A stretch of 64,000 nt of DNA, taken from assembly GCF_003259525.1 (NCBI RefSeq), contig NZ_QLLO01000004.1:186001-250000 (forward strand). Reading direction: 5' to 3'. Below are positions 1 to 64,000 of this stretch, one piece after another; position 1 is the first letter of the stretch; each line of letters starts with the position of its first letter. The notes below the pieces were generated by a model. That model searched no databases, was not told where the DNA came from, and worked only from the letters and a program-made list of their open reading frames with translations. The position numbers and the translations under genes are program-made. This DNA comes from Olleya aquimaris (GTDB taxonomy: Bacteria; Bacteroidota; Bacteroidia; Flavobacteriales; Flavobacteriaceae).

Positions 1-22
1 AACTAACTAATATTTTACAATT

Positions 23-1618
23 ATGGAATTTAAATTTGGAGGTTCAGAAACCAATCAAAAAACCGTATTAGGTCATCCGTCAGGATTATTTGTACTCTTT
101 TTTACTGAAATGTGGGAACGATTTTCTTACTATGGGATGCGTGCACTTTTAGTGCTATTTTTAGTATCGTCAGTTTTAGATGAAGGTTGGGGCTGGGAAC
201 GAGCTGATGCTTTAGTTTTATATGCATGGTACACTGGTTTAGTTTATTTAACACCAATTATTGGAGGGTATTTAGCAGATAAATTTTTAGGGTATAGAAA
301 GGCAGTAGTAATTGGTGCTTTTATTATGACTTTAGGACATGCCTCTATGGCTTTAGAAGGTATGGCTTCTGCATTCTTCTTTTTTGGATTAACATGTTTA
401 ATCATAGGAAATGGTTTATTTAAACCAAATATTTCATCTATGGTTGGGCAACTATACAAAAACCAAGGAAAAGAAAAAGATGCAGGATATACCATTTTTT
501 ATATGGGAATTAACGCAGGAGCCTTTTTAGGTATTTTACTTTGCGGATATATTGGAGAGTCTCCAGATTGGGGTTGGCATTATGGATTTGGATTAGCAGG
601 AATATTCATGTTTTTAGGAATGTTACAATTTTATTTTGCTCAAGGTATTTTTGGAAACATAGGAAACACACCTAAAGCACAATTAAAAATTGATGATGCA
701 ATAGAAAACTCTTTAGAGTCTGTTGAAGATGATATTGAAGATGTGGTTGATGAAGCTAAAAAATCTAAAGTAACTAGAGACCGATTAACTGTAATTGGGA
801 TTTTTGCATTATTTACTGTTTTCTTTTGGTGGGCTTTTGAACAAGCTGGGGGATCGATGACCATCTTTGCAAAAGACTATACAGATAGAGCTTTAGCAGG
901 TGATGCAGCCATGACATTTAAAATTGTTAATACCATTATAACCTTAGTGCCAATGGTGGTTATAACTTGGGTATTAGCATTGTTGTTTAAACAGACTTTT
1001 GGTAAATATGCACTATCAAACGTCTGGTTAGCACTTAGTTTTGTAATTATTTGGATAATAGTAATATACATGTTAAATAAACAATTTAATGATCCTACAG
1101 CAGAAGTGCCAGCCTCTTGGTTCTCTGTACTAAACTCATTATTTATTATACTATTTGCACCAGTATTCTCTAAAATATGGGAAAGCAAATACAATCCATC
1201 AGGACCAGTAAAATTTGCATTAGGATTATTATTAGTTGGGTTAGGATTTGGAGTGTTAGCTTACGGATCTGCAGCTATTCCAGATGGTGCAAAAACTGCT
1301 TCTGTAAGTTTAATGTTTTTAGTGTTTGCTTATTTATTGCACACTTTAGGAGAGTTATGCGTGTCTCCAGTAGGATTATCTTATGTTAGTAAATTAGCAC
1401 CTGCAAAACTAGTAGGTATGATGTTTGGTATATGGTTTGTATCTAACTTTTTAGCAAATCTTTTAGGAGGTTTAACAGGAAGTTATATGGATCCAATCAT
1501 GGAAGAACACGGACTTTCAACTTTCTTTTTAATCTTTACAATTATTCCAATAGTAGCAGCAGTAATTATGCTTGTGCTTAATGGAACTATTAAAAAGAAA
1601 ATGCACGGAGTTAAATAA
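23..1618 (+). CDS. POT/PTR-family proton-coupled peptide transporter
   Basis: A 531-residue inner-membrane protein with about 12-14 hydrophobic segments. It should import di- and tripeptides with protons. The family hallmark ExxERFxYYG is intact near the N-terminus (E29, E32, R33, Y36, Y37), inside the first membrane segment. This E-x-x-E-R motif couples proton and peptide binding in characterised POT proteins. A hydrophilic acidic loop around residues 225-255 separates the two halves, as is usual. The ATG at 23 gives the normal N-terminal length. Only 22 bases of upstream sequence are visible, so its promoter or an upstream partner lies outside the window. A strong terminator follows, so it ends its own transcript. 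The substrate range is inferred from the family. Confidence 0.93.
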   Translation: MEFKFGGSETNQKTVLGHPSGLFVLFFTEMWERFSYYGMRALLVLFLVSSVLDEGWGWERADALVLYAWYTGLVYLTPIIGGYLADKFLGYRKAVVIGAFIMTLGHASMALEGMASAFFFFGLTCLIIGNGLFKPNISSMVGQLYKNQGKEKDAGYTIFYMGINAGAFLGILLCGYIGESPDWGWHYGFGLAGIFMFLGMLQFYFAQGIFGNIGNTPKAQLKIDDAIENSLESVEDDIEDVVDEAKKSKVTRDRLTVIGIFALFTVFFWWAFEQAGGSMTIFAKDYTDRALAGDAAMTFKIVNTIITLVPMVVITWVLALLFKQTFGKYALSNVWLALSFVIIWIIVIYMLNKQFNDPTAEVPASWFSVLNSLFIILFAPVFSKIWESKYNPSGPVKFALGLLLVGLGFGVLAYGSAAIPDGAKTASVSLMFLVFAYLLHTLGELCVSPVGLSYVSKLAPAKLVGMMFGIWFVSNFLANLLGGLTGSYMDPIMEEHGLSTFFLIFTIIPIVAAVIMLVLNGTIKKKMHGVK

Positions 1619-1637
1619 AAAAATCTTAAATAGATCT

Positions 1638-1670
1638 AAAACGCCTCAATTTATGAGGCGTTTTTATTTT
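1638..1670 (+). terminator. Intrinsic terminator after the peptide transporter
   Basis: Perfect 8-bp stem ACGCCTCA (1641-1648) / TGAGGCGT (1654-1661) with a 5-base loop and a following T-rich run. It lies 20 bases after the transporter stop. Confidence 0.88.
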
Positions 1671-1674
1671 TTTG

Positions 1675-1682
1675 TAACTTTG
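1675..1682 (+). promoter_or_regulatory. Bacteroidota-type -7 box for the thioredoxin-like gene
   Basis: TAACTTTG matches TAnnTTTG exactly and lies 38 bases before the ATG at 1721. No clean -33 TTTG is seen at the usual spacing, because that position falls in the preceding terminator hairpin. Confidence 0.45.
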
Positions 1683-1720
1683 GAATGCTATTTGCAACTG
1701 CACAATAAAACACATAAATA

Positions 1721-2272
1721 ATGAAACATATACTTTTAGTCTTAACTATGCTATTTACATATAGTGGTATAGCACAAGATCAAATTAATTGGATAACGCT
1801 TGAAGAAGCAGTCGAGCTTCAAAAAACAGAACCTAGAAAAATAATAATGGATGCCTACACCACTTGGTGTGGACCTTGTAAGTTATTAGATGCACGTACA
1901 TTTACAAACAAAGATTTAATAGCCTACATTAATAAAAATTACTATGCAGTAAAGTTTAATGCTCAGGGTAATGACACAGTGACTTTTAAAGGTAAAACCT
2001 ATACTAATCCAAAGTATAATCCTGCAAAAGCCAAAACTAGAAACTCGTCACACGAGCTAGCTATTGCTTTAGGGATTAGATCGTATCCTACTTTATTATT
2101 TTTTGACGAAGACGCCAATTTAATTACTCCTGTTATAGGTTATAAAACACCACAACAACTAGAGTTATATTTAAAAATGTTTACGTCTAACAAGCATAAA
2201 GACATGAAAACACAAGCAGACTTTGATAAGTATTACAAAGAGTTTAAAGCCACGTTTAAGGACAACGCTTAG
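1721..2272 (+). CDS. Secreted thioredoxin-like protein
   Basis: 183 residues. A hydrophobic signal peptide covers residues 1-18, ending near GIAQ, so the product should work in the periplasm. A thioredoxin fold follows with the redox motif WCGPC (W49, C50, C53) and a downstream cis-proline in RSYPTLLFF. The region between them is longer than in classical thioredoxin and carries a Lys/Asn-rich insertion, as in thioredoxin_7/DUF255-like secreted proteins. Known members act as disulfide reductases or cytochrome/thiol maturation helpers. No partner is encoded next door, so the substrate is unknown. It converges with comEC on the other strand, with only 5 bases between stop codons. Confidence 0.88.
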   Translation: MKHILLVLTMLFTYSGIAQDQINWITLEEAVELQKTEPRKIIMDAYTTWCGPCKLLDARTFTNKDLIAYINKNYYAVKFNAQGNDTVTFKGKTYTNPKYNPAKAKTRNSSHELAIALGIRSYPTLLFFDEDANLITPVIGYKTPQQLELYLKMFTSNKHKDMKTQADFDKYYKEFKATFKDNA

Positions 2273-2277
2273 TCTAC

Positions 2278-4308
2278 TTAATAATGTATAATAAAAGCTC
2301 CTGTTTTACCAGTTTGGTAATATGGGAGTTTTTGTTTTATGCAAGTGTTATTCCAACGATTAATATAAGATTTGTAATTATTACCATCTGCAATAATGGC
2401 TTTAGGTTGCAAGCTATCTATTAATCTGTTTAGATTTAATTTTGGTGATTGAGTCAATAAAACATAGTCTATTGTAACATTTTTTACATTAAAAACGCCT
2501 AAACTATCCACTACCAAAAGATGCTTATCGTTTATTTTATAGATTGGATTTAATGGTGTTGATGGTAATGTGTTTAACGAATTTTTGACACTATAACTTC
2601 TTATAATTGTATTGCTTTCTGCATTTTCTAAATCCGAATAAACCGCCAATTGGTCATTGTGTTTTAGACCTAATAAAGTAGATCTGTTTTTATGAAATAC
2701 TATAAAAGAATCTCCTTTAGTTTTATAATAATTTAATATAAAAGTAGCTTGAAAAACTATTAAGGCAATTAAAGAAAATTGCATCCATTTATAATTTTTT
2801 TGATAGTAAAGTTTATAGATAGAAAATATCAAAACATAAGACACAACAACTTGTAAAATAGTAAAAGGTATGTCTAAAATTAAAAAGTCCTCTTGATTAG
2901 ATATCCAGCCAAAAAACTGATTCATCCAATTAATAACTAGACCAAATGCATCAGACAAAATGGTTTGTGGAGTACCAAATAACGACAAGGTAATTACTAG
3001 TAAACCCAAACCTAAAATTACTCCTAAAAAAGGAATGACTACTAAATTTGATAGCCAAAATAAACTAGGAAATTGATGAAAGTAATATAAACTTATTGGA
3101 ATAATACCAAATTGTGCAGAAACTGTTACTGTTAGAGTTTTCCATAATAAATTAACTAATTTGTGTTTTGGTGACCACAATCGTTCTAAAATTGGTTGAA
3201 AACTTACAATAGCAATTACTGCAGCATAACTTAACTGAAATCCAACATCAAATAAAAAATTAGGTTTAATTAATAGTAATATAAAAACCGAAATAGCTAA
3301 AGTGTTATAGATATTAGTAGAACGCTTTAAATTCATACCAATAGCTACAATACTAAACATAGTAGTCGCTCTAATGATAGAAGCCGAGCCTCCTGCAATT
3401 AAAGCATAGATCCATAATAAAATCAAAAGAATACCTGTTTTAATAATGTGACCGTTTTTAAAACGCTCTACTGGTTTAAACACAACATTTAGAATCAACA
3501 AGATAATACCAACATGTAATCCAGAAACAGCTAATATATGGATGGCTCCTGCATTAGTGTAATTGTCATAAACTTCCTTAGTAATATTCTGTCTTTGACC
3601 CAATATTAGAGCGTTAATAATAGATAGTTGGTCATTAGTATAATTATAACCGCTTAATCTTTCATTTATATAATTTCTAAATTTAGCTGCATACCCAAAT
3701 AAAGTTTGTGAGTCGTTTTTTAATGGTAAAATTTGTTTTGAATTAACATACAATTGGTGGTGTACTTGCTGTTTTTCTAAATAATTTTTATAGCTAAATT
3801 GATCTGGATTTAAAGGTGCTTTAATGTCAACTAAATCAGAATTAGTGATGTAAATAGCATCAATTGGAAGATTGGATTGTAAACTATCTTTTTCAACATT
3901 TATCAAAGCTTTACCTGTAACTTTAGTTGAATTTACTTTTAAAACATCTACATAATATCGTTCACTAAAAGCGTTAGGCTTTAGTAATTCTCTAACTTTA
4001 AACGTAATTGTGTTATCAGACGAGTTTTCAGTTAAATAATGTGAGAAATGATTTAAATTCTGAATGTCTTCATTACAATTAGTAATAAACACACCAAATG
4101 CTATAAAGGTCAAATAAGTAGATATGCCAAAGAGATAAATATGGCTTTTTTTCTTTTTTACAATGAAATAAAGCCCAACAGAAATTAAAGTAAAACCAAT
4201 AGAAAAAAGGAAACTATTAAGTATGCTTATACTAAATAGCTTGGATAGCATGATACCAATAATCAAGCATAATGTAAATTTTATTATTGAAAATTTAAGA
4301 AGCTTCAC
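2278..4308 (-). CDS. comEC: ComEC/Rec2-family DNA uptake channel with degenerate C-terminal domain
   Basis: 676 residues, starting at a GTG (complement of 4306-4308). N-terminal membrane helices and a soluble DUF4131-like region (about 25-200) precede the competence core (about 210-500). The core has the characteristic stretch NAGAIHILAVSGLHVGIILL and many membrane helices. In competent bacteria ComEC passes single-stranded DNA across the inner membrane. The last ~140 residues keep part of a beta-lactamase-like fold (KHLLVVDSLG, IDYVLLTQSPKLNLNRLIDS), but the HxHxDH metal ligands are missing at the expected place. It is last in the surE-lpxB-NlpC-comEC run, 21 bases after the NlpC stop. Whether this strain is competent cannot be judged here. 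Confidence 0.88.
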   Translation of the reverse strand: MKLLKFSIIKFTLCLIIGIMLSKLFSISILNSFLFSIGFTLISVGLYFIVKKKKSHIYLFGISTYLTFIAFGVFITNCNEDIQNLNHFSHYLTENSSDNTITFKVRELLKPNAFSERYYVDVLKVNSTKVTGKALINVEKDSLQSNLPIDAIYITNSDLVDIKAPLNPDQFSYKNYLEKQQVHHQLYVNSKQILPLKNDSQTLFGYAAKFRNYINERLSGYNYTNDQLSIINALILGQRQNITKEVYDNYTNAGAIHILAVSGLHVGIILLILNVVFKPVERFKNGHIIKTGILLILLWIYALIAGGSASIIRATTMFSIVAIGMNLKRSTNIYNTLAISVFILLLIKPNFLFDVGFQLSYAAVIAIVSFQPILERLWSPKHKLVNLLWKTLTVTVSAQFGIIPISLYYFHQFPSLFWLSNLVVIPFLGVILGLGLLVITLSLFGTPQTILSDAFGLVINWMNQFFGWISNQEDFLILDIPFTILQVVVSYVLIFSIYKLYYQKNYKWMQFSLIALIVFQATFILNYYKTKGDSFIVFHKNRSTLLGLKHNDQLAVYSDLENAESNTIIRSYSVKNSLNTLPSTPLNPIYKINDKHLLVVDSLGVFNVKNVTIDYVLLTQSPKLNLNRLIDSLQPKAIIADGNNYKSYINRWNNTCIKQKLPYYQTGKTGAFIIHY

Positions 4309-4329
4309 TTCTCTAATATATAAAATTTC

Positions 4330-4857
4330 TTACAAAACCCGACGTGCTTGTACAAATGCAAAATACCAGTAGCGCTCAGACAATAAAGACGTCATCACAC
4401 CTTTACTAGTACTAGCGTGTACAAACTCGATACGTTCTGGTCTTACCGAAGTGACCAATCCAACATGGTTAACACTTCTGCTATTTTTTCGGGTGGCAAA
4501 AAATAGTAAATCGCCTTTTTGGACTTCTTTTAAATCTACCCAATCGCCATGTTTAGAAAGCGCACTAGTGGTTCTGGGCATTTTAATGTTTTCTTGGATA
4601 AATGCAGTGTGTATTAAACCAGAGCAGTCCATCCCTTTAGAGGTGGTTCCGCCATATTTATACTTAACACCTTCATAGGCTAACGCATTTTTAACCACAT
4701 TATCTGTGGTGCTGTTAGAGGTAGTACTAGTACTTGTATTTGGTTTGGTAGATACTTTAGTAGTTTTAGTTTTTTTTGTGGTAACTACGCGTTTGCTTTT
4801 TGAAGCACCACAAGAAAACACAATTATTAGTAGTAGGAATAGGGCAATTTTTTTCAT
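4330..4857 (-). CDS. NlpC/P60 (C40) peptidoglycan endopeptidase lipoprotein
   Basis: 175 residues. The signal peptide ends in a lipobox with Cys16 (IIVFSC), so it is probably a lipoprotein. A low-complexity Thr/Ser/Lys linker spans residues 20-52. The NlpC/P60 domain follows, with the catalytic Cys in GMDCSGL (C78), the His in NHVGLV (H131) and a third polar residue, H147. Family members cleave the D-Glu-mDAP peptide bond of the cell wall. There is no separate wall-binding module, so the linker probably only spaces the enzyme from the membrane. The gene starts 3 bases after the lpxB stop and is probably translationally coupled. Confidence 0.92.
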   Translation of the reverse strand: MKKIALFLLLIIVFSCGASKSKRVVTTKKTKTTKVSTKPNTSTSTTSNSTTDNVVKNALAYEGVKYKYGGTTSKGMDCSGLIHTAFIQENIKMPRTTSALSKHGDWVDLKEVQKGDLLFFATRKNSRSVNHVGLVTSVRPERIEFVHASTSKGVMTSLLSERYWYFAFVQARRVL

Positions 4858-4860
4858 GTA

Positions 4861-5982
4861 TTAGTCATTGTCTTTTATAGCATCAAAAATTAACTGTGCA
4901 GTATTTTGGCTGGCACCTTTTCCGCCTAATTTTTTTTCTAACTCGTAATAATTTATAAAAAATTTAGTACGCTCGTAGTCGTCTAAAATAATATCTAATT
5001 CTTTTTTAAGTCGCTTCTTATTAAAGTCGTTTTGAATCAATTCGGTCACCGCTTCTTTATCCAAAATTAAGTTAACTAAGCTAATGTAGTCTAGGTTTAC
5101 TACACGTTTTCCAATTTGGTAAGACACCCAACTCCCTTTATAACAAACCACTTGTGGTACTTTAAATAAAGCGGTTTCAAGCGTTGCAGTACCTGAAGTA
5201 ACTAAAGCTGCAGTCGATAAGCTTAATAAGTCGTAGGTTTTATTACTTATAAAATGCACGTTAGATTGTTTAATGAATGTTTGGTAAAAACTAAAGTCTT
5301 GGCTTGGTGCACCAGCAATCACGAACTGGTAGTTTGGGTAGTCATCCACTACACTTAACATAACCGATAGCATTTTAGTAATTTCTTGCTTTCTGCTTCC
5401 TGGTAATAAGGCTATTATTGGTTTTTCGCTTAAGCCATGCGTGGCTCTAAACTCAAACTCATCTACTTGCGTACGACTAGAAATAGCATCAATTAAAGGG
5501 TGTCCAACAAAGTGTACAGGATAGTTGTGTTTGTCTTCGTAAAACGCTTTTTCAAACGGAAGTATCACATACATCGCATCAACATCTCGCTTTATGGCTT
5601 TAATGCGTCCTTCTTTCCAAGCCCAAATCTGAGGAGAAATGTAATAATGCGTCTTAAACTGTTTGTGTTTTGCCCATTTAGCAATGCGTAAATTAAATCC
5701 TGGATAGTCTATAAAAATAATCACATCTGGATTATAATTGGCAATATCAGACTTACAAAAAGATAGATTTTTGGCAATAGTTCTTAAATTCATAATAACT
5801 TCAGAAAAACCCATAAAAGCTAATGCTTTATAGTGTTTTACTAAAGTCCCTCCAACACTCTGCATTAAATCTCCGCCCCAAAATCTAAACTCTGCATTAA
5901 CATCTTGTTTTTGCAGTGCCTTCATGAGGTTAGAGCCATGTAAGTCTCCAGAAGCTTCGCCAGAAATAATATAATATTTCAA
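4861..5982 (-). CDS. lpxB: Lipid-A-disaccharide synthase
   Basis: 373 residues, a glycosyltransferase family 19 enzyme. It joins UDP-2,3-diacylglucosamine to lipid X to form the lipid A disaccharide at the inner membrane. Signatures in order: SGEASGDLHG at the N-terminus, DYPGFNLRIAKWAK, SPQIWAWKEGRI, VGHPLID, LLPGSRKQEI, and TSGTATLETALFKVPQVV in the UDP-binding half. The start is TTG (complement of 5980-5982). No ATG gives a complete N-terminus, and the SGEASGD motif sits at the normal distance. The upstream small membrane-protein gene stops 1 base before this start, so coupling is likely. Length is typical. Confidence 0.96.
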   Translation of the reverse strand: MKYYIISGEASGDLHGSNLMKALQKQDVNAEFRFWGGDLMQSVGGTLVKHYKALAFMGFSEVIMNLRTIAKNLSFCKSDIANYNPDVIIFIDYPGFNLRIAKWAKHKQFKTHYYISPQIWAWKEGRIKAIKRDVDAMYVILPFEKAFYEDKHNYPVHFVGHPLIDAISSRTQVDEFEFRATHGLSEKPIIALLPGSRKQEITKMLSVMLSVVDDYPNYQFVIAGAPSQDFSFYQTFIKQSNVHFISNKTYDLLSLSTAALVTSGTATLETALFKVPQVVCYKGSWVSYQIGKRVVNLDYISLVNLILDKEAVTELIQNDFNKKRLKKELDIILDDYERTKFFINYYELEKKLGGKGASQNTAQLIFDAIKDND

Positions 5983-5983
5983 T

Positions 5984-6265
5984 CTAAAATCTATTTATTA
6001 TAAAAATTAATCCAATTATTAGTGTGGCTATTAACACACCTTTGGCTTTGTCGTCTTGTTTTTTATTTAAAAACAAAAAGAACAAGCCTAAATTTAATAA
6101 TGCACCTAAGCTAACCAATTTGCCAACAAATTTAAACTGCAAGGCTTGTTTAATGGTTTCTTCAATTCCAAATTTAGAAAACAAAACAATGTACAAAATC
6201 ACACCAATACAGGTAGAAATTATACCAAGTATAAACCCTAAAATTATGTCTTTTTTATTGTTCAA
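5984..6265 (-). CDS. Small membrane protein between surE and lpxB
   Basis: 93 residues with three predicted membrane segments (about 8-30, 44-65 and 75-92) and short charged loops. The family was not recognised. Translation appears to begin at TTG (complement of 6263-6265), inside the last codons of surE, an 11-base overlap. No ATG occurs early in the frame. It ends 1 base before lpxB. Its place between two genes of a tight operon supports expression. The neighbours suggest an envelope role, but nothing in the sequence shows one. Confidence 0.72.
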   Translation of the reverse strand: MNNKKDIILGFILGIISTCIGVILYIVLFSKFGIEETIKQALQFKFVGKLVSLGALLNLGLFFLFLNKKQDDKAKGVLIATLIIGLIFIINRF

Positions 6266-7031
6266 AGTGCCAAGTATTTAATTGTTGTATATAGTGGTGA
6301 GCTGTTAAATCAAATTGCACAGGTACTACAGATATATGTCCTTCTGCTAGTGCGTGTTCATCGGTATCAGTGCCTTTATCGTAATTTACAAATTCACCAG
6401 TTAACCAAAAATAGTCTCTGCCTTGAGGTGTTTTACGTTTATCAAATTTTTCTTTCCAATTAGCGCGTGCTTGTCTACAAATTTTTATGCCTTTAATATC
6501 TTTTTCTTTGAGATTAGGAATATTAACATTTAAAACAACACCCTCTGCCATACCATGCTTTAACGCGTTTTCGGCAATTTGTCTCACATACTTTTTTGAA
6601 GCTTTAAAATTAGCATCCCAACTGTAATCTAACAACGAAAATCCAATTGCAGGAATACCTTCTATTCCAGCTTCGACAGCAGCACTCATCGTACCAGAGT
6701 AAATCACATTAATAGAGCTGTTAGACCCATGGTTAATACCAGATACACATAAATCTGGACGTCTGTCTAACACCTCGTTAATAGCAATTTTTACACAGTC
6801 TGCAGGTGTGCCAGAACAACTATATTGTTGTGTTTTATCTCCTTTTTTAGAAACTTTATCCAAATGTAGCACGCTATTTATGGTTATGGCGTGACCCATT
6901 CCGCTTTGCGGACTATCAGGAGCCACAACAACAACATCACCCAAGGTTTCCATAACTTCTATTAAAGTTAAAATTCCTGGTGCTGTTATCCCATCATCAT
7001 TGGTCACTAAAATTAGTGGTCTTTTACTCAT
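6255..7031 (-). CDS. surE: 5'/3'-nucleotidase SurE
   Basis: 258 residues. SurE enzymes are metal-dependent phosphatases of nucleoside 5'/3'-monophosphates and of short polyphosphate in some species. The metal site is present in VTNDDGITAPG (adjacent Asp pair) and in the conserved segments SGINHGSN and YSGTMSAAVEAG. Length matches the family. The ATG at 7031 is the first gene of a five-gene minus-strand run ending in comEC. The association with lpxB and envelope genes fits Bacteroidota gene order. The 154-base gap to the divergent protease gene should hold its promoter. One near-match to a reversed -7 box lies there but is not convincing. Confidence 0.95.
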   Translation of the reverse strand: MSKRPLILVTNDDGITAPGILTLIEVMETLGDVVVVAPDSPQSGMGHAITINSVLHLDKVSKKGDKTQQYSCSGTPADCVKIAINEVLDRRPDLCVSGINHGSNSSINVIYSGTMSAAVEAGIEGIPAIGFSLLDYSWDANFKASKKYVRQIAENALKHGMAEGVVLNVNIPNLKEKDIKGIKICRQARANWKEKFDKRKTPQGRDYFWLTGEFVNYDKGTDTDEHALAEGHISVVPVQFDLTAHHYIQQLNTWHFEQ

Positions 7032-7185
7032 AAAAAGAAGATTTTTTAACGTAGCTAAAATACATAAAATCTTACGTAACCACTCAATTTAATTAGTTTA
7101 ACAAAAAATTAGCGGGTTTAGATTTTATTGGCATGGTTTTTTCTTTACTTTAGTGGAAATTTCCCAAATAAACAAAAAGAGACAG

Positions 7186-9339
7186 ATGAAAAGGAATTAT
7201 AATATTATTTTACTAGTGCTAGTTTTAGCATTTGGATCTTGTAGTTTTACTACTAAAGTCGAAGATAATCCAGATAAAGACAAGTTGTTAATTCAAATTA
7301 TAACCTTGGCTTTAGACCAGTTACACTTTGAACCAAAACAATTAAATGATGCGTTTTCAGCTGAAATTTACTCTGATTACTTAGAATTAGTAGACCCATT
7401 AAAACGTTATTTTTTACAGTCAGATATTGACGAATTTAAAAAATATGAAACGGAAATTGATGATCAATTAAGAGCTTATGATATTTCGTTTTTTAATGTA
7501 GTACATGAGCGATTAATTCAACGTCAACAAGAAGCAAAACAATATTATAAGGACATTTTAGCTAAACCTTTCAACTTCAATGAAGATGAAGTGTATAATG
7601 CAGATTACGAGTCGTTACCTTATGCTAAAAATAAAAAAGCATTAAAAGAACGTTGGAGACAACAGTTAAAATTTAACACGCTTACAGGTTATGATGCGCT
7701 AGTAGATCAGCAAAATGAAGAACCTAAAGAAACAAGTGATGAAGCATCACCATACGAGACCGTAGAAAAAAAATCTTTAAAAGAATTAGAAGAGGAAGCT
7801 AGAAACGAAACCCTAAAAACGCTTGATAATTACTTTACAGATTATATAGAAGACATGGATCGTGAAGATTGGTTTTCTATGTATGTTAATACTATTGTAG
7901 AAGAGTTTGATCCACACACCTCTTACATGGCTCCAACAGATAAGGATAGATTTGACCAACAAATGTCAGGTAAGTTAGAAGGAATTGGAGCGCGTTTACA
8001 AAAGAAAATGGACTACATTAAAATAGTCGAGTTGATTTCTGGAGGACCAGCTTGGAGAGATGGGCAAATAGAAGTGGGAGACGTTATTATGAAAGTACGT
8101 CAGGATAAAGAAAAAGAAGCAGTTAGCGTTGTTGGTATGCGTATTGACGATGCTATCAAATTAATAAAAGGACCTAAAGGCACTAAAGTGGTTTTAACCA
8201 TGAAAAAAGTGGATGGAACCATTGAAGACTATACCATTACTAGAGATATTGTAGAGCTTGAAGAAACTTATGCAAAATCTTCAATTGTAAAAAAAGAAGG
8301 TAAAAACTACGGAATAATAAACTTACCTAAATTTTATGTCGATTTCGAAGATTATAAAAACCGAAACGCTGCAACAGATATCAAATTAGAAATTGAACGT
8401 CTTAAAGAGCAAGGTATTGAAGGGTTAGTTTTAGACTTACGTAATAATGGAGGTGGTTCTTTAAGAACTGTGGTAGACATTGCTGGATTATTTATTAAAG
8501 ATGGTCCAATAGTACAAGTACGCTCTACCGACGAGCCAAAAGAAATACTAAGAGATACCGATAAGTCTATTGTTTGGGATGGACCTTTAGTGATTATGGT
8601 AAACGAATTGTCTGCATCTGCATCAGAAATTTTAGCAGCAGCCATGCAAGACTACAAGCGTGCTATTATTATTGGAAGTAACCAAACCTATGGTAAGGGA
8701 ACTGTGCAAAATGTATTAGACCTAAACCGTATGGTGCGTAATAGCTCTCACGGAGACTTAGGTGCTTTAAAATTAACACGTCAAAAGTTTTACCGTATTA
8801 ATGGTGGATCTACACAATTAGAAGGTGTAAAAAGTGATGTGGTAGTACCAGATCGTTATAGCTTTATAGAAATAGGAGAACGTGATCAAGAAAACCCGTT
8901 AGCTTGGGATAAAATTGCACCAGTAGATTATGAAGAATGGGATAGATATTTTGACTACGATCGTACCATTGCTAAAAGTAAAGAGCGAATGGCTAACAAT
9001 GAGCAGTTAAAATTAATCGAGAACAATGCACGATGGGCAAAAACAAAAATGGATGAAAACACTTACTCGCTTAACTACGAGAAGTACAAGTCTAAGTTAA
9101 AGTTAAATGAAGAAGAAGCTAAGCAATTTGATGCTATTTCAGATTATAAAACAGACTTAACGTTTCAGTCGTTACCATACGAGCAACAATTGTTTGAACA
9201 AGATACTATATTACGTGATAAGCGTACAAGATGGCACGAAAACTTAAGTAAAGATGTTTATGTTGAAGAAGCATTAAATGTGCTAAACGACTTAAAAATG
9301 ACTTACGAAATTAAGAAAGTAGCCACTTTAAAAGATTAA
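7186..9339 (+). CDS. prc: Prc/Tsp-type carboxy-terminal processing protease (S41)
   Basis: 717 residues from the ATG at 7186. An in-frame GTG 33 bases upstream overlaps a promoter-like TACTTTAG and would put charged residues before the signal peptide, so it was not used. The signal peptide ends in a lipobox (LAFGSC), suggesting a periplasmic lipoprotein. Order: N-terminal helical region (40-250), PDZ domain (about 260-350, GIGARLQ to KGPKGTKV), then the S41 catalytic domain with NELSASASE and TYGKGTVQ. By alignment with E. coli Prc, S478 and K504 form the Ser-Lys dyad. A C-terminal DUF3340-like helical part follows. Such enzymes trim or degrade periplasmic proteins. The permease gene follows after 8 bases. 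Confidence 0.94.
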   Translation: MKRNYNIILLVLVLAFGSCSFTTKVEDNPDKDKLLIQIITLALDQLHFEPKQLNDAFSAEIYSDYLELVDPLKRYFLQSDIDEFKKYETEIDDQLRAYDISFFNVVHERLIQRQQEAKQYYKDILAKPFNFNEDEVYNADYESLPYAKNKKALKERWRQQLKFNTLTGYDALVDQQNEEPKETSDEASPYETVEKKSLKELEEEARNETLKTLDNYFTDYIEDMDREDWFSMYVNTIVEEFDPHTSYMAPTDKDRFDQQMSGKLEGIGARLQKKMDYIKIVELISGGPAWRDGQIEVGDVIMKVRQDKEKEAVSVVGMRIDDAIKLIKGPKGTKVVLTMKKVDGTIEDYTITRDIVELEETYAKSSIVKKEGKNYGIINLPKFYVDFEDYKNRNAATDIKLEIERLKEQGIEGLVLDLRNNGGGSLRTVVDIAGLFIKDGPIVQVRSTDEPKEILRDTDKSIVWDGPLVIMVNELSASASEILAAAMQDYKRAIIIGSNQTYGKGTVQNVLDLNRMVRNSSHGDLGALKLTRQKFYRINGGSTQLEGVKSDVVVPDRYSFIEIGERDQENPLAWDKIAPVDYEEWDRYFDYDRTIAKSKERMANNEQLKLIENNARWAKTKMDENTYSLNYEKYKSKLKLNEEEAKQFDAISDYKTDLTFQSLPYEQQLFEQDTILRDKRTRWHENLSKDVYVEEALNVLNDLKMTYEIKKVATLKD

Positions 9340-9347
9340 AACAATCA

Positions 9348-10442
9348 ATGAGTCAACAAACACACTCATTATCTCAATTAGCGCTTCAAAAGTTTAAAAA
9401 AAACTTTTGGGGCGTTTTTAGTTTAGTCTTTATTGGATTAATCGGGTTGGTTTCTGTGTTTGCCTATGTGTTTGCACCAGATGCTTCTCAACATGCAAAC
9501 CAGATGCATGTGACAATACACTCTAAATCACCCGGATTTAGTGTGGATATGTTAACTATTCCCTCTCAAATAAAAAATGACCAATCTTTTTTAGATAAAG
9601 TATTTTTTGGAAATAAAAATACAGATACCGAAATCCCAATTTCTAACTACAGTATAAACGGAAATCAATTAACATACACAGAATATGCGTCAGACGGTTT
9701 AGAAGGTGTTACCAAAACAATTAATGCAAATTTTATTAATCAAAATTCAGCAAAACAGTATATAAAAAAAGTAACCTTCTATTTAGGGACCGATAAATAT
9801 GGTCGCGATTTACTTAGCAGATTATTAGTAGGTGCTCGTATTTCGTTTTTTATAGGTTTTGTAGCTGTATTTATATCTTTAGTAATTGGCATAATAATGG
9901 GTAGCCTAGCAGGATATTATGGTGGAAAAGTAGATGCATTAATTATGTGGATTATTAATGTTACCTGGTCTATCCCGACGTTATTACTTGTTATTGCAAT
10001 CACATTAGCACTAGGTAAGGGGTTTTGGCAAGTATTTATTGCAGTTGGATTAACCATGTGGGTAGAGGTGGCAAGAGTAGTAAGAGGACAAATAATAAGT
10101 GCAAAACAAATGCAGTATGTCACTGCAGCACGTGCATTAGGATTTAGTGATTTTAGAATTATTTCAAAACATATTTTACCAAACATACTGGCACCTGTTA
10201 TTGTTATAAGTGCGGCTAATTTTGCAGCAGCTATATTAATAGAATCTGGACTAAGTTTTTTAGGTATTGGCGCACAACCACCTATGGCTAGTTGGGGAGC
10301 TATGATAAAAGACCATTATAATTATATAATTTTAGGCAAACCTTATTTAGCTGTTTTACCAGGACTTTGCATTATGCTTTTAGTTATGGCGTTTATGTTA
10401 ATAGGTAATGCATTACGTGATGCACTTGATGTTAAGCATTAA
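9348..10442 (+). CDS. DppC/OppC-like ABC transporter permease
   Basis: 364 residues. One N-terminal membrane helix (about 20-40) is followed by a soluble extracytoplasmic insertion (about 42-150), then a BPD_transp_1 core of about five helices. The ATPase-docking EAA loop is recognisable (ARALGFSDFRIISKHILPN). The core resembles dipeptide/oligopeptide permeases of the C type, where the large N-terminal insert is normal. It lies 8 bases after the S41 protease gene and probably shares its transcript. No ATPase, partner permease or binding protein is encoded nearby, so the rest of the transporter must be elsewhere. Pairing with a periplasmic protease hints at uptake of peptides it releases, but that is only inference. 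Confidence 0.88.
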   Translation: MSQQTHSLSQLALQKFKKNFWGVFSLVFIGLIGLVSVFAYVFAPDASQHANQMHVTIHSKSPGFSVDMLTIPSQIKNDQSFLDKVFFGNKNTDTEIPISNYSINGNQLTYTEYASDGLEGVTKTINANFINQNSAKQYIKKVTFYLGTDKYGRDLLSRLLVGARISFFIGFVAVFISLVIGIIMGSLAGYYGGKVDALIMWIINVTWSIPTLLLVIAITLALGKGFWQVFIAVGLTMWVEVARVVRGQIISAKQMQYVTAARALGFSDFRIISKHILPNILAPVIVISAANFAAAILIESGLSFLGIGAQPPMASWGAMIKDHYNYIILGKPYLAVLPGLCIMLLVMAFMLIGNALRDALDVKH

Positions 10443-10542
10443 AAACTCTTCAGCACTAAATTAACATTTACAATCACTTAATTAAATAAATAGTAATTCT
10501 TGTCAACTTGTTAAAATAAGTACGACTAACCTATATAATCCG

Positions 10543-10550
10543 TATTTTTG
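10543..10550 (+). promoter_or_regulatory. -7 promoter box for the GAF-domain gene
   Basis: TATTTTTG fits TAnnTTTG exactly. Its G lies 15 bases before the ATG at 10566, predicting a very short leader. An alternative in-frame TTG start lies inside this box and is therefore unlikely. No -33 TTTG is seen at normal spacing. Confidence 0.4.
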
Positions 10551-10565
10551 AGTATTAGGATAACT

Positions 10566-12950
10566 ATGATTAAAGATTTAAACGATAACACAAACCTTCC
10601 ATTTTCGCTACAAGTTAGTTTTAATAAACTAATTGAGCGATATGAAGTCTTGGCAAAAAGTAAAGATCAATTTATTGCTGCCAGAGCTAAACATATATTA
10701 GAAGTTCAAGAACCTTTTGCAGAATTAAGAGAAGGGTTTAGTGAGGTGTCTATATTAAATAAACATAAAGACGTTATTCAAATTCTTTTACAAGATGCTT
10801 TTAGCGAGGTGTTAAGTTTAAACGAAATTAAAACTGCTAGTGTACCTTATCATAACTTTATTTTCAATGCTTCTCAACGTTTTGAAAATATTTTAAAAAC
10901 AGCAGGACCTGACTTTGAATTAGTTATTAAAAACATGCCTGAAAACGATTGGTATATTTTAGGCTGTACCATAATTATGAATTTCTGTTATGGATATAAT
11001 GCAAATTTTAAACGTCCATTATATTATGAAATTCCTGATGCAAATGGTATAATTAGAATATATAAAATCTTGTACAATGCAGACTTTATGGAAATTATTC
11101 CAACTGCTAAAGCACCTAAATTAACTGAAGAAGATTTTCATGAACTTTTAGATAATTTTGATAATATAGACTTATGGAAAGAAAAATTTCCTCCAAACAG
11201 TTATGTTTCAAAAGGATTTGTAATTTCTAATATTTTTGATGTCACAGACGATCAAGCCATTTCTGATATTAAAACCACGTTAATTGGAAGCAATAAACGA
11301 AAGGACAAAAGGTTTATGGCAGAATTTCAGAATGTATTTCGTTCTTTATTAAATGTCAATGACTTACAAGTAGGTTTTTCCATATATAATGAAGAAGAAA
11401 ATAGTTTAATGCAAGTTCATGATTCTGGTATTAGTAGTTTTTTATTACAAGCTAAAGAAGAGTTTAATTGCGAAAATTTATTCTGTCATTTTAGTTGTGA
11501 TAAAATTTTAAAAGACAAAACTAATTTTGCCATTTCGGACGTAGATAAAAATTTAAAACAATCTAAAGGAGAGGTACCACAAGTTAAAATTTTAAAAGCA
11601 CAAGGATTTAAAAGTGCAATTTTTGCTCCTATTGCAGAACATGGAAAATTGTTGGCTGTTCTAGAATTAGTGTCCAAAACTCCAAGAGCTTTAAACAGTA
11701 TAAACTCTAAGAAATTAGAAGATGTTATGCCTTTTATACTGTCTGCTGTTAAGCGCTCTAAAAGAGAAGAAGAAAATTTAATTCAAGCCATTATACAACG
11801 CGAGTGTACCTCTATACATCCAAGTGTAAAATGGAAATTTGAGAAAGCTGCTAGACGATTTATTACAGAAGAACACCAAGGGAATGAAAATCCAACTTTT
11901 AGCAAAATTAGTTTTGATAATGTATATCCTTTGTTTGGTCAAATAGATGTTAAAGGATCATCAGATGCCAGAAACAATGCTACACAAAAAGACTTATCGC
12001 TTCAACTTAAAATGGTAGAGCGTATAGTTAATACTGCTTTTGAAACTGAAAAGCTACCTATATTTGAACAATTATTGTTTCAGATAGAAACCTATACTAA
12101 TATTTTAAACACAGATTTTAAAGTAGATAGCGAACAAAAAATAACTCAATTTTTTCTAAATGAAATTGAACCTCTTTTTAAATATCAATTAAAATCAAAA
12201 ACGTACTTATCTGAAGCTATTGAAGATTATTATAATAAAGTAGATGACAACCTAAATGTTATTTATTATTACCGTAAAAATTACGATGACACCATTAGTT
12301 TGATTAATAAAAACATGTCATCCTTACTAGATAGAAAACAAATAGAAGCTCAAAATATGTATCCACATTTTTTTGAACGCTACAAAACAGACGGAGTTGA
12401 GCATAATTTATATATAGGCGAGTCTATTACCAAAGAAAACTCATTCAATAAAATCTATTTATATAATTTAAGATTATGGCAATTGCAAGTCATGTGTGAT
12501 ATGGAAAATGCGTATTATAATCATCAAAACGAGTATCCATTAGCACTGGATGTTGCTTCTATGATTTTAGTATTTAACCAACCATTATCCATTAGATTTA
12601 GAACAGACGAAAAACACTTTGATGTTGATGGAACTTACAATGCCAGATATGAAGTAGTTAAAAAGCGTGTAGATAAAGCAAACATTAAAGGTACAGAAGA
12701 GCGTGTTACAGATAAAGGTAAATTAACCATAGTTTACTCGCAAAAAGAAGACGAGATAGAGTATCTAAAGTACGTCAACTTTTTACAAGCTAAACACAAA
12801 TTGGGTGATGAGGTTGAAATTTTAGAATTAGAAGATTTACAAGGTGTTACTGGTTTAAAAGCAATACGTGTCAATATTTTGTATCACAAAGAATCTAATG
12901 ACAAAGAGTTTTACACCTATGATGATTTAATGAACGAAATTAAATCTTAA
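10566..12950 (+). CDS. Large GAF-domain protein of unknown role
   Basis: 794 residues, apparently cytoplasmic (no signal peptide or membrane helix). A mostly helical N-terminal part (1-265) precedes a GAF-like small-molecule-binding domain (about 265-400: DLQVGFSIYNEEENS, then APIAEHGKLLAVLELVS). A long C-terminal region (400-794) has no recognised enzymatic motif, with a VERIVNTAFETEKL helix and a beta-rich end. No kinase, cyclase, EAL, GGDEF or DNA-binding signature is visible, so its output is unknown. Its stop overlaps the end of the convergent HD-PycTM gene by 4 bases, so the two transcripts collide. A sensory role is inferred from the GAF domain only. Confidence 0.8.
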   Translation: MIKDLNDNTNLPFSLQVSFNKLIERYEVLAKSKDQFIAARAKHILEVQEPFAELREGFSEVSILNKHKDVIQILLQDAFSEVLSLNEIKTASVPYHNFIFNASQRFENILKTAGPDFELVIKNMPENDWYILGCTIIMNFCYGYNANFKRPLYYEIPDANGIIRIYKILYNADFMEIIPTAKAPKLTEEDFHELLDNFDNIDLWKEKFPPNSYVSKGFVISNIFDVTDDQAISDIKTTLIGSNKRKDKRFMAEFQNVFRSLLNVNDLQVGFSIYNEEENSLMQVHDSGISSFLLQAKEEFNCENLFCHFSCDKILKDKTNFAISDVDKNLKQSKGEVPQVKILKAQGFKSAIFAPIAEHGKLLAVLELVSKTPRALNSINSKKLEDVMPFILSAVKRSKREEENLIQAIIQRECTSIHPSVKWKFEKAARRFITEEHQGNENPTFSKISFDNVYPLFGQIDVKGSSDARNNATQKDLSLQLKMVERIVNTAFETEKLPIFEQLLFQIETYTNILNTDFKVDSEQKITQFFLNEIEPLFKYQLKSKTYLSEAIEDYYNKVDDNLNVIYYYRKNYDDTISLINKNMSSLLDRKQIEAQNMYPHFFERYKTDGVEHNLYIGESITKENSFNKIYLYNLRLWQLQVMCDMENAYYNHQNEYPLALDVASMILVFNQPLSIRFRTDEKHFDVDGTYNARYEVVKKRVDKANIKGTEERVTDKGKLTIVYSQKEDEIEYLKYVNFLQAKHKLGDEVEILELEDLQGVTGLKAIRVNILYHKESNDKEFYTYDDLMNEIKS

Positions 12951-14215
12951 ACGATATAAGTCGCTTTTAAATCTTCTGTTTTAGGAGTAATAATTTGTAC
13001 TTCAGTAGTTTCTAATACATCCTGTATGTTTGCGCCAGGATTGTTTTTTACTGCAACACCAAAAGCAATTAACGAAGCAATTATACCTATCATAAACACT
13101 GTATAAGTAACACGTAGTAATCGGTATTTACGTTCTAAAACCTTACCTAAAAAGTATAAATCTTTAGTTAAAGAGCTATAAACATAATCTTTATCTTTTA
13201 GCATTTCGTTTATGGCCCATTCAAACTCATTTAGTTCCATTTTATGAAAATTACCAAAAAACGTTAAGTTAACTTTTTTGTTTTCAACATCTTCTTTGGT
13301 AAACTGACCACTGGTTACATTTGGTCGTGTCGCAATTATGGACATAATCATAGATATAACACTAAATAAAGTAAAAATAATAGTTGGCCAAGTTAAGTAA
13401 GGATTGGTGTCTAACTTAGAGATTAAGTTAGCTAAAACCACAGATATTATAATAGCATTTACAGATAGCAATATGTTAGCTTTAGTATCTGCAATATCAC
13501 TAAGTTTTATGTGGTTACGTAAAGCGGTTCTATAAAAAGACTGTATAGCACGCTCTGGGCTATCATTTTTAAACTGTGCCTTATACTTAGCTTTAAGTTT
13601 TTCTGTTTTAAGTTTAGTTTTTTGTTTCTTTTTGGTTTTAATTAATTTGGCTAGATTTTTTTCTTTTCTTTTCTGCCAATTCTGTAATGCGTAATCTGTG
13701 TAGTAAGAGTGTTTTTTAGACAATACTCTTATGTTTTCATCTAACCATTCTCTTGGCGAATAATTTGCAACACCTGCTAGTTCTAATTCTTTTCTTAAAA
13801 ACTCACTAGCTTCCGGAAAGTATTTTTTTCCAAAGTGAGAGGAGTCTGCATCACGTAATATTTTTTCAAGTTCGTTTTGTGGTTGGGTATCAAACTTAGT
13901 AGCCATAATACAGTCTTCAACTTGCTTTATGGTTTTTTCTGCTACACCTTCATCAGATAAAAATTTACGCGCTATTTCTGCGCTAACTTCTTCGTGTCCA
14001 GCTCGTGTTTTGACATATCCTACATCATGAAGCAGTGCAGCTAATTGTAAAACTTCTGCATCCTTAACATCAATTTTAGAATTATCTATAATTTCTTTTG
14101 TACTTTTAAATACACGTAAAGTATGTGTATGATTATGGTAGACAATAGTGTTAGGTAGCTCATTTTTAAAGAGTTCGAAAACAAATGCTTCAGTTTTTTC
14201 TATGATTTTAGACAT
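12947..14215 (-). CDS. HD phosphohydrolase fused to a Pycsar-type transmembrane effector domain
   Basis: 422 residues. Residues 20-130 form an HD domain with metal ligands H31, H63-D64 and D124, plus H74 and D122 nearby. This is the layout of phosphohydrolases acting on nucleotides. A Lys-rich linker (about 185-210) leads into a DUF5706/PycTM-like module. Its signature is RNHIKLSDIADTKANILLSVN followed by two hydrophobic helices and ATRPN, with a last helix near 375-395. PycTM proteins in Pycsar antiphage defence are membrane effectors activated by cCMP or cUMP. Here the effector carries an enzyme and no cyclase gene adjoins it. It is divergent from the metallophosphoesterase gene (56-base gap). 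Housekeeping signalling and defence are both open. Confidence 0.82.
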   Translation of the reverse strand: MSKIIEKTEAFVFELFKNELPNTIVYHNHTHTLRVFKSTKEIIDNSKIDVKDAEVLQLAALLHDVGYVKTRAGHEEVSAEIARKFLSDEGVAEKTIKQVEDCIMATKFDTQPQNELEKILRDADSSHFGKKYFPEASEFLRKELELAGVANYSPREWLDENIRVLSKKHSYYTDYALQNWQKRKEKNLAKLIKTKKKQKTKLKTEKLKAKYKAQFKNDSPERAIQSFYRTALRNHIKLSDIADTKANILLSVNAIIISVVLANLISKLDTNPYLTWPTIIFTLFSVISMIMSIIATRPNVTSGQFTKEDVENKKVNLTFFGNFHKMELNEFEWAINEMLKDKDYVYSSLTKDLYFLGKVLERKYRLLRVTYTVFMIGIIASLIAFGVAVKNNPGANIQDVLETTEVQIITPKTEDLKATYIV

Positions 14216-14271
14216 ATATACGTGTTTTAACTAATCCAAATTACTATAAAAATAAAACTAAAATTCTGTTA

Positions 14272-17200
14272 ATGACTAAAAATAACATAATTCTAACGTT
14301 TGTTTTCGCTTTTTTACTTACTAATTGTGCGTCTTTTGAAGCTCAATACAAAGACGAAAACCCTGTAATTAATCCAATTCCTGACAAGCCAATCCATAAA
14401 ACATTTTATTTAATAGGAGATGCAGGAAAATCACCAAAAGATGGTTATTCTAAAGGATTGTTAGCCTTTAAAGATTTAATTAAAAATACAGATACTAAAA
14501 ATGATTATGCTGTTTTTTTAGGAGACAATATTTACCCTTCAGGATTACCGGATAAAGATCATGAATCTTATGAGGATGCTAAATCTAAATTACAATCACA
14601 AGTAGATGCTGTCAAAGATTTTAAGGGTGAGGTTTTGTTTGTACCTGGTAATCATGATTGGTATTCAGATGGATTAGATGGTCTAAAAAATCAAGAAAAA
14701 TTTATAGAGGATGCATTAGGTAAAAACACCTTTCAACCAGAAGATGGATGCCCATTAGAAGTCATTGAGGTTAGTGATAAAATAGAACTTATAGTTATAG
14801 ATACACAGTGGTATTTAGAAAATTGGAATAAACATCCAACCATTAATGATGAGTGCGAAATCAAAACCAGAGAACGTTTTTTATTAGAACTAGAAGGCGA
14901 GTTTAAAAAAGCCCAAAATAAAACCGTGATTGTGGCTATGCATCATCCAATGTATACCAATGGTACGCATGGTGGTTTTTTTACTTCAGATAAACACTTA
15001 TATCCTACGCAAAAAAAAATACCCTTACCAATAATTGCCTCATTTTTAACCCAAGTAAGAACTCAAGGTGGAGTGTCCATTCAAGACCGATATAACGAGC
15101 GTTATAACAAAATGATGAACCGTATTGAAACCTTAGCTTTGGAGTATGATAATATAATATTTGCTTCTGGGCACGAACATTCTTTACAATACATAGAAAA
15201 TGACGGGATTAAACAAATAGTTTCTGGTTCTGGCGCTAAAAAATCTGGTGCTACTTTAAGCAATAATGGATTATTCGCCTATGGTAATCAAGGGTTTGCA
15301 ACTTTTACCGTTTTTAAAGATGGTAGTGGATATGTTAGTTTTTATGCGGAAGAAAATAACAAAGCAAAATTGTTGTATACCAAGCAAATCTTTGAAGAAG
15401 ATGAGCCAGAATATGATATATCTCAACTTCCTGAAACCTTTCCGTCTACAATGAAAGCATCTATTTATACAAAAGATGAAACTGATAAATCTGATGTCTA
15501 TGAAGCTTTATTTGGAGATAAATACAGAGAGTTATATAGTAAAAAAGTAGAAGTCCCAGTAGCTACTTTAGATACACTTTATGGTGGATTAGAAATCGTG
15601 CGAGAGGGTGGAGGGCATCAAACCAGATCCTTACGTCTACAAACAAAAGATGGTCGTCAATTAAACATGAGGGCTTTACGTAAAAGTGCTACTCAATATT
15701 TGCAAACAGTTATTTTTAAAGAAACGTATTTAGAAGATGATTTTGATAAGACCAAAGTCGAAGAATTAATTTTAGATTTTTACACAGCAGCACACCCTTA
15801 TGCGTTTATAGTTGTTCCAGATTTATCACATGCAGCAGAAATCTATCATACAAATCCCAAACTATTTTTTATTCCTAAACACAAACACTTAAAAGATTAT
15901 AATCGTGATTTTGGAGGTGAATTGTATTTAATTGAAGAACGTCCAGAAGATAACTATACGGACGAAAGAAATTTTGGTTATGCAGATGATATAGAAAGTA
16001 CTCATGATATCATAAAAAAAGTTAGAAAGGACGAAAAATATAAAATAGACGAAAACGCTTTTGTCAGAGCACGATTGTTTGATATGCTTCTTGGCGATTG
16101 GGATAGACATCAAGATCAATGGAGATGGGCACAATTTGACCAAGAAAATGGAGATAAATTATATAAACCTATACCAAGAGATCGTGATCAAGTATTTTCT
16201 AACTTTGATGGTGCTTTATTAGATATTATGCGTGTAATTTCAGGGTCTACCAAGCAATTACAAGTATATGATGGCGAGTTAAAAGACATCAAATGGATGA
16301 ATAGTGCTGGTATTAAACTAGATAAAGTGCTTATCCAACAATCTGGTAAAGACGTCTGGTTAAAACAAGCACAGTTTTTACAAGATAATGTTACTGATGA
16401 AGTCATAGATCTTGCATTTAGTAAAGTCCCAGAGGAAGTTAAAGATGAGACATTAGAACAGATTAAAATATACTTAAAACAAAGACGTGGTAATTTAAAA
16501 GATATTGCAGAACGTTATTATAACTATTTAAATGAGTTAGTTGTCCTTACTGGAACAGATAAAGACGATTATATCGAAGTTAAGCGTATTGGTGATAACG
16601 ATACACAAGTTATTATTTCTAGAATTAAAGATGGTAAAAAAGCAGACGTTATTGTAGACAGAACCTTTAACAAAGACGTTACTAAAGAGCTTTGGATTTA
16701 CGCATTAGATGACGACGATGTAATTGAAGTAACTGGTAAAGCAAACAATTTAATTTTTACCAGAATTATTGGAGGACAAAATAATGATGAATACATTATA
16801 AAAAATGGAAGACGTGTTCGTGTTTACGACCATAAGTCTAAACCTAATACCATCACAGAAAATAATGGCGCAAAAATAAATTTTACAGATATTTACAATA
16901 ACAATCTGTTCGATTTTCAGAAAAACATTGTTAGAACAGGAGTGATTACACCAAGTTTAGGATTTAATCCAGACGATGGATTAAAGGTTGGCATTGGGTT
17001 AATAAAAACAACTAAAGGGTTTTCTCGTAATCCTTTCTCTCAAGAACATCGTTTTAATGGAGGTTACTTTTTTGCAACAGATGGATTTAGCTTAAAATAT
17101 GATGGCGAGTTTGCAAACCTATTTGGAGAATGGAACTTACATCTTTCTGGACAATTAACAAGCGAGAATTTTACCAATAACTTTTTTGGTTATGGTAACG

Positions 17201-17982
17201 AAACTGTTAATAACGACGATGCATTAGACTTAGATTACAACCGAATTAAAACAAGTATTTATGCTGCAAGTGTAGGTGTGCTTAAAAAAGGAAATTTTGG
17301 TTCTGATTTTGGTATAAAATTAATGCTAGATGCTATTGAAATAGGTGAAACTCCAGATAGATTTATTGAAACCTTAGAGCCATCTACAACTAATGCGGAC
17401 TTTTATAGCAGACGTTTATTTACAGGTGTTGAAGGTAACTTTAACTATAAAAGTTTCGATAATATTTCTATACCAACAAGAGGGATGACCTTTGGTTTAG
17501 ATATTGGTGCTAAAACCGAACCTGAAAACACTAAATATACGTATGGTTACATCAATTCTGAGTTAGGTTTTTACAACGCACTAATCACCAACAGAAAGTT
17601 GGTTTTAAAAACAGATGTACGTACCCAATTGCGTTTTGGTAACGATTTAATTTTTTACCAAGCAGCAAATATTGGAGGAGGTAATGGATTAAGAGGTTAC
17701 AGGTTACAGCGTTTTACTGGACAAAATAGCTTAACAGGAAGCGCAGACGTACGTTATAGTTTTGATAAATTTAAAACTAAAGCGTTACCATTACAATTAG
17801 GAATTTTTGTTGGAACAGACGTTGGTCGAGTGTGGTCACGAAACGAAGACTCTAAAATCTGGCATAACGATTATGGTGGTGGTTTCTGGGTGACAGCTGC
17901 TAACAGCTTATCAGGTACATTTAACTTTTTTAATAGTGAAGAAGGGTTGCGATTCTCTTTTGGCTTTGGACTAAATTTTTAA
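14272..17982 (+). CDS. Calcineurin-like phosphoesterase with kinase-like middle region and C-terminal beta-barrel
   Basis: 1236 residues. A lipobox at Cys19 predicts a lipoprotein. Residues 44-320 form a metallophosphoesterase domain with every expected ligand motif: IGDAG (D50), GDN (84-86), GNHD (126-129), MHHP (223-226) and GHEH (300-303). The middle part (about 450-800) carries LLGDWDRH (606-613) and PRDRDQ (636-641). This arrangement recalls the catalytic and metal loops of HipA/Fam20-type kinases, but that reading is tentative. From about 905 to the end the sequence is an Omp85/BamA-like barrel with GGNGLRGYRLQRF. The protein probably sits in the outer membrane with the phosphatase attached. 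It is followed 10 bases later by the DUF2254 gene. Confidence 0.85.
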   Translation: MTKNNIILTFVFAFLLTNCASFEAQYKDENPVINPIPDKPIHKTFYLIGDAGKSPKDGYSKGLLAFKDLIKNTDTKNDYAVFLGDNIYPSGLPDKDHESYEDAKSKLQSQVDAVKDFKGEVLFVPGNHDWYSDGLDGLKNQEKFIEDALGKNTFQPEDGCPLEVIEVSDKIELIVIDTQWYLENWNKHPTINDECEIKTRERFLLELEGEFKKAQNKTVIVAMHHPMYTNGTHGGFFTSDKHLYPTQKKIPLPIIASFLTQVRTQGGVSIQDRYNERYNKMMNRIETLALEYDNIIFASGHEHSLQYIENDGIKQIVSGSGAKKSGATLSNNGLFAYGNQGFATFTVFKDGSGYVSFYAEENNKAKLLYTKQIFEEDEPEYDISQLPETFPSTMKASIYTKDETDKSDVYEALFGDKYRELYSKKVEVPVATLDTLYGGLEIVREGGGHQTRSLRLQTKDGRQLNMRALRKSATQYLQTVIFKETYLEDDFDKTKVEELILDFYTAAHPYAFIVVPDLSHAAEIYHTNPKLFFIPKHKHLKDYNRDFGGELYLIEERPEDNYTDERNFGYADDIESTHDIIKKVRKDEKYKIDENAFVRARLFDMLLGDWDRHQDQWRWAQFDQENGDKLYKPIPRDRDQVFSNFDGALLDIMRVISGSTKQLQVYDGELKDIKWMNSAGIKLDKVLIQQSGKDVWLKQAQFLQDNVTDEVIDLAFSKVPEEVKDETLEQIKIYLKQRRGNLKDIAERYYNYLNELVVLTGTDKDDYIEVKRIGDNDTQVIISRIKDGKKADVIVDRTFNKDVTKELWIYALDDDDVIEVTGKANNLIFTRIIGGQNNDEYIIKNGRRVRVYDHKSKPNTITENNGAKINFTDIYNNNLFDFQKNIVRTGVITPSLGFNPDDGLKVGIGLIKTTKGFSRNPFSQEHRFNGGYFFATDGFSLKYDGEFANLFGEWNLHLSGQLTSENFTNNFFGYGNETVNNDDALDLDYNRIKTSIYAASVGVLKKGNFGSDFGIKLMLDAIEIGETPDRFIETLEPSTTNADFYSRRLFTGVEGNFNYKSFDNISIPTRGMTFGLDIGAKTEPENTKYTYGYINSELGFYNALITNRKLVLKTDVRTQLRFGNDLIFYQAANIGGGNGLRGYRLQRFTGQNSLTGSADVRYSFDKFKTKALPLQLGIFVGTDVGRVWSRNEDSKIWHNDYGGGFWVTAANSLSGTFNFFNSEEGLRFSFGFGLNF

Positions 17983-17992
17983 TAAAAAAAGG

Positions 17993-19282
17993 ATGCAAAA
18001 ATATGTACTATGGCTAGTCGATTATATTAAAAAATTAGAAAGTAAAATTGCATTTTATCCTACTGTTTTTAGTGTCATAGGTATTGTGTTTGCCTTTATC
18101 ATGTATTATGCAGAAAACAATGGGATTTCTGGATATATCCTAAAATATTTTCCTGCATTAGTCATAAACAATACAGACACAGCCCTTAATATTTTAACCA
18201 CTTTTATTGCTGGATTAATATCCATAATGGTATTTAGCTTCTCGATGGTAATGATTTTGCTAAGTCAAGCTTCTAGTAACTTTTCGCCAAGATTGCTACC
18301 TGGTTTAATTTCTAACAGACGTCATCAAAAAATATTAGGCATATACATTGCTAGTTTATTGTACTGTATATTCACTTTAATTAGTATAGAGCCTACAGGA
18401 GATAGTTACCAGTTACCTGGTTTTTCGGTCTTATTTGCTATTATTTTTATGATTACATGCTTGGGTGCTTTTATTTATTTTATTCATTCCATGTCTCAAG
18501 AAATTCAAGTACATAACATAATGGAACGGATTTATGCAGATGCTAAATATAGATTAGAAAAACTGTTAAATACAGAAAAAGAAAATATAGATAATTTGTC
18601 GTTTCCAGATTCTGATAATTGGGAGCTAATAACTTCTAATAGGTCAGGGTTTTTACAAACTATTAATTTTGATATCATTTCTAAAATAGCACAAGAATGC
18701 GATAATAGATTTGAAGTGGTAGCTATTAAAGGAAATTTTATTCACCTAGATCAAGTTTTATATAAAGTTGAAAAACCGTTGGATAAAGAACAACAAGAGC
18801 TTATTGAGGATGCCTTTTTATTTTCTAGAGACGAAATTATTTCTGATAACTACATATTAGCCTTTAAACAATTAACAGAAGTTGCTGTTAAAGCGATGTC
18901 TCCTGGAATTAACGATCCTGGAACAGCAATCATTGCTATAGACTACCTAACAGAGTTATTTAGTCTTAGATCCTCTAAAAGTGACGAAAGCTATGTAACT
19001 AAAGACAATAAGGCTTTAATAAAAATCCACACAGTCTCTTTTGAAAACTTGATGTATTATTGTAATTCGGCTTTACGTACATATGTAAAGCATGATGTAA
19101 TTATGGTGCTAAAAATATTAGATATGTTTTACTATTTAATTAATAATGTAACTTATTCTGCTTACCAAAAAATAATTTCAACACAAATTGAGGTCTTATT
19201 AAATGATGCCAAATCAAGTATTAATAACCAGAATGACTTAGAAGTTATTAAAACTAAAGCAGATGCTATTTTAAATAATTAA
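17993..19282 (+). CDS. DUF2254 integral membrane protein
   Basis: 429 residues. Four membrane helices occupy the N-terminal 170 residues (about 22-40, 62-85, 110-130, 142-165). A soluble domain follows, with the DUF2254-typical segment KAMSPGINDPGTAIIAIDYL. Function is unknown in the family. The shared sequence around FSPRLLPGLISNRRHQKILG is well conserved. The start lies 10 bases after the phosphoesterase stop, with a small AAAAAAGG-type leader, so the two are probably co-transcribed. Its stop overlaps the end of the convergent lipoprotein gene by 4 bases. Confidence 0.88.
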   Translation: MQKYVLWLVDYIKKLESKIAFYPTVFSVIGIVFAFIMYYAENNGISGYILKYFPALVINNTDTALNILTTFIAGLISIMVFSFSMVMILLSQASSNFSPRLLPGLISNRRHQKILGIYIASLLYCIFTLISIEPTGDSYQLPGFSVLFAIIFMITCLGAFIYFIHSMSQEIQVHNIMERIYADAKYRLEKLLNTEKENIDNLSFPDSDNWELITSNRSGFLQTINFDIISKIAQECDNRFEVVAIKGNFIHLDQVLYKVEKPLDKEQQELIEDAFLFSRDEIISDNYILAFKQLTEVAVKAMSPGINDPGTAIIAIDYLTELFSLRSSKSDESYVTKDNKALIKIHTVSFENLMYYCNSALRTYVKHDVIMVLKILDMFYYLINNVTYSAYQKIISTQIEVLLNDAKSSINNQNDLEVIKTKADAILNN

Positions 19283-20088
19283 TTAAGTTTAAAGGTGTAA
19301 ATGTTATTATCTTCTTTACCAGAATCTTCATCTGTAATTATAACTGTAGAGTTGTTTTTAAAACAAATACCTTCTTTTTGAGAATCGTGTTCTAGATCAA
19401 TAGATGTAACATCTCCTTCAAAAAAACGGTCTGATTTAAAATTAGTTAATGTCCAAACTTTATCATGGTTTAAAAGGACTATTGTTTTACCATTAGGACT
19501 TATATCTGCTGAGGTAACACGTGTATCTTTTCCTTTTAATTCATATTCTGTTAAAAAAGTAGCTGTATGTGTACCAATTTGGTTTGGGACCTTAATAACC
19601 ATTGTTTTATCGTCTTCTTTACTGAAAATGTAAAACGTATTGTTCCATAAAAAGAAGGCTTCAAAATCTTCAGATTTTACATCTTTTGGCAGTATAAAGG
19701 TGATGGTTTTTGCATTAGTTTTGTTATGTAAATTAGCAATATCTTCAATTTTATAGATATAAAATATTTTTCGTTTTCTAGAGTTGTTTCCAAAATCACC
19801 AATATATAGGTTGCCTTCTTTATCGCTAGTTAAATCTTCCCAGTCATCATTTTTTACATTGTCAATATCAATATCTTTTACAATGTTTCCCTTTATATCC
19901 ATTCCGTAAACATTGTTTTTGTTTCCAGCATCTTCAATAGTCCAAATCAAATTAGACCCTTTAACCATTTGTGCAGCAGATGCTTCATCTAAATCACTAT
20001 CTATAGATCCAACTACGTTTAATTTTCCTGTATTACAGGATAAAAAAAGTATAGCAGAAACAAGTATAGGTTTTAAAGGAAATGTCAT
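19279..20088 (-). CDS. Probable lipoprotein with beta-propeller-like repeats
   Basis: 269 residues. A signal peptide ends in a lipobox (ILFLSCN), so it is probably membrane-anchored in the periplasm or on the outer membrane. The body is beta-rich, with propeller-like repeats: DWEDLTSDKEGNLYIGDFGNN, DFEAFFLWNNTFYIFSKED, VTSADISPNGKTIVLLNHDK, and DSQKEGICFKNNSTVIITDED. The last resembles SdiA-regulated or esterase/phytase-like propellers, but no catalytic set can be claimed. The gene is convergent with the DUF2254 gene and divergent from the GDPD gene, with 94 bases between starts. Confidence 0.72.
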   Translation of the reverse strand: MTFPLKPILVSAILFLSCNTGKLNVVGSIDSDLDEASAAQMVKGSNLIWTIEDAGNKNNVYGMDIKGNIVKDIDIDNVKNDDWEDLTSDKEGNLYIGDFGNNSRKRKIFYIYKIEDIANLHNKTNAKTITFILPKDVKSEDFEAFFLWNNTFYIFSKEDDKTMVIKVPNQIGTHTATFLTEYELKGKDTRVTSADISPNGKTIVLLNHDKVWTLTNFKSDRFFEGDVTSIDLEHDSQKEGICFKNNSTVIITDEDSGKEDNNIYTFKLN

Positions 20089-20182
20089 AAATTGTGTTTT
20101 TTTAGATTTAATTTAATGTAGGCATAACTTAAGCCAAACTAAAATGTAGAATCTTAAAATATTTATAAAATTACTAATTTAT

Positions 20183-20860
20183 ATGCTTAAAATTGGGCAC
20201 AGAGGGGCAAAAGGTCATATTGCCGAAAACACATTAGAATCAATAAATCAAGCTATACAGTTTGGTGTAGATGGAATAGAGATTGACGTGCATATATGCA
20301 AAAGTGGTCAATTAGTCGTGTTTCATGATTTTACCTTAGACCGTATGACAAACGGAACAGGAGAAATTGGTAAATACACTTTAAAGCAATTAAAACAGTT
20401 ACGAGTAGAAGATAACTACCAAATACCTACATTAACAGAGGTTTTAGACCTCATTGATAATACTATTTTGGTAAATATAGAATTAAAAGGTGAAGCAACA
20501 GGTTTACCAGTTTGCCAAGTTATAGATTATTATGTAGCTAATAAAAACTGGTCTTTGGGTAATATATTAGTTAGTAGTTTTCAAGAAAAAGAGCTGTTAG
20601 ATGTTTTTAATCATAACCCTAACATTCCGTTAGCAGTTTTAACAAAAGCTAGTGTGACTAAAGCAATTCATTTTGCACATAGAATTAAAACTAAAATCAT
20701 ACATCCTAATTTTGCTTTACTTAGTAAAGACAATGTCAAAGAGGCTCAAAAATTAGGATTTAAAGTCAATACTTGGACAGTCAATACCAAACAAGCCATA
20801 AAACGAATGAAAAGTTATCAAGTAGATGCTATAATAAGTGATTTTCCTGACCGATTATGA
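20183..20860 (+). CDS. Glycerophosphodiester phosphodiesterase
   Basis: 225 residues, cytoplasmic-type (no signal peptide), like UgpQ. It hydrolyses glycerophosphodiesters from phospholipid turnover to glycerol-3-phosphate and an alcohol. GDPD motifs are intact: GHRGAKGHIAENTLESI with the catalytic His and metal Glu, then EIDVHICKSGQLVVFHD with the second Glu/Asp pair and catalytic His. NTWTVNT near the end is typical of the TIM-barrel closure. The stop overlaps the next ATG by 4 bases (ATGA), so it is coupled to the flavoprotein gene. The three genes from 20183 to 22603 look like one transcript. Confidence 0.94.
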   Translation: MLKIGHRGAKGHIAENTLESINQAIQFGVDGIEIDVHICKSGQLVVFHDFTLDRMTNGTGEIGKYTLKQLKQLRVEDNYQIPTLTEVLDLIDNTILVNIELKGEATGLPVCQVIDYYVANKNWSLGNILVSSFQEKELLDVFNHNPNIPLAVLTKASVTKAIHFAHRIKTKIIHPNFALLSKDNVKEAQKLGFKVNTWTVNTKQAIKRMKSYQVDAIISDFPDRL

Positions 20861-22068
20861 AACAGTATGATGTAATAATAATAGGTGGAGGTGCAGCAGG
20901 TTTTTTTGCTGCAATTAATATAGCAGAGCAATATAACAACCTAAAAGTAGCCATTTTAGAACGAGGAAAAGAGGTGCTTACTAAAGTTAAAGTATCTGGT
21001 GGAGGACGTTGTAATGTAACTCATGCCGAATTTATTCCGCAAGAATTAACCCAATATTATCCAAGAGGAGAAAAAGAATTACTAGGACCTTTTCATACTT
21101 TTATGACAGGTGATACTATGGAGTGGTTTGAAAACAGAGGTATACCACTAAAAATTGAAGAAGATGGTCGCATATTTCCAGTAACTAATAGCTCTAAAAC
21201 CATAATAGATTGTTTTTTAAATGAAGCAAAAAAACATCAAGTTGAGGTGTTAACTAATCAATCGGTTACTCGTTTTCAAAGTGTAAAAGATAAATGGGAG
21301 GTCAATACAAAAACAGACCAATTTTCTTCAGAAAAATTAATTGTTGCTACAGGAAGTAACCCTAAGATTTGGTCGTTTTTAGAAGTATTAGGACATACTA
21401 TTGTAAAACCTGTTCCGTCATTATTTACCTTTAATATTACCGACGACAGAATAAAAGATATTCCTGGTGTGGTTGCACATAATGTTACTGTAAAAGTAGT
21501 AGATTCTCATTTAGAATCTTCGGGACCATTATTGATTACTCATTGGGGAATGAGTGCACCTTCCATACTAAAACTTTCAGCTTTTGGAGCTTTAGAATTG
21601 GCTAAAAAAAATTACAAATTTAATATTGAGATTAATTTTGTTAATCAAGATTATGACACTGTACTATTAGTATTAAAAGACTGCAAGCAAGAGTTTTCTA
21701 AAAAAACGGTGGTTAATTATGCACAGTTTGACCTACCTAAACGTTTGTGGAGAACATTAGTGTTAGCTGCCTCTATAACAGAAGACACTAAATGGGCAGA
21801 GGTCAATAAATTACAATTAGACAATCTATCCAAACAATTAACAAAAGCTGTGTTTAAAGTAGACGGTAAAAGTACTTTTAAAGAAGAATTTGTGACCGCT
21901 GGTGGTGTAGATTTAAAAGAGATAAACTTCAAAAACTACCAAAGTAAATTGCATGACAATTTATATTTAGTTGGCGAAATCATTAATGTAGATGCAGTAA
22001 CAGGTGGTTTTAACTTCCAAAATGCTTGGACAGGAGCTTATATAGTTGCTAATAATTTATACCAATAA
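20857..22068 (+). CDS. HI0933/YhiN-family FAD-dependent oxidoreductase
   Basis: 403 residues. The N-terminal Rossmann fold is clear (DVIIIGGGAAGFFAAINIAE), and the family signature KVKVSGGGRCNVTH follows. The C-terminal flavin-contact segment ITHWGMSAPSIL and the closing GEIINVDAVTGGFNFQNAW are also typical. The physiological substrate of this family is not established. Translation is coupled to GDPD by a 4-base overlap. Length is normal. Confidence 0.92.
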   Translation: MKQYDVIIIGGGAAGFFAAINIAEQYNNLKVAILERGKEVLTKVKVSGGGRCNVTHAEFIPQELTQYYPRGEKELLGPFHTFMTGDTMEWFENRGIPLKIEEDGRIFPVTNSSKTIIDCFLNEAKKHQVEVLTNQSVTRFQSVKDKWEVNTKTDQFSSEKLIVATGSNPKIWSFLEVLGHTIVKPVPSLFTFNITDDRIKDIPGVVAHNVTVKVVDSHLESSGPLLITHWGMSAPSILKLSAFGALELAKKNYKFNIEINFVNQDYDTVLLVLKDCKQEFSKKTVVNYAQFDLPKRLWRTLVLAASITEDTKWAEVNKLQLDNLSKQLTKAVFKVDGKSTFKEEFVTAGGVDLKEINFKNYQSKLHDNLYLVGEIINVDAVTGGFNFQNAWTGAYIVANNLYQ

Positions 22069-22069
22069 T

Positions 22070-22603
22070 ATGCAAACGTTTGTAGCTTTTTTAAGAGGAA
22101 TTAATGTTGGTGGACATAACAAAATCCCAATGCAAGACTTACGTCAGTTATTAGATGGCCTATCGTTTAAGGATGTAAAAACTTACATTCAAACTGGGAA
22201 TATTGTATTTAAAGCTAAAGAAACAGATAGACCTGTTTTAGAAACTAAAATTAAAGCAGCAATTAAAAATCAATTTAATCTTGAAATTCCTGTACTAATT
22301 AAAACACCAAAAGAGATACAAACCATATTAACACGTTGTCCGTTTACGGAAGCAGAAAAAGAAAACAGTTATTTTGCATTGCTATTTAATAAAGCTACCA
22401 AACAACAAGCACAGTCTTTAGATTCTTACAGTTTTCCAAACGAAAAATTTAAGCTAATTAATGATTGTATTTACTTGTATTCCAGCACAGGATATGGCAG
22501 AGCAAAAGCTAATAATAATTTTTTTGAAAAAAAATTATTGATGGAAGCAACAACCAGAAACTATAAAACCCTTAAAAAATTAATAGACCTTTCGGACCTT
22601 TAA
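22070..22603 (+). CDS. DUF1697 family protein
   Basis: 177 residues from the ATG at 22070, 1 base after the flavoprotein stop. An in-frame TTG further upstream would overlap that gene and add non-conserved residues, so it was rejected. The DUF1697 signature is plain: VAFLRGINVGGHNKIPM near the start, then YIQTGNIVFKA. The function of the family is unknown. Convergent with tetR, with a 4-base overlap of the ends. Confidence 0.9.
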   Translation: MQTFVAFLRGINVGGHNKIPMQDLRQLLDGLSFKDVKTYIQTGNIVFKAKETDRPVLETKIKAAIKNQFNLEIPVLIKTPKEIQTILTRCPFTEAEKENSYFALLFNKATKQQAQSLDSYSFPNEKFKLINDCIYLYSSTGYGRAKANNNFFEKKLLMEATTRNYKTLKKLIDLSDL

Positions 22604-23160
22604 TTGTTCTTTTTAATAGAGTCCCATGACATTTCTAATGCAAATTTAAGCTGCTCTTTATTCATATCAAGCTCATCTTTTATTTTTAAACGCATTGCAG
22701 AAACAACATCCCCTAAAACCATCTGTAAAATAAGTCTTACAGGAACATCTTTAATGTGGTTTTCTTCAATACCTTTTAAAAAGAAATCTCTAATATTTGC
22801 AATGTGCTTTGCAGAAAGTCTTACTAAGTTTTTTGTAATTATAGGAGGCACAGCAACAATTTCCATAAAAGTAAATGCTAAAGGGTTTCCAACAAAATAG
22901 TTGTATAGGTTTAACCACATAGCCTCATACTGAGATTTATAATCTTTGTCTGGTAGGTTAGCCATCAAAACGACTCCGTAATCTTGAACAATCATCAAAT
23001 AAATCTCTTCAATAATTTGATTTTTGTTTTCAAAATAATGATAAATAGTACCTACTGCTACATTTGCTTCTTTAGCAACTTGAGACATAGGTGTCGCATG
23101 CAGACCTTGTTTTACCACTAGCTCTAGCATAGTGATAATAATACGTTGTTTTTTGTCCAT
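22600..23160 (-). CDS. TetR/AcrR-family transcriptional regulator
   Basis: 186 residues. The N-terminal helix-turn-helix occupies residues 5-50 (MSQVAKEANVAVGTIYHYFENK). The C-terminal helical ligand domain is variable and its effector cannot be read from the sequence. It is divergent from mvaD across a 197-base spacer holding two palindromes of related sequence, TTTTGAATGCATTCAAAA and TGAATATTCA. These are good operator candidates for autoregulation and for control of the isoprenoid genes. TetR proteins normally repress and are released by a small hydrophobic ligand. Confidence 0.92.
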   Translation of the reverse strand: MDKKQRIIITMLELVVKQGLHATPMSQVAKEANVAVGTIYHYFENKNQIIEEIYLMIVQDYGVVLMANLPDKDYKSQYEAMWLNLYNYFVGNPLAFTFMEIVAVPPIITKNLVRLSAKHIANIRDFFLKGIEENHIKDVPVRLILQMVLGDVVSAMRLKIKDELDMNKEQLKFALEMSWDSIKKNN

Positions 23161-23236
23161 GAAAATAGACTTATTTTTAGGAAAAGCGGCAAAGTGAGAT
23201 TTAAGGGAACTCTTTTTACCAATCAGTTAATTTTAG

Positions 23237-23254
23237 TTTTGAATGCATTCAAAA
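23237..23254. promoter_or_regulatory. Candidate TetR operator, perfect 18-bp palindrome
   Basis: TTTTGAATGCATTCAAAA is its own reverse complement. It sits between tetR (start 23160) and mvaD (start 23358). A related core (TGAAT/ATTCA) recurs at 23282-23291. Confidence 0.55.
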
Positions 23255-23281
23255 AACGGAAATACTTGGAAATCAACAAAT

Positions 23282-23291
23282 TGAATATTCA
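23282..23291. promoter_or_regulatory. Second candidate operator half/palindrome
   Basis: TGAATATTCA is a perfect 10-bp palindrome followed by TTC, giving ATTCATTC. It shares half-sites with the 18-bp palindrome 45 bases upstream and lies about 40 bases before the mvaD -7 box. Confidence 0.4.
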
Positions 23292-23332
23292 TTCGGTTTT
23301 CAAAATTAAACAAATAGTTTAAATATTAAAAC

Positions 23333-23340
23333 TATCTTTG
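23333..23340 (+). promoter_or_regulatory. -7 promoter box for mvaD
   Basis: TATCTTTG matches TAnnTTTG exactly, 17 bases before the mvaD ATG. The -33 element is not obvious, which would be consistent with a regulated promoter. Confidence 0.45.
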
Positions 23341-23357
23341 CACAAATTTTATTTTAA

Positions 23358-24440
23358 ATGAATTTATCTGGTTTTTTATTCAATAATTACAAAAAAACAA
23401 ACAACAATGGTGTAGTGACTTGGTCATCACCTAGTAATATAGCTTTGGTTAAATATTGGGGAAAAAAAGAACATCAAATCCCAGAAAATCCTTCTATTAG
23501 TTTCACTTTAGATGCTTGCAAAACTATTACAGAAGTAACTTTTGAAACAAAAACAAATAATGAAACGTTTTCATTTGAAGTGTTTTTAGATGAAAAAGCT
23601 AAGCCAGATTTTCATCCAAAAATTGAAACTTTTTTTAAACGCATTGAAGCCTATCTCCCTTTTTTAAAAGATTTTCATTTTACTATAAAAACCAGAAACA
23701 CCTTTCCGCATAGCTCAGGAATCGCTTCTTCTGCATCTGGGATGAGTGCTTTAGCGTTATGTTTAATGAGCATAGAAAAGGAGTTAAGCGACGCTAATTT
23801 AACAGAAGAGTATTTTATTCAAAAAGCCTCTTTTTTAGCAAGATTAGGATCAGGAAGTGCTTGCAGAAGTCTAGAAGGCGACTTGGTAGTTTGGGGTCAT
23901 CATCCAGCTATTAAGGGAAGTAGCGACTATTTTGGTGTAAAATATCCTTATCAAGTTCATGAGGTGTTTAAAAATTATCATGATACAATTTTGTTAGTCG
24001 ATAAAGGTGAAAAGCAAGTTAGTAGTACAGTTGGTCATAATTTAATGCATGGACATCCTTTTGCTAAACAACGTTTTAAGCAAGCAGTAGATAACATTAC
24101 TAATATCAAAGAGATATTAAAAACTGGTAATTTAGAAGCTTTTATTGCTTTAGTAGAAAGTGAAGCATTAACCCTTCATGCAATGATGATGACAAGCATG
24201 CCTTATTTTATTTTAATGAAACCTAATACACTAGAAATAATTAATAAAATTTGGGCTTTTAGAAAAGAAACAGGATTGCCTATTTGCTTTACTTTAGACG
24301 CTGGAGCTAATGTACATGTGTTGTATCCACAGAAAGATTCAGAAATAATTTATGAATTCATTAAGACCCAGTTAGTTGGATATTGTCAAAACGGTCATTA
24401 TATTTGTGACAGAATTGGTTTTGGTGCAAAACAATTGTAA
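23358..24440 (+). CDS. mvaD: Diphosphomevalonate decarboxylase
   Basis: 360 residues, GHMP superfamily. It converts mevalonate diphosphate plus ATP to isopentenyl diphosphate, the last step of the mevalonate route. Signatures: SPSNIALVKYWGKKE at the N-terminus, the GHMP ATP loop PHSSGIASSASGMSAL, RLGSGSACRSL, and LDAGANVHVLYP near the C-terminus with the catalytic Asp region. It begins a same-strand run of mevalonate kinase-like, UbiA prenyltransferase and RsuA-like genes. A divergent tetR with palindromes upstream suggests repression at this promoter. Length is usual for bacteroidetal enzymes. Confidence 0.96.
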   Translation: MNLSGFLFNNYKKTNNNGVVTWSSPSNIALVKYWGKKEHQIPENPSISFTLDACKTITEVTFETKTNNETFSFEVFLDEKAKPDFHPKIETFFKRIEAYLPFLKDFHFTIKTRNTFPHSSGIASSASGMSALALCLMSIEKELSDANLTEEYFIQKASFLARLGSGSACRSLEGDLVVWGHHPAIKGSSDYFGVKYPYQVHEVFKNYHDTILLVDKGEKQVSSTVGHNLMHGHPFAKQRFKQAVDNITNIKEILKTGNLEAFIALVESEALTLHAMMMTSMPYFILMKPNTLEIINKIWAFRKETGLPICFTLDAGANVHVLYPQKDSEIIYEFIKTQLVGYCQNGHYICDRIGFGAKQL

Positions 24441-24468
24441 CTTTATAAAACCAATGGATTAATAGCAT

Positions 24469-25398
24469 ATGAAAGGTCCTTTATTTTATTCAAAAATTTT
24501 GTTGTTTGGTGAGTACGGAATCATCAAAGATTCAAAAGGGTTGTCAATACCTTATAATTTTTATAATGGTGCTTTAAAAATGGATAAAAATCCATCTGAA
24601 GAGGCACAACAATCCAACAAAAATTTACAACGTTTTACAGAGTATTTATCAAAAATAGATAAGCAACTTGTTGTCTTTGATATAGAAGCTTTACAAAACG
24701 ATGTCTCGACAGGTATGTATTTTGACTCTTCAATACCTCAAGGTTACGGTGTTGGTAGTAGTGGTGCTTTAGTAGCAGCTATTTATGATAAATATGCTCA
24801 AAATAAAATTACCGTTTTAGAAAATCTTACAAGAGAAAAACTACTTACGTTAAAAGCTATATTTGCTCAAATGGAATCGTTTTTCCATGGTAAATCCTCT
24901 GGATTAGATCCGTTAAATAGTTATTTAAGCTTACCAATATTAATAAATTCTCAAGAAAATATTGAGGCAACAGGTATTCCAACGCAAAGTAGTAATGGGC
25001 AAGGAGCAGTCTTTTTATTAGACTCTGGTGTAATTGGTGAAACTGCACCAATGGTGAGTATTTTTATGGAAAACATGAAGCAAGAAGGGTTTAGAAACAT
25101 GCTTAAAAACCAGTTTATTAAACATACAGATGCTTGTGTTGATGACTTTTTAAAAGGCGATATCAAGTCGTTATTTAAAAACACTAAACAATTATCTAAA
25201 GTAGTGCTAAACCATTTTAAACCTATGATTCCAGCTCAATTCCATGAGCTTTGGAAAAAAGGAATTGAAACTAACGATTACTACCTTAAACTTTGTGGTT
25301 CTGGTGGTGGAGGTTACATTTTAGGGTTTACACCAGATATTAAAAAAGCAGAAAACGCATTAAAAGACTATAAGCTAGAAGTTGTATATAATTTCTAA
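24469..25398 (+). CDS. GHMP kinase, probably mevalonate kinase
   Basis: 309 residues. The N-terminal KILLFGEYGIIKDSKGLSIP is a mevalonate-kinase-like opening. The phosphate loop QGYGVGSSGALVAAIYD, the segment FFHGKSSGLDPLNSYL and the C-terminal CGSGGGGYILGF complete the fold. The position 28 bases after mvaD supports a kinase role in the same pathway. Mevalonate kinase is more likely than phosphomevalonate kinase from the HGKSSGLDP motif, but substrate assignment by reading alone is not certain. A palindromic terminator-like hairpin follows. Confidence 0.88.
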   Translation: MKGPLFYSKILLFGEYGIIKDSKGLSIPYNFYNGALKMDKNPSEEAQQSNKNLQRFTEYLSKIDKQLVVFDIEALQNDVSTGMYFDSSIPQGYGVGSSGALVAAIYDKYAQNKITVLENLTREKLLTLKAIFAQMESFFHGKSSGLDPLNSYLSLPILINSQENIEATGIPTQSSNGQGAVFLLDSGVIGETAPMVSIFMENMKQEGFRNMLKNQFIKHTDACVDDFLKGDIKSLFKNTKQLSKVVLNHFKPMIPAQFHELWKKGIETNDYYLKLCGSGGGGYILGFTPDIKKAENALKDYKLEVVYNF

Positions 25399-25412
25399 CA
25401 TTCTTTTATTTT

Positions 25413-25443
25413 TTAGACTAAGCTTAGTCTAAGTGTTTTTTTA
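25413..25443 (+). terminator. Perfect 20-bp palindrome with T-run between mevalonate kinase and prenyltransferase
   Basis: TTAGACTAAG/CTTAGTCTAA (25413-25432) is a perfect palindrome followed by GTGTTTTTTT. As RNA it folds to an 8-bp stem with a 4-base loop and a U-run, typical of intrinsic termination. It may be partial, since the next gene starts 12 bases later. Confidence 0.55.
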
Positions 25444-25454
25444 AAATATTGTTT

Positions 25455-26360
25455 ATGCTTAAACGAAAACAGAAACATATTCTTCTTAAATTTTTTAGTA
25501 TGTTTTCTGTGGTTAGAGGCTATAATATTTTAGTTATTGTAATAGCACAATACTTAACTTCAATATACATTTTTGCACCAGATAAACCTTTAAAAAAGGT
25601 ACTGTTTGATGTTAACTTATTAATGCTAGTTTTAGCATCTGCAGCAGTAATTGCTGGAGGTTATATAATAAATAATTTTTACGATTCCGAAAAAGATTTA
25701 ATCAATAGACCTAACAAAACCATGTTAGACAAATTGGTTAGTCAAAACACCAAGCTATCATTTTATTTTGTGCTTAATTTTTCAGCAGTTGTTATGGCTA
25801 GCTACGTGTCTTTTAAGCCTGTATTATTCTTTTCGTTTTACATCTTTGCTATTTGGTTCTATTCGCATAAATTAAAAAAACTTCCTATTGTAGGTAATGT
25901 GGTTTCAGCAATATTAACCCTGACGCCTTTCTTTGTCATTTTTGTGTATTATTCCAATTTTAAAGCTGTTATTTTTGTACATGCTATATTTCTATTTTTA
26001 ATAGTCGCTATCAGAGAATTAACCAAAGATTTAGAAAACATAAAAGGAGATTTAACCTTAAACTACAGAACTATTCCTATTGTTTATGGCGAGTCATTTT
26101 CAAAAAAAATCACTACATTTTTGGTTATTGCAACTCTGTTTCCGGTGTATTTTTTAGTCACAAAATTTGATATAGGTTACATGTACATATATTTTTACGT
26201 TTGTGAAGCACTATTAATTATTTATCTTATTTTACTTTGGAAATCAAATACAAAAACCCACTACTTGTGGTTACACAATATTCTTAAATTAATAATACTA
26301 GCTGGTGTATTTAGTATTTTATTGATTGATGTAGATTTGGTTTTAAACCGAATATTATAA
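25455..26360 (+). CDS. UbiA-family prenyltransferase (geranylgeranylglycerol-phosphate synthase-like)
   Basis: 301 residues from the ATG at 25455. An in-frame TTG 6 bases upstream is also possible. About eight or nine membrane helices. The two Asp-rich motifs that bind prenyl diphosphate are present: NNFYDSEKDLINRPNK and RELTKDLENIKGD. Flavobacterial relatives next to mevalonate genes are usually annotated as geranylgeranylglycerol-phosphate geranylgeranyltransferase-like, and menaquinone or heme O synthesis are alternatives. The neighbourhood (mvaD, mevalonate kinase) provides its isoprenoid donor. It probably shares the upstream transcript, subject to the palindromic hairpin at 25413-25443. 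Confidence 0.88.
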   Translation: MLKRKQKHILLKFFSMFSVVRGYNILVIVIAQYLTSIYIFAPDKPLKKVLFDVNLLMLVLASAAVIAGGYIINNFYDSEKDLINRPNKTMLDKLVSQNTKLSFYFVLNFSAVVMASYVSFKPVLFFSFYIFAIWFYSHKLKKLPIVGNVVSAILTLTPFFVIFVYYSNFKAVIFVHAIFLFLIVAIRELTKDLENIKGDLTLNYRTIPIVYGESFSKKITTFLVIATLFPVYFLVTKFDIGYMYIYFYVCEALLIIYLILLWKSNTKTHYLWLHNILKLIILAGVFSILLIDVDLVLNRIL

Positions 26361-26403
26361 TTTAGATTACTACATTAAATAGCAAGAGATGAAAAATTCG
26401 TTG

Positions 26404-26411
26404 TAAATTTG
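26404..26411 (+). promoter_or_regulatory. -7 promoter box for the RsuA-like gene
   Basis: TAAATTTG matches TAnnTTTG and lies 14 bases before the ATG at 26426. No -33 TTTG at normal spacing. Confidence 0.38.
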
Positions 26412-26425
26412 CAAAAAATTATATT

Positions 26426-27262
26426 ATGAGCAGACATCAAGGTGCCAATGGTAAAGGAAAATCCTCTGGAAGAGGACGTGATAACTCTAAAAGCAAAACG
26501 TATGCTAGAGGTAACGCACCTATTAAGAAAAAAACAGCACCAAAATCTAATAGTCAATCAGATCTAATCCGTTTAAATAAATACGTTGCCAATTCTGGAA
26601 TGTGCTCTCGTAGAGAGGCAGACCAGCACATTGCAATGGGACTAGTTACTGTAAACGGTAAAGTTGTAACAGAAATGGGTTATAAAGTCAAGTTAGAAGA
26701 CGAAGTCCGTTACGATGGAGCTAGAATTAACCCAGAAAAAAAGGCATACGTCTTATTAAACAAACCTAAAGGTTTTGCTACTACAACAAGTGAGCAAAAA
26801 GGAAGAACCGTTATGGATTTGGTGGCAAATGCAACAAGCGCAAGAATTAAACCAATTGGACGTCTAGGACGAAACTCGACAGGATTATTGCTTTTTACTA
26901 ACGACGAGAAAGTGGTAGCGCGTTTTACTAGTTCTAACAAAGGTGTAGAGCGTTTGTTTCATTTAGAGTTAGATAAGAATTTAAAATTTGAAGATTTAAA
27001 AAAAATTAGAGAAGGTTTTAAAGTCGAAGGAAAGCAGGTTAACGTTGAAGAAATAGACTATGTTAACAATACTAAAAATGAAGTTGGTGTAAAAATTAAA
27101 AATACAGGAAACACTATTTTACATACTATTTTTGAGCATTTAAAATACGAGTTAGTTAGAATAGATTGCGTACAAATTGCACATTTAACCAAAAAAGATA
27201 TCCCAAGAGGAAACTGGAAAATTTTAACTGAACAAGAAGTGAATACATTAAAAATGATGTAG
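26426..27262 (+). CDS. RsuA/RluB-like pseudouridine synthase family protein, altered active site
   Basis: 278 residues. A basic Gly/Arg/Ser-rich tail (1-45) precedes an S4 RNA-binding domain (about 48-95, IRLNKYVANSGMCSRREAD). The PseudoU_synth_2 domain follows (about 105-265). Classical members place the catalytic Asp in GRLD. Here the motif reads IGRLGRNSTGLLLFTND, with Gly148 at that position. The rest of the fold is well kept, including KGFATTT and KKDIPRGNW. It could be an RNA-binding paralogue without activity, or an enzyme with a relocated acid. It lies downstream of the prenyltransferase with its own promoter-like box. Confidence 0.88.
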   Translation: MSRHQGANGKGKSSGRGRDNSKSKTYARGNAPIKKKTAPKSNSQSDLIRLNKYVANSGMCSRREADQHIAMGLVTVNGKVVTEMGYKVKLEDEVRYDGARINPEKKAYVLLNKPKGFATTTSEQKGRTVMDLVANATSARIKPIGRLGRNSTGLLLFTNDEKVVARFTSSNKGVERLFHLELDKNLKFEDLKKIREGFKVEGKQVNVEEIDYVNNTKNEVGVKIKNTGNTILHTIFEHLKYELVRIDCVQIAHLTKKDIPRGNWKILTEQEVNTLKMM

Positions 27263-27282
27263 GATATTTTCTTATTGATAAA

Positions 27283-28260
27283 ATGAAATTCAAATATTTA
27301 ATTATGGTTTTTGCAGTTGTGTTTAGTTGTCAAACTAAGCACAAGCAATCGCCACAAATTAAATCTCAAGCTAAAGTTATAGATATTAACACTACCACAG
27401 ATAGTTTAGTGTTATTTGGAGAACACGTCATATCTACACCATTATACGAACGTGATTTAGCAATCTCTCCTCAAGGTAATGAGCTTATTTACACATTAGG
27501 CGATTATAAACAAAACAAAAGATGCTTAGTGTCGCTAAACTTTGAAAATGGAGAATGGACTGATGCCCAAATTTTAAATATCTCTGGACAATATCAAGAT
27601 ATAGAACCCTTTTATAGCAATAACGGTAACCGATTATATTTTGCATCTAATAGACCAATTTATAACGATAATACTAGAACTGATTATAATATCTGGTATA
27701 GTGACCGTATTGAAAGTGCTTGGTCAGAACCAATTGCACTAGACTCTGTAATTAACACCAAAAACGACGAATTTTTTCCATCTTTAACTACCTCTGGTAA
27801 TTTATATTTTACAGCAACAAGAGCAGACGGAATAGGTCGAGAAGATATTTTTGTTTCAGAATATTTAAATGGTCAATATCTAGCACCAAAACCATTACCT
27901 GAAGCAATAAATACACCATTATTTGAATTTAATGCCTACATCAGTCCAGATGAAAATTTAATTATTTTTAGTTCCTTTGGAAGAGCTGATGGTCTAGGTG
28001 GAGGAGATTTATATATTAGCCAAAAAGACAAAACTGGTCAATGGACAGCTTCTAAAAACTTAGGGAAATTAGTGAATTCTACTGCATTAGATTTTTGTCC
28101 GTTTATAGACTGGAAGTCTCGCAGTTTCTATTTTACAAGTGAAAGACTATCCCTCAACAATAATAAATTAGAACAGATTGAGTCTTTAAAACAAATAGCA
28201 AATCATCCTTTAAATGGATTTGGAAATATTTATAAAATTAGTTTAGATAGCATTCTCTAA
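27283..28260 (+). CDS. PD40/TolB-like beta-propeller lipoprotein
   Basis: 325 residues. The signal peptide ends in a lipobox (VFSCQ). WD40-like PD40 repeats fill the rest: RDLAISPQGNELIYTL, EPFYSNNGNRLYFAS, FFPSLTTSGNLYFTA, FNAYISPDENLIIFSS, and FCPFIDWKSRSFYFTSE. Such propellers occur as periplasmic or surface binding modules in Bacteroidota, often with OmpA domains, but no OmpA domain is present here. The gene follows the RsuA-like gene by 20 bases and converges on the DUF5686 gene with 12 bases between stops. Function beyond binding is unknown. Confidence 0.85.
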   Translation: MKFKYLIMVFAVVFSCQTKHKQSPQIKSQAKVIDINTTTDSLVLFGEHVISTPLYERDLAISPQGNELIYTLGDYKQNKRCLVSLNFENGEWTDAQILNISGQYQDIEPFYSNNGNRLYFASNRPIYNDNTRTDYNIWYSDRIESAWSEPIALDSVINTKNDEFFPSLTTSGNLYFTATRADGIGREDIFVSEYLNGQYLAPKPLPEAINTPLFEFNAYISPDENLIIFSSFGRADGLGGGDLYISQKDKTGQWTASKNLGKLVNSTALDFCPFIDWKSRSFYFTSERLSLNNNKLEQIESLKQIANHPLNGFGNIYKISLDSIL

Positions 28261-28272
28261 ACGACAGTAATT

Positions 28273-30774
28273 CTAAAAATAAAACCCAAAACTACCAGTA
28301 ACACCAAATTTTCTGGCATCAGGATTGGTAATAGGGTTAAGGTAATTACCTCTAAAATTAAAGTCTATCCTAAAGACTTTAAAAATATTACCTACACCAA
28401 CACTATACTCGTAATACGCTTCTTTACTTGGTGCTCTGTACATCAAACCTGAAGCGTTAATGTCTTTATTCTCTTGAGAGATATCACCAATAACTCCTCT
28501 AGCGCCTACAATAGCTCTTAAATTATATTTTTTAAGAAACGGAATTCGTGAAAACAAGCGTCCATTAAAATTATGCTCTATGTGTAAGGTGGCATATTCG
28601 TCTGTCACAAACTCGTAAAAATCTAAGTTAGAAAACGTGTTGTAAATAGAAAAATAACTTTGGTTACCTGGTACGACACTTAATAATCCTAAAGGGACTT
28701 CTCCAAACGTTTTACCAGCTTCAATAGTGGTGTATAAACGTCCAAAACCTCCTACAGACCAAGGTTGTGTGTACGAAAATTGCAATTTTGTATAGTCAAA
28801 ATCGCTATTTAAAACACTTTTATCACCAACAGTTACCTGTGCAAACAGTCTAGCATAATCATCATTTTTAGTGCGACGCTCTACACCAAAACCAGTCATT
28901 TCACGATTTGGGAAATAAGATATAGAAACTGCAGTTTCATATTGCTTCACTTCAGACTTTGTGGTGGTTTGTGTCGCATCTGTATAATAGTCTAGACTAA
29001 ATGTGTTTGAAGCAGATTCTAAAGTTCTGTAACTTCCGCTTAAGCGCGTAATAAAATTACGAAAAGGCTCAGCTTCAATAGACAAAATACTTAAGTTAAT
29101 GTTGGTTAGTTTGTCATTTATTCCTGTACCAACAACTGCGCTACTAGCTAAGCTTCGACCTAATACATCTGTACTTGTGGTTAGACTTGCTCCTATTTGC
29201 TCAACATCTCTACGGTTTCCTCCAGAGATGATTAATCGACTTCGTTTATCCAACAACCACTTACCAGATAATCCGTATTTAAACTTATTATCTCTAAAAC
29301 CATAAGCTGTAAATCCTTCTAGTCGCCACAAATCATTTTGACCAAAGTATGTACGTCCTCCAGCTCTTAATCGTAAGCCTTCTACTGCGTTAAAACCAAA
29401 GGTGGAGAAGATGGGTCCATAATCAAAATTAATGCTAGGAAACTCGACATAACCTGATGCTAAAATGGTTCCTAAATTATACAAACGCTGAAACTTAGGC
29501 GTGTTTTTTAAAGAATCCAACATGACGTAAACCCCTTTTTCATCTTTACTAAGTTGCTCCATGCGGTTTTTTTCCCAGAAACTATCATCTTGGTTGTACA
29601 GATCTTGGTCAAAACTGTAAACTTTTTCTTTATAAAACTTAGGGTCTTTTTTTAGGTCAAATTTGTAATTATCGTACAAGGTGGTACGTTTTCCATAAAT
29701 TCCTTTAGATTGTTCTTTTTTATTAAACGCAAAATCACTCATAAAGTAATCGCGTTTTATTAAAAATACCGAGTCGTTAAGCACTTCAAATTCTTGCTCG
29801 ATATAAATTTCTTTAACCCAGTTAATATTGGCGCTTTTAGAGGCTTGCATATTAATCTCTTTAATAGCAAATGTGGTGTCTGCTACCCAAAAATCACCTT
29901 TAAAAGTCAACTCATTTTTACGTCGTGGATAGTAAATAATGTTATAACACCATTTGTTATCTATAAAGCTACTGTCTGCTAATACGTAATTATAGGTTTG
30001 GATTCCTGTTCTAGAAATTGGACTAGTAAAACTTTTGTCAAAAAACTTTAAATAATTATCATACACATCATAATCTGAGTACAAGTCATCTACAAAGTCA
30101 ATAATTATTTGGTTATTACTAAATCCAGAGTTTTTGTTACCTTTTAAAATCTCTCTTTTTGCATTAATAACATTGTCTCCATACACTTCGCTAGAAGACT
30201 CGTTAATAAACATAGGTAAATATGTTTTACCAGTAACATTTGAAGTATCTACTTGCTCAAAGACAAATTCCATACCTTTAAATAGTTTGCTTTCCATTAA
30301 AGAACTATCAATGGTATTTAGGTCAAACTCTACTTTTTCGTATTTATCGTATTGGTATTGCTTGTATTTTTTTAAACCATTTGTACGTTTATTAGCCCAT
30401 ATTTTTCTTAAAATATCAATAGCTGGATTATTTTTTTTGGGTTGTTTTCCAGAAACGATAACGACTTCATCTAAAGTAGAAACTTCTTCTTTTAAAATAA
30501 TTTTAAGGTTATAGTTTACTTTTTTATCAAGTTGAATTTCTTCCGTTTGATAGCTAATAAACGAGACCAGTAACGTGTCCCAAATTTGGTCATCTTCCAT
30601 GTAAAAACGACCTTCTTCATTAGTTATTACTCCTATAGAAGATCCTTTAAACACAACATTAGCAAAAGAAATAGGTTGATCAAACTCGTCAAACACTACA
30701 CCACTAACTTTAGTTTGAGCGTAGGTGATTAGATTTCCGAAGAAAAAAAGTAAAATAATAAGTTTGCTATTCAT
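28273..30774 (-). CDS. DUF5686/CarboxypepD-regulatory-like outer membrane protein
   Basis: 833 residues. The signal peptide (about 1-19, NLITYAQ) is followed by a carboxypeptidase-regulatory-like beta-sandwich (20-105, GVVFDEFDQPISFANVVFKG). The DUF5686 region (about 120-430) leads into a C-terminal beta-barrel ending in KFGVTGSFGFYF. The aromatic C-terminus is typical of outer membrane barrels. Without a TonB box or plug, it is unlikely to be a TonB-dependent transporter. Family function is not known. It lies downstream of pdhB on the minus strand, but a terminator between them (30790-30827) argues for separate transcripts. Confidence 0.9.
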   Translation of the reverse strand: MNSKLIILLFFFGNLITYAQTKVSGVVFDEFDQPISFANVVFKGSSIGVITNEEGRFYMEDDQIWDTLLVSFISYQTEEIQLDKKVNYNLKIILKEEVSTLDEVVIVSGKQPKKNNPAIDILRKIWANKRTNGLKKYKQYQYDKYEKVEFDLNTIDSSLMESKLFKGMEFVFEQVDTSNVTGKTYLPMFINESSSEVYGDNVINAKREILKGNKNSGFSNNQIIIDFVDDLYSDYDVYDNYLKFFDKSFTSPISRTGIQTYNYVLADSSFIDNKWCYNIIYYPRRKNELTFKGDFWVADTTFAIKEINMQASKSANINWVKEIYIEQEFEVLNDSVFLIKRDYFMSDFAFNKKEQSKGIYGKRTTLYDNYKFDLKKDPKFYKEKVYSFDQDLYNQDDSFWEKNRMEQLSKDEKGVYVMLDSLKNTPKFQRLYNLGTILASGYVEFPSINFDYGPIFSTFGFNAVEGLRLRAGGRTYFGQNDLWRLEGFTAYGFRDNKFKYGLSGKWLLDKRSRLIISGGNRRDVEQIGASLTTSTDVLGRSLASSAVVGTGINDKLTNINLSILSIEAEPFRNFITRLSGSYRTLESASNTFSLDYYTDATQTTTKSEVKQYETAVSISYFPNREMTGFGVERRTKNDDYARLFAQVTVGDKSVLNSDFDYTKLQFSYTQPWSVGGFGRLYTTIEAGKTFGEVPLGLLSVVPGNQSYFSIYNTFSNLDFYEFVTDEYATLHIEHNFNGRLFSRIPFLKKYNLRAIVGARGVIGDISQENKDINASGLMYRAPSKEAYYEYSVGVGNIFKVFRIDFNFRGNYLNPITNPDARKFGVTGSFGFYF

Positions 30775-30789
30775 ATTTGGGTATTAAAC

Positions 30790-30827
30790 AAAAAGCTTCA
30801 TCAACAATCATGCTAATGAAGCTTTTT
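30790..30827 (-). terminator. Intrinsic terminator after pdhB
   Basis: 12-bp stem AAAAAGCTTCAT (30790-30801) / ATGAAGCTTTTT (30816-30827). Read on the minus strand it ends in a T-run just after the pdhB stop. Confidence 0.85.
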
Positions 30828-30849
30828 GTATTTCTAAAATACTATTTTT

Positions 30850-31827
30850 TTATTTATACATTACTTTTTTAACAGCCTTAATAACATCTTTATGGTCTGG
30901 TAACCACTCGGCTAATAATACTGGAGAGTAAGGTGCAGGTGTATCTGCAGTGTTTATTTTTACTACTGGAGCATCTAAATAATCAAATGCTTCACTTTGT
31001 ACTAAGTAAGTAATTTCTGTTGCAACGTTTCCAAAAGGCCAAGCTTCTTCTAAAACTACTAATCTGTTAGTTTTTTTAACAGATTCTAAAATAGCTTTTC
31101 TATCCATTGGACGTACAGTACGTAAGTCAATAATCTCACATGAGATACCTTCTTCAGCTAATTGGTCTGCAGCGATATAAGCTTCTTTAATAATCTTACC
31201 AAAAGAAACAATGGTCACATCAGTACCTTCTCTTTTAATGTCTGCAACGCCTAACGGAATGGTGTATTCACCCTCAGGTACTTCTCCTTTATCACCATAC
31301 ATTTGCTCACTTTCCATAAAAATAACAGGATCGTTATCGCGTATAGCAGATTTTAATAATCCCTTAGCGTCATAAGGGTTAGAAGGTACTACTACTTTTA
31401 AACCAGGTGTGTTTGCAAACCAGTTTTCAAAAGCTTGACTGTGTGTTGCTGCCAATTGTCCTGCACTAGCAGTAGGACCTCTAAAAACTATAGGACAATT
31501 AAATTGTCCACCAGACATTTGTCTAATTTTTGCAGCGTTGTTTATAATTTGATCAATACCAACTAAAGAGAAGTTAAACGTCATGTACTCTACAATAGGT
31601 CTGTTTCCAGTCATTGTAGATCCAATAGCAATACCTGCAAAACCAAGCTCGGCAATTGGTGTGTCTATAACACGTTTAGCACCAAACTCATCTAACATTC
31701 CTTTTGAAGCTTTATAAGCTCCATTATATTCTGCTACTTCTTCACCCATTAAGTATACGCTTTCGTCTCTGCGCATTTCTTCACTCATAGCTTCGCAAAT
31801 AGCTTCTCTAAATTGAATTGTTTTCAT
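30850..31827 (-). CDS. pdhB: Pyruvate dehydrogenase E1 component, beta subunit
   Basis: 325 residues. It pairs with an E1 alpha subunit to decarboxylate pyruvate with thiamine diphosphate. Motifs: MGEEVAEYNGAYKASKGML with the ThDP-contacting Glu region, then RGPTASAGQLAATHSQAFENW and ESEQMYGDKGEVP. The C-terminal transketolase domain begins around residue 195 (GTDVTIVSFGKI). No E1 alpha or E2 gene is next to it, so the complex genes are split. A -7 box lies 19 bases upstream. Length and content are typical. Confidence 0.95.
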   Translation of the reverse strand: MKTIQFREAICEAMSEEMRRDESVYLMGEEVAEYNGAYKASKGMLDEFGAKRVIDTPIAELGFAGIAIGSTMTGNRPIVEYMTFNFSLVGIDQIINNAAKIRQMSGGQFNCPIVFRGPTASAGQLAATHSQAFENWFANTPGLKVVVPSNPYDAKGLLKSAIRDNDPVIFMESEQMYGDKGEVPEGEYTIPLGVADIKREGTDVTIVSFGKIIKEAYIAADQLAEEGISCEIIDLRTVRPMDRKAILESVKKTNRLVVLEEAWPFGNVATEITYLVQSEAFDYLDAPVVKINTADTPAPYSPVLLAEWLPDHKDVIKAVKKVMYK

Positions 31828-31845
31828 CTAAAATTAATTTGAAAG

Positions 31846-31853
31846 CAAAAATA
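31846..31853 (-). promoter_or_regulatory. -7 promoter box for pdhB
   Basis: CAAAAATA on the plus strand is TATTTTTG on the minus strand, an exact TAnnTTTG, 18 bases before the pdhB ATG. Confidence 0.42.
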
Positions 31854-31999
31854 ACAATAAATGAAAAACTTTTAACTAAAGAATTATTTAAAATTTATTA
31901 TGCATGCATAGTATATTTTAGAAATAAAATAATTATCTTCGTAACCGCAATATTTAAGCGCATTTTTGTAGCTTAAATTTATTTTAAATTTAAATAAAA

Positions 32000-32038
32000 G
32001 TTAGCTTAACTATAACGATATAGTTGATTTTTGCTAAC
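32000..32038 (+). promoter_or_regulatory. Nested hairpin in the etfB leader
   Basis: Outer arms GTTAGC (32000-32005) / GCTAAC (32033-32038) enclose a perfect 7-bp stem AACTATA (32008-32014) / TATAGTT (32019-32025). It ends 29 bases before the etfB ATG. It could be a leader RNA fold or an operator. Confidence 0.42.
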
Positions 32039-32067
32039 ACAATTGAACTAAAAAAAATATAATAAAT

Positions 32068-32814
32068 ATGAAAATTTTAGTGTGTATTAGTCATGTACCA
32101 GATACGACATCAAAAATTAATTTTACTGATGGCGATACTAAATTTGACACTAACGGAGTGCAATTTGTAATTAATCCTAATGACGAATTTGGTTTAACAC
32201 GTGCCATGTGGTTTAAAGAAAAACAAGGTGCTTCTGTAACTGTAGTTAATGTTGGTGGAGCAGAAACCGAACCTACATTACGTAAAGCCTTAGCAATTGG
32301 AGCAGACAATGCAGTAAGAGTTAACACTGAAGCTAAAGACGGTTTTCAAGTCGCTAAAGAATTAGCCAATGTTGTTAAAGATGGTGGTTACGATTTAGTA
32401 ATAGCTGGTCGTGAATCTATTGATTATAATGGAGGAATGGTACCAGGTATGCTTGCAGAATTAGTGGGAGCAAACTTTGTAACTAACTGTATCAACCTAG
32501 AAATTGACGGAACAAATGCAAAAGCGGTTAGAGAAATTGATGGCGGAAAAGAAACCGTTTCAACATCTTTACCATTAGTTATTGGTGGACAAAAAGGACT
32601 GGTAGAAGAAAGTGATTTACGTATCCCTAACATGAGAGGGATTATGATGGCACGTCAAAAACCGTTAAATGTTGTTGAACCTGTTGGAGCAGCTGTAGAA
32701 ACCGCTTCGGTTAAATTTGAAAAACCAGCACCAAAAGGAGCGGTAACACTAGTGTCTCCAGATAATTTAGACGAATTAGTAAGTTTACTTCATAACGAAG
32801 CTAAAGTAATATAA
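32068..32814 (+). CDS. etfB: Electron transfer flavoprotein subunit beta
   Basis: 248 residues. The beta subunit binds AMP and, with EtfA, carries electrons from acyl-CoA dehydrogenases to the quinone pool. Recognisable segments: KILVCISHVPDT at the start, INPNDEFGLTRAMW, DLVIAGRESIDYNGGMVPGM and RGIMMARQKPL near the end. A 240-base spacer separates it from divergent pdhB and holds a 12-bp palindrome (31899-31910) and a nested hairpin. etfA follows on the same strand after 82 bases. Confidence 0.96.
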   Translation: MKILVCISHVPDTTSKINFTDGDTKFDTNGVQFVINPNDEFGLTRAMWFKEKQGASVTVVNVGGAETEPTLRKALAIGADNAVRVNTEAKDGFQVAKELANVVKDGGYDLVIAGRESIDYNGGMVPGMLAELVGANFVTNCINLEIDGTNAKAVREIDGGKETVSTSLPLVIGGQKGLVEESDLRIPNMRGIMMARQKPLNVVEPVGAAVETASVKFEKPAPKGAVTLVSPDNLDELVSLLHNEAKVI

Positions 32815-32827
32815 ATCACAATTTTTT

Positions 32828-32877
32828 AATTCCAAATTCCAACATAAAACTTTTTGGAATTTAGATTTTGGAATTTT
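32828..32877 (+). repeat. Short direct and inverted repeats in the etfB-etfA spacer
   Basis: AATTCCAAATTCCAA (32828-32842) faces two copies of TTGGAATTT (32854-32862 and 32868-32875). Alternative hairpins of 8-9 bp can therefore form between the two etf cistrons. It could tune expression of etfA relative to etfB. Confidence 0.5.
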
Positions 32878-32896
32878 AATTTTTAAAATAAAAATT

Positions 32897-33859
32897 ATGT
32901 CAGTTTTAGTATATACAGAATCAGAAAACGGAAGCTTTAAAAAAACAGCTTTTGAAGTTGCATCATATGCCAAAGCAGTTGCAGACCAAATGGGAACAAC
33001 AGTTACAGCAGTTGCAATAAACGCTAATGATACCTCAGAATTAGGAAAATATGGAGTCGATAAAGTATTAAACATCTCTAACGATGCATTTAAAAACTTT
33101 AACGCAAAAACTTATGCAGCTGCAATTGCACAAGCAGCAAAAAAAGAGGAAGCTAAAGTGGTTGTGGTTAGCCAAACAGCAGATAGTAAATATTTAGCAC
33201 CTATTTTAGCAGTAAGCCTAGAAGCAGGTTACGCATCTAATGTTATGGAAGCGCCAACATCTACGTCGCCTTTTACGGTTAAACGTACTGCGTTTACTAA
33301 CAAAGCCTTTAATGTAACTACTATAGATACAGAAGTTAAGGTTGTAGGAGTGTCTAACAACTCTTTTGGATTAGTAGAAACAAGTGGTAGTGCTTCTTCA
33401 GAAGACTTTTCGCCTAGCTTACCAGAATCTGGTGTGTCTGTAGAGTCTGTAGATAAAGCAACAGATAAAGTAACAATTGCAGATGCAGAAATAGTAGTAT
33501 CTGCTGGACGTGGAATGAAAGGTCCAGAAAATTGGGGAATGATAGAAGAGTTAGCAGACGTTTTAGGCGCTGCAACAGCATGTTCTAAACCAGTATCAGA
33601 CTTAGGATGGAGACCACATAGCGAACACGTTGGACAAACAGGAAAACCAGTAGCTTCTAATTTATATATTGCTATCGGTATTTCTGGAGCCATCCAACAT
33701 TTAGCAGGTATTAATGCATCAAAAGTTAAAGTGGTAATAAATACAGATCCAGAAGCACCTTTCTTTAAAGCAGCAGATTATGGTGTTGTTGGTGATGCTT
33801 TTGAAGTTGTACCGCAATTAATCGAAAAAATAAAAGCGTTTAAAGCAGCAAACGCATAA
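32897..33859 (+). CDS. etfA: Electron transfer flavoprotein subunit alpha
   Basis: 320 residues. The N-terminal Rossmann-like domain (1-190) precedes the FAD-binding C-terminal domain with VSAGRGMKGPENW, VSDLGWRPHSEHVGQTGK, YIAIGISGAIQHLAG and NTDPEAPFFKAADYG. All are standard FAD contacts of EtfA. It forms the heterodimer with EtfB encoded just upstream. A large RNA-like hairpin with a U-run follows its stop and probably ends the transcript. Confidence 0.96.
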   Translation: MSVLVYTESENGSFKKTAFEVASYAKAVADQMGTTVTAVAINANDTSELGKYGVDKVLNISNDAFKNFNAKTYAAAIAQAAKKEEAKVVVVSQTADSKYLAPILAVSLEAGYASNVMEAPTSTSPFTVKRTAFTNKAFNVTTIDTEVKVVGVSNNSFGLVETSGSASSEDFSPSLPESGVSVESVDKATDKVTIADAEIVVSAGRGMKGPENWGMIEELADVLGAATACSKPVSDLGWRPHSEHVGQTGKPVASNLYIAIGISGAIQHLAGINASKVKVVINTDPEAPFFKAADYGVVGDAFEVVPQLIEKIKAFKAANA

Positions 33860-33891
33860 TTTTTTATAAATTTAAGTTCTATTAACACAGG

Positions 33892-33966
33892 ACTGTTTAA
33901 ATTATGTACAAAAACTACTAATTGTAGTTTGGTAAAGTCCTAATTTAAGCAGTTCTTTGTTTTTTA
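33892..33966 (+). terminator. Structured terminator/leader between etfA and the bifunctional nuclease gene
   Basis: ACTGTTTAAATTA (33892-33904) pairs with TAATTTAAGCAGT (33941-33953) through 13 positions with one G-U. Inside, AAACTAC (33912-33918) / GTAGTTT (33924-33930) forms a second perfect 7-bp stem. A T-rich stretch (33954-33966) follows, ending 7 bases before the next ATG. Confidence 0.6.
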
Positions 33967-33972
33967 AATACT

Positions 33973-34581
33973 ATGAGTTTAGTTCGATTAAATATTAAAG
34001 GTATTTCTTATAGCCAAACACAAAATGGTGCCTATGCACTTATTTTAAACGAAGTGGAAGGTGACCGTAAACTACCTATTGTTATTGGTGCTTTTGAAGC
34101 GCAATCTATTGCTATTGCTTTAGAAAAAGAGATAAGACCACCAAGACCGTTAACCCACGATTTATTCAAGAATTTTGCAGACCGTTTTGACATAGTTGTC
34201 AAACAGGTAATTATTCATAAGCTGGTAGATGGTGTGTTTTATTCGTCTTTAATTTGCGAGCGTGATAAGATTGAAGAAATTATTGATGCCAGAACTAGTG
34301 ATGCTATTGCTTTAGCATTACGCTTTCAAGCACCAATCTTTACTTACAAAAACATACTAGATAAAGCTGGAATATATCTTAAAGTAGATCCTACCAAAGA
34401 GAATGACCCAGATAATATTTTGGTTGAAGATATTATAAATGAAGAATTAGAAATAGAACCCTTAAGCGAAGATTATAAATCCAAAACAATAGAAGAATTA
34501 CATAGTCTATTGGACGAAGCTGTTAATAATGAAGACTACGAAACAGCAGCTAAAATTAGAGATGAAATTTCTAAACGATAA
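33973..34581 (+). CDS. Bifunctional nuclease (BFN/DUF151) family protein with UVR motif
   Basis: 202 residues. The BFN/DUF151 domain covers about 1-140 (ALILNEVEGDRKLPIVIGAFEAQSIA; SDAIALALRFQAPIFT). A UvrB/UvrC-type coiled motif closes the protein (TIEELHSLLDEAVNNEDYETAAKIRDE). Plant members have RNase and DNase activity, and the bacterial role is unsettled. The position between etfA and a nucleoside transporter gives no clear clue. The transporter starts 13 bases downstream, so the two probably share a transcript. Confidence 0.92.
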   Translation: MSLVRLNIKGISYSQTQNGAYALILNEVEGDRKLPIVIGAFEAQSIAIALEKEIRPPRPLTHDLFKNFADRFDIVVKQVIIHKLVDGVFYSSLICERDKIEEIIDARTSDAIALALRFQAPIFTYKNILDKAGIYLKVDPTKENDPDNILVEDIINEELEIEPLSEDYKSKTIEELHSLLDEAVNNEDYETAAKIRDEISKR

Positions 34582-34594
34582 TTCCCCTTAACAA

Positions 34595-36283
34595 ATGAAA
34601 AAAATTACCCTTGCTATTGTAGCTATTTTATTGAGTTCAACTTTAGGTTTTGCTCAAAATATTGAAAAAGAATGGCAATTAGAAGCAAGTCAAACTCAGT
34701 TAGATTCAACTAGTTTAGATATTTCCCAAAATGATATTTTAACGATAAATAAAGGTGCTTTTTCACATAATAATTATTCCGGAGATTATCTTTTTCAAAA
34801 TAATGTTTTGGTGTTTTATTATGATAATCCTTCGGATGTTACCAAAAGATTTAAAGTACAAACATTAACAGATTCTACTCTTGTTTTTAAAGAAAAAGAA
34901 TCTGTTTTTTCATTTAAAATTAAAGAACAAACAGCAGAGCAATTAGCAGTTTCTGAAGCCAATAAAATAATTCCAAGTGAAGGGTTTACTATAGGAAGTC
35001 TTTGGAGAGGGGTTTTAGGAATGTTAGCTCTAATTTTTATTTCCTTTTTATTTAGTAGCAATCGTAAAGCAATCGATTGGAAAATTGTTGGAATTGGATT
35101 AGCCTTTCAATTACTAATTGCAATTGGAGTTTTAAAGGTAGAATTTATTAAAACCGCTTTTGAGTTTGTAGGAAGCTTGTTTATAAGTGTCCTAGATTTT
35201 ACCAGAGCAGGTAGTAAATTTTTATTTGAAGGTTTAGTTGTAGATATGGATACTTTTGGATTCATTTTTGCCTTTCAAGTATTACCAACCATTATTTTCT
35301 TTTCTGCTTTAACCTCATTATTATTTTACTTAGGAATTATTCAAAAAGTAGTAAAGGGAATGGCTTGGCTTTTATCTAAAGCTCTCAAAATTTCTGGAGC
35401 AGAAAGTTTAAGTGTTGCAGGAAATATCTTTTTAGGACAAACCGAAGCACCTTTATTAATAAAGGCCTATTTAGAAAAAATGAATAAGTCAGAAATGCTT
35501 CTTGTCATGATTGGTGGTATGGCAACCGTAGCTGGTGCAGTACTTGCAGCCTATATTGGCTTTTTAGGTGGAGAAGATGAAGCCTTACGTTTGTTTTATG
35601 CCAAGCACTTATTAGCAGCTTCAGTTATGGCAGCTCCTGGTGCTATAGTCATCTCAAAAATATTATATCCTCAAACCGAAAATGTTAATACAGATGTTGC
35701 TGTATCGCAAGATAAAATTGGGTCTAACATATTAGATGCTATAGCTAATGGTACAACAGAAGGTTTAAGATTAGCGGTTAATGTTGGAGCCATGCTTTTA
35801 GTATTTGTTGCTTTTATTGCTATGCTTAACGGAATATTAGGTTGGGTAGGTGATGTCACTAATTTAAACGAATGGATTGCAGCAAATACCAGTTATGCCT
35901 CTTTATCTTTAGAGTTAATTTTGGGTTATATTTTTGCACCATTAATGTGGTTAATTGGTGTGGCAAGTCAAGATATGGCATTGATGGGTCAATTGCTAGG
36001 TATTAAATTAGCAGCTAGCGAATTTGTAGGTTATATCCAATTAGCAGATCTTAAAAATGTAGCTAACGCGACACATTTAACCTATGAAAAATCAATTATA
36101 ATGGCAACCTATATGTTGTGTGGTTTTGCCAACTTTGCGTCAATTGGTATTCAGATTGGTGGTATTGGATCATTAGCGCCTGGACAGCGTAAAACTTTAT
36201 CAAAGTTTGGAATGAAAGCCTTAATTGGTGGTACTATTGCGTCATTAATTTCTGCAACAATTGCAGGTATGATAATAGGATAA
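34595..36283 (+). CDS. Concentrative nucleoside transporter (NupC/CNT) with extra secreted N-terminal domain
   Basis: 562 residues. A signal peptide (1-20, LGFAQ) and a soluble lipocalin-like stretch (about 21-120, beta-rich) precede the CNT transporter. The transporter starts near residue 140 (GSLWRGVLGMLALIFISFL). CNT motifs are GNIFLGQTEAPLLIKAYL and MIGGMATVAGAVLAAYIG, both in the nucleoside- and Na+-binding core. Typical NupC is about 400 residues, so the N-terminal part is an addition. It imports nucleosides, which suits the nearby thyA, deoxynucleoside kinase and DHFR genes. A strong terminator follows. Confidence 0.9.
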   Translation: MKKITLAIVAILLSSTLGFAQNIEKEWQLEASQTQLDSTSLDISQNDILTINKGAFSHNNYSGDYLFQNNVLVFYYDNPSDVTKRFKVQTLTDSTLVFKEKESVFSFKIKEQTAEQLAVSEANKIIPSEGFTIGSLWRGVLGMLALIFISFLFSSNRKAIDWKIVGIGLAFQLLIAIGVLKVEFIKTAFEFVGSLFISVLDFTRAGSKFLFEGLVVDMDTFGFIFAFQVLPTIIFFSALTSLLFYLGIIQKVVKGMAWLLSKALKISGAESLSVAGNIFLGQTEAPLLIKAYLEKMNKSEMLLVMIGGMATVAGAVLAAYIGFLGGEDEALRLFYAKHLLAASVMAAPGAIVISKILYPQTENVNTDVAVSQDKIGSNILDAIANGTTEGLRLAVNVGAMLLVFVAFIAMLNGILGWVGDVTNLNEWIAANTSYASLSLELILGYIFAPLMWLIGVASQDMALMGQLLGIKLAASEFVGYIQLADLKNVANATHLTYEKSIIMATYMLCGFANFASIGIQIGGIGSLAPGQRKTLSKFGMKALIGGTIASLISATIAGMIIG

Positions 36284-36286
36284 CAA

Positions 36287-36308
36287 ATTCCTGCGAAAGT
36301 AGGAATCT
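36287..36308 (+). repeat. Small hairpin repeat, left copy of an inverted pair
   Basis: ATTCCTGCGAAAGTAGGAAT, with arms ATTCCT/AGGAAT, followed by CT. A reversed relative lies at 36490-36509, about 180 bases away. Confidence 0.55.
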
Positions 36309-36340
36309 CATCATAAAAAGAAACAGAATACACTTCTTAA

Positions 36341-36376
36341 AGACTCATAACAAACAATAGTTATGAGTCTTTTTTA
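36341..36376 (+). terminator. Intrinsic terminator after the nucleoside transporter
   Basis: Perfect 11-bp stem AGACTCATAAC (36341-36351) / GTTATGAGTCT (36360-36370) with an 8-base loop and a following T-run. Confidence 0.88.
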
Positions 36377-36489
36377 TTTGAAATTATTCAGTTAATAACT
36401 TTTAATATTTATTTAGTTAAAAATCAGCTCTCAAACTGCTTTTTATTTAAATTCGTTTTTGGCATTAAAATTCAAGTTTAATTTAAACA

Positions 36490-36509
36490 GATTCCCACTT
36501 TCGTGGGAA
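36490..36509 (+). repeat. Hairpin repeat abutting the thyA start, right copy of the inverted pair
   Basis: TTCCCAC (36492-36498) TTTC GTGGGAA (36503-36509) ends 5 bases before the thyA ATG. In reverse it resembles the copy at 36287-36308 (GGGAATCT versus GGAATCT). It could mask the ribosome entry site. Confidence 0.55.
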
Positions 36510-36514
36510 ATATT

Positions 36515-37339
36515 ATGAAACAATACCACGATTTAGTTAAGCACGTTTTAGAACAAGGCAATACCAAACAAGACCGAACAGGAACAGGAACCAAAAGCGT
36601 TTTTGGTTACCAAATGCGTTTTGATTTAAGTGAAGGTTTCCCAATGGTTACCACTAAAAAATTACACTTAAAATCTATAATTTATGAGTTGCTTTGGTTT
36701 TTAAAAGGGGATACTAATACCAATTATTTAACCGAAAACGGTGTGCGTATTTGGAATGAGTGGGCAGATGAAAACGGTGATTTAGGACCTGTTTATGGAC
36801 ACCAATGGAGAAACTGGAATAGCGACGAGATAGACCAAATTAAAGATGTTATACATAGCTTAAAAAATAATCCAGATAGTAGACGTATGTTGGTTTCTGC
36901 GTGGAATCCTTCGGTTTTACCAGATACTTCAAAAAGCTTTGCAGAAAATGTCGCTAACGGTAAAGCTGCGTTACCACCATGCCATGCGTTTTTTCAGTTT
37001 TATGTTGCAGATGGTAAATTGTCGTGTCAGTTATACCAACGTAGTGCAGATATCTTTTTAGGAGTACCGTTTAACATTGCGTCTTATGCGTTATTTACTA
37101 TGATGATGGCTCAAGTGTGTGGGTATCAAGCAGGAGATTTTATTCACACCTTTGGAGATGCGCATATCTACAGCAACCATATTGAGCAATTAGAGTTGCA
37201 ATTATCTAGAGATATTAGACCATTACCAACCATGAAGCTAAATCCTGAAGTAAAAGATATTTTCGATTTTAAATTCGAAGATTTTACTTTAGAAAACTAC
37301 AATCCGCATCCACATATTAAAGGTGTGGTAGCAGTTTAA
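36515..37339 (+). CDS. thyA: Thymidylate synthase
   Basis: 274 residues from the ATG at 36515, which gives the usual [15 protein letters not shown] opening. An upstream in-frame GTG lies inside the hairpin repeat and was rejected. It methylates dUMP to dTMP with methylenetetrahydrofolate. Motifs: [28 protein letters not shown], the active-site Cys in [11 protein letters not shown] (C156), and [22 protein letters not shown], which regenerates the folate cofactor, is encoded 2 kb downstream on the same strand. Two small secreted TonB-C-like genes follow closely. Confidence 0.97.
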
Positions 37340-37348
37340 TCTTGTTAA

Positions 37349-38230
37349 ATGAAATATTTTTTTCTGTCTTTAATACTACTTTTAACTACGTTTTGCGTCG
37401 CTCAAAGTAGTTTAAAATACAACAGACCTCACGTTGTTTTTCCAGGTTGTCAGGATGCTGAGGATGTCTCTAGTTGTTATGACACTAAAGTGCTTCAGTA
37501 TATTGATACGTCTTTAACTGCTGAGGTAAGCAGTAAATTAATTCAGTTCTCTAAAAAAGATACATTAAAAATTTTTACACGTATTTATTTTGACGAAACC
37601 GGAACGGTTTTACAAAAGCTTTCCAATATATCTGCATCTGTAGATAGTCTAAAAAACGAGTTGAATTATTTAGTTACTAAATTTCCTAAAGTAGCACCAG
37701 TTTTGGACAAAACCAATAAGGGTGTTGCAGACTATAAATCTTCAGTTTTTGGGTTTACAATAGATAGAGCACTTAATACTTTAAGTCCTATAGAAAATTA
37801 TCAACCTGAAGAAGTTCCGTTTAGTATTATTGAAAAAGTACCTATTTACTTAGGTTGTAAAAAAGACTTATTAGGTGATGATGCAAGAAAATGTATGAAC
37901 GATAAACTAAGAATACATATCGGTAAGCATTTTAGAAGTGAATTAGCCAATTCGTTAGATTTGGATGCTGGTATCCATAGAATTTTTGTGTTTTTTAAAA
38001 TAGATAAAGAAGGAGAAATCACATCTATTAAAGCCAGAGCACCACATCCCGCTTTAGAGCAAGAGGCAATTAGAATTATGTCTTTAGTGCCAAAGCTTAG
38101 CGCTCCTGGAATACAACGTGGTAAGCCTGTAATTGTCCCATTTTATATTCCAATATCATTTATGATTGAGGATTCACATAAATTATCTAAAAAAGAATTG
38201 AGACAACAAAAACGAAAGCTAAGAAACTAA
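37349..38230 (+). CDS. Secreted protein with two TonB-C-like repeats
   Basis: 293 residues with a signal peptide (about 1-18, TFCVAQ). The C-terminal half (about 150-275) is a TonB C-terminal-like domain: PFSIIEKVPIYLGCK, then RIFVFFKIDKEGEI, ARAPHPALEQEA and GIQRGKPVIVPF. The N-terminal half repeats the same plan in a more divergent form (VVFPGCQDAEDVSSCYD, LKIFTRIYFDETGTV). No membrane anchor or proline-rich periplasmic spanner is seen, so it is not a normal TonB. The next gene encodes a single-domain paralogue. It starts 9 bases after thyA. Confidence 0.8.
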   Translation: MKYFFLSLILLLTTFCVAQSSLKYNRPHVVFPGCQDAEDVSSCYDTKVLQYIDTSLTAEVSSKLIQFSKKDTLKIFTRIYFDETGTVLQKLSNISASVDSLKNELNYLVTKFPKVAPVLDKTNKGVADYKSSVFGFTIDRALNTLSPIENYQPEEVPFSIIEKVPIYLGCKKDLLGDDARKCMNDKLRIHIGKHFRSELANSLDLDAGIHRIFVFFKIDKEGEITSIKARAPHPALEQEAIRIMSLVPKLSAPGIQRGKPVIVPFYIPISFMIEDSHKLSKKELRQQKRKLRN

Positions 38231-38231
38231 T

Positions 38232-38837
38232 ATGAAAAATCTTTTATTCCTAATACTACTATTATTTACTCAACTAACTGTTGCACAAGAAATTGAAATC
38301 ATTGAAGTTGAAGAAGAAGAAGTAGAAAACCCAGAAGTGCCATTTTCTGTTATAGAAAAAGCACCTGTTTATGAAGGTTGTCAAGATTTAAATAGCATTG
38401 AAGAACAAAAAAAATGTTTTGTAGAATCTGTTAGAAAACACGTAGCAAGAAAGTTTAATACAGACTTAGCCAACAATTTAGGATTAGATAATGGTCAAGT
38501 TAGGATATTTGCAATTTTTAAAATTGATAGTTTAGGTAATGTTTTTAATATAAGGACCAGAGCGCCACACCCTAAATTAGAAGAAGAAACTTTAAGAGTG
38601 TTAAATCTTATACCAAAAATGCATGCGCCAGGAACGCAACGAGGAAAACCTGTGATTGTAAGCTATGGCTTACCTATAGTATTTACTGTAGTTGGTAATT
38701 TAGCTCCAGAAGAACAACAATCTTACCCGCTTACACAAGACGAAATAAAAGATTTAAAAAAGAAAAAAAAGCAAAGAGATAAAGAATTAAAAAAAGCACT
38801 TAAAGAAAAAGAAAAAGAAGAAAAAAACAAAGACTAA
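38232..38837 (+). CDS. Secreted single TonB-C-like protein, paralogue of its upstream neighbour
   Basis: 201 residues with a signal peptide (1-18, LTVAQ). Residues 35-160 align closely with the second domain of the preceding gene: PFSVIEKAPVYEGCQ, RIFAIFKIDSLGNV, TRAPHPKLEEET, PGTQRGKPVIVSY. A Lys/Glu-rich tail ends the protein (about 170-201, KKKKKQRDKELKKALKEKEK), much like the basic tail of its neighbour. It starts 1 base after the upstream stop. The pair is a tandem duplication. Function is unknown. Confidence 0.8.
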   Translation: MKNLLFLILLLFTQLTVAQEIEIIEVEEEEVENPEVPFSVIEKAPVYEGCQDLNSIEEQKKCFVESVRKHVARKFNTDLANNLGLDNGQVRIFAIFKIDSLGNVFNIRTRAPHPKLEEETLRVLNLIPKMHAPGTQRGKPVIVSYGLPIVFTVVGNLAPEEQQSYPLTQDEIKDLKKKKKQRDKELKKALKEKEKEEKNKD

Positions 38838-38865
38838 AGCAACAATAAAATTATTTAATAAAAAA

Positions 38866-38895
38866 GGAGCATAACATACAGTTATGCTCCTTTTG
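38866..38895. terminator. Bidirectional terminator between the TonB-C-like gene and the CBM48 gene
   Basis: Stem of about 10 bp, GGAGCATAAC / GTTATGCTCC (right arm 38881-38890), with an A-run before and TTTTGTCTTTT after. It serves both convergent genes. Confidence 0.85.
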
Positions 38896-38916
38896 TCTTT
38901 TAAATTAAGATGTAAA

Positions 38917-39213
38917 TTACAAATTAATTACACTGTTGTCTGTTGCAGCATAGTCATTCCAAGCATAAGCATCTGCTTGGGTGTCGTTTTGCCATTTGCC
39001 ATCAACTACATATTTAAACTCGTAAGCTTTTCCAGCTTCAAGATCTACAGTACCTTTAAAAGTACCATTCTTTAACTTTTTTAAAGGTTCTGCTTTTGTA
39101 TTCCAGTTATTCCAATTTCCAGCTACAGTTACTTTTTTTGCATCTTCTGCAGGAACAGTAAAAGTGACTTTACAAACTGGCTTACTTTTTAAAAATTGTT
39201 TCTTAATTGCCAT
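38917..39213 (-). CDS. Small CBM48/isoamylase-early-set domain protein
   Basis: 98 residues, essentially one carbohydrate-binding module 48 / AMPK-beta-like domain: VTFTVPAEDAKKVTVAGNWN, KNGTFKGTVDLEAGKAYEFKY, VVDGKWQNDTQADAYAWND. The Trp and Lys residues that contact glycogen-like glucans in this fold are present (NWNNWN, KYVVDGKW). There is no catalytic domain and no signal peptide, so it is a stand-alone cytoplasmic module. Similar small proteins occur in many Bacteroidota. Whether it binds glycogen is not shown. It is divergent from the 2TM-DHFR gene across 264 bases, in which I see no gene. Confidence 0.9.
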   Translation of the reverse strand: MAIKKQFLKSKPVCKVTFTVPAEDAKKVTVAGNWNNWNTKAEPLKKLKNGTFKGTVDLEAGKAYEFKYVVDGKWQNDTQADAYAWNDYAATDNSVINL

Positions 39214-39477
39214 AATATTAGTATTTTAATACTTCAAAATTAGATAAGATTTTTTCACTCTTCAAAATAAAAAATAACTAATTTTAAACTTTTATGAGAT
39301 TAATAAAATTAGGGGGTAAAAACAGATTTATTATTAATTTTACCGAATAAAATCACTAGAATTAATAAAGTAAATAATCACCATAACTTACTGAAAATCA
39401 AACTAAATCGTTTTCGTTTAAAATAATTAAAATCAAATTCTTGTAAAAACACTAACTTTACATTATAAAGTCAACTT

Positions 39478-40389
39478 ATGTTTGGAATAAAGAAAAAAGA
39501 AACACCTCAAATAGATAAAGAGCAATTAGAATTAATTAAAAATGCCCAACGTAGAATTAAGCAAAAAAAACGGTTGTATGCGCATTTTGTTATCTTTCTA
39601 ATTGGAGCAGTATTTATTATAGCAGCAAATACCGTTTTAGGTATTGGTAAAGACACCACGTTTTTTGGAATTAATTGGTTTGTCTTCGCCATTTTAGGGT
39701 GGTTGTTTTTCTTTTTATACCATGCTTTTACTGTGTTTGTTACTACAAAATTTATGGGTAAAGAATGGGAAGAAAAACAATTAGCTAAGTTGGTCAATAA
39801 GCAACAAGTGCGCATAGAGAAGCTTAAAAATGAATTAGAAAAAGAAGATCTGCATATTGCTGAAAGTGAAGTCTTTCAAAAAAAAACAAGTAAAATAGTA
39901 AACAATCTTACTATTATAGTTGCTGCAGGTGAGAATAATGAAATAGGTAAAAATAACGAACTGATTTGGCATTTAAGTGACGATTTAAAGCGTTTTAAAG
40001 CCTTAACTTCTGGTCATCACATCATTATGGGTCGTAAAACTTTTGAAAGTTTTCCTAAACCATTACCTAATCGTACACATATTGTTATCTCTAGACAAGC
40101 CAATTATAAAGCACCAGAAGGTGTTATTGTGGTAAATAGTTTAGAAGACGCCATTTCTATTGCTAAAAAAGACTCGCAACCGTTTATTATTGGTGGAGGA
40201 GAAATCTATAAGTTAGCGATGCCTTATGCATCAAAAATAGAATTAACACGTGTACATGCCAATTTTGATGCAGATACTTTTTTCCCTGCTATTGACACAA
40301 ATATATGGAAAGAAACCTCTAATGTATTTCATAAAAAAGATGACAATCATGAGTATGAATTTTCATTTTTAACCTTCGAGAGAAAATAA
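39478..40389 (+). CDS. folA: 2TM-domain/dihydrofolate reductase fusion
   Basis: 303 residues in one uninterrupted frame. Residues 15-120 form a 2TM domain: basic RRIKQKKRLYAHF, helix 37-56, helix 67-90, then KFMGKEWEEKQLAKL. A coiled segment (100-125) links to a full DHFR domain (about 143-303). The DHFR shows IIVAAGENNEIGKNNELIWH, DLKRFK with D169 at the proton-donor position, MGRKTFESFP and IIGGGEIYKLA. DHFR reduces dihydrofolate made by thymidylate synthase, encoded 2 kb upstream. There is no Met near the DHFR start (nearest M93), so a stand-alone product would need a GTG/TTG start. Predicted to tether DHFR to the membrane. Confidence 0.9.
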   Translation: MFGIKKKETPQIDKEQLELIKNAQRRIKQKKRLYAHFVIFLIGAVFIIAANTVLGIGKDTTFFGINWFVFAILGWLFFFLYHAFTVFVTTKFMGKEWEEKQLAKLVNKQQVRIEKLKNELEKEDLHIAESEVFQKKTSKIVNNLTIIVAAGENNEIGKNNELIWHLSDDLKRFKALTSGHHIIMGRKTFESFPKPLPNRTHIVISRQANYKAPEGVIVVNSLEDAISIAKKDSQPFIIGGGEIYKLAMPYASKIELTRVHANFDADTFFPAIDTNIWKETSNVFHKKDDNHEYEFSFLTFERK

Positions 40390-40453
40390 ATTAGGCTTTT
40401 AACTTTTCATTATCTATTAAATGGTTGTCAGAATAAACTTCTGTCTCAATTGA

Positions 40454-40485
40454 TTTGCCCAAACCTAAATTATCTCGTACTTTTG
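40454..40485 (+). promoter_or_regulatory. Full Bacteroidota-type promoter for ppa
   Basis: TTTG at 40454-40457, 20 bases, then TACTTTTG at 40478-40485. Both -33 and -7 boxes match the consensus at ideal spacing. The predicted transcript starts near 40492, leaving about 50 bases of leader. Confidence 0.75.
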
Positions 40486-40512
40486 CAGCCCAAAAAATAG
40501 AACAAATAATTA

Positions 40513-40531
40513 ATTTCCGCTTGACGGAAAT
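40513..40531 (+). promoter_or_regulatory. Leader hairpin before ppa
   Basis: Perfect 7-bp stem ATTTCCG (40513-40519) / CGGAAAT (40525-40531) with a 5-base loop, ending 13 bases before the ppa ATG. Confidence 0.45.
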
Positions 40532-40544
40532 AAAATATAAGAGT

Positions 40545-41072
40545 ATGAGTCCAGCAGGAAAATTAACATTTGATGTATTAATAGAAATACCAAAAGGAAG
40601 TAGAAACAAGTACGAATATGATTTTGAATTAAATAAAATCAGATTTGACCGTATGTTGTTTTCGTCTATGATGTATCCAGGAGATTATGGGTTTATTCCA
40701 GAAACTTTAGCATTAGATGGTGACCCGTTAGATGTATTGGTAATGGGAACAGAGCCAACTTTTCCGATGTGTGTGATGGAAGTAAAACCTATTGGTGTAT
40801 TCCATATGGCAGACGAGAAAGGTCCAGATGAAAAATTAATCTGTGTACCAGTTACAGACCCAATTTGGAATACGTATAATGATATTCAAGATTTAAATCC
40901 GCACAGAATTAAAGAGATCACTCACTTTTTTCAAGTATATAAAGATTTAGAAAAGAAAAAAGTTGATGTTGGTGGTTGGGGAAATGCAGAAGAAGCTTAT
41001 GACATTTTAAATAAATGCATCGATCGTTATGAAAATAGCAAACATAAACAAGCAGGTGACTTCAAAATTTAA
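40545..41072 (+). CDS. ppa: Soluble inorganic pyrophosphatase (family I)
   Basis: 175 residues from the ATG at 40545. Upstream in-frame codons are part of the promoter and leader and were excluded. It hydrolyses PPi to phosphate in the cytoplasm. Family I motifs are complete: IPKGSRNKYEYD, FDRMLFSSMMYPGDYGF, DGDPLDVLVMG with its Asp cluster, and TDPIWNTYNDIQDL. A terminator follows and then the membrane pyrophosphatase gene hppA, so both PPi-consuming enzymes are neighbours. Confidence 0.97.
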   Translation: MSPAGKLTFDVLIEIPKGSRNKYEYDFELNKIRFDRMLFSSMMYPGDYGFIPETLALDGDPLDVLVMGTEPTFPMCVMEVKPIGVFHMADEKGPDEKLICVPVTDPIWNTYNDIQDLNPHRIKEITHFFQVYKDLEKKKVDVGGWGNAEEAYDILNKCIDRYENSKHKQAGDFKI

Positions 41073-41092
41073 TAATTCGTAATAAAACAGTT

Positions 41093-41129
41093 AAAAAACC
41101 CTTATATATAATTTATAAGGGTTTTTTAT
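41093..41129 (+). terminator. Intrinsic terminator between ppa and hppA
   Basis: Long stem AAAAAACCCTTATA (41093-41106) / TATAAGGGTTTTTT (41114-41127), ending in a T-run. Confidence 0.87.
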
Positions 41130-41183
41130 TCTGCGCTATTTTGTTACTTTAGCAGACATTAAAAACTAATCAAAAACACTTAT

Positions 41184-43685
41184 ATGGAATCAATGATGAT
41201 TTATATGCCAATTGCTATGGCAATTTTAGGCTTAATTTACATGGTTATTAAACAATCTTGGGTAATGAAGCAAGATGCTGGAGATGGAAAAATGAAAGAA
41301 ATTTCAGATCACATCTATGAAGGCGCATTAGCTTTTTTAAATGCTGAGTATAGACTACTATCAATCTTTGTGGTTATAGTAAGTGCATTACTTGCTGTAG
41401 TTGCTTACTTTGTGCCAACTACAAGTTACTTAATTGTAATTGCTTTTATATGTGGTGCAATTTTTTCTGCTTTTGCAGGAAATATTGGAATGAAAATAGC
41501 AACAAAAACAAATGTAAGAACGACACAAGCTGCGCGTACTAGTTTGCCAAAAGCACTTAAAATCTCTTTTGGAGGTGGTACTGTAATGGGACTTGGTGTT
41601 GCAGGTTTAGCTGTGTTAGGTCTAACCGCTTTCTTTATTATATTTTACAAGTTTGTATTTATGCCAGATGGATGGACTAATACAGATGATATGACTTTAG
41701 TTTTAGAAACCCTTGCTGGTTTCTCTTTAGGTGCAGAATCTATTGCATTATTTGCACGTGTTGGTGGAGGGATCTATACCAAAGCAGCAGATGTTGGTGC
41801 CGATTTAGTAGGTAAAGTAGAAGCTGGAATACCAGAAGACGATCCACGTAATCCTGCAACAATTGCAGATAACGTTGGAGACAATGTAGGTGATGTTGCA
41901 GGTATGGGAGCCGATTTATTTGGATCTTATGTAGCAACAGTTTTAGCTGCTATGGTATTAGGTAACTATGTTATTAAAGATATGGGTGGAAACATCGCTG
42001 ATGCTTTTGGTGGTATTGGACCAATCTTATTGCCTATGGCTATTGCAGGTGCAGGAATTGTTATTTCTGTTATTGGAACCATGTTAGTAAAAATTAAAAA
42101 TAACGATGCTAAAGAAGCACAAGTAATGGGCGCTTTAAACTTAGGTAACTGGGTTTCTATTGGTTTGGTTGCTGCTGCTTGTTTTGGTTTAGTAACTTGG
42201 ATGCTACCAGAAACTATGCAAATGGATTTCTTTGGTGAAGGCACACAAAACATATCGTCTATGCGTGTGTTTTATGCTACTTTAGTTGGATTATTTGTTG
42301 GAGCTGTGATTTCTTCGGTTACCGAATATTATACAGGGTTAGGAAAATCTCCAATCTTAAAAATAGTACAACAATCTAGTACAGGAGCAGGAACTAATAT
42401 AATTGCTGGATTAGCAACAGGAATGATATCTACGTTTCCGTCTGTAATATTATTTGCAGGAGCCATTTGGGGATCTTATGCTTTAGCAGGATTTTATGGT
42501 GTAGCTTTAGCTGCATCTGCAATGATGGCAACTACTGCTATGCAATTAGCAATTGATGCTTTTGGACCAATCTCTGATAATGCTGGTGGAATTGCAGAAA
42601 TGAGTGAGCAAGAACCTATTGTAAGAGAACGTACAGATATATTAGACTCGGTTGGTAATACAACTGCAGCTACAGGTAAAGGATTTGCTATTGCATCTGC
42701 TGCATTAACCTCATTAGCCTTATTTGCTGCTTATGTAACGTTTACCGGAATTGACGGAATTAACATTTTTAAAGCACCAGTTTTAGCCATGTTATTTGTG
42801 GGTGGAATGGTACCTGTAGTATTCTCTGCTTTAGCAATGAATGCAGTAGGTAAAGCTGCTATGGAAATGGTACATGAAGTACGTAGACAGTTTAGAGACA
42901 TTCCTGGAATTATGGAAGGTACTGGTAAGCCAGAATACGATAAATGTGTGGCAATATCTACAGAAGCTTCTTTAAAAGAAATGATGTTACCTGGTTTATT
43001 AACTATTGGTTTTCCATTAGCTATTGCGTTTGTTCCAATGATATTTGGTATGAATCATCAAGCTATTGCAGAAATGTTAGGTGGTTATATGGCTGGAGTA
43101 ACAGTTTCTGGTGTGTTATGGGCAATCTTCCAAAACAATGCTGGTGGAGCTTGGGATAACGCTAAGAAGTCTTTTGAAGCTGGTGTAGAGATTAATGGAC
43201 AAATGACCTATAAAGGTTCTGAAGCACATAAAGCTGCTGTAACAGGAGACACTGTTGGTGATCCGTTTAAAGATACATCTGGACCATCTATGAATATTCT
43301 AATTAAATTAACTTGTTTAATTGGATTAGTAATTGCACCAATTTTAGGAGGTCATACAGATACTGGATTAGCTATTTCAGAAGAAGAAAATGTTTGGATA
43401 GATGATAAAGGTGTTGCACATAATGTAACAGCAGACACTAAAGAAATATCTAAAATGGTGAAAGTAGAAATGAATAAAAATGACGACGGAACTGTTAAAG
43501 CAACTGTAACAACTACAACTACCGAAAAAGGAGAAGAAGTTGTTAAAGAAGAGGTTTTTGAAGGGACTGAAGATGAAGTAAGATCTAAAATTGATGCTTT
43601 AAAAGAGGTAGATATTAAAGTGGATGGAACCAAAAAAATTATTAAAAACGTTGAAAAAGTAATAGAAAAAGAAGTTACTAATTAA
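41184..43685 (+). CDS. hppA: Membrane-bound ion-translocating pyrophosphatase with C-terminal extension
   Basis: 833 residues with about 16 membrane helices. It couples PPi hydrolysis to pumping of Na+ or H+. Substrate motifs are intact: [39 protein letters not shown], and [16 protein letters not shown]. The segment [15 protein letters not shown] has Ala where K+-independent enzymes carry Lys, so this is a K+-dependent type. Na+ versus H+ cannot be settled by eye. Bacteroidetal relatives end near residue 735. Here a ~100-residue charged, repetitive tail follows ([20 protein letters not shown]). That side of the membrane is expected to be extracytoplasmic. A terminator follows. Confidence 0.95.
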
Positions 43686-43713
43686 CTGTTTTATAAAAAC
43701 TAAATAAATTCAA

Positions 43714-43741
43714 CCTGCTAATTTGATTAGCAGGTTTTTTT
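43714..43741 (+). terminator. Terminator of hppA
   Basis: Perfect 9-bp stem CCTGCTAAT (43714-43722) / ATTAGCAGG (43726-43734), 3-base loop, then a T-run. It overlaps the -33 box of the next gene. Confidence 0.87.
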
Positions 43742-43754
43742 TATATTATATTTG
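43722..43754 (+). promoter_or_regulatory. Promoter of the App1-like gene, inside the hppA terminator
   Basis: TTTG (43722-43725), 21 bases, then TATATTTG (43747-43754). The -33 box forms the terminator loop. The -7 box ends 4 bases before the ATG at 43759, predicting a leaderless or nearly leaderless mRNA. Confidence 0.7.
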
Positions 43755-43758
43755 GGTA

Positions 43759-44763
43759 ATGAGTTGGTTTAAGAAAGATCCTTTACAAATAATTTCGTTT
43801 TTAAGTTATGGTACCTCAAGTCATTTTTACCATCGTGGTCGTGCGTTGGAAGATGAAACTATAGACTTAGATCAAAAAAGCTTATTTAATCTTATTTTAA
43901 ATACTTGGAAGCGTTTTGAAACAGACGAAATCAAGCACACTAAACTCAAAATTACCTTACCCAATAATCGGGTTTTCTATTCGCAAACCGATAAGGATGG
44001 CTATTATAAAGTAGAAGAAACTCTAACAGATTTAGACCAGTTAATTAATGATGAAGGATGGTTGATTTTTGAAGTGTCTTACGATGAAGCTACTTTAAAA
44101 AGAACCATACAAAATCAAAACAGATTTCCAGCAGAATTACTGATACCTAGAGAAGATTCTGATTTTGGTGTTATTAGTGATATTGACGATACCATTTTGC
44201 ATACTGGTGTGGTGTCCATTTTAAAATGGCGAGTCATATACAATACTATTTTTAAACATGCTCTAAATAGAATTCCGTTAGAAGGTGCAGCAGAATTTTA
44301 TCATTTATTGCACAAAGGACCTGCTGGTACTAAGGCTAATCCTATTTTTTATGTCAGTCATAGTCCATGGAATTTATACCGTTATTTAGAGTTTTTTTTA
44401 AGAACCAATAACTTCCCTAAAGGACCTATTTTACTACGTAGTTTTAGAAATATGTTTAAAAAGAAAACTGCAGACACTAAGCCACAAAAGCAATTAGAGA
44501 TAGAAAATATTTTAAAGACTTATCCAAATTTACCTTTTATATTAATTGGCGATAGTGGAGAGCATGATCCTGATATTTATCTAGAAATTGTAAATACTTT
44601 TCCAAACCGTATTAACGCAGTTTATTTAAGAAGTGTTGATGATAAAAAGAAAATAAATCGTGTCAATGCCTTGCTGGATGCTTATGAAAAAACACCAGTT
44701 TTATTAGTTAATTCTAGTAAAGACGCTATTGCACATGCTAAACGTAATGGTCTAATTAAGTAG
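43759..44763 (+). CDS. App1-family (DUF2183) phosphatidate phosphatase-like protein
   Basis: 334 residues from the ATG at 43759. Upstream in-frame codons fall in the promoter and terminator and were rejected. The App1 catalytic domain begins at SDFGVISDIDDTILHTGV, which holds the DxDxT phosphatase motif of the HAD superfamily. FYVSHSPWNLYRYLEFFL and ILIGDSGEHDPDIYLEI follow as later HAD motifs. Yeast App1 is a phosphatidate phosphatase, and bacterial substrates are unknown. The N-terminal 140 residues are beta-rich and may bind a partner. It converges on the deoxynucleoside kinase gene with a structured 109-base spacer. Confidence 0.9.
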   Translation: MSWFKKDPLQIISFLSYGTSSHFYHRGRALEDETIDLDQKSLFNLILNTWKRFETDEIKHTKLKITLPNNRVFYSQTDKDGYYKVEETLTDLDQLINDEGWLIFEVSYDEATLKRTIQNQNRFPAELLIPREDSDFGVISDIDDTILHTGVVSILKWRVIYNTIFKHALNRIPLEGAAEFYHLLHKGPAGTKANPIFYVSHSPWNLYRYLEFFLRTNNFPKGPILLRSFRNMFKKKTADTKPQKQLEIENILKTYPNLPFILIGDSGEHDPDIYLEIVNTFPNRINAVYLRSVDDKKKINRVNALLDAYEKTPVLLVNSSKDAIAHAKRNGLIK

Positions 44764-44870
44764 GCCTGCGTTAAGGATGGAAGTGGCATCCTTTTTTTGC
44801 TGCCATATATGGCAAAAAAAGATATAACGGACAGCCTGACCACGCCTTAAAGCGTGGTAACGCCAAAAAA
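44764..44870 (+). ncRNA. Candidate multi-branched structured RNA element
   Basis: Closing stem GCGTTA (44768-44773) / TAACGC (44858-44863) surrounds three hairpins. These are GGATG (44775-44779) / CATCC (44787-44791); T-run and GCCATATATGGC and A-run (44792-44820); and CCACGC (44840-44845) / GCGTGG (44852-44857). The first and third hairpins abut the closing stem directly, as in a stacked junction. It fills the whole convergent spacer. A plain double terminator is the alternative. Confidence 0.5.
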
Positions 44871-44872
44871 AA

Positions 44873-45487
44873 TTAAAATAAACCGTTTATTTCGGCATCA
44901 ATCTTATTAATTATGGTCCCTAAGTCTTCTGGATTAGACACAAAGTCCATATTGTCTACGTCAATTATTAGTAGATTTCCTTTGTCGTAACCATGTATCC
45001 AAGCTTCGTAACGCTCGTTAAGTCGGCTTAAATAGTCAATGCTTATAGAGTTTTCGTAATCACGACCACGTTTATGGATTTGTGATACCAAGTTTGGGAT
45101 AGAACTGCGTAGGTAAATAAGCAAGTCTGGTCCAGCAACAAATCCTTCCATTAAATCAAAAAGTGACTTGTAGTTTTCAAAATCACGATTAGTCATTAAT
45201 CCCATTGCATGTAAGTTAGGTGCAAAAATATGTGCATCTTCATAAATGGTTCTGTCTTGGATAATATCTTTTCCGCTTTCGCGAATTTGAGCCACTTGTC
45301 TAAAACGACTATTTAAAAAGTACACTTGAAGGTTAAAGCTCCAACGCTCCATTTGGTTGTAAAAATCGTCTAAATACGGATTGTCCACAACATCTTCTAA
45401 TTGTGCTTCCCATTTAAAATGTTTTGCTAATAATTTGGTAAGCGTTGTTTTTCCTGCGCCTATGTTTCCTGCTATGGCAACGTGCAT
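44873..45487 (-). CDS. Deoxynucleoside kinase
   Basis: 204 residues. It phosphorylates deoxynucleosides for dNTP salvage. P-loop AGNIGAGKTTLTKLLAKHF, the lid/nucleoside motif QDRTIYEDAHIFA, and the LID-like IHKRGRDYENS are as in dNK/dGK/dAK enzymes. NLQVYFLNSRFRQ is also typical. Which base it prefers cannot be told here. It sits close to thyA, DHFR and a nucleoside transporter. Its start is 2 bases after the stop of the upstream secreted-protein gene, so those two are coupled. Confidence 0.93.
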   Translation of the reverse strand: MHVAIAGNIGAGKTTLTKLLAKHFKWEAQLEDVVDNPYLDDFYNQMERWSFNLQVYFLNSRFRQVAQIRESGKDIIQDRTIYEDAHIFAPNLHAMGLMTNRDFENYKSLFDLMEGFVAGPDLLIYLRSSIPNLVSQIHKRGRDYENSISIDYLSRLNERYEAWIHGYDKGNLLIIDVDNMDFVSNPEDLGTIINKIDAEINGLF

Positions 45488-45489
45488 AG

Positions 45490-46269
45490 TTAGTCTGTTT
45501 TAAGTTGGTATTGATAAAGCATTTTACGAGTGTAAATATAAAGGATTTGATTGGTTACAAAAAACTGACTTATTAACATATTTGGTAAATTAATGGGCAG
45601 AAATTGTTTGGTTTTACTATTATAAAAAATTAAACTCTTATCCTTTTTAATTACTAAGTTTTCATTAGCTGCTTTAATGCTTGAGTAACCTAAGTTTGGT
45701 AATTTATACACCACACTGCCAAAGTAATTATAGCAATACAAAAAGTTTTCTGTTAAAAGCCAACAATAGTTATAGTTACTGGTTAAATCTAATACCTTAG
45801 AAGCTACTGGAATGGTTTTGTAACGTGTGGTTTGTGTTTTGTAATCATATAATTCTAGGTACTGAAAGTCTTGATTAAATAACCACAGTGTACTATCAAA
45901 TCCTGTGGTGATATGCGATATGTTTTTATAAGGTTGCGAAGTGTTAAAGTCTAGTTTTGTTATTTCGGCTAGTCGATTATCTAATATAATTACTGTATTT
46001 AAATTAGCATAAAACACATTGATTTTTAATGGGTTAAAAGTGTTTACAGATGTTATTTGTCCTAATTGGATGTTGCTGTAACTAAACGTTTCCTTGTCTT
46101 TAATTTTTATTAAAGCATTGTTTTTTAAGTAGTAGGTGTTTTCAAAATTGTTTTTAGCAACAAAAACATCTGCATTTAAGCTGTCTTGTTGTTGTAAAAC
46201 TGGTGTAATTTCTACTTGAGCTACTAGCGTAAAGGATAAAAAATATAAGATGTAAACTATGGATTTCAT
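45490..46269 (-). CDS. Secreted beta-rich protein upstream of the deoxynucleoside kinase
   Basis: 259 residues with a signal peptide (about 1-17, TLVAQ). The mature part is beta-rich with repeating hydrophobic strands, such as YLKNNALIKIKDK, NLNTVIILDN, NFLYCYNYFGSVVYKL, NLVIKKDKSLIFYN and ILYIYTRKMLYQYQL. A beta-propeller is likely. I do not recognise the family. It ends 2 bases before the deoxynucleoside kinase start and should be co-transcribed with it, although one product is exported and the other cytoplasmic. Confidence 0.72.
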   Translation of the reverse strand: MKSIVYILYFLSFTLVAQVEITPVLQQQDSLNADVFVAKNNFENTYYLKNNALIKIKDKETFSYSNIQLGQITSVNTFNPLKINVFYANLNTVIILDNRLAEITKLDFNTSQPYKNISHITTGFDSTLWLFNQDFQYLELYDYKTQTTRYKTIPVASKVLDLTSNYNYCWLLTENFLYCYNYFGSVVYKLPNLGYSSIKAANENLVIKKDKSLIFYNSKTKQFLPINLPNMLISQFFVTNQILYIYTRKMLYQYQLKTD

Positions 46270-46428
46270 ACAGCAACAATGTACAAAAACTAAACCAAAT
46301 GTGTAACAAATTAGACATTGAGTGGACTAATATTTTTATTAGTAAACATTTAACAACTATAAATTAAACTATTAGGTAATTTAGAGGTCTAATACAAGTA
46401 CTTAAGCATTAATTAAATAACAACAATA

Positions 46429-47337
46429 ATGAAATTAAAATCTATTTTAAAAAATGTAGCTATTGTATTAGTTGCAATTACTGCAACTAACACCTTAGCT
46501 CAAGATGGTTTTCAAGGTCAAGCTGTCTATATGTCCAAAACTACTGTAGATATGGATAATTTTGGCGGTCGTGAAATGAGCCCAGAACGTAAAAAAATGA
46601 TCATGGAGCGTATGAAAAGCATGCTTGAAAAAACATACATTTTAGATTTTAATAAAACAGAATCCATCTACAAAGAGGACGAAGCATTAGAAGCTCCAGG
46701 AGGACGAGGAGGTTTTAGTATGGGAGGTATGTCTGCTGGACCAATTTATAAAAATGTAAAAGACAACAAATTAGTACAAGACCAAGAGTTTTTTGGAAAG
46801 CAATTTTTAATTAAAGATAGTCTACCAAAGTTGGAATGGAAAATGTCAGGCGAGTCTAAGCAAATAGGAAAATATACCTGTTTTAAGGCAACTGCAACTA
46901 AAAAAGTAGATGCTGCAGATTGGACTAATATGCGAAGAAGAGATAGAGACAGAGATAAAAAAGATGAAGATAAAGAAACTACAGAAGTAGAGAAAGATAG
47001 CACAAAAACTGATGCACCAAAAGATCCTTTTGAAGAGATAGAAATCCCAGAAGAAATTGAAGTAACCGCTTGGTATACTATGGACATTCCTGTAAATAAT
47101 GGTCCTGGAGAATATTGGGGACTTCCTGGTTTAATATTAGAAGTTAATTCTGGTAGAACAACCATTTTATGTAGCAAGATTGTTATGAATCCTTCCGATA
47201 AAAATGATATTAAAGAACCTACAAAAGGTAAAGAAGTGTCTATGGAAGAATACCAAGACATTGTAAAAAAGAAAATGGAAGAAATGCGTGAAATGTTTAG
47301 ATCTCGTGGAGGACGAGGTGGAGGACGTCGTAATTAA
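46429..47337 (+). CDS. GLPGLI family secreted protein
   Basis: 302 residues. A signal peptide (1-24, NTLAQ) leads into a beta-rich domain with the defining motif YWGLPGLILEVN around residue 230. An acidic/basic charged insert (about 165-200, RRDRDRDKKDEDKE) and a Gly/Arg-rich C-terminus (RGGRGGGRRN) flank it. A Gly/Met-rich loop is also present (GGFSMGGMSAGP). Function is not established. The gene lies 33 bases upstream of an outer-membrane-barrel gene, the usual GLPGLI context in Bacteroidota, so the two products probably work together. Confidence 0.93.
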   Translation: MKLKSILKNVAIVLVAITATNTLAQDGFQGQAVYMSKTTVDMDNFGGREMSPERKKMIMERMKSMLEKTYILDFNKTESIYKEDEALEAPGGRGGFSMGGMSAGPIYKNVKDNKLVQDQEFFGKQFLIKDSLPKLEWKMSGESKQIGKYTCFKATATKKVDAADWTNMRRRDRDRDKKDEDKETTEVEKDSTKTDAPKDPFEEIEIPEEIEVTAWYTMDIPVNNGPGEYWGLPGLILEVNSGRTTILCSKIVMNPSDKNDIKEPTKGKEVSMEEYQDIVKKKMEEMREMFRSRGGRGGGRRN

Positions 47338-47370
47338 TCTATTCTAAAAAAAACCAACCAAACACATCAG

Positions 47371-50094
47371 ATGAAACACATTATTTCAGCACTACTCTTG
47401 TTAGTAGTAAGCACTTCTATTGCTCAAGTAAAATTTGAAGGCGTTGTAAAAGATAGCACAGGCGTAGGTTTAGAACTAGCCAATATTGTTGCTATAAACC
47501 AAGCAACTAAAACATTAGAGGCCTATGCAATTACTAATGATAAAGGTCGCTATAAATTGGATTTAGATGTTAACTCTACCTATACTATTCAAGTGAGTTA
47601 TATTGGGATGAAACAAATTTCTGAAACCGTAGAAACCAAAGAAACTAACATCAGTAAAGACTATATTATGTCTTATGATAATAGTTTAGACGAAGTAGAA
47701 ATAACCTATGAAATGCCAGTTACTATTAGTGGTGACACCATTACATACAATGCAGATTCCTTTAAAAACGGAACTGAACGAAAACTTGGTGATGTACTAG
47801 AAAAACTCCCAGGAGTTGAAGTAAATGACGAAGGAGAAGTTGAGGTTGAAGGTAAAAAGGTTGGAAAAGTCATGGTGGATGGTAAAGAGTTTTTTGATGG
47901 CGACACAAAACTAGCTACCAAAAACATACCTGCAAATGCTATTGATAAAGTACAAGTTTTAAAAAATTATTCTGAAGTTGGACAGCTTAGTGGTGTTACT
48001 AATAATCAGGATAATATTGCCATAAATATTAAGTTAAAAGAAGGAAAGAAAAACTTCTGGTTTGGTACTGTTACTGCTGGTGCAGGAGCTTCTAGTAACG
48101 GAGAACTGTATTTGGCGCAACCCAAATTGTTTTATTATAGTCCTAAAAAAAGCATCAATTTTATAGGTGATTTAAATAATATTGGAGAGTTAGCTTTGTC
48201 TCGTCGAGATATTTTTAACTTTTCTGGTGGTTTCCAAATGCCTAGTCAGCAAAGTGGTACTAATATTAGTTTAGGTAGCAATGATTTAGGTTTTAGACAA
48301 CTTCAAAATAATCAAGCAAAAGACATTAATACTAAATTTGGAGCAGCAAATTTTAGCTACTCACCAAAAAGCACTTTAGATGTTAGTGGTTTTGCTATTT
48401 TTGCAAGCAGTAGGATAGAACTTCAAGAAAATAGTTCTGTATTTTATACCGATCAAACCTTAGGTATTCCTGACGAAAACACACAAAGTAATACCAAGCA
48501 AAAAAGTGATTTAGGGTTGTTTAAGTTTAGCACAAAATACAAGCCAAACCCTAATAACCAATTAGATTATGATATCCTTGGACGTACCTCTAAAGACGAG
48601 CAATTTAATGGTACTTTCTCTAATGTGGTTGGGTCAATTAATCAATTTGAAGATACCAATCCGTATAAAATAAATCAAAATTTGAATTATTATTACACGT
48701 TAGACGAGGATAATATTTTTGCGTTATCTGTTCAGCATTTATTACAAGATGAAGATCCTTTTTACAATGCTATTTTAGAAAACGATCCTAATTCTACAAC
48801 AGATCCATTTGATGATACTGCAGAGGGTTTAGGATTAGATGGTACACAAGTTAATTATAATGTTAACCAAGAAAAACGTGTTAAGACAAATCAGATAGAC
48901 GCTAAGCTTGATTATTGGAATATTCTAAACAAAAAGAGTGATATCAATTTTACTTTAGGTACTATTTTTAGTAACCAACAATTTGATTCTAATATATTTC
49001 AAGTGTTGGATGATGGATCTGAGTTGGATACCAACACTGTAATTCCAGATGTATCTGATGTTAATGATATAAAGTACACGTTTAGCGATGTGTATTTAGG
49101 TATGCATTACCGTTTTAAGACTGGTAAATTTACAATTAGCCCAGGATTGTCTGGTCATGCGTATAGTGTGGTAAATAACCAATTTGGCACAAAAACCACA
49201 GATAACTTTTTTAGATTATTACCAGATTTAAATGTGCGTGTGCAATTAAAAGGGACTGAAAATTTAAATTTATCCTACGGAATGCAAACACAATTTACAG
49301 ATGTTAATCAGTTTGCAAAAGGGTTAGTTTTAAATAATTATAACTCTACGTTTATTGGAAATCCTAATTTAGAAAACTCGTTATCACATAACGTTAATTT
49401 AAGTTACTTTAGTTTTAATATGTTTAATTACACCAATGTGTTTGCATTTGTAAATTATTCTAAAAACATAGATAATATCAGAACACGTTCTATATTTCAA
49501 CCAGGTTCTGTAATTAGAAGTAGTACACCGTTTAATTCAGATTTAGAAGATGAAAGTTTAAATGCAAGTGGACGTTTTCAAAGACGTTTTGGAAAGTTGC
49601 AAGCTAGTGTTAGAGGGGCTTTTGGGTATACTAAATTTAATCAGTTTATTAATAATCAAATTTCGGTTAACGAAAACTATAACCAAAGTTACACGACAGA
49701 ATTACGTTCTAACTTTAGAGAAGCTCCTAATTTTGAACTGCGTTATACTTATGGTATAAATAATAGCGATCAAGGTAGTAGAAGAACAAAAATCTATACC
49801 AATGCTCCAGCAGTAGAGTTTGATGCTTTAATATTTAAAGCCTTTACCTTTAAAACAGATTATACGTATAGCAGACAAACCATTGATGGAAATAGTAATA
49901 GTTTTGGATTGTGGAATGCTAATTTAGCGTACAGAAAAAGTACCGACAGCAAATGGGAGTATGAGTTAAAAGCGACTAACTTATTGGATACATCCTCTAG
50001 ATTGCAAAACAGTAATAGTGCCTTTTCAGTAAGTACTAGTGAGTATTTTATTCAACCTAGATTTGTAACATTCAGGTTTATATATAATTTATAA
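47371..50094 (+). CDS. TonB-dependent-receptor-like outer membrane beta-barrel protein
   Basis: 907 residues with a signal peptide (1-18, TSIAQ). A CarboxypepD-regulatory-like domain (20-105, GVVKDSTGVGLELANIVAIN) precedes a plug-like domain (about 110-225, RKLGDVLEKLPGVEV; KVMVDGKEFF). A long beta-barrel follows and ends in FVTFRFIYNL. It lacks a clear TonB box. The group is usually annotated as outer membrane beta-barrel family protein, found with GLPGLI proteins. The substrate is unknown. It forms a transcription unit with the preceding GLPGLI gene and ends at a shared terminator with rodA. Confidence 0.92.
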   Translation: MKHIISALLLLVVSTSIAQVKFEGVVKDSTGVGLELANIVAINQATKTLEAYAITNDKGRYKLDLDVNSTYTIQVSYIGMKQISETVETKETNISKDYIMSYDNSLDEVEITYEMPVTISGDTITYNADSFKNGTERKLGDVLEKLPGVEVNDEGEVEVEGKKVGKVMVDGKEFFDGDTKLATKNIPANAIDKVQVLKNYSEVGQLSGVTNNQDNIAINIKLKEGKKNFWFGTVTAGAGASSNGELYLAQPKLFYYSPKKSINFIGDLNNIGELALSRRDIFNFSGGFQMPSQQSGTNISLGSNDLGFRQLQNNQAKDINTKFGAANFSYSPKSTLDVSGFAIFASSRIELQENSSVFYTDQTLGIPDENTQSNTKQKSDLGLFKFSTKYKPNPNNQLDYDILGRTSKDEQFNGTFSNVVGSINQFEDTNPYKINQNLNYYYTLDEDNIFALSVQHLLQDEDPFYNAILENDPNSTTDPFDDTAEGLGLDGTQVNYNVNQEKRVKTNQIDAKLDYWNILNKKSDINFTLGTIFSNQQFDSNIFQVLDDGSELDTNTVIPDVSDVNDIKYTFSDVYLGMHYRFKTGKFTISPGLSGHAYSVVNNQFGTKTTDNFFRLLPDLNVRVQLKGTENLNLSYGMQTQFTDVNQFAKGLVLNNYNSTFIGNPNLENSLSHNVNLSYFSFNMFNYTNVFAFVNYSKNIDNIRTRSIFQPGSVIRSSTPFNSDLEDESLNASGRFQRRFGKLQASVRGAFGYTKFNQFINNQISVNENYNQSYTTELRSNFREAPNFELRYTYGINNSDQGSRRTKIYTNAPAVEFDALIFKAFTFKTDYTYSRQTIDGNSNSFGLWNANLAYRKSTDSKWEYELKATNLLDTSSRLQNSNSAFSVSTSEYFIQPRFVTFRFIYNL

Positions 50095-50116
50095 TACTTT
50101 CAACATCAAAGAATTT

Positions 50117-50154
50117 AAATCCCTTTTAACTTAAGTTTGAAGGGATTTTTTTTT
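50117..50154. terminator. Terminator between the outer-membrane-barrel gene and rodA
   Basis: AAATCCCTT (50117-50125) / AAGGGATTT (50140-50148) with T-run to 50154. Read in reverse it can also end the rodA transcript. Confidence 0.82.
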
Positions 50155-51427
50155 ACCACTCATTAATACGGTTAGAGTCTAATTTTATAAAGATGAAGAC
50201 CAAAATAGTAAATCCCCAAAGTCCAGAACCACCATAACTAAAAAAGGGTAGAGGTATACCAATGGTAGGAATTAAGCCCATAACCATACCAATATTTATC
50301 ATAAAATGAAGAAACAAAATAGAGCCTACAGCATAACCATACATTCTACTAAACTGAGTCTTTTGTCGCTCTGCTAAAATTAGAATTCGAATTATTAAAA
50401 GTAAAAAAACAAGTACAGTAAAAAAACTTCCAACAAATCCCCATTCTTCTCCTACAGTACTAAAAATATAATCTGTTTCTTGTTCTGGCACAAAGTTTCC
50501 TGTGGTTCTGGTACCTTCTAAAAACCCTTTACCTTTAAATCCACCACTACTAATGGCTTTTTCAGATTCGTTAAGGTTGTAGGCTACTGTTTTTTTCATT
50601 TTTTCCAACTTAGCTGGATCATTTTCTAAACTTAGCCAAACCGTAATTCTGTCTTTTTGATGTTCTGGTAAAATCTTAGAATAAAAAAAACGCACACCAA
50701 ATGCTAAAACCGTACTAAGTATTAAAACTGTAATAGGTTGTAGAATAGAAGGTCTTTTTTTTCTGGTAAAATAATATAAAGCGACTAGTGTTGCAGTGAT
50801 TAATAAGGTGCTTGTTATTCCAAATTTTAATGAAAAAATGGATAAAGCTATTAGTAAAGCACCAACAATTAAATAAATATGTGGCAAGCCTTCTCTGTAT
50901 AAAACAAAGAAAAAAGCACCATAAACCAATGCACTTCCTGCATCTGGTTGTAATAAAACCAACAAAGCTGGTATGGCTATTATTGCAAATGTTTTTAACT
51001 GATCGTTAAACTTTTTAATATCTGTATTTAAATCACTAACGTATTTAGCAACAGCCAATGCAGTAGCGACTTTAGCAAACTCACCTGGCTGAAGGGTAAA
51101 AGAGCCTATTGGATACCAAGAAGTAGCACCATTAATGTTTTTACCAAACACAAATAAACCAGCAAGTAAGAGTAGGGAAGCAAGGTATATAATACTGGAA
51201 AACCGTTCGTAAAACTTTCCGTTAATGGATAATATAAAGACTATCAATACAAACGAAAAAGCTATAAAAATTAACTGTTTACTATATAAGTTAGACAGGT
51301 TAAAGTATTCTATAGTTTCTCCGCCATAAGTGGCAGACAAAATATTTAACCATCCAAATCCAACTAAAATAAAAAATAGGATAATAGTTAACCAATCAAA
51401 TTTATAATGTCTATCAGTTTGCCTCAT
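50153..51427 (-). CDS. rodA: Rod-shape SEDS glycosyltransferase RodA
   Basis: 424 residues from the ATG at 51427, overlapping the mrdA stop by 14 bases. Six further codons upstream are less likely. About ten membrane helices, with the SEDS signatures LQPGEFAKVATALAVA, LLQPDAGSALVYGAFF and PFFSYGGSGLWG. It polymerises glycan strands for lateral wall growth with PBP2, encoded by mrdA just upstream. It is the last gene of the mreB-mreC-mreD-mrdA-rodA operon. Length is normal for the phylum. Confidence 0.95.
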   Translation of the reverse strand: MRQTDRHYKFDWLTIILFFILVGFGWLNILSATYGGETIEYFNLSNLYSKQLIFIAFSFVLIVFILSINGKFYERFSSIIYLASLLLLAGLFVFGKNINGATSWYPIGSFTLQPGEFAKVATALAVAKYVSDLNTDIKKFNDQLKTFAIIAIPALLVLLQPDAGSALVYGAFFFVLYREGLPHIYLIVGALLIALSIFSLKFGITSTLLITATLVALYYFTRKKRPSILQPITVLILSTVLAFGVRFFYSKILPEHQKDRITVWLSLENDPAKLEKMKKTVAYNLNESEKAISSGGFKGKGFLEGTRTTGNFVPEQETDYIFSTVGEEWGFVGSFFTVLVFLLLIIRILILAERQKTQFSRMYGYAVGSILFLHFMINIGMVMGLIPTIGIPLPFFSYGGSGLWGFTILVFIFIKLDSNRINEW

Positions 51428-53318
51428 TGGTTGGTATTGGTACAACTTGCAGTTGTGTTTCTCCGTTTATTTTAAATGGTTGACCAGAATAGGGTTTAGC
51501 ATATTCGTTTTCTAAGCTATGCGTTAAAATCCATGTTTCTAAATCGGTTCTGGTAATGTGTCCTCTTAAATATTTTTCAATCATTAAACTAGCCATTTTA
51601 CCAGCAAATCGACTTCCCCAATATCCATTTTCTACAAAAACAGCAATTGCAATTTTAGGATTATCTTTTGGTGCAAAAGCAACAAAAATAGAATGGTCAG
51701 TTAATTGGGTTTTAACACCATCAATTTTAACAAAATTTTCTGCAGTACCAGTTTTACCACAAATATCAATGCCTTCAACTTGTAAATTTTTAGCAGTTCC
51801 TTTATTATACACATCAAACATACCTTGTATAACTGGTTCAAAATGTTGTTTGTCTATGCTTGTATATCTTGGAGTTGTATATTTTTCATCTATAGGTTCT
51901 CCTTCTATTTCTTTTATAATATGTGGTGTGTAAAAATAACCTCTGTTTGCAATAGCTGCAACCATATTAGCCAACTGTATAGGTGTGGCTTCAACTTCTC
52001 CTTGACCAATAGCATTAGAAGTCATAAAAGTAGAACTCCATCGATTTTTACCATACCATTTGTCATAAAATTTACTGTCAGGTATACGTCCTTTTCTTCC
52101 AACCACAAGATCGTAGCCTAAATAATTTCCTAAACCAAAACTTTTTGCATGATTACTCCACGTGTCCATACCTTCTGTTGCAGTTGGATATTTTTCAATT
52201 ATACGTCTGTAAACGTTTACAAAGTAAGCGTTACAGGATTCGTATATACCAATATTCATATTTACAGGACTTTTATGACTATGACAGCCATGAAGCTTTC
52301 GTCCATTGTAATAGTAACCTAATTTGCAAGAAAATTGTTCTGTGGTGTTAACTATACCTTCTTGAAGGCCAATTAAAGCATTGATTACTTTAAAAGGTGA
52401 TCCAGGAGCATATTGTGCTTGTAGGCTTCTGTCAAAAGTAGGATTAGCAATAGAGTCGTTAAATAGTTTAGTAAAATTTTTAGAACGATCTCTTCCTACC
52501 AAAATATTAGGGTCGTAACTAGGACCTGAGACTAATGCCAGAATTTCGCCAGTATTTGGGTCTAAAGCAATAATTCCGCCTCGTTTATTAGTCATTAATA
52601 ATTCACCATAAGCTTGCAATGTAGCGTCAATAGTTATTTTAATATCTTTTCCAGCTTCTGGTAACGTATCAAACTTTCCATCTTTATAAGGTCCAATATC
52701 TCTGTTATGTATATCCTTTTGTATAAACTTGATTCCTTTTTGTCCACGTAAAGTTTTTTCATAAGATGCTTCAACACCTTGTTTACCAATAAGGTCACCA
52801 GAAATATAATAATTATCGTTTTTAATGTTTCTATCATTAACTTCTCCAATATCGCCTAAGACATTAGCACCAATGGTGGTTTCGTATTTTCTTAAGCTAC
52901 GTTTTTGTATGTAAAACCCTTTGTATTTACGCATTTTTTCTTGTAAAACAGCATAGTCTTCTTTAGATAAATGCGATACAAATACAAATGGTAATCTAGG
53001 AGAATAGTTGTAAGCTTTCTCGTATTTTTTTAAAAACGTTGGCTTGTCAATTTTTAATAAGTTGCAAAATTCTAAGGTGTCTAATGGTTCAACTTCATTT
53101 GGAATAATCATAACATCATAAGAAGGTTGGTTGGATACCAACAACTTTCCGTTTCTATCATATACAAATCCACGTTTTGGATAATCAAAGACTTTTCTAA
53201 TGGCATTGTCTTCATAAAGATTTGTTGAAGCACCTTTATAAACCTGAAGGTACAGTAATCGTCCTGTAAAAACAATTCCTACGCTAACTACCAATAAAAG
53301 AAGTAAAAGTTTTCTCAT
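51414..53318 (-). CDS. mrdA: Penicillin-binding protein 2 (transpeptidase)
   Basis: 634 residues. One N-terminal membrane helix is followed by the PBP dimerisation domain (about 50-230) and the transpeptidase domain. Active-site motifs: SPFK in YAPGSPFKVINAL (Ser307), SCN in YESCNAYFVNV, and KTG in CGKTGTAENF. It cross-links peptidoglycan during elongation, partnering with RodA. Both overlap mreD by 4 bases and rodA by 14 bases, so expression is coupled. In-frame features and length are typical of PBP2. Confidence 0.96.
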   Translation of the reverse strand: MRKLLLLLLVVSVGIVFTGRLLYLQVYKGASTNLYEDNAIRKVFDYPKRGFVYDRNGKLLVSNQPSYDVMIIPNEVEPLDTLEFCNLLKIDKPTFLKKYEKAYNYSPRLPFVFVSHLSKEDYAVLQEKMRKYKGFYIQKRSLRKYETTIGANVLGDIGEVNDRNIKNDNYYISGDLIGKQGVEASYEKTLRGQKGIKFIQKDIHNRDIGPYKDGKFDTLPEAGKDIKITIDATLQAYGELLMTNKRGGIIALDPNTGEILALVSGPSYDPNILVGRDRSKNFTKLFNDSIANPTFDRSLQAQYAPGSPFKVINALIGLQEGIVNTTEQFSCKLGYYYNGRKLHGCHSHKSPVNMNIGIYESCNAYFVNVYRRIIEKYPTATEGMDTWSNHAKSFGLGNYLGYDLVVGRKGRIPDSKFYDKWYGKNRWSSTFMTSNAIGQGEVEATPIQLANMVAAIANRGYFYTPHIIKEIEGEPIDEKYTTPRYTSIDKQHFEPVIQGMFDVYNKGTAKNLQVEGIDICGKTGTAENFVKIDGVKTQLTDHSIFVAFAPKDNPKIAIAVFVENGYWGSRFAGKMASLMIEKYLRGHITRTDLETWILTHSLENEYAKPYSGQPFKINGETQLQVVPIPTNEAN

Positions 53319-53821
53319 TTAGATTTTGTACTAAAAATAGTTGTTATTAAGATACAGAGTATTATAGTGAATATACCTGAAAACAACGTGTTTTGTAACA
53401 CAAAAAGTATCTTTGAAATGTTAAAAATTTCAAACAGAAAATATATAAAATGATGTATAAAGGTTAGTATTGAAATATAAGTTAGTTTTTGACCAAAATC
53501 GATATTACTAAACTTAAGTGCTTGATGCTCGTACACAGCACCAAAACTAAATTTTAATACTGCTGGTCTTACAAATGCTGCAACTAATGCTGCAGTAGCG
53601 TTTATACCACCAGAATCCATAAAAACATCAATGATTAAACCTAGTGAAAAACTAAGAAACAAAAATAAGATTCGGTTGTTTTTTACTGGATACAATACAA
53701 TAAATAACAAATACACATAAGGGTTGATATAGCCCAAAAAATTAATGTTGCTAAACAATAATACCTGAAGTAAAATGAGTAAAATAAACCTTATGGTATG
53801 TATGGATAGTAGGTTATTCAT
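53315..53821 (-). CDS. mreD: Rod-shape-determining protein MreD
   Basis: 168 residues, nearly all hydrophobic, with five or six membrane helices. Sequence is poorly conserved as usual. Recognition rests on position between mreC and mrdA, size, and the INFLGYINPYVYLLFIVLYP segment. It overlaps mreC by 8 bases and mrdA by 4 bases. It links MreC to the wall-synthesis enzymes. Confidence 0.92.
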   Translation of the reverse strand: MNNLLSIHTIRFILLILLQVLLFSNINFLGYINPYVYLLFIVLYPVKNNRILFLFLSFSLGLIIDVFMDSGGINATAALVAAFVRPAVLKFSFGAVYEHQALKFSNIDFGQKLTYISILTFIHHFIYFLFEIFNISKILFVLQNTLFSGIFTIILCILITTIFSTKSK

Positions 53822-54629
53822 TGCTGTTTAATAAAGCATCAATTTTGGGTTTGTCTTTATTTTCAATAATACTAACATGTTCTAAGTTAGTCATGTCATT
53901 AAATAGTTTGACATTAATTTCAAAGTAATTTTTAGTAACATCTAGTTTAAAATCTTCGACTTGTCCTACTAAAATTCCCTTTGGAAAAATAGCAGAACGA
54001 CCAGAAGTAATTATGGTATCTCCTTTAACAAGTTTTGCGTTTTTTTGAATATCTGTTAATTGTACATATTGAGGTGATTTTCCATTCCAACTCAATGTTC
54101 CAAAATGATTCGTCTTTTTTAATTGCGCGCTTATTTTATTAGTGGTATTTAAAATAGAGATTACTGTAGCATAATTACTGTTTGTATTATCGATAATACC
54201 AATAATTCCTTTTGAAGAAATGACACCTAAATCGGTTTTAATACTATCCTTTTCACCTTTATTTATCGTTAAAAAGTTATTCTGAAGCGAATAGCTGTTT
54301 TTTATTACTAATGCTGGAGTAAATTTATATTGCACTTCAAAAGTAGTAGAGTCAATATAAGTTGTAGATGTGTCTGGCAAATTATGTAATAAAGCTCTTA
54401 ACCTAGTGTTTTCTTCCTGTAGTTTTTTGTTTTCTTCTTTTAAATGAAAATAACTACTAACAGAGTTACTTAAATTGTAAATACCTCCTGTAATAGAATT
54501 GGCAGAATTAATAAATTTACTTTTGTGATACGAGTGTGATTGAATAGTAAAACTAATAGATATTACTAATAGCAACAAGAAAAACAAAGACGTTTTGTTT
54601 CTAAGTATAAAATTTACAATCTGTTGCAT
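53814..54629 (-). CDS. mreC: Rod-shape-determining protein MreC
   Basis: 271 residues. A membrane anchor near the N-terminus (about 12-30), a coiled coil (about 55-85, FHLKEENKKLQEENTRLRAL), then the beta-barrel MreC domain (GVISSKGIIGIIDNTNSNYA; GDTIITSGRSAIFPKGILVG). It is a periplasmic scaffold for PBP2 and RodA. It starts 13 bases after mreB and overlaps mreD. Confidence 0.95.
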   Translation of the reverse strand: MQQIVNFILRNKTSLFFLLLLVISISFTIQSHSYHKSKFINSANSITGGIYNLSNSVSSYFHLKEENKKLQEENTRLRALLHNLPDTSTTYIDSTTFEVQYKFTPALVIKNSYSLQNNFLTINKGEKDSIKTDLGVISSKGIIGIIDNTNSNYATVISILNTTNKISAQLKKTNHFGTLSWNGKSPQYVQLTDIQKNAKLVKGDTIITSGRSAIFPKGILVGQVEDFKLDVTKNYFEINVKLFNDMTNLEHVSIIENKDKPKIDALLNSNE

Positions 54630-54642
54630 TTAGTTGTTGTTA

Positions 54643-55671
54643 CTACTTTATCAATACACTTTTGTATTTAGGAATGTTTTTAAGTGTAATTCCTGTTCCT
54701 CTTACTACAGCACGTAATGGATCTTCTGCAATATAAACAGGTAAGTCTGTTTTTTGTGATAAACGTTTATCTAAACCACGTAACATGGATCCACCACCTG
54801 CAAGATAAATCCCAGTATTGTATATGTCTGCAGCTAATTCTGGAGGCGTTTGAGATAGAGTTTCCATAACAGCATCTTCAATACGTAGTATAGATTTATC
54901 TAATGCTTTGGCAATCTCTCTATAACTAATTTGAACCTGTTTAGGCTTACCAGTTAATAAATCTCTACCTTGTACACTCATGTCCTCTGGTGGAAGGTCT
55001 AAATCTTCGGTAGCAGCACCAATTTGTATTTTAATTTTCTCTGCAGTACGCTCTCCAACATATAAGTTGTGTTGTGTACGCATGTAATAAATAATATCGT
55101 TAGTAAAAACGTCACCTGCAATTTTTACAGACTTGTCACATACAATACCACCTAATGCTATAACTGCTATTTCAGTGGTACCACCACCTATATCTACAAT
55201 CATGTTTCCTTTTGGTTGCATGATATCTACACCAATACCAATTGCAGCAGCCATAGGCTCATGGATTAAGTATACTTCTTTACCATTAACACGTTCTGCA
55301 CTTTCTTTTACCGCTCGCATCTCTACTTCTGTAATCCCAGACGGAATACAAATTACCATACGTAAAGCAGGTGTAAATAATTTCTTTTTTAACGCTGGAA
55401 TATTTTTGATAAACAGACTTATCATTTGCTCAGAAGCATCAAAATCTGCAATTACACCATCCTTTAACGGTCTAATGGTCTTAATGTTTTCATGGGTTTT
55501 ACCTTGCATCATATTGGCTTCTTGTCCAACTGCAATTATTTTTCCGCTAATACGGTCGCGAGCAACTATAGAGGGCGCATCGACAACTACTTTGTCGTTA
55601 TGTATTATTAATGTGTTGGCAGTACCTAAATCTATTGCGATTTCTTCTGTCAGGAAATCAAAAAATCCCAT
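54643..55671 (-). CDS. mreB: Rod-shape-determining protein MreB
   Basis: 342 residues, a bacterial actin. The ATP-binding signatures of the actin fold are clear: IDLGTANTLI (phosphate 1), DIGGGTTEIAVIALGG (phosphate 2), and GIYLAGGGSMLRGLD (adenosine). It forms membrane filaments that guide elongation. First gene of the mreBCD-mrdA-rodA operon. A 246-base spacer with a purH terminator separates it from purH, so it should have its own promoter, which was not identified. Confidence 0.97.
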   Translation of the reverse strand: MGFFDFLTEEIAIDLGTANTLIIHNDKVVVDAPSIVARDRISGKIIAVGQEANMMQGKTHENIKTIRPLKDGVIADFDASEQMISLFIKNIPALKKKLFTPALRMVICIPSGITEVEMRAVKESAERVNGKEVYLIHEPMAAAIGIGVDIMQPKGNMIVDIGGGTTEIAVIALGGIVCDKSVKIAGDVFTNDIIYYMRTQHNLYVGERTAEKIKIQIGAATEDLDLPPEDMSVQGRDLLTGKPKQVQISYREIAKALDKSILRIEDAVMETLSQTPPELAADIYNTGIYLAGGGSMLRGLDKRLSQKTDLPVYIAEDPLRAVVRGTGITLKNIPKYKSVLIK

Positions 55672-55843
55672 GTGTTATCTGTAATTATAAGGCGTTATTA
55701 AAAAGATGTTGTAAAAGTAATAAAAGTATGGTAATATAAGGATTTAATGCTTTATAAATTTTATTATCCTCACATAAATAATAGTTACGTTAAAAATTGA
55801 ATTTTAGATGTTTTAGTAATTTAGGAAGCTGAGCTATTTAAAA

Positions 55844-55876
55844 TAAAAAAAGCTTCAGATATTACACCGAAGCTTA
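55844..55876 (-). terminator. Terminator after purH
   Basis: Stem AAGCTTC (55850-55856) / GAAGCTT (55869-55875). Read on the minus strand it is followed by a T-run (complement of the A-run at 55844-55850). A further hairpin, AAATCCCTTT / AAAGGGATTT (55891-55914), lies between it and the purH stop. Confidence 0.78.
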
Positions 55877-55917
55877 TTGCAAATATTTAGTAAATCCCTT
55901 TGAAAAAAGGGATTTGT

Positions 55918-57447
55918 TTAATGCTTAAAATGACGTGTTCCTGTCATAACCATTGAGATATTGTTATCATTACAATAATCTATACTTAATTGATCTTTAA
56001 TAGAGCCTCCTGGTTGGATAACACTAGTGATACCTGCATTACCAGCAATCTCTACACAATCTGGAAACGGAAAAAACGCATCACTAGCCATTACACTTCC
56101 TTTTAAATCAAATTTAAAGGATTGCGCTTTATGTATAGCTTGGTTTAACGCATCAACACGACTAGTCTGTCCTGTGCCACTAGCACATAATTGTTTGTTT
56201 TTAACTAGAACTATGGTGTTAGATTTAGTGTGTTTGCAAATTTTTGAAGCAAAAATTAAATCTTCTAATTCTTGTGTTGAAGGCTTTGTAAGGGTTGCAT
56301 ACGTTAAATCTTCAATAGCATCTGTTTTATTATCTCTGTCTTGTACTAAAACTCCGTTTAAACAAGTTCTAACCGTAGTTTGTGCTAAAGCAGCATCTTT
56401 TAAAACTAAAAGTATTCTGTTTTTCTTTCCTTTTAAAATGGTTTCAGCTTCAGCTGAAAACGAAGGAGCTATTACCACCTCACAAAATAAATTATGAATA
56501 TCTGTAGCACAAGCTGCATCAATTTCAACATTACTAATTAAAATTCCACCAAAAGCAGACACTGGATCACCTGCTAACGCATCTGTATAAGCTTGATGTA
56601 CTGTATCGCGTTGTGCAAAACCACATGCATTATTATGTTTTAAAATAGCAAAGGTTGGTTTTTCGCCTTTAAATTCAGAAATTAAATTAACAGCAGCATC
56701 AACATCCAGAAGGTTGTTGTAGCTTAGGGCTTTACCATGTAATTTGGTAAACATCTCGTCAAAATCTCCAAAGAAAAATCCACGTTGATGCGGATTCTCT
56801 CCATAACGTAGTACTTGTCCTTTTGTTTCAGAAATTTTTAATGAAGCTATCTCATGATTGGCATTAAAATAATTGAAGATTGCCGAGTCGTAATGTGATG
56901 ACACATTAAATGCTTTGGCAGCAAAACGTTTTCTGTCGTCTTCAGATAAGTTTCCTTTTTTGTCTGTAATTAGCTCTAAAAATTCAGCATAATCATCAAC
57001 AGAAGACACACAAATAACATCTGCATAATTTTTAGCAGCAGCACGAATTAATGAAATACCACCTATGTCAATTTTTTCAATAATATCTTGGTTGGATGCT
57101 CCAGAAGCTACTGTTTTTTCAAACGGATATAAATCTACTATAACAACATCTATTTGAGGGATGTCAAAATCTTCCATTTCTTTAATATCTCCTTCATGAT
57201 TTTGACGGTTTAAAATACCACCAAATACTTTTGGGTGTAATGTTTTGACACGACCACCTAATATTGAAGGGTAAGACGTTACGTCCTCTACAGGAACAAC
57301 ATTTATACCTAAGTTTTTAATAAAAGTTTCTGTGCCACCAGTAGAATAGATTGTAACACCTTGTTTGTTTAGCTCTTTAACAATAGGCTCTAAGCCATCT
57401 TTGCTAAATACCGAAATTAATGCAGATTTAATTGTTTTGTTGCTCAT
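55918..57447 (-). CDS. purH: Bifunctional AICAR formyltransferase/IMP cyclohydrolase
   Basis: 509 residues from the ATG at 57447, which opens MSNKTIKSALISVFSKDG. Seven codons upstream in frame were dropped as non-conserved. The N-terminal IMP cyclohydrolase (MGS-like) domain (1-150) shows YSTGGTETFIKNLG and GGRVKTLHPKVFGGIL. The AICAR transformylase domain follows with ILKHNNACGFA, SAFGGILISN and the closing VIQPGGSIKDQ. It catalyses the last two steps of purine synthesis. Often found next to mreB in Flavobacteria. A terminator lies downstream. Confidence 0.97.
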   Translation of the reverse strand: MSNKTIKSALISVFSKDGLEPIVKELNKQGVTIYSTGGTETFIKNLGINVVPVEDVTSYPSILGGRVKTLHPKVFGGILNRQNHEGDIKEMEDFDIPQIDVVIVDLYPFEKTVASGASNQDIIEKIDIGGISLIRAAAKNYADVICVSSVDDYAEFLELITDKKGNLSEDDRKRFAAKAFNVSSHYDSAIFNYFNANHEIASLKISETKGQVLRYGENPHQRGFFFGDFDEMFTKLHGKALSYNNLLDVDAAVNLISEFKGEKPTFAILKHNNACGFAQRDTVHQAYTDALAGDPVSAFGGILISNVEIDAACATDIHNLFCEVVIAPSFSAEAETILKGKKNRILLVLKDAALAQTTVRTCLNGVLVQDRDNKTDAIEDLTYATLTKPSTQELEDLIFASKICKHTKSNTIVLVKNKQLCASGTGQTSRVDALNQAIHKAQSFKFDLKGSVMASDAFFPFPDCVEIAGNAGITSVIQPGGSIKDQLSIDYCNDNNISMVMTGTRHFKH

Positions 57448-57469
57448 TATAGTTGTGTTAATAAGCAAG

Positions 57470-57477
57470 CAAATTTA
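57470..57477 (-). promoter_or_regulatory. -7 promoter box for purH
   Basis: CAAATTTA on the plus strand reads TAAATTTG on the minus strand, an exact TAnnTTTG, 22 bases before the purH ATG. No clear -33 box. Confidence 0.4.
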
Positions 57478-57492
57478 AATAAAATGAATTTG

Positions 57493-57529
57493 TTTTAGTT
57501 GAAATTTGACTGTGTCTTTTCAACTAAAA
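57493..57529. terminator. Long perfect hairpin between purH and the GAF-type reductase gene
   Basis: 12-bp perfect arms TTTTAGTTGAAA (57493-57504) / TTTCAACTAAAA (57518-57529) with a 13-base loop. It lies just after the stop of the reductase gene and before the purH promoter. The U-run is weak, so an operator role is also possible. Confidence 0.5.
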
Positions 57530-57546
57530 CAGGTAGTTATTAACAT

Positions 57547-58002
57547 CTAAAGTAGTTTTGCAACTTTAGCGCAAACAAATTCTAAAAAGCGTTCATCAGC
57601 TTCTGTAAATGGATCAGGAGTGTTAGAGTCGATGTCTATTTGTCCTATGTTTTCACCATTTACAAAAATAGGAATGACTATTTCTGCTTTTACAGTAATG
57701 CTACAAGCAATATAATTGTCCTGTGCTGCAACATCTGGTACTACAAAATTTTGATTACTTACAGCTACTTGACCACAAATGCCTTTTCCAAATGGGATAA
57801 TAGTATGATCTGTAGGTTCGCCAACATAGGGTCCCAGTTTTAATTCGTTTTTATCACCGTTTTTAAAATAAAAACCTACCCAGTTGTAATGTTCTATATT
57901 AGCTTCAAGTAATTGGCAAATCTGAAGTAATTTGTCGTCTGTGGACGATGCAGTATTAGAAACTATGGTTTCTATTTGAGGTTTTAAAGTTTCAAAAGTC
58001 AT
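57547..58002 (-). CDS. GAF-type free methionine-(R)-sulfoxide reductase-like protein
   Basis: 151 residues, one GAF domain. It would reduce free methionine-R-sulfoxide, a repair and signalling role in oxidative stress. The fRMsr cysteine motifs are visible: FGKGICGQVA and YIACSITVKAEIVIPI, with the second Cys at the catalytic position of characterised enzymes. The closing IDSNTPDPFTEADERFLE is also typical. The gene is alone on its strand, divergent from xrtF with 78 bases between. Confidence 0.9.
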   Translation of the reverse strand: MTFETLKPQIETIVSNTASSTDDKLLQICQLLEANIEHYNWVGFYFKNGDKNELKLGPYVGEPTDHTIIPFGKGICGQVAVSNQNFVVPDVAAQDNYIACSITVKAEIVIPIFVNGENIGQIDIDSNTPDPFTEADERFLEFVCAKVAKLL

Positions 58003-58080
58003 TTCTGTAAAAATTTTGGTAAAAGTATTTAAAAAGGCGTAATTTCAACCATTAAATAATCATAAAATATTGCTTAATTT

Positions 58081-58632
58081 TTGAAAGAATTAATTGTAAA
58101 ATATAAGCCAGTTATTAAGTTTATACTAGTTTTTCTGTTAGTATATGGTGTTTTATCTTTTGCTTATAATTATTATTTAGATGTGTCTAAAGGCGGGACA
58201 TATTATCCGGATTATGTTACCAATTTAGTCGCCAATCAATCTAAAGAATTACTTAATACTGTTGGATATAATACTAATATAGTTCCACATCCTAATGAAC
58301 CTTCAATGAAATTGATTGTTAAAGGAAAATATTTAGCGCGTGTTATTGAGGGTTGTAACGGAACTAGTATTATTATTTTATTTATTTCTTTTATTATAGC
58401 ATTTGCTGGTCGTTTTAAAATTACTTTCTTGTATATTTTATCCGGAAGTGTATTAATATATGCGGTCAATTTAATTAGAATTGTCATTTTATCTATTGGA
58501 TTATATCATTACCCATGGCGAAAAGAAGAGTTGCATACCGTGATTTTCCCAGGTATTATCTACGGAATGGTATTTTTGTTATGGATGATTTGGGTGAATC
58601 GTTTTTCAAAACTGAATCAAAAAAATGAGTAA
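58081..58632 (+). CDS. xrtF: Exosortase family protein XrtF
   Basis: 183 residues, starting at TTG (58081). No ATG gives a full N-terminal helix, and the KYKPVIKFI opening fits the family. Five or six membrane helices. The catalytic residues of exosortases are visible: Cys92 in EGCNGTSIIILF, Arg133 in NLIRIVIL, and His143/His152. Exosortases cleave and transfer proteins carrying a C-terminal sorting tag to the cell surface. The partner gene overlaps its end by 8 bases. The cognate substrates are not encoded next to it, apart from a T9SS-type protein that uses a different signal. Confidence 0.93.
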   Translation: MKELIVKYKPVIKFILVFLLVYGVLSFAYNYYLDVSKGGTYYPDYVTNLVANQSKELLNTVGYNTNIVPHPNEPSMKLIVKGKYLARVIEGCNGTSIIILFISFIIAFAGRFKITFLYILSGSVLIYAVNLIRIVILSIGLYHYPWRKEELHTVIFPGIIYGMVFLLWMIWVNRFSKLNQKNE

Positions 58633-59062
58633 GTATTATAAATATATATGGATTGCTTTTCTATTTATTTTACTAGCATTAGTAAGGTGGTTTGAAAACG
58701 AATTGTTTTATGATCCCTATTTAGTGTTTTTTCAAAACGACTACCTGTATATTGATTCTCCAAGACAAGAAGTGTTTAAATTGGTAGTCTTTACAAGCTT
58801 AAGGTTTTTAATAAACACTATACTGTCACTTTTAATTTTATATCTTTTTTTTAAAGACAGAAGTGTGGTCAAGTTTGCAACGTTAATTTATATTATTTCG
58901 TTTGTAATTCTAATACTGCTGTATTTGTATTTTGTTTTAGACCCTAAACAAGAAAACTATTATTTGTTCTTTAATATTAGAAGGTTTTTGATACAGCCAC
59001 TTCTTTTGTTATTATTACTTCCAGCGTTTTATTACCATAGGTTAACAAAACAAAATATTTAG
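58625..59062 (+). CDS. Exosortase F system-associated protein
   Basis: 145 residues with about four membrane helices (about 7-24, 53-73, 83-105, 120-137). It matches the small membrane protein always found after xrtF in Flavobacteria in size, topology and position. It starts inside the xrtF stop region (8-base overlap), so it is translated with it. Conserved NELFYDPYLVFFQNDYL is likely a loop outside the helices. Its role in sorting is not known. Confidence 0.88.
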   Translation: MSKYYKYIWIAFLFILLALVRWFENELFYDPYLVFFQNDYLYIDSPRQEVFKLVVFTSLRFLINTILSLLILYLFFKDRSVVKFATLIYIISFVILILLYLYFVLDPKQENYYLFFNIRRFLIQPLLLLLLLPAFYYHRLTKQNI

Positions 59063-59097
59063 TTTAAACTATTGATAATCAGATTTTAGTGTTTTTT

Positions 59098-59140
59098 ATC
59101 GATAATTTTAACATTTTTTTGTTTTTAATCGATATTAACA
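59098..59140 (+). repeat. Two direct ATCGATA...TTAACA repeats upstream of the T9SS protein gene
   Basis: ATCGATAATTTTAACA (59098-59113) and ATCGATATTAACA (59128-59140) lie in the 189-base spacer before the large secreted protein gene. They start 30 bases apart (about three helical turns), which would suit a regulator site. Confidence 0.38.
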
Positions 59141-59251
59141 ACCATTTGTCTATTTAATTATTAGCTACTTCTTATTTGAAGTTACATTCGTATTGAAATT
59201 CAACCCTTTGCCCAAGGATAGAATTTGGCCCTCAAAATTAAATCTTAACCT

Positions 59252-62200
59252 ATGAAGAAAAATACGCTATTTTTCAATGCGCTTTTTAGTGTCATGTTAT
59301 GTTTGTCCTTTTCAGCTCACGCTCAAGAATCAGATTTTGATAACGATGGTATTATTGACAGATTAGATGTCGATGATGACAATGATGGAATAAGAGATGC
59401 AGTAGAATGTCCTCCTATTAGTGGAGCTGCAATAGCAAAGTCTGATAAAATTTCTTGGGAATTAAATCAATTTAAGGTCTTTACAATTGGTGGTAATACT
59501 AACGGTTTAGGTTATCAAGAATCAGGATTTCAAAAAGAGGTGTATGACAGAGGTCAACCTTTAACTGTTCTTAATGGTGCTTTAGATTACACTTTTACAC
59601 AGACAACACCAGGAACAGCAACAACTACAGTAGGGACTTTTGCAAATGGAACCTTAGATTTTGAACACAATTACCTTTACAGAGCATACCAGATTCATCA
59701 ATTTAGAACAACTACTGCTGGTGCATTTACTTCAGGAAACGGACCTTCAAATGGTTTATACGTATATCCAGAAGTAGGAAATCAAACGGGTGATTATTAC
59801 ACTGTAAATATCAACTTTACCCAACCAGTAGCATCTTTTAGTTTTGATTTTGTTGATATTTATGATACAAATACAGATCCTGCAGTAATGAATTATGAAG
59901 TTTATGCAGATGGTAACTTAGTAGCTTACTTTAGTAACACTTACATTGGTAACGATGCTATTGGAAATATAAATTTATACGATGCAAACGGTACATTAAG
60001 AGGTTCTCTGCAAGCAGGTCAAAATATTGAAAGTACAATAGGTTTTGTAACAAGTGACGCTGTTAGTCAAGTTTCAATCAGACATATTGCAGTATCTGGT
60101 GGTTTAGCAGCATCTACACATGATCCGCATGGTTTAGATAGTTTAGCGTATAGTTTTTTGTGTGAACTACAATTAGATATAGATGTTGATGATGATGGTA
60201 TACCAGATAATGTTGAAGCACAGACTACTGCAGGATATTTAGCACCTAGTAATGTTGTAAATACATCTGGAGCAAATATTGGTTTATATACAAATTATGG
60301 TAGTGGATTTATACCTGTAAATACAGATGGTACTGATTTGCCAGATTATCTTGATACAGATACAGACAATGATGGTGTTTTAGATATTGAAGAAAACGGA
60401 CATGCATCAAGTATCGTTAATGGTAGCGATACTGATGGTGATGGTTTAGATAATAATTTTGATGACAACTCTTCTTCTTACGATGTTAATGATGAAGTTA
60501 CCACAGGTAATATTATAGATTTAGTAAACTCCTTTGGAGACATGGATAATGATGCAACAACAGGTGGTGATGTAGACTATAGGGATAATGCTACAGAAAT
60601 TACAGCTTCAAGTACTATAGATTTTGATGGTGTTGATGACTACTTAATTGTTGAAAATTTAGAATTAGGAGGTCAACAAGAATTAACTTTAAGTGCTTGG
60701 ATAAAATTAGATAATGGATTTAGTACCTCTGGAGATGTAGCAGGTCAAAATATGTTTAGAATATGGGTTGATAGTTCTAAAAAAGTTCATGGATATTTTA
60801 TAGGAAGTTTAAGTAATACCTCTTATCAAATGACATCAAATTATACTTTACCAAATAATGAATGGCACCAAGTAACAATGACCTATTCTGGTTCTGCTGG
60901 TACACTTAAATTATATATTGATGGGAAATTGGATACACAAAGATCAGTGCCAATAGGTACTACTTCAATACACCCAACATTTACTAACCCAGATTTTACA
61001 ATTGGAAGATTTGAAAGGTTTGGAAATAGTTACTTTTTTGGGTCAATTGACGAGGTTAGAGTTTTTAATAAAGCATTAACCGAAGACCAATTGCAAAGAA
61101 TGGTATATCAAGAGATTGAAGAAAAATCTAATAAAGTCTCAGGGTCTGTTATTAATGACAAAGACATTATAGATATTAATACCAACGTAAAAATTGATTG
61201 GAGTAGTTTGATAGGATATTATCCAATGTCTCATGTTATGAATGGTATTGCTTCAGATTATTCATCTTACGGTAGGGATGCTAAATTAAAAAACATTAGA
61301 ACCATTCAAGATCAAACAGCTCCTTTACCATATCAAACCTCTTCAAACGGTTCTTGGACCTCAGAAAGTACTTGGTTATATGGTGATGTTTGGGATATAG
61401 AAAACTTGCCTAATAACAATTGGTCTATTGTAAAAATCAATAATAATGTAACAACAACTAACTCACATACCAATTTAGGATTAATCATTAGTGCAAATAA
61501 AAAATTAACTGTAAATGGTAGTAATGCTATTGTTAATACCTGGTATTTAGAATTAGACGGTACTTTAGATTTACAAAACGAATCTCAATTAATACAAACT
61601 GAACATAGTGAACTAGAAGTTACTAGTGCTGGTAAAATTTTAAGACGCCAAGAAGGCTTAAATAATGTGTATAGATATAATTATTGGTCTTCTCCTGTTG
61701 GTGGTCAAAGTATAACATCAAATAACACTAGTTTTTCGTTAAATATGTTAAAAGAAGCTAATGGAAACATTCAGTTTACAAATGCTTATACACCACCTGC
61801 AACAACACCAGCGACAATTAGTACTTATTGGTTATATACTTTTAAAAATGGTGTGACCTACTATGATTGGGCATCAATCGATCAAAATTCTAGTATAGAA
61901 CCAGGTGTTGGTTATACGCAAAAAGGAACTGGTGTTGGAACAACAGACTTTCAATATATTTTTGAAGGAAAACCTAATAACGGAGAGATTTTAATAAATG
62001 TCAATGATGCTGGAGGTACAGGCTCTGTTGGTGGTGTGTCTAAAACCGAATACTTAGTGGGTAATCCTTATCCTTCTGCTTTAGATATAAATGAGTTTAT
62101 TTTAGATAATTCCACTGTAATAAACGGAGCAGTTTATTTATGGGAGCAATGGGCAGGAGATAGTCATGTTTTAAACCAATACCAGGGTGGTTATGCTACA

Positions 62201-63136
62201 TTAAATTTAGCTGGTGGTGTTAGGGCTTATCAATTTTCAGGATTAAATGGTGCAAATAATGGGTCGCAAGATGGTGTAAAAACCCCAGAAAGATATATTC
62301 CAGTTGGTCAAGGTTTTATGACAGAAATCGTTGGAAATGGTACATTAAAATTTGAAAATGATCAAAGGGCTTTTAGGACCGAAGCTTCTGGTACATCTGT
62401 TTTTATGAGAACAAATGGTGTGTCAAATGAATCTCCTAATGCTAATAACCATTTAGAAAAAATAAGATTAGAATTTTCTACATCTAATAACTTAAATAGA
62501 GAATTGTTGCTAGTGTTTAGTAATAATACATCAGATGAAGAATTTGATTATGGTTATGATGCTAAAGTTACAGAGGAGTTTGCAAACGATTTTTTATCAA
62601 CTTTAAATAATGATAAATATGCAATCCAAGCGTTTGGTCCAATTCAATCTGATAAACAATTAGATTTAGTTTTAAAAAGTGATGGTACTCAAACTTTTAC
62701 TGTTAAATTAACAGAAGTTGAAAATATAGATGCTAACCAAGGTGTTTATTTATATGATAGCGTAATTGGTGTGTATCATGATTTAAGATCAGGTGCGTAT
62801 AATTTTAGTGCGCCTGCAGGCGAAGATTTTAATAGATTTAAAATAGTTTTTGAGCCTAATGAAACATTATCTAATCAAGAGTTTGAAACTGTAAATGATA
62901 TTTCAATTTTTATAAACAACTTTAAAAAACAATTGTTTGTAAAAGGATTAAATCAAGACATAAAAACTATTAATTTGATAAATGTATTAGGTCAAAATGT
63001 TATGCAATTATCTAATATAGATGCTTATCAAGCAAGCTCCGGAATTAGTCTTAATACTTTAAGTACGGGCGTTTATATAGTGGATGTAACTTTAAAAGAT
63101 GGGAGAGTACTCTCTAAAAAAGTTACTGTTAATTAA
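59252..63136 (+). CDS. Large secreted protein with thrombospondin type 3-like repeats, LamG domain and T9SS type A signal
   Basis: 1294 residues. A signal peptide (about 1-24) is followed by Asp/Asn-rich Ca2+-binding repeats (DNDGIIDRLDVDDDNDGI). These recur near 300-420 (DVDDDGIPDNVE, DTDNDGVLDIEE). A LamG/concanavalin-A-like domain spans about 455-620 (TLSAWIKLDNGFSTSG, GSIDEVRVFNKAL). The region 640-1210 is beta-rich with GNPYPSALDINEF. The last ~80 residues are a T9SS type A sorting domain (LINVLGQNVM; LSTGVYIVDV; KKVTVN). It is exported through the outer membrane and attached to the surface, likely in adhesion or as a cell coat. It ends at a shared terminator with groEL. Confidence 0.92.
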   Translation: MKKNTLFFNALFSVMLCLSFSAHAQESDFDNDGIIDRLDVDDDNDGIRDAVECPPISGAAIAKSDKISWELNQFKVFTIGGNTNGLGYQESGFQKEVYDRGQPLTVLNGALDYTFTQTTPGTATTTVGTFANGTLDFEHNYLYRAYQIHQFRTTTAGAFTSGNGPSNGLYVYPEVGNQTGDYYTVNINFTQPVASFSFDFVDIYDTNTDPAVMNYEVYADGNLVAYFSNTYIGNDAIGNINLYDANGTLRGSLQAGQNIESTIGFVTSDAVSQVSIRHIAVSGGLAASTHDPHGLDSLAYSFLCELQLDIDVDDDGIPDNVEAQTTAGYLAPSNVVNTSGANIGLYTNYGSGFIPVNTDGTDLPDYLDTDTDNDGVLDIEENGHASSIVNGSDTDGDGLDNNFDDNSSSYDVNDEVTTGNIIDLVNSFGDMDNDATTGGDVDYRDNATEITASSTIDFDGVDDYLIVENLELGGQQELTLSAWIKLDNGFSTSGDVAGQNMFRIWVDSSKKVHGYFIGSLSNTSYQMTSNYTLPNNEWHQVTMTYSGSAGTLKLYIDGKLDTQRSVPIGTTSIHPTFTNPDFTIGRFERFGNSYFFGSIDEVRVFNKALTEDQLQRMVYQEIEEKSNKVSGSVINDKDIIDINTNVKIDWSSLIGYYPMSHVMNGIASDYSSYGRDAKLKNIRTIQDQTAPLPYQTSSNGSWTSESTWLYGDVWDIENLPNNNWSIVKINNNVTTTNSHTNLGLIISANKKLTVNGSNAIVNTWYLELDGTLDLQNESQLIQTEHSELEVTSAGKILRRQEGLNNVYRYNYWSSPVGGQSITSNNTSFSLNMLKEANGNIQFTNAYTPPATTPATISTYWLYTFKNGVTYYDWASIDQNSSIEPGVGYTQKGTGVGTTDFQYIFEGKPNNGEILINVNDAGGTGSVGGVSKTEYLVGNPYPSALDINEFILDNSTVINGAVYLWEQWAGDSHVLNQYQGGYATLNLAGGVRAYQFSGLNGANNGSQDGVKTPERYIPVGQGFMTEIVGNGTLKFENDQRAFRTEASGTSVFMRTNGVSNESPNANNHLEKIRLEFSTSNNLNRELLLVFSNNTSDEEFDYGYDAKVTEEFANDFLSTLNNDKYAIQAFGPIQSDKQLDLVLKSDGTQTFTVKLTEVENIDANQGVYLYDSVIGVYHDLRSGAYNFSAPAGEDFNRFKIVFEPNETLSNQEFETVNDISIFINNFKKQLFVKGLNQDIKTINLINVLGQNVMQLSNIDAYQASSGISLNTLSTGVYIVDVTLKDGRVLSKKVTVN

Positions 63137-63148
63137 GTTGGTTAATTA

Positions 63149-63182
63149 AAAAAAAAGCCTCAACATTTGTTGAGGCTTTTTA
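63149..63182. terminator. Bidirectional terminator between the T9SS protein gene and groEL
   Basis: AAAAGCCTCAACA (63153-63165) / TGTTGAGGCTTTT (63168-63180) with A-run and T-run on either side, serving both convergent genes. Confidence 0.9.
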
Positions 63183-63201
63183 TTATATATCAGTTATAAT
63201 A

Positions 63202-64000
63202 TTACATCATTCCTGGCATACCTCCACCCATTGGCATTCCGCCTCCAGCTGGTGCTTCTTCTTTAATATCTATTAGTGCACACTCTGTAGTTAATATCAT
63301 TCCTGCAACAGATGCAGCATTTTCTAATGCAATTCTTGTTACTTTTTTAGGATCTATAATACCAGCTTTTAGCATGTCTACATAGGTTTCAGATTTAGCA
63401 TCGTAACCAAAGTCTTTTTTACCTTCGCTAACTTTGTTTACTACAACACTACCTTCTCCACCTGCGTTTTCAACAATAGTTCGTAAAGGTGCTTCTATAG
63501 CTCGTGCAACAATTTGAATACCTGTTGTTTCGTCTAAATTTTCTGTGGTAATTTTTTCTAAAACAGATTTAGCTCTCACTAATGCAACTCCACCACCTGC
63601 AACAATACCTTCTTCTACTGCAGCACGTGTAGCATGTAATGCGTCATCAACACGGTCTTTCTTTTCTTTCATTTCTACTTCACTAGCAGCACCTACATAC
63701 AATACAGCAACTCCACCTGCTAATTTAGCAAGACGTTCTTGTAATTTTTCTTTATCGTAGTCGCTTGTTGTAGATTCTATTTGAGCTTTAATTTGATTCA
63801 CTCTATTTTTAATCAACACTTTGTCTCCAGCACCATTTACAACAGTTGTATTGTCTTTGTCAATAGTGATGCGTTCTGCTGTACCAAGCATATCTAACGT
63901 AGTGTTTTCTAGAGTAAATCCTCTTTCTTCAGAAATCACTGTACCACCAGTTAAAATAGCGATGTCTTCTAACATAGCCTTTCTACGATCTCCAAATCCT
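63202..64000 (-). CDS. groEL: Chaperonin GroEL, C-terminal part (cut by window end)
   Basis: Coding continues to the window edge (frame open at 64000, reading GFGDRRKAM). About 265 residues of the C-terminal half of the 60-kDa chaperonin are present. Diagnostic parts: [19 protein letters not shown] (apical/intermediate), [19 protein letters not shown] (ATP domain with the catalytic Asp region), and the flexible GGM tail [14 protein letters not shown]. The upstream half and groES are outside the window. It folds proteins in the cytosol with GroES. Confidence 0.97.

Follow-up and report, generated by a model that had tools for sequence, protein, structure and literature searches.

A Flavo-1 element of Olleya aquimaris may belong to a dispersed, hairpin-forming intergenic repeat of the Bacteroidota

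The spacer between two convergent genes of Olleya aquimaris holds a real structured element that contains an above-threshold member of Flavo-1, a known family of unexplained function. The spacer lies in a 64,000-nucleotide stretch (contig NZ_QLLO01000004.1, positions 186,001 to 250,000), which we call the window. What kind of element is this? Rfam classes Flavo-1 as type Gene; sRNA. We put at about 50% the probability that it is not an ordinary small RNA or a terminator but a hairpin-forming repeat, dispersed between the genes of Bacteroidota, that is recognised in single-stranded form and either converted or maintained at its site. We favor a single-strand-folding repeat because of strand asymmetry in the pairing, orientation relative to neighboring genes, and exchange of the core, each of which is evidence of moderate strength. 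New relative to the Rfam model are the outer frame, which extends past it, a second type of core, and the replacement of cores at orthologous sites.

Open reading frame calling confirms the convergent spacer described in the initial annotation, which had been made from the sequence alone. On one side is a gene for an APP1_cat domain protein (APP1-type phosphatidate phosphatase domain; 43723-44763, + strand; PF09949, E 1.5e-50) and on the other a gene of the deoxynucleoside kinase (dNK) family (44873-45487, - strand; PF01712, E 3.4e-55), whose stop codon lies at the low end, 44873. A covariance-model search of the window against Rfam gave a single match, to the existing family RF01705 Flavo-1 (E 5e-11 for the window), which that annotation had not named. 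The match spans the full model (1-76 of 76) at 44758-44845 on the + strand with 61.7 bits, above the curated gathering score of 42, and the conserved bulged helix with compensatory changes likewise identifies the block as a member. The whole element, delimited at 44768-44863 (+) from its sequence and from covariation among 33 full elements, extends past the Rfam match on the 3' side; the model omits the third arm and the 3' side of the closing stem. That stem, GCGTTA/TAACGC, is exact as annotated, 44768-44773 being the complement of 44858-44863. Within it, a long bulged helix is formed by the 5' arm AGGATGGAAGTGGCATCC (44774-44791, final C bulged) and the 3' arm GATATAACGGACAGCCT (44821-44837, supported by covariation in the 33 full elements), which together make up helices 2, 3, and part of 4. 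The T/A pairs of helix 4 lie in the tip (44792-44820), where a T-run (44792-44798) and an A-run (44814-44820) stand on either side of the GCTGCCATATATGGC hairpin; the tip differs in sequence and length from copy to copy. The third arm is a side hairpin, CCACGCCTTAAAGCGTGG (44840-44857), free in sequence between copies and closed in the window by CCACGC/GCGTGG. The block folds better than most shuffled sequences as RNA (z -2.91; 3 of 200 shuffles equally good) and better than all of them as DNA (44768-44863, z -4.74; 0 of 200).

How well is this fold kept? A first set comprised the 15 copies of the window genome (G000) and 100 better-scoring copies from other genomes; 103 of these 115 are from Olleya, and 113 could be parsed into arms and pairs. 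Five variable pairs were Watson-Crick in 555 of 565 cells of the parsed copies. When each of the 50 loci was represented by a single copy, the count was 245 of 250, and shuffling gave a mean of 111.6. A scan with the core pattern yielded a set of at least 119 stretches, which shares some Olleya species with the first; here the five pairs were Watson-Crick in 565 of 595 cells versus 284.6 after shuffling (119 places). In 33 full elements, chosen for a GCGTTA-like start with at least five of six complementary closing bases, 99.0% of the cells of a 22-pair fold were paired versus 86.5% in shuffles, 13 of the 22 pairs had changed on both sides, and the covariation score was 0.364 versus 0.123 for shuffled and at most 0.076 for slid alignments. 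Homologues that keep the stems, as the structural reading in the initial annotation presupposed, thus exist, and the conserved, covarying, multi-part fold is indeed more elaborate than a terminator. Applied to the 33-element alignment, RNAalifold recovered the 16 inner pairs, whereas the closing stem was absent from its prediction. In these elements, pre-selected for having a closing stem, compensatory changes occur in it from GC to AU at one pair (5 of 33) and from CG to UA at another (1 of 33); when the 3' side was left unselected, 87 of the 93 copies starting with GxxTTA had a partner matching at five or six of six positions, versus 17.6% of shuffled hexamers. Among 91 copies selected for at least 5/6 complementarity, the stem is GCGTTA/TAACGC in 65 and GCATTA/TAATGC in 10. 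Other 5' hexamers, mostly of two types, are carried by 20 of the 113 copies. The 91 elements have 36 distinct third arms, with a mean terminal stem of 4.4 bp versus 0.64 bp in shuffles and a terminal stem of at least 2 bp in 25 of the 36.

The comparative fold, as read from these alignments, is a closing stem with one long bulged hairpin and one side hairpin. Of the three hairpins first drawn inside the closing stem, the T-run/A-run tip around GCTGCCATATATGGC and the CCACGC/GCGTGG hairpin stand. The remaining one, GGATG/CATCC, does not: it is paired in 72.7% of cells versus 71.7% in shuffles, and its covariation of 0.048 (0.039 shuffled) is reached by 78 of 500 shuffles. Nor is AGCCTGACC single-stranded, as had been proposed; A, C, C, and T of its AGCCT pair with the AGGAT side in helix 2 (100% of cells, 33 sequences), and its last CC begins the third arm. 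Among 100 pair positions in 20 multi-member clusters, 75 never vary, 21 have two or more Watson-Crick types, 5 include G-T, and 1 includes A-C. Sequence comparison shows that change at the variable pairs is nearly always compensatory, and this holds between species within a single orthologous spacer too; one pair within the window's spacer is G-C, T-A, C-G, and T-G in four species.

The impression that similar blocks recur between flavobacterial genes proved correct. The window genome has 15 Flavo-1 matches at E <= 0.001, 13 of them above the cut-off, and the nine other Olleya genomes have 14 to 37 matches apiece. Matches were found in 35 of 60 genomes, the window genome included (above the cut-off in 31), and in none of 14 control genomes; copy number in related genera ranges from 0 to 37. 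The core pattern also occurs in Flavobacterium, Chryseobacterium, Polaribacter, Tamlana, Pedobacter, a Saprospiraceae, and a Bacteroidales bacterium. Carriage as phage or plasmid cargo was rejected: a phage collection gave no match, a plasmid collection one weak match, and IMG/VR three contigs matching by pattern. Two kinds of unusual copy were seen. At L331 (G006:C1:390629 and 392093), two matches lie 1.5 kb apart, the first being of a TAGCCC type common in other genera, and the G005 spacer there differs. A variant with about 45-55 extra, hairpin-capable bases inserted in the 5' arm after GAT is found at L023 (G000:C1:2452-2530), L314 (G006:1422954), L320 (G005:680224), and L330 (G008:966827).

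Some elements have the same frame around a different core that lacks the T and A runs. With one such element as query, BLAST gave between 6 and 16 matches per genome in nine Olleya genomes, frame-only matches included. A strict pattern of the 3' part of the frame found 18 places in G000 and none with a reversed control; by eye, 8 of the 18 have the Flavo-1 core and 10 the second core or a related one. Thirty second-core loci, not reduced to independent ones, are placed << in 12, >> in 3, >< in 4, and <> in 11. At five orthologous sites the core differs between species: G005 and G006 differ at three of them, G008 and G000 at one, and G000 and G007 at the one between umuC and umuD. This last element (L013, L332) lies between genes for an IMS-family polymerase and a Peptidase_S24 (UmuD-like) protein in both genomes. 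In G008 it is absent and the two genes overlap; the spacers of G001, G004, and G009 are short and lack the element, and what G002 has may be a remnant. A deletion in G008 is more likely, because a spacer is present in the other six genomes. Synteny was used to compare 13 unshared sites, none of which shows a clean insertion with target duplication. Seven unshared Flavo-1 sites of G005 and G006 comprise three core exchanges, one rewritten spacer, and three sites whose two flanks could not both be aligned. Six sites of G000 and G008 comprise one without an element in G008, one rewritten spacer, one core exchange, one with a second-core element in both, and two unaligned. Of the 14 G008 loci, 10 align with G000 loci.

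The window's own spacer varies in the same genus. Among the ten Olleya genomes, a clear copy is present in G000, G003, G004, G005, and G006; G007 has a degenerate copy, G008 nothing recognisable, G002 a short remnant of the frame with a terminator, and in G001 and G009 an ordinary bidirectional terminator stands where the element would be (terminators judged by eye). In a tree of the kinase gene G000 pairs with G008 (87/90). Because no inner branch is fully supported, old presence at this site with several losses is likely, short of proven. In G014 the spacer on the dNK side (L071) has, by eye, an apparent frame enclosing another, longer repeat, GTCATTACGAGGAGC...CGCAATGACA.

Which strand folds? 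On the Rfam strand G-T pairs exceed A-C pairs, and it is therefore probably this strand that folds. The ratio is 9:1 in the 113 parsed copies, 5:0 in 91 closing stems selected for pairing, and 23:5 in the pattern set; with one copy per locus it is 4:0 in the Olleya-dominated set, which is not significant, and among unique arms of the pattern set 11:2 (p 0.02). Calculated energies make the + strand stabler in 68 of 79 distinct elements as DNA (8 opposite) and in 54 of 79 as RNA (24 opposite). The window copy itself has no strand preference, at -33.5 on either strand as RNA and a nearly equal -20.5 (+) and -21.1 (-) as DNA. The excess of G-T over A-C and the G.A-rich loops would suit RNA as well as single-stranded DNA.

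The Rfam strand also has a preferred orientation. With mechanically called open reading frames taken as neighbors, the flanking proteins sort the 115 copies into 50 clusters, arranged relative to the Flavo-1 strand as << in 26, >> in 6, >< in 10, and <> in 6, with two known on one side only. Since << exceeds >>, the Flavo-1 strand is mostly antisense in tandem pairs (26 versus 6, p 0.0005), and the 3' end of antisense copies faces a stop codon, frequently 10-60 nt away. In the pattern set, a gene was called on both sides at 100 of 119 places, giving 86 loci (<< 43, >> 25, >< 10, <> 8); here the tandem bias (p 0.038) is weaker than in the 50 Olleya-dominated clusters.

That Flavo-1 is a functional structured RNA, made on the + strand from its own promoter and binding a protein or target with its bulged helix, is a possibility we regard as doubtful. 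The strong covariation, the conserved mismatches, and the excess of G-T on the Rfam strand would all be expected of it, but the antisense placement, the core exchange, and the large copy-number differences would not, and orientation toward the neighbors likewise disfavors a cis-regulatory RNA on the Rfam strand. Of 48 loci, 11 have a promoter motif, TANNTTTG, upstream on the + strand and 8 have it on the - strand, which is no clear enrichment. In the sections on Flavo-1 of the 2021 Flavobacterium psychrophilum transcriptome, which offer no clue to its function, several hits coincide with 5' transcribed regions, but hits fall indistinctly sense or antisense to transcribed regions and many lie outside them (PMC9723704). 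For that species the data are equivocal. The discrete transcript suggested in the initial annotation is not supported. One site does suit an RNA: the copy at L009 (1501-1598) and its orthologues in G003-G008 precede the same 355-aa gene by 50-51 nt, in sense orientation, in 7 Olleya genomes, making it the best candidate for a local cis role. This copy has another lower stem, CTACTCCTG...CAGGTAG, and the tip at this site is greatly different between several of the 7 genomes.

Could the complement strand act instead, past the stop codon of an mRNA, to terminate transcription or protect the 3' end? The 3' boundary is near a stop codon at most loci (the downstream gene is on the opposite strand in 37 of 50 clusters), and at the window's spacer two congeners have the bidirectional terminator seen by eye. 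The pairing, however, does not favor the complement strand, and 6 of 50 clusters lie between divergent genes. Intrinsic terminators are about equally frequent near elements and elsewhere (19/36 versus 26/50 convergent spacers; 18/58 versus 17/78 tandem spacers), a T-run hairpin occurs inside the element at just 2 of 35 loci, and the local hairpin right before the T-run, GGATG/CATCC, where a terminator would have a conserved one, does not covary. An intrinsic terminator is thus disfavored as the main reading, and we judge a 3'-end role in general to be unlikely. Still less probable, and in our estimate very unlikely, is that the element serves a chromosome-organising protein as a duplex-DNA site and is palindromic on that account. 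Dispersal over the chromosome would agree with such a site, as would co-orientation with replication (61 versus 34 in four closed genomes, of which two are closely related and hence non-independent), a bias that is suggestive only. Against it, base identity is free where pairing is kept and G-T exceeds A-C, which point to folding of one strand, and copy number falls to 0 and rises to 37 in related genera.

What known systems does the element resemble? BOX and MITE-type repeats are modular inverted-repeat elements without genes, scattered between genes, and in these respects the element is like them; it differs in that no target duplication or parent transposon was found and in the strictly compensatory evolution of its inner pairs. 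Integron attC sites have RYYYAAC...GTTRRRY ends and stand in cassette arrays. The element shares with them a location downstream of stop codons, an imperfect hairpin whose tip varies, and conservation of structure over sequence, but its GCGTTA...TAACGC ends have the opposite polarity, on which ground attC was rejected, and its copies are scattered beside unrelated housekeeping genes. REP repeats are short, imperfectly palindromic, intergenic, multi-copy, and probably active as a single strand (PMC3733652), all features the element probably has in common with them as far as that account describes them; it is larger and modular, and no GTAG tag was seen. A REP/RAYT system (REPtron) was rejected, because G000 has no Y1 transposase, the only transposase family searched. 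PF01797 (Y1_Tnp) had no matches in G000, in G008, or in the copy-rich congeners G001, G004, and G009 and is present in 11 of 28 genomes searched. G015 has the most among these 28, with 14 matches, some of identical score.

Earlier accounts are brief. The table row for Flavo-1 in Weinberg et al. 2010 reads y, n, n, Bacteroidetes (PMC2864571), and a 2022 review lists the family. In their main-text passages on Flavo-1, these published accounts, the transcriptome included, mention no frame, second core, antisense placement, or core exchange. Literature searches for the element as a flavobacterial palindromic repeat, a Bacteroidetes REP, a Flavobacteriaceae MITE, or the string GGGCGTTACC gave nothing on it among the papers listed.

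The reading as a dispersed repeat draws on copy number, compensatory pairs, the G-T bias, the antisense bias, core exchange, and presence or absence at one site. Against it are the want of a clean recent insertion with target duplication, the element-less site being likelier a deletion; the lack of a linked transposase, from the one family searched; the non-significant strand asymmetry with one copy per locus and the equal folding of both strands of the window copy; and the weaker antisense bias of the wider set. Several copies occupy orthologous places in as many as 8 Olleya genomes, which would fit a local host function as well. As a dispersed repeat, the element would work like REP, BOX, or MITE repeats. 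The Rfam strand would fold, and a putative protein would recognise it in single-stranded form, more probably in DNA than within an mRNA; trans-mobilisation or short-homology conversion may spread, exchange, and homogenise the copies. A bolder version we offer only tentatively: Flavo-1 might be the single-stranded DNA form of an unrecognised dispersed Bacteroidota element without a known transposase, and not an RNA gene, having a constant frame, interchangeable cores exchanged between sites, and a fold kept by compensatory change. If strand, frame, and placement are as found here, the sRNA label for Flavo-1 is probably misleading. In Olleya there are sites that differ between close species in having a copy, lacking it, or carrying a swapped core, and recognition and movement of Flavo-1 are therefore directly testable.
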